Source: Gammaproteobacteria bacterium (GTDB taxonomy: Bacteria > Pseudomonadota > Gammaproteobacteria > Xanthomonadales > Xanthomonadaceae). From it: DNA of 10,945 bases. Position numbers and translations under genes: made by a program. Within the stretch, counting starts at the first letter, position 1, and the number at the start of each line of letters is the position of its first letter. The stretch covers positions 1-10,945 of the forward strand of contig JAHEBG010000016.1 in the NCBI GenBank assembly GCA_024642445.1. Direction: 5' to 3'. The notes under the pieces were generated by a model that worked only from the letters and a program-made list of their open reading frames with translations, ran no database searches and was not told the DNA's origin. Positions 1-10,945 of the stretch are shown one piece after another.

Positions 1-29
1 GCATCCATGCCCGCAAGGAATATCCGCTC

Positions 30-938
30 ATGCTTCGCAAACTGTTGCCGGACACGTCCGGAAAATTAGCCCAATTCCAGGTAGGAGAAAGCACTGTCGA
101 TCTGACCAGCATCCTGACCGTTCTCGTTTTCGTGATTGCGGTCTGGTGGCTTGCGGCGCTGATGGAAAAAATCGTGCTGCGCACGGCAAAGAAATACATC
201 GACGAGCCTTGGAAATATTCGCGGATGCATTTATTGTCGCGATTGGTTCGTTACATCGTTTGGATTCTGGGCACGATTACCGGCCTAAACATGCTCGGCA
301 TAGATCTCAGCAGTTTCGCGCTGCTCGGCGGCGCCATCGGCCTGGGCCTCGGGTTCGGGCTGCAGAATATTTTTAGCAACTTCATGTCCGGTATCATCAT
401 TCTGCTCGAGCGCAGTTTGAAGGTGGGCGACTATGTGGACCTGGCTTCCGGCGTGCGTGGCCATGTGCTGGAAATCGGCATGCGTTACACCCGCATCACT
501 ACCAACGATGCTATCGACATCCTTGTGCCCAACTCCGAATTTATCAATGGCCGAGTGACCAACTGGACATTCGATGATGCCTCGCGACGCATGCGCATTC
601 CGTTTGGCGTAGCCTATGGCACACCCAAAGAGTTGGTCAGGGATGCCTGCAAGGCTGCGGCGTTGCGTTTTGAAGGCGTTTTGAATACACCGGGCAAAGA
701 ACCAGATGCCTGGCTGCTTGAGTATGGCGACAATTCGGTAAATTACGAATTGGTATTCTGGGCCGGACGCAGCCTGAATACCTCGCCAGGAAGCAGTCAT
801 GCCCAGATGATGTGGGCGCTGGACGACGAATTGCAGGCGCGCAATATCGAGATTCCGTTCCCACAACGGGATTTGCACATCCGCTCCGGCACACTAAAGG
901 TAGATGTCCAGAACCGCATCGAAAAAAACGGACCCTGA
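30..938 (+). CDS. MscS-family small-conductance mechanosensitive ion channel
   Basis: An inner-membrane channel that opens under membrane tension to release solutes on hypo-osmotic shock (family knowledge). The 302 residues show three hydrophobic segments at about 25-48, 71-90 and 94-127. The third has the Gly/Ala-rich pore-helix pattern of MscS (GGAIGLGLGFGLQN, 100-113) followed by FSNFMSGIIILLERSLKVGD, the junction into the beta domain. The beta domain (about 131-185) contains PNSEFINGRVTNW, typical of the family, and an alpha/beta C-terminal domain follows. The length matches compact MscS (about 280-300 residues) rather than the large MscK/MscM types. I chose the ATG at 30 because AAGGAA lies 9 bases upstream (15-20). 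The frame is open to the window edge, however, so a longer protein cannot be excluded. The stop codon lies inside the downstream terminator hairpin. Confidence 0.88.
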   Translation: MLRKLLPDTSGKLAQFQVGESTVDLTSILTVLVFVIAVWWLAALMEKIVLRTAKKYIDEPWKYSRMHLLSRLVRYIVWILGTITGLNMLGIDLSSFALLGGAIGLGLGFGLQNIFSNFMSGIIILLERSLKVGDYVDLASGVRGHVLEIGMRYTRITTNDAIDILVPNSEFINGRVTNWTFDDASRRMRIPFGVAYGTPKELVRDACKAAALRFEGVLNTPGKEPDAWLLEYGDNSVNYELVFWAGRSLNTSPGSSHAQMMWALDDELQARNIEIPFPQRDLHIRSGTLKVDVQNRIEKNGP

Positions 939-951
939 TGGATCCGTTTTT
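924..951. terminator. bidirectional rho-independent terminator between convergent genes
   Basis: The arm AAAAACGGA (924-932) pairs with TCCGTTTTT (943-951). An inner CC/GG pair and a five-base loop extend the hairpin. A T-run flanks it on either strand, so it can stop the mscS-like gene rightward and the fasciclin gene leftward. The TGA of the mscS-like gene (936-938) is inside the loop. Confidence 0.85.
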
Positions 952-975
952 AGTGCGCGTCAATAGCTTACGAAA

Positions 976-1458
976 TTAAGGTTCGAGCACACTATCAATT
1001 ACATGCACGATGCCGTTACTGGCACCGATATCCTGACTCAGAATATGCGCATCGCTAACTGTTAAACCGTCTTCGGCATCGGTCAATTCGAACTCTTGTC
1101 CAAACATCGAGCGGACACAGTCGGTTTTTTTCAGGTCATCGCTGGTGTTGATGCCTTGCACGATATGGAAGCTAACCAATGTACACAACTGCGCGCGGTT
1201 TTCCGGTTTGAGTAAGGCATTAATCTCTTTCGAATCCATGTGACTGAATGCGTCATCGCTGGGCACAAACACGGTATAGGGGCCTTTATGAATCAACGAG
1301 GAGCTGATGCCGGCATGCAAAGCCAATTTCGGAAACACATTGCAATCCGGATTATGGTTGATCAGATCGAACAGATTGTCCTGACGAACTTTCTTTGCAG
1401 GTTTTTTCCGCTTTACGGTTTTAACCGGGGTACGTTCGGCTTTGGTGGCAGTCGCCAT
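976..1458 (-). CDS. Fasciclin (FAS1) domain protein with lysine-rich N-terminus
   Basis: A single FAS1 domain, a fold usually found in secreted or surface adhesion proteins. Of 160 residues, about 27-160 are FAS1. The H1-type motif GPYTVFVPSDDAF is at 59-71, the central FHIVQG at 98-103, and the H2-type end NGIVHVIDSVL at 148-158. Unlike most bacterial FAS1 proteins it shows no signal peptide or lipobox. The first 25 residues are rich in Lys, Arg and Thr (VKTVKRKKPAKKVRQ at 12-26) with no hydrophobic core, so a cytoplasmic location is the simplest reading. The start is supported by AGGAG (minus strand, 1469-1465) six bases before ATG at 1458. It is convergent with the mscS-like gene and shares its terminator. 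Fold assignment is firm; biological role is unknown. Confidence 0.85.
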   Translation of the reverse strand: MATATKAERTPVKTVKRKKPAKKVRQDNLFDLINHNPDCNVFPKLALHAGISSSLIHKGPYTVFVPSDDAFSHMDSKEINALLKPENRAQLCTLVSFHIVQGINTSDDLKKTDCVRSMFGQEFELTDAEDGLTVSDAHILSQDIGASNGIVHVIDSVLEP

Positions 1459-1476
1459 GCATTTCTCCTAAGTTTT

Positions 1477-1496
1477 ATCCCCCGTTGCGGGGCGAT
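1477..1496 (-). repeat. GC-rich hairpin in the 5' leader of the fasciclin gene
   Basis: CCCCG (1480-1484) pairs with CGGGG (1488-1492) around a TTG loop. ATC (1477-1479) also pairs with GAT (1494-1496) past one bulged base. In the fasciclin mRNA this hairpin would end seven bases before AGGAG. No T-run follows it on either strand, so it is not a standard terminator. It may stabilise the mRNA or be an operator; its role is not established. Confidence 0.4.
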
Positions 1497-1612
1497 TTCA
1501 TAGGGAGCGCTGAATCTTGATGTGCCACACGTACAGTGCAACCGCAATATGTAGGGTAACCGTGCGCAATACGCTCCACATGCTTATTTTAACAAATTCA
1601 GAGGCTTGTTAT

Positions 1613-1628
1613 GTTAACTGCAATTAAC
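1613..1628. promoter_or_regulatory. near-perfect 16-bp palindrome upstream of the M13 peptidase gene
   Basis: The sequence GTTAACTGCAATTAAC is self-complementary except at one symmetric position pair, with TGCA at the centre. It overlaps a weak -10-like TATGTT (1610-1615) preceded by TTTTAA (1587-1592) at 17-base spacing. It lies about 100 bases before the start codon. Size and symmetry suit a dimeric repressor site, but no regulator can be named. Confidence 0.3.
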
Positions 1629-1724
1629 ACTTAAACCCATGACTATCGGCCCATGCATTTTGTCCGGAAAATCGAGTATTCTCGGAAGCTGTTTGTTTAC
1701 CCTACCCCATTACGGAGAGTTTCT

Positions 1725-3806
1725 GTGAAAATGTCGATGAAAATGCTGTCGTTCAGTATCGTTGCCGCACTGAGCCTGAGCGCGTGTAAAAAAGAAGAAT
1801 CCACGGCCGATGACGGCGCAGCCAAACTGAGCATCGATATGAGCAAGTTGCCGCCTTTGCCGGCATTTGCTGTTGCCGACATCGACAGCAACGCATCGGC
1901 CTGTAGCGATCTGAATCAATACGTCAACGGCAAATGGCTGGCCGCCAATCCAGTACCTTCCGATAAAACCAGCTGGGGCAGCTTTGAAATGCTCGGCGAA
2001 TACTCGCAAGCCGTGCAGAAACAAATCGTAGAGTCTGCCGCTGCCAGCAAAGCCAAAACCGGCAGCGTTGAACAGAAAATCGGCGATATCTATGCACTGG
2101 GCAACAATGTGGAAAAACTCAATGCCGACGGCGTAGCTCCAGCCAAGCCGTTACTGGCTGAAATCGATGGCATCACCGACTCGGCTTCACTTGCCGCCTA
2201 CCTGCGCAACAGCTTCGCCAAAGGCAACCAGGCGGTATTCGCTTTTGGCCCCGGCGAAGACTTCAAGGACGCCAAAAACGTCATCGCCTATGCTTTCGAA
2301 AGCGGTCTCTCGCTGCCGGAAAAAGCCTACTACCTGGAAGATACCTACCAGGCCAAACGCGATGCGTTCGTGGCGCATGTGGAGCGCATGATGGTCTTGG
2401 CCGGCAACGATGCCACCACTGCAAAAGCGCAGGCGCAAACCGTGCTTGCCTTTGAAACACGCCTTGCCAAAGCATCTTTGTCGCCGATTGAAATGCGCAA
2501 TCCGGCCAACCAATACAACTTTGTCAGCTTGGCCGATGCCGACAAAGCCACGCCGAACTTCAATTGGACCGAGTTCTTCAAAGCCCAAGGCCTGGCGTCG
2601 GTCAAAGGCTTCTCACTGTCTCAGCCAAAGTTTTTTGCTGAAATGAACACCATGATTGCTGAAACACCGGTTGCCGACTGGAAGGCCTACCTGAGCTATC
2701 AAACCCTTAATGGCGCATCCGGCTTTCTGTCCGATGCCGTGTCCGATGAAAGCTTCGCGTTTTACGGCACCACCATGCGCGGTCAGAAAGAACAGCGTCC
2801 CCGCTGGAAACGCGTGCTAAGCACCATCAACGGCACCATGGGCGAAGCCTTGGGCCAGATTTATGTCGAACAGACCTTCCCGGAATCGTCCAAAGTACAA
2901 ATGCAGGGACTGGTGAAAAACCTGAGTCTGGCCTTGAAAGCACGTTTGGAAAAACTGGAATGGATGAGCGCCGAAACCAAGGAAAAAGCTTTGGCCAAAT
3001 GGGCCACCTTCGACCCGAAAATCGGCTATCCCGACAAATGGCGTGATTACTCCGGCCTGAGCATCAACCCGAATGCAAGTTATCTGGAAAATGCATTGGC
3101 TGCTCAAGCCTTTGAAAATGCCTATCAAATGAGCAAAATCGGCAAGCCGGCAGACCGCACCGAATGGGGCATGACACCGCAGACCGTGAATGCCTATTAC
3201 AACCCGCTGAAAAATGAAATCGTGTTCCCGGCCGCCATCCTGCAACCGCCGTTCTTCGATCCAAAAGCCGACCCTGCGCTCAACTACGGCGGTATCGGTG
3301 CGGTTATCGGCCACGAAATGCTGCACGGGTATGACGACCAAGGCAGCCAGTTCGACAAAGACGGCAACAACGTGAACTGGTGGAGCGAGGCCGATCTGAA
3401 AAACTTCCAGTCCCGCACCGGCAAACTGGTGGCACAGTTCGATGACTACGTTTCCATCGACAACCTGCACGTGAAAGGCCAACTGACCTTGGGCGAAAAT
3501 ATCGCCGATCTGGGCGGCCTGACCGTGGCTTATGATGCGCTGCAGCTGGAGCTTGCCAATAAAAAAATGCAGGCCGTTGACGGTTACAGCCAGGATCAGC
3601 GTTTCTTCATGAACTGGGCTACCGTCTGGCGCCGTAACTTTGCAGCCGAAGAGCTGAAAGTGCGTCTGAACACCGACCCGCATGCGCCGGCCAACTTCCG
3701 TGCCATCGGCGCGCCGTCGAACATGGACAGCTTCGCTGCCGCGTTCAGCTGCAAAGCCGGCGACCCAATGGTTCGCGGCGGTGACAAAAAAGTAGCGATC
3801 TGGTAA
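1725..3806 (+). CDS. M13-family (neprilysin/PepO-like) zinc metallopeptidase lipoprotein
   Basis: A zinc endopeptidase that cleaves oligopeptides, predicted to be lipid-anchored facing the periplasm. The zinc site is HEMLH (530-534) plus E591 in GENIAD, with D595 completing the ExxxD motif. The substrate-binding NAYYNP motif begins at 489 and is followed by IVFPAAILQPP. I start at GTG 1725 because GGAG (1714-1717) lies seven bases upstream. The product then begins with a short charged stretch, a hydrophobic segment and the lipobox LSAC (C21), as in a type II signal peptide. An upstream in-frame ATG at 1653 has no ribosome site and would bury that signal. The 693-residue length is normal for M13. 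Only three cysteines occur (21, 60, 676). C60 and C676 match the position of a conserved neprilysin disulfide, and the usual last cysteine is absent (VAIW end). It is followed by its own terminator, so it is probably monocistronic. The substrate is unknown. Confidence 0.93.
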   Translation: MKMSMKMLSFSIVAALSLSACKKEESTADDGAAKLSIDMSKLPPLPAFAVADIDSNASACSDLNQYVNGKWLAANPVPSDKTSWGSFEMLGEYSQAVQKQIVESAAASKAKTGSVEQKIGDIYALGNNVEKLNADGVAPAKPLLAEIDGITDSASLAAYLRNSFAKGNQAVFAFGPGEDFKDAKNVIAYAFESGLSLPEKAYYLEDTYQAKRDAFVAHVERMMVLAGNDATTAKAQAQTVLAFETRLAKASLSPIEMRNPANQYNFVSLADADKATPNFNWTEFFKAQGLASVKGFSLSQPKFFAEMNTMIAETPVADWKAYLSYQTLNGASGFLSDAVSDESFAFYGTTMRGQKEQRPRWKRVLSTINGTMGEALGQIYVEQTFPESSKVQMQGLVKNLSLALKARLEKLEWMSAETKEKALAKWATFDPKIGYPDKWRDYSGLSINPNASYLENALAAQAFENAYQMSKIGKPADRTEWGMTPQTVNAYYNPLKNEIVFPAAILQPPFFDPKADPALNYGGIGAVIGHEMLHGYDDQGSQFDKDGNNVNWWSEADLKNFQSRTGKLVAQFDDYVSIDNLHVKGQLTLGENIADLGGLTVAYDALQLELANKKMQAVDGYSQDQRFFMNWATVWRRNFAAEELKVRLNTDPHAPANFRAIGAPSNMDSFAAAFSCKAGDPMVRGGDKKVAIW

Positions 3807-3825
3807 TCCGATTGCGATTGTCTTT

Positions 3826-3852
3826 AAAAACCCGCTTCGGCGGGTTTTTTTT
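3826..3852 (+). terminator. strong rho-independent terminator after the M13 peptidase gene
   Basis: CCCGC-TTCG-GCGGG (3831-3844) is a five-base-pair GC stem closed by a stable TTCG tetraloop, preceded by five A and followed by eight T (3845-3852). It starts 19 bases after the stop codon. The last two T bases overlap the -35 element proposed for the next gene. Confidence 0.93.
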
Positions 3853-3879
3853 GCGCATTGCCGACAATGCCAGTACAAT
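3851..3879 (+). promoter_or_regulatory. sigma-70-type promoter placed for a leaderless mRNA
   Basis: TTGCGC (3851-3856) and TACAAT (3874-3879, 5 of 6 to consensus) are separated by exactly 17 bases. The ATG of the RapA-like gene begins seven bases after the -10 box, where transcription would normally start. No Shine-Dalgarno sequence precedes that ATG. Together these point to a leaderless transcript. This is inference from spacing; no start site has been mapped. Confidence 0.6.
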
Positions 3880-3885
3880 GCGCCG

Positions 3886-4848
3886 ATGCAGAACATCAAG
3901 CCCGGTCAACGTTGGATATCAACGGCCGAGCCCGAGCTGGGCTTGGGCACCATTTTACGCGCCGATAACCGCCAGTCCGATATCGTATTTACCGGATGCG
4001 GTGAGCTCAAACATTTCACGCATTCGGCCTCACCGTTAGTTCGCGTTCAATTCGATGCCGGCGATTGGATTTGTGTTAACGGGCAGGCGCAACAAATCGC
4101 CGAGCGCATCGAGCGCGAGGATATTGCGCACTATCTTTGCGACGGTACCGAGTTCATTGAAGGTTGCATTGATCCCGACCAACCCGACTTGCCTGCAGCA
4201 TTGCGCTTACGGGTGAATCAGTGCGACAGCGGACACTGTTTTGACCTGCGCCACGATGCGCTCCGGCTTGAGCAGTTGGACAAGGACGCTTTCGAACATT
4301 TCGCGCTTGCTGTGCTGGGCCACTTTGGTATTGGCTTCAAACCGCTGTCTGAACACCGCTTTCTTATCGATACCCAGGCATCTCAACTGAATACCGTCGT
4401 GCCTGAAGATGCCTTGTTTGCTTTTGACAACGAACAGATCACGATTGACTGCCAAACCATGGACAAATCGCATCCTCTGATCCAGGAAGCCTTGCATCGC
4501 GTTCTCAATAGCGCACTGGGCAATGCCTGTTTCATGGTTGATGACAGCCTTCCTGGCCGTAGCGCGGTGATGCAGACCTTGTTTACCGGGCCTGAAGGTT
4601 GCCGGCTTTTGGCCATTGACGCCGTGAACAACATTCTGCCGAATTACCGGCCTAGCGAACAGGCTCTGTACCGTTCTCAACATGCCCGGATTGACCTGCA
4701 GCCCTACAAACGCAGTCTGGAACGACTGTATCCGTTGATGCTGGAGCGCAGTTACCAAGAAGCAGAGGCGTTGGGCTTGGGCAGGCTAAGAGCTCTGCGC
4801 TTAGTGGTCGGCGCTGAATTCGCGTTATTCGGTCGCACTACGCGTTAA
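3886..4848 (+). CDS. RapA-like protein lacking the Swi2/Snf2 ATPase motor
   Basis: RapA is a motor ATPase that binds RNA polymerase and helps recycle it. Residues 1-125 here resemble the RapA N-terminal Ntn (Tudor-like) region: GQRWIS at 7-12, ELGLGT at 17-22, then SPLVRVQFDAGD (49-60). Residues about 135-235 resemble the RapA C-terminal region: a VLGHFGIGF segment (143-151), an acidic strand, SHPLIQEALHRVLNSALGN (195-213) and DSLPGRSAV. The end LRALRLVV (301-308) matches the RapA C-terminus. The roughly 550-600 residue helicase core expected between them is absent, with no Walker A, DExx box or arginine-finger motif. The spacer helices near the end are also shortened. The frame is intact, with no frameshift. 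The comparison uses RapA as remembered, without an alignment tool. Inference: it may bind RNA polymerase without translocating. The gene stands alone and convergently overlaps the rhomboid gene by four bases. Confidence 0.7.
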   Translation: MQNIKPGQRWISTAEPELGLGTILRADNRQSDIVFTGCGELKHFTHSASPLVRVQFDAGDWICVNGQAQQIAERIEREDIAHYLCDGTEFIEGCIDPDQPDLPAALRLRVNQCDSGHCFDLRHDALRLEQLDKDAFEHFALAVLGHFGIGFKPLSEHRFLIDTQASQLNTVVPEDALFAFDNEQITIDCQTMDKSHPLIQEALHRVLNSALGNACFMVDDSLPGRSAVMQTLFTGPEGCRLLAIDAVNNILPNYRPSEQALYRSQHARIDLQPYKRSLERLYPLMLERSYQEAEALGLGRLRALRLVVGAEFALFGRTTR

Positions 4849-5498
4849 ACACCCCAAGGACCGCGCCGCTGTTTCGGCTTAAAGGGCGGTTTGCCCTGCC
4901 AATAGCGGATCAGCAGCCAGCCGAACAACATACCGCCCAGATGGGCGAAGTGGGCAATGCCCGATACTGTTCCGGTGACGCCCATGAACAACGACAGCGC
5001 ACCGAACACAATCACCAGTGTTCGTGCCGACATGGGGATGGGGGGAATCAGGAGCATGACGCGCTCCCTGGGGAAAATCATGGCGTATGCCATCAGCAGT
5101 CCATACACGCCACCCGAGGCACCGAGAGTCGGTGCGGCGTTTTCCGGCATCCATGCCATAAATGCCAGCTGACAAAGCCCCGCGCCCACAACGCAAACCA
5201 TGAAAAAGCTAAGGTATTTCTTTGAGCCCCAGAATTCCTCCAGACGACTGCCGAACTGGAAAAGCGCAATGCCGTTGAACAAAATGTGGGTAAAGCTGCC
5301 GTGCATGAATCCATAACTGACCAACTGCCAGGGCTGGAAGCCAACCGTTACCGGCAATCCATCCGAACCAATGCCCAGTGGATAGGAGCCGAAAGGCCAC
5401 AACATGAAGTGCACCAACGCATCGCCCATGAATTGCTGCAGCAGAAACACGATGGCCATGATCCAGAGCAGATTGCGGGTCATTGGGGGTAAATGCAT
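4845..5498 (-). CDS. Rhomboid-family intramembrane serine protease
   Basis: A multi-span inner-membrane protein that cleaves substrates within the membrane. The 217 residues have about six hydrophobic segments. The catalytic serine is S128 in GASGG (126-130) and the catalytic histidine H186 in AHFAHLGG (182-189). HGSFTHILFN (66-75) carries the conserved HxxxN of the second core helix, so the protein appears active. I chose ATG 5498 because AAAGGA (minus strand, 5510-5505) lies six bases upstream. The frame stays open further upstream to 5690, but that part runs through the ATL gene. It is 43 bases downstream of the ATL stop codon and probably co-transcribed with it. The tail (PPFKPKQRRGPWGV) is basic. 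Its stop overlaps that of the convergent RapA-like gene. The substrate is unknown. Confidence 0.9.
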   Translation of the reverse strand: MHLPPMTRNLLWIMAIVFLLQQFMGDALVHFMLWPFGSYPLGIGSDGLPVTVGFQPWQLVSYGFMHGSFTHILFNGIALFQFGSRLEEFWGSKKYLSFFMVCVVGAGLCQLAFMAWMPENAAPTLGASGGVYGLLMAYAMIFPRERVMLLIPPIPMSARTLVIVFGALSLFMGVTGTVSGIAHFAHLGGMLFGWLLIRYWQGKPPFKPKQRRGPWGV

Positions 5499-5541
5499 GG
5501 AACGTCCTTTCAGCGATGTCCAGATAGCATAACCGATTGGC

Positions 5542-5874
5542 CTACTTCGGTGCCCACAACAGAGCGTCCAAATCCAGATCTGTTTTTGGCATGCGCACGC
5601 GCCCTGACTTGACTTCGATACCTTCGGCTCGTAAGCGCCGGCATTGTTCGGCGTACATTTCAGAGTCCTGGGCAAAAGCGATTTGACCACTGGCCCGCAA
5701 TACCCGATGCCAAGGCAAATTTAAATCCGACGATTCCGCCAATACACGCGCCACCAATCGCGCCCTGCCCGGCAAGCCGGCTCGTGCCGCAATTTGGCCA
5801 TAAGCGCAGACTTGCCCGTGTGGGATGGCACGAATGGCCATCATAATACGTTGTGTTTCTGGCGTGACTTTCAT
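5542..5874 (-). CDS. Alkyltransferase-like (ATL) protein, MGMT-like without the catalytic Cys
   Basis: Related to O6-methylguanine-DNA methyltransferase, but a sensor, not a repair enzyme. In this family the active-site PCHR becomes PWHR, so the protein binds O6-alkylguanine, flips the base and hands the lesion to nucleotide-excision repair. Here PWHRV is at 54-58, with W55 replacing Cys. The helix-turn-helix region GQVCAYGQIAARAG (20-33) carries the conserved Tyr, and R39 in RARLVARVL is the probable arginine finger. At 110 residues it matches stand-alone ATLs (about 100-110). No Shine-Dalgarno site precedes the ATG at 5874. A -10-like TATGCT ends six bases before it, again suggesting a leaderless mRNA. 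It follows pit by 46 bases with no visible terminator between, so read-through is also possible. Confidence 0.9.
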   Translation of the reverse strand: MKVTPETQRIMMAIRAIPHGQVCAYGQIAARAGLPGRARLVARVLAESSDLNLPWHRVLRASGQIAFAQDSEMYAEQCRRLRAEGIEVKSGRVRMPKTDLDLDALLWAPK

Positions 5875-5920
5875 ACGTACAGCATAGCCTGTGCTTGGCT
5901 ACAACTCGGCAAGTGCAAAC

Positions 5921-7051
5921 TTAAAATCCAAGTTGGTAATGCTTCAACAACCGCACCAGCCCCCAAGAAATACCACCGGCTGCCGGAATGGTCAGAATCC
6001 AGGCCCAGATGATGCGTTCAATCACCGAGAATTTCAAAGCCCGTGGGTTCTTGGCATAGCCCACGCCCATAATTGCAGTGGAAATGCTGTGGGTAGTGGA
6101 AACCGGCATGCCGAAATGTGCGGCGAGATACAGAATACTGGCAGAACTGGTTTCAGCCGCAAAGCCGTTGATCGGATGCAGTTTCACCATTTTATGGCCC
6201 AGCGTTTTGATGATACGCCAGCCCCCCATGGCAGTGCCGGCTGCCATGACCAAGGCGCAGGTCACGATGATCCAGGTATCGATGCCGCCGTCAGGTTTGC
6301 TGGGGTGCAGAAACCCTAACCAAGACGGCAGACTGTCCAATGTTCCTGAGGTCTGTGCGCCGAACACTGCCAGTGCCACGATGCCCATGGTTTTCTGGGC
6401 ATCATTGGTGCCGTGTGCAAAACCCATGAAGCCGGCGCTGAGAATTTGCGCTTTACCGAACACAGCATTGACCCAACGTGGCCGCGAAATCCTTGCCATC
6501 CAACCGCCTGCCGCGTTCATTGAACTGATGCTGGCCATCAATAAGGCCATCAACAACATGCCCAATAGGAAGCCGGCCAAGGGCGATGTCACCATGGGAA
6601 TGATGACTTTCCATAACAAGCCGGAGTTTTTGGTCCAGGTTTCGCCGTACTGCGACCACAACAGCGAATGAAAATTGTTGTCGGACGCGGCAATGGCAGC
6701 GCCACACAAACCGCCAATCAGGGCATGGCTTGACGAAGACGGCAAACCGCGCCACCAGGTAATCAGGTTCCAGATAATGCCGCCGGTCAGCGCGCAGATC
6801 AGCACAACCGAGGTCACTTGCACGACATCGGTATCCACAAGCCCGGAGGCGATGGTTTTAGCCACTGCAGTTCCGGTCAAAGCGCCGATGAGGTTGGTTA
6901 CTGCAGCCAATAGAACCGCCTGTGAAGGCGTCAGCACCTTGGTGGCCACCACCGTGGCAATGGAGTTGGCGGTATCATGGAAGCCGTTGATGAACTCGAA
7001 CACCAAAGCCGTAATGATCACCAAGAGCAACAGAACCAGCGCAAGGTCCAT
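5921..7051 (-). CDS. pit: PiT-family inorganic phosphate permease
   Basis: A low-affinity inner-membrane phosphate (probably metal-phosphate) transporter. It shows the duplicated PiT architecture. The first half has GFHDTANS (23-30) and PSSSSHALIGG (104-114); the second has GFAHGTNDAQKTMG (210-223) and PVSTTHS (316-322). About ten hydrophobic segments span the 376 residues, shorter than E. coli PitA (about 500) and closer to the compact Pit proteins that pair with DUF47. The start at 7051 has GAGGG (minus strand, 7062-7058) six bases upstream. That site overlaps the stop of the DUF47 gene, so the two are co-transcribed and probably translationally coupled. The energy source, symport with protons or sodium, cannot be told from the sequence. 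Confidence 0.94.
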   Translation of the reverse strand: MDLALVLLLLVIITALVFEFINGFHDTANSIATVVATKVLTPSQAVLLAAVTNLIGALTGTAVAKTIASGLVDTDVVQVTSVVLICALTGGIIWNLITWWRGLPSSSSHALIGGLCGAAIAASDNNFHSLLWSQYGETWTKNSGLLWKVIIPMVTSPLAGFLLGMLLMALLMASISSMNAAGGWMARISRPRWVNAVFGKAQILSAGFMGFAHGTNDAQKTMGIVALAVFGAQTSGTLDSLPSWLGFLHPSKPDGGIDTWIIVTCALVMAAGTAMGGWRIIKTLGHKMVKLHPINGFAAETSSASILYLAAHFGMPVSTTHSISTAIMGVGYAKNPRALKFSVIERIIWAWILTIPAAGGISWGLVRLLKHYQLGF

Positions 7052-7060
7052 GGCTTACCC

Positions 7061-7690
7061 TCAGGAGTTTTTCAGAATGATGTGATGCACCACGTTGCCG
7101 GCATCGCGGCAACGATCGATGGCTTTTTCCAGCATTTCAAACAGATCTTTCAGAATAATGTAACGCATAGGATCGGTTTCATTCTGATAGGTTTCACGAT
7201 ACAGTTCGAGGATAAGACGATCGGCTTCGGACTCAATAGCCTGCATTTTATCGTTGAGCGATTTGCTGGTTTCGATATTCATGCCTTTGCGCAGTTGCCC
7301 GACCATTTCTTCGAGGACTTCGCAGCTCTGCTCCAGCATTTTCGCCCGTGGCATGAAATCGACATCGCCTAACCGATGCGCAGCCAATGAATAACGCTCG
7401 GCGAATTTTTCAATGACTTTAGGGATTTTGTAAAGGACATTGGACAGCGCCTCGATATCTTCACGCTCGAGTGCGGTAACGAAGGTGTTCACCAATTCCT
7501 GGCTGATCTGTGCTGCCAGATCTTTTTCGCGCTGTCGCGCCAACTTGAATTTTTCCAAAGAACGCTGCGACGCCGGCGATGACAACAGTTCACTGAGTGC
7601 CCGGGTGCTTTCGCGGGCGGCAGACGCACTGGACTCCAACAGCCCGTAAAATTTATCGCCTTTACCGAAAATGGTTTGCAAAGAAAACAT
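7061..7690 (-). CDS. DUF47 / PhoU-like Pit accessory protein
   Basis: A cytoplasmic all-helical protein of the PhoU-like DUF47 family, commonly encoded next to pit genes and thought to regulate or assist the permease. The 209 residues are rich in Leu, Glu and Lys. They carry two acidic clusters that resemble PhoU metal-binding motifs: EREDIE (75-80) and EMLEKAIDRCRD (185-196). No signal peptide or membrane segment is present. The start at 7690 has GGAG (minus strand, 7700-7697) six bases upstream. It is the first gene of the pit operon, with a PHO-box-like repeat and a TACAAT box just upstream. Confidence 0.92.
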   Translation of the reverse strand: MFSLQTIFGKGDKFYGLLESSASAARESTRALSELLSSPASQRSLEKFKLARQREKDLAAQISQELVNTFVTALEREDIEALSNVLYKIPKVIEKFAERYSLAAHRLGDVDFMPRAKMLEQSCEVLEEMVGQLRKGMNIETSKSLNDKMQAIESEADRLILELYRETYQNETDPMRYIILKDLFEMLEKAIDRCRDAGNVVHHIILKNS

Positions 7691-7719
7691 CGCACGCTCC
7701 GCGTTTGGGGTCTGCGCTC

Positions 7720-7751
7720 ATTGTATTTCAAATGTGAAGCAATTGTGACAA
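7720..7751 (-). promoter_or_regulatory. candidate PHO box and -10 element for the DUF47-pit operon
   Basis: Read on the minus strand, TTGTCAC (7751-7745), AT-only AATT (7744-7741) and GCTTCAC (7740-7734) give two heptamers at 11-base period with a four-base AT spacer, the PhoB-site layout (CTGTCAT, AT-rich 4, CTGTCAC/T). The first heptamer matches 5 of 7; the second matches in its TCAC end. TACAAT (7725-7720) lies eight bases further on, about where a -10 box sits relative to a PHO box. No good -35 exists, as expected for an activated promoter. Confidence 0.4.
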
Positions 7752-7754
7752 TTG
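7740..7754. repeat. CAATTG-TGA-CAATTG repeat between divergent promoters
   Basis: Two copies of CAATTG (7740-7745 and 7749-7754), itself a palindrome, flank TGA. They make a nearly symmetric 15-bp element in the gap between the DUF47-pit operon and the corC-like gene. The element overlaps the candidate PHO box, so the symmetry may be incidental. Confidence 0.35.
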
Positions 7755-7787
7755 GCTGTGTTTGGCTGCCACAGCCTCCGCATAAGG

Positions 7788-7793
7788 TATATT
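7788..7793 (+). promoter_or_regulatory. possible -10 box for the corC-like gene
   Basis: TATATT (5 of 6 to consensus) lies 30 bases before the ATG. No convincing -35 is present: the nearest is TTGGCT at 7762-7767, 20 bases upstream. The box is inside an imperfect inverted repeat GGTAT (7786-7790) / ATACC (7798-7802). Confidence 0.35.
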
Positions 7794-7823
7794 AGGCATA
7801 CCGCACCTTGTGTCACACCCTTC

Positions 7824-9137
7824 ATGCTCGAACTTTCCATCGTATGTCTGCTCATCCTGCTCAATGGCTTCTTTGCCATGTCGGAAATGGCAGTTATTAC
7901 CTCACGTAAAACCCGCTTGAAACAATTGGCACAGGATTCCAAAGGGGCCAAAGCCGCATTAAAGCTCGCGGAACACCCCGAACGCTTTCTTTCCACGGTT
8001 CAGGTGGGTATTACCCTGATTCCCTATCTGAACGGCATTGTCGGCGGCGAAGCCTTCGGCTCGGCCTTGGGCGTATGGTTGGATAACACCATTCCAGCAC
8101 TGGCTCCGGCTTCTGCGATGACCATCGGAACGGTAATTGTCGCGGTGATTGTCACTTTCGTGACCATTGTCATCGGCGAGCTCGTGCCCAAACGCCTGGC
8201 CATTGCCAATCCCGAGCGCATGGCTTCGTTTGCCGCAATTCCCATGACAGCACTGGCGACGGCCGGAACGCCGGCAGTATGGTTGCTCTCGCTGTGTACC
8301 CGCACCACTCTGAGAGTATTGGGTTTGGACAAGGACAACCAGGACAAGGTGACGGACGAAGAAATCCGACATTTGGTGGCTGAAAGCCATGAACAGGGCA
8401 ACCTGGATGCCGACGAACGCAACATGCTAAACCGCGTTTTGCGCCTGAGTGAACGTACCGCCGAATCCTTGATGAAGCCCCGCACCCTCATCGTTTGGCT
8501 GGATGCCGATGCCGATATTGAGGAAAACCTGACGCTGCTGCGTGAAAATCCACATTCACGCTATCCGGTATATGACAAAGACGACAACAACGTACTGGGC
8601 ATCCTCGAATCCAAATCCCTGGTCGGCCGCATCTGCAGCACCAACGCCGAGCTCCTGCAAACCCTGAATCCGGCACTGTATGTTTCGGAGTCGACCACGG
8701 CCCTGAAACTGCTCGAAATCTTCCGCGAAGAGCAGCAGACCTTGGCTTTGGTGGTCGACGAGTACGGCGACATCCAAGGCGTGGTCACCGTCAATGATCT
8801 GCTTGGCGCCATTCTCGGCCGTATCCAGACCTTGGAAAACACGGTTCTTGAAGCGCTGGTGGTCGAACGTGAAGACGGCTCCTGGCTCATCGATGGACGC
8901 TTGGCCACGGCTGATCTGCACGAATTGCTGAACCTGGAAGTTTTGCCGGGCGAAGAAGACGGCGACTTCACCACCGCCGCCGGCATGGTCATTTCACATT
9001 TCGGCCGCATCCCGCACATCGGTGAATACTTCGAATTCGGTCACTGGCGCGTGGAAGTGGTCGATCTGGACGGCGCCCGCATTGACAAACTTCTGATTGG
9101 ACGAAAAACGGTTCCGGAAGCCGTTTTCGACCAGTGA
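7824..9137 (+). CDS. CorC/HlyC-type CNNM plus CBS-pair membrane protein
   Basis: A member of the CNNM/CorC family (also called hemolysin C or YtfL/YfjD-like), linked to Mg2+ or other divalent cation homeostasis. Domains in order over 437 residues: DUF21/CNNM transmembrane region (about 1-180, starting LELSIVCLLILLNGFFAMSE and including IGELVPKRLA at 117-126), a CBS pair (about 217-335, with SRYPVY at 245-250 and DEYGDIQGVVT at 312-322), and a C-terminal CorC/HlyC transporter-associated domain (about 342-425, with GSWLIDGR). I start at ATG 7824 because the family's first helix begins there. The frame is open further upstream, but those residues are polar and unlike the family. No clear Shine-Dalgarno site is seen. 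It is four bases upstream of the exoD-like gene and likely co-transcribed. The transported ion cannot be inferred. Confidence 0.9.
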   Translation: MLELSIVCLLILLNGFFAMSEMAVITSRKTRLKQLAQDSKGAKAALKLAEHPERFLSTVQVGITLIPYLNGIVGGEAFGSALGVWLDNTIPALAPASAMTIGTVIVAVIVTFVTIVIGELVPKRLAIANPERMASFAAIPMTALATAGTPAVWLLSLCTRTTLRVLGLDKDNQDKVTDEEIRHLVAESHEQGNLDADERNMLNRVLRLSERTAESLMKPRTLIVWLDADADIEENLTLLRENPHSRYPVYDKDDNNVLGILESKSLVGRICSTNAELLQTLNPALYVSESTTALKLLEIFREEQQTLALVVDEYGDIQGVVTVNDLLGAILGRIQTLENTVLEALVVEREDGSWLIDGRLATADLHELLNLEVLPGEEDGDFTTAAGMVISHFGRIPHIGEYFEFGHWRVEVVDLDGARIDKLLIGRKTVPEAVFDQ

Positions 9138-9141
9138 TGCC

Positions 9142-9753
9142 ATGAGCCACGAAATCAGCACCCGTCGATTGTTGCAGGAACTGGCCGAGGGCAACCCAGA
9201 GGACGACCTCAATTTCGGGTTGGTGCTGGACAGCTTCCGTCACCGCAGTTACGGCCTTTTTCTGTTACTGGTGTTGCTACCGGTATTCATCCCTATACCT
9301 GCAGGGCAAGGCGCCTTCAGCGGCTTGCTAACAACATTGATTGGGCTACAACTGTTGTGGCAACTGGAACATCCATGGGTACCAAAATTCATAGCTGAAA
9401 AATCGTTCAAACGCTCGCACATCATCAACTTCCAACGCCACTTCGACCGATGGCTGGGCTACATCGAAAAACTGTGCCGGCCACGCTATGAATATGCCTT
9501 TGACCATGCCTGGGCGCGGGCTGTCAGTGGCCTGCTACTGGTTGTTTTGGGAATCCTTCTAGCCTTACCCATCCCGTTCACCAACTACCCATTCGGCATC
9601 ATCATTCTGGCGTTCAGTCTGGGCTTCATTGAACGTGATGGCATACTGTTTGGCATCGGCTGCGTCATGGGCATCGCGGAAATCGTGGTGCTGGCCGAGT
9701 TTTCGGGCTATATATTGCACCTTCTGGAAAAATTTCTCGGCTATTTCAGCTGA
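9142..9753 (+). CDS. ExoD-family membrane protein
   Basis: Named after rhizobial ExoD, which affects exopolysaccharide production; the biochemical activity of the family is unknown. The 203 residues include FGLVLDSFRHRSYG (25-38), then hydrophobic segments at about 39-75, 127-146 and 150-190. The internal family repeat appears as LLPVFIPIPAGQGA (45-58) and ALPIPFTNYPFG (141-152). I chose ATG 9142, four bases after the corC-like stop codon. An upstream in-frame ATG at 9097 is inside the corC-like gene and adds residues unrelated to the family. The ribosome site is weak, so translational coupling is likely. It ends 13 bases inside the convergent trmJ. Confidence 0.88.
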   Translation: MSHEISTRRLLQELAEGNPEDDLNFGLVLDSFRHRSYGLFLLLVLLPVFIPIPAGQGAFSGLLTTLIGLQLLWQLEHPWVPKFIAEKSFKRSHIINFQRHFDRWLGYIEKLCRPRYEYAFDHAWARAVSGLLLVVLGILLALPIPFTNYPFGIIILAFSLGFIERDGILFGIGCVMGIAEIVVLAEFSGYILHLLEKFLGYFS

Positions 9754-10484
9754 CGCAACAGCCGTTGCGTGTCCGCAAGCAGGCCTCGCACGATCTTGAT
9801 TTCACGCTCATCCATGCCGGCACGCAGAAACAGCCGGCGCAGGCGCTGGGTAACTTTTTCCGGTGAGCGGCCTTTATGGAAGTCAACCTCGTCCATGAAC
9901 TCCCCCAGATGCGAGAACAGGCGCTCCATTTGATCCATTGAAGCCGGAGCCTGTTCATCACCCTCAACCGGTTTCGGCTGCAAGGCCCCGGAAGCCAATC
10001 GCTTCAGGCGAATTTCATAACTCAACACCTGTACGGCTGCAGCCAGATTCAAGGACGCATAATCCGGGTTGCAGGGAATGAATACCCGGCCATGACAGCG
10101 CTGCAGCTCGTCGTTCTCAAGACCGGTTCGTTCTCGCCCGAACAACAGTGCCACATCACCCTGGACACTGCGCGCCACCAAATCGGTTGCGGCCTGACTC
10201 GGGCTGAACTCAGGCAATGCCACATTGCGGTCACGCGCCGTTGTGCCCAAGGCAAAATGGCAACCGGTCAATGCCTCGTCCAGTGTGGCTACCACCTGCG
10301 CCTGTTGCAGGATATCTTCGGCGCCGGCTGACAGCGTAACCGCCTCCGGGTCCGGAAAGCGTTTGGGAGCAACCAGAACCAGTCTGGAAAGCCCCATGGT
10401 TTTCATGGCGCGTGCTGCAGAGCCGATATTTCCGGGGTGCTGTGTGCCTACCAAAACAATTCGGATGGGGTCTATGGGATGCAT
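9741..10484 (-). CDS. trmJ: tRNA (cytidine/uridine-32 2'-O)-methyltransferase TrmJ
   Basis: A SPOUT-class enzyme that uses S-adenosylmethionine to methylate the 2'-OH of position 32 in the tRNA anticodon loop. The 247 residues match the length of E. coli TrmJ. Motif 1 is VLVGTQHPGNIGSAARAMK (10-28); motif 2 is FGRERTGLENDEL (115-127); motif 3, the trefoil-knot cofactor site, is IPCNPDYASLNLAAAVQ (136-152). A C-terminal helical extension follows (about 180-247), as in full-length TrmJ. I chose ATG 10484 because AAAGG lies six bases upstream on the minus strand and the product begins just before motif 1. The frame is open further to 10541. It is divergent from suhB, an arrangement also found in E. 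coli. Confidence 0.95.
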   Translation of the reverse strand: MHPIDPIRIVLVGTQHPGNIGSAARAMKTMGLSRLVLVAPKRFPDPEAVTLSAGAEDILQQAQVVATLDEALTGCHFALGTTARDRNVALPEFSPSQAATDLVARSVQGDVALLFGRERTGLENDELQRCHGRVFIPCNPDYASLNLAAAVQVLSYEIRLKRLASGALQPKPVEGDEQAPASMDQMERLFSHLGEFMDEVDFHKGRSPEKVTQRLRRLFLRAGMDEREIKIVRGLLADTQRLLRQLK

Positions 10485-10621
10485 TACAGGCCTTTTTTTC
10501 GAATCAACAATGAACACTGCTCCCGTGTGCATGGCGGGCAACGGCTGCTTTGGGGTATCATAGGCGCGGTGTTGCTCGACAGCATCCTGTTCTTATTCCA
10601 ATTAGCCCAAGGGTAGTCCCC
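10485..10621. other. divergent trmJ/suhB intergenic region
   Basis: This 137-base gap carries the promoters of both genes. The best rightward pair is TTGCTC (10572-10577) with TATTCC (10594-10599) at 16-base spacing, a weak match. I could not define a leftward pair. A T7 run at 10491-10497 has no hairpin before it and is the A-rich part of the trmJ ribosome site, not a terminator. Confidence 0.4.
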
Positions 10622-10945
10622 ATGCAAAACCCCGTCATCACAGTGATGGTGAAAGCCGCACGCCAGGCCGGCACGGTCATTTTACGCCATATGAACAAGC
10701 TCGACAGCTTGAACGTATTCGAGAAAACCAAACAGGACTACGCCAGCGAAGTCGATGCACTTGCCGAGGCTGAAATCATCAAGGAACTCAAGCGTGCCTA
10801 TCCGCAGGCGGCCTTTCTGTGCGAAGAATCCGGAGCCATGGGCAGTGGCAAGCAAACCTTTGTCATCGATCCGCTCGATGGTACCTCCAATTTCCTGCAC
10901 GGCATACCTCACTACTGTGTCTCCATTGCCTTGGTTGAAAACGGC
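10622..10945 (+). CDS. suhB: SuhB inositol-1-monophosphatase family protein, 5' part
   Basis: A Mg2+-dependent phosphatase of the inositol monophosphatase family. In E. coli SuhB also binds RNA polymerase and works in ribosomal RNA antitermination. Only the first 108 codons are present; the gene runs off the window (the family is about 265-275 residues). Visible metal-site motifs are EES (68-70) and [14 protein letters not shown] (81-94), followed by [10 protein letters not shown]. The start at 10622 has AAGGG (10609-10613) eight bases upstream. It is divergent from trmJ. The symbol rests on sequence motifs plus this neighbourhood; other inositol-monophosphatase paralogues cannot be wholly excluded from the fragment. 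Confidence 0.92.

Follow-up and report, generated by a model that had tools for sequence, protein, structure and literature searches.

The closest described system is RapA (HepA), a polymerase-recycling Swi2/Snf2 ATPase in which the Snf2 core is accompanied by a Tudor-like N-terminal region, linker helices, a Spacer and C-terminal parts. The RapA N-terminal domain (NTD) was earlier called autoinhibitory, although this function is disputed. In the 2021 account of E. coli RapA given in PMC8501970, the beta' zinc-binding domain (ZBD) touches RapA through E14 of NTD-A (to H80) and D744 of the Spacer (to K66), the flap-tip helix contacts 1A/2A, and alpha/beta contact 2A; deletion of the NTD hardly changed RNA polymerase binding or activation. 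As reported in PMC8666675, RapA lowered the non-specific DNA binding of core polymerase about 2.5-fold, an effect on which ATP had no influence and which was seen only when RapA was present before the DNA, and passive clamp closure through the NTD–ZBD contact was proposed. Contrary to this clamp-closing model, Brewer et al. 2025, as cited in PMC12448304, concluded that RapA opens the clamp (PDB 8t0l).

HelD, which recycles polymerase in Firmicutes and Actinobacteria, is proposed in PMC8666675 to be a functional counterpart of RapA; unlike the protein described here, it is an ATPase. Further systems considered close are the RNA polymerase-interacting Tudor-like domains of CarD and Mfd, which bind at different polymerase sites and have no evident sequence relation to NTD-A, and the C-terminal Tudor domain of UvrD/PcrA. 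In the open-licence literature that we searched, no ATPase-less RapA is described among the matches listed.

A short gene in the genomic slot of rapA

The window, i.e., the whole stretch of 10,945 nucleotides that was analyzed, contains a short gene whose product resembles both ends of RapA. The gene and its surroundings comprise the following features:

1653..3806, + strand: upstream neighbor, M13 peptidase gene (PF05649 and PF01431)
3830..3852, + strand: hairpin ACCCGC-TTCG-GCGGGT followed by a T run, probable terminator of the M13 peptidase gene (sequence reading)
3850..3856, + strand: TTTGCGC, -35-like element, identical and in register in all six short-form loci
3873..3885, + strand: GTACAATGCGCCG, containing the -10-like TACAAT (3874-3879) six bases before the ATG, conserved in short-form loci
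3886..4848, + strand: short (motor-less) rapA gene, open reading frame with ATG start, 320 amino acids
4845..5690, - strand: convergent downstream neighbor, rhomboid protease gene (PF01694); the two stop codons overlap

In relatives that encode the long form of RapA, the gene order is M13 peptidase, rapA, rhomboid, MGMT-like, PiT, PhoU-like, CNNM and ExoD, and the same order surrounds the short gene, with some members unmatched in some loci (L047, for instance, has no PiT or PhoU match). The arrangement M13–[rapA]–rhomboid–MGMT-like occurs in both short-form and long-form genomes, which identifies the loci as orthologous; the short gene thus occupies the slot that holds full-length rapA in its relatives. 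The rhomboid gene is the next gene downstream in all six short-form loci, including the window, and, among the genes searched for, the first to follow rapA in 11 of 12 long-form loci of the genus, sometimes at a distance of about 1 kb; in the twelfth of these loci, which were fetched from 21 long-form genomes, the contig ends within rapA.

Upstream, an M13 gene is present in four of the six short-form loci (the window, L032, L033 and L035) and was not matched in the remaining two (L034 and L036). In L034 (genome G024), only a short open tail ending in IAIW lies upstream of position 8618, in place of the whole M13 gene seen in four other short-form loci, and is perhaps a remnant of the M13 gene end. 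The fetched long-form loci of the genus likewise have M13 genes upstream of rapA, and in 10 of the 12 (L037–L041, L046–L050) a divergent M13 paralog, with 24–27% identity to the M13 peptidase of the window, directly precedes rapA, its stop codon overlapping or abutting the rapA start in all seven loci read. This paralog was not found in the short-form loci fetched, and in its place the short gene has a conserved promoter-like element of its own.

In the six short-form loci, 12 of the 13 positions of GTACAATGCGCCG are identical, and 17 nucleotides separate the end of the -35-like hexamer from TACAAT, which is followed by six bases and the ATG. Fifteen of the last 17 aligned upstream positions are invariant, as against eight of the preceding 42, seven of these eight being TTTGCGC (one extra base before the ATG in G006 was omitted from these counts). 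A strict sigma-70 scan of the window returned no promoter, so that the "good promoter" of an earlier note, which had been made on this DNA from its sequence, holds as a conserved element and not as a consensus match, and the evidence for it is entirely comparative. If this putative promoter is used, we infer that transcription would start at about the ATG, yielding a leaderless message. TTTGCGC begins within the T run of the probable M13 terminator hairpin, a hairpin that the terminator pattern scan did not list. No Rfam family reached its gathering score within the window.

A RapA derivative that lacks the Snf2 motor

The regions of the 320-residue protein, with Spacer and C-terminal domain (CTD) boundaries that are our own choice and the name Spacer following PMC8501970, in which D744 is placed in that region, are:

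3886..4047, + strand: NTD-A/Tudor-1 region, residues 1-54 (E. coli RapA 1-53; PF18339)
4048..4188, + strand: NTD-B region, residues 55-101 (profile-profile match of the N half, E 5e-40)
4189..4281, + strand: linker helices, residues 102-132 (E. coli ~109-139; alignment and structure model)
4264..4287, + strand: junction, residues about 127-134, where RapA ~140-713 is absent (alignment and profile-profile match)
4282..4650, + strand: Spacer-like region, residues 133-255 (E. coli ~714-863; PF12137 match, alignment, profile-profile match, structure)
4651..4782, + strand: CTD-like region, residues 256-299 (E. coli ~864-901, with ~902-955 absent; alignment, profile-profile match, structure)
4783..4845, + strand: C-terminal strand and short-form-specific tail EF-x-x-FG-K/R-x-x-R, residues 300-320 (64-row alignment)

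The N-terminal part is readily recognized: PF18339 (Tudor_1_RapA) matches residues 6-54 (E 3.2e-14, 53.1 bits, cut-off 26.3), and phmmer aligns this part with E. coli RapA (E 9.4e-12). RapA_C (PF12137) covers residues 129-234 at E 2.4e-5, its 24.0 bits lying below the cut-off of 26.8, and the C-terminal part alone gave no significant RapA match by phmmer (3.0 bits). In a profile-profile comparison (hhalign) with 15 full-length RapAs, both halves were matched (N half, E 5e-40; C half, E 4.5e-24), while the best of 20 column-shuffled versions of the C half reached E 0.065. Pfam searched at E 1 identified no helicase or SNF2 domain in the protein. The central proposal of the earlier note, that the N- and C-terminal regions of RapA are joined here without the ATPase, is therefore borne out. 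All four PDB entries matched by the sequence are RapA.

A MAFFT alignment of the short protein with 14 full-length RapAs and E. coli RapA places residues 1-126 on E. coli 1-139, residues 139-299 on 718-901 and residues 300-320 on 956-968; it spreads residues 127-138 across E. coli 593-634, a placement that we do not trust, and the C-half match by hhalign begins at residue 135, corresponding to E. coli 714. From the two comparisons together, it follows that E. coli residues ~140-713, i.e., the Snf2 core (1A/1B/2A/2B), and ~902-955 are missing, and about 13 residues have been lost within the Spacer-like region, near E. coli 830-843. The remaining regions follow the same order as in RapA, and have the same predicted fold. 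The end of the protein, LRALRLVV, which had been noted as RapA-like, does align in order with RLDALRLIV of RapA, although the last 20 residues alone match only weakly (E 0.056, close to the value of the best shuffled version); the structural match described below includes about half of these residues.

The short protein scores 75.2 bits against the NCBIfam RapA equivalog NF003426, far below the curated cut-off of 576, as is to be expected of a protein without about two-thirds of RapA. It is a motor-less derivative of RapA and, because it falls short of the equivalog cut-off and lacks the ATPase, the name RapA should not be applied to it.

Superposition of a structure model on E. coli RapA placed residues 103-311 as one block on residues 110-967, so that linker, Spacer-like region and C-terminal core are predicted to fold as they do in RapA. 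Model confidence is lower within NTD-A (pLDDT 65–70 at residues 21-50), which is the most conserved part yet the least confidently modelled, and in the last ten residues (pLDDT 65). A search of a viral structure library with the model gave no match at E 0.001. The C-terminal tail distinguishes the protein from RapA: G309, E311, F312, G316 and R320 are invariant in all 64 short forms, whereas the tails of the 14 listed long RapAs contain no FG. With its low model confidence, the tail is a possible interaction motif.

PF00176 matches the rapA locus in all 21 long-form genomes of the genus. Among the six short-form genomes, G001 has no PF00176 match and the other five have one each, with 20.6–31.4 bits, four of them above the cut-off of 24.9. 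All five overlap stretches that strongly resemble the helicase part of the mfd model, in open reading frames of 699 residues (402 in G000), and similar frames of about 700 residues are also present in long-form genomes. We read these frames as probable RecG, a reading on which the absence of a motor depends, since four of the five matches exceed the family cut-off. Mfd itself is matched in all 27 genomes of the genus, above the cut-off in 26, the match in G000 being partial. As G000 is only 85% complete, the result rests mainly on G001 and G006, both 100% complete. A split RapA with its motor encoded elsewhere thus found no support in the PF00176 search of short-form genomes.

Distribution and history of the short form

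The protein homologue search returned 93 matches, of which 63 (P0001–P0063; 319–363 residues, 43–83% identity, 98–100% coverage) share the whole short layout. PF18339 is found in all 63, PF12137 in 19, PF18337 in six and PF00176 in none; the other 30 matches cover the query only partly, and 22 of them contain PF00176. Among 7995 candidates scored in a profile search (E 1e-20), no full-coverage short form was identified beyond the 63.

Each of the 27 genomes of the genus has exactly one Tudor_1_RapA match. The survey of relatives proposed in the earlier note found the short form in six of them (G000, the genome of the window, G001, G006, G013, G014 and G024), while both ends of a longer gene were matched in the other 21. 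In a family sample of 395 genomes, 56 had any match, and full-coverage short matches were confined to the same six genomes. Other short open frames in the family (G010, G017, G064, G167, G181 and G230) matched the N-terminal part only. The two that were inspected have full-length rapA with an apparent frame break after the N-terminal domain, at a run of GC dinucleotides in G017 (L016, around 1483-1496) and beside an NN stretch in G010 (L020, around 926-974); given these positions, the breaks, which resembled motor decay, are probably assembly errors. The Tudor_1_RapA profile matched 32 of 149 sampled family genomes, indicating that rapA is absent, or below threshold, in most of them. Across the family, rapA seems often to have been lost outright, and the short-form clade kept its ends instead.

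In an order sample of 398 genomes, which included only G000 of the six short-form genomes, 157 matched, without a further full-coverage short form among the matches listed. In class (369 genomes) and phylum (398 genomes) samples, no genome other than G000 matched at E 1e-42; a convergent form with a different sequence would escape detection at this threshold. With E. coli RapA 1-420 as the query (words taken from residues 1-139), none of the best 120 of 307 matches has a RapA C domain without SNF2. A genome-contig search gave one locus, L002, which matches full-length RapA residues 4-712 up to the contig end.

A tree of six neighboring proteins was built from 17 genomes (five short-form genomes, eleven long-form genomes of the genus and one of another genus; G014 has too few neighbors and was left out). 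It separates the five short-form genomes from the other twelve with an ultrafast bootstrap of 100. When rooted on the other genus, it groups them with G007/G025/G005 (support 96), which nests the short form among long-form genomes. A gene tree of the shared columns separates the 64 short from 15 long sequences with a support of 1.0 and a branch of 1.2. The simplest reading of these trees is a single loss of the motor.

Regional conservation was expressed as mean pairwise identity among 64 short and 14 long forms. The values are 78% versus 81% for NTD-A, 41% versus 57% for NTD-B, 55% versus 83% for the linker, 45% versus 69% for the Spacer-like region, 55% versus 61% for the CTD-like region and 73% versus 79% for the C-terminal segment; since depth and sampling are not the same in the two sets, regions are best compared within one set first.

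The distribution bears on three rival explanations. The first, a rapA remnant that is decaying toward loss in a family often without the gene, would fit the few Tudor_1_RapA matches in that family and the size of the short-form genomes, the smallest of the genus (1.5–2.2 Mb at 74–100% completeness, compared with 2.3–4.3 Mb), although these genomes form one clade and their size therefore counts as one observation, not six. However, the frame is open in all six genomes, as the earlier note had argued for the window, and dN/dS is 0.13, 0.16 and 0.19 in the three pairs with dS below 1 (among G001, G013 and G024). Of the other 12 pairs, which include all five with the gene of the window, five gave ratios of 0.15–0.40 at dS above 1, where they are unreliable, and for seven a saturated dS prevented the calculation. 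The 63 clusters of similar length, the 53 invariant columns listed in the 64-row alignment and the conserved promoter-like element also disfavor a pseudogene, and we consider decay very improbable. The window is a single contig of 10.9 kb from an assembly fragmented into 382 contigs, which might suggest an assembly or deletion artefact, and the earlier note had held that a full ATPase core at this locus in relatives would point to just that. Relatives do have such a core here, but a single-strain deletion or assembly error does not follow, since the layout recurs in six of 27 genomes and in 63 further protein clusters, with purifying selection in the measurable pairs; the chance of an artefact is negligible. 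The idea that the protein competes with full-length RapA in the same cell, or acts as its dominant-negative partner, appeals to the domains that the two share, but it is refuted within the 27 genomes by the single Tudor_1_RapA match in each; the six short-form genomes, G001 and G006 at full completeness among them, have no other RapA match, and competition is thus extremely improbable. From the same counts, it appears that the short protein replaces RapA.

A possible ATP-independent factor at RNA polymerase

At the level of genome comparison, these results show a single RapA-type gene per genome, at the rapA locus, with both ends retained and conserved and no RapA-type motor found elsewhere. 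The short version seems to be conserved rather than decaying, and RapA thus seems to be useful without its motor. We give about an even chance to the explanation that the rapA gene of this clade lost its Snf2 motor in place and has been retained as a factor that binds RNA polymerase independently of ATP; a role in polymerase binding or regulation, as suggested in the earlier note, remains the most reasonable inference. Under this explanation, rapA would have lost its motor within one small-genome clade of the genus, while the two parts that touch the ZBD in E. coli, NTD-A and the Spacer, were retained. On core polymerase, the protein would occupy the side of the ZBD and the RNA exit. Its action would be passive: after termination, and until the return of sigma, it would restrict the movement of the clamp or the non-specific binding of DNA, with no translocation, no backtracking and no use of ATP. 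It would thus represent the passive half of RapA.

This placement at the ZBD is suggested by the retention of the ZBD-contacting parts, by the passive effect of RapA reported in PMC8666675 and by the equivalent of E14 (E15 in the short protein), which is invariant in all 64 short forms. The equivalent of D744 is E or D in all 15 long forms but acidic in only nine of the 64 short forms, the alignment being gapped there, so that, of the two salt bridges to the ZBD, one has probably been lost. On the polymerase side, beta' K66 and H80 are present in all 13 genomes examined (three short-form and ten long-form; 19 have an rpoC match), a conservation that is expected for other reasons also. Against the proposal, most of the interface described in PMC8501970 (the flap tip–1A/2A and alpha/beta–2A contacts) is gone, and the small effect of NTD deletion reported there suggests that the NTD may be a weak binder. 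The clamp opening concluded by Brewer et al. 2025, as cited in PMC12448304, counts against a clamp-limiting action.

The loss of the motor-borne contacts, together with the mostly missing D744, would also be consistent with a protein that has left RNA polymerase for another role, e.g., in binding nucleic acid through the Spacer/CTD or the Tudor-like domain. We regard this as unlikely, because NTD-A retains 78% identity (81% in long forms), compared with 41–73% (57–83%) in the other regions, and its ZBD-touching residue is invariant; in addition, a predicted pI of 4.8–6.0 across the 64 short forms does not favor nucleic acid binding. Alternatively, the protein might serve as a recruitment adaptor, its Tudor end or C-terminal tail bringing UvrD, Mfd, RecG or another partner that supplies ATPase activity in trans. 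The resemblance of NTD-A to partner-binding Tudor domains would be compatible with such a role, as would the short-form-specific FG-K/R-x-x-R tail, with G316 and R320 invariant and the low model confidence that an interaction motif could have, and the presence of Mfd matches in all six short-form genomes. Mfd is equally present in genomes with full-length RapA, however, and thus does not change together with the short form; we consider an adaptor rather unlikely.

If the short protein is indeed a passive polymerase-binding factor, it may be a natural separation-of-function RapA, in which the Tudor N-terminus and the Spacer/C-terminal core form an autonomous, ATP-free regulator, and NTD-A serves mainly this function and not ATPase inhibition. 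We advance this view tentatively, as somewhat short of an even chance; autoinhibition cannot explain the conservation of NTD-A here, as the motor is absent and NTD-A is nearly as conserved as in motor-bearing RapA. A natural 36-kDa protein of this kind makes the motor-dependent and motor-independent roles of RapA separable, and renders testable a route from a polymerase-recycling ATPase to a passive factor in small genomes.

Two sequences found in the searches deserve mention. The long-form gene of G016 has one TAA inside its C-terminal RapA match (G016:C30:3679-4239). P0094, a protein of 235 residues with 42% identity over 71% of the query and a PF12137 match only, may represent a short form that is partial or has been reduced further.
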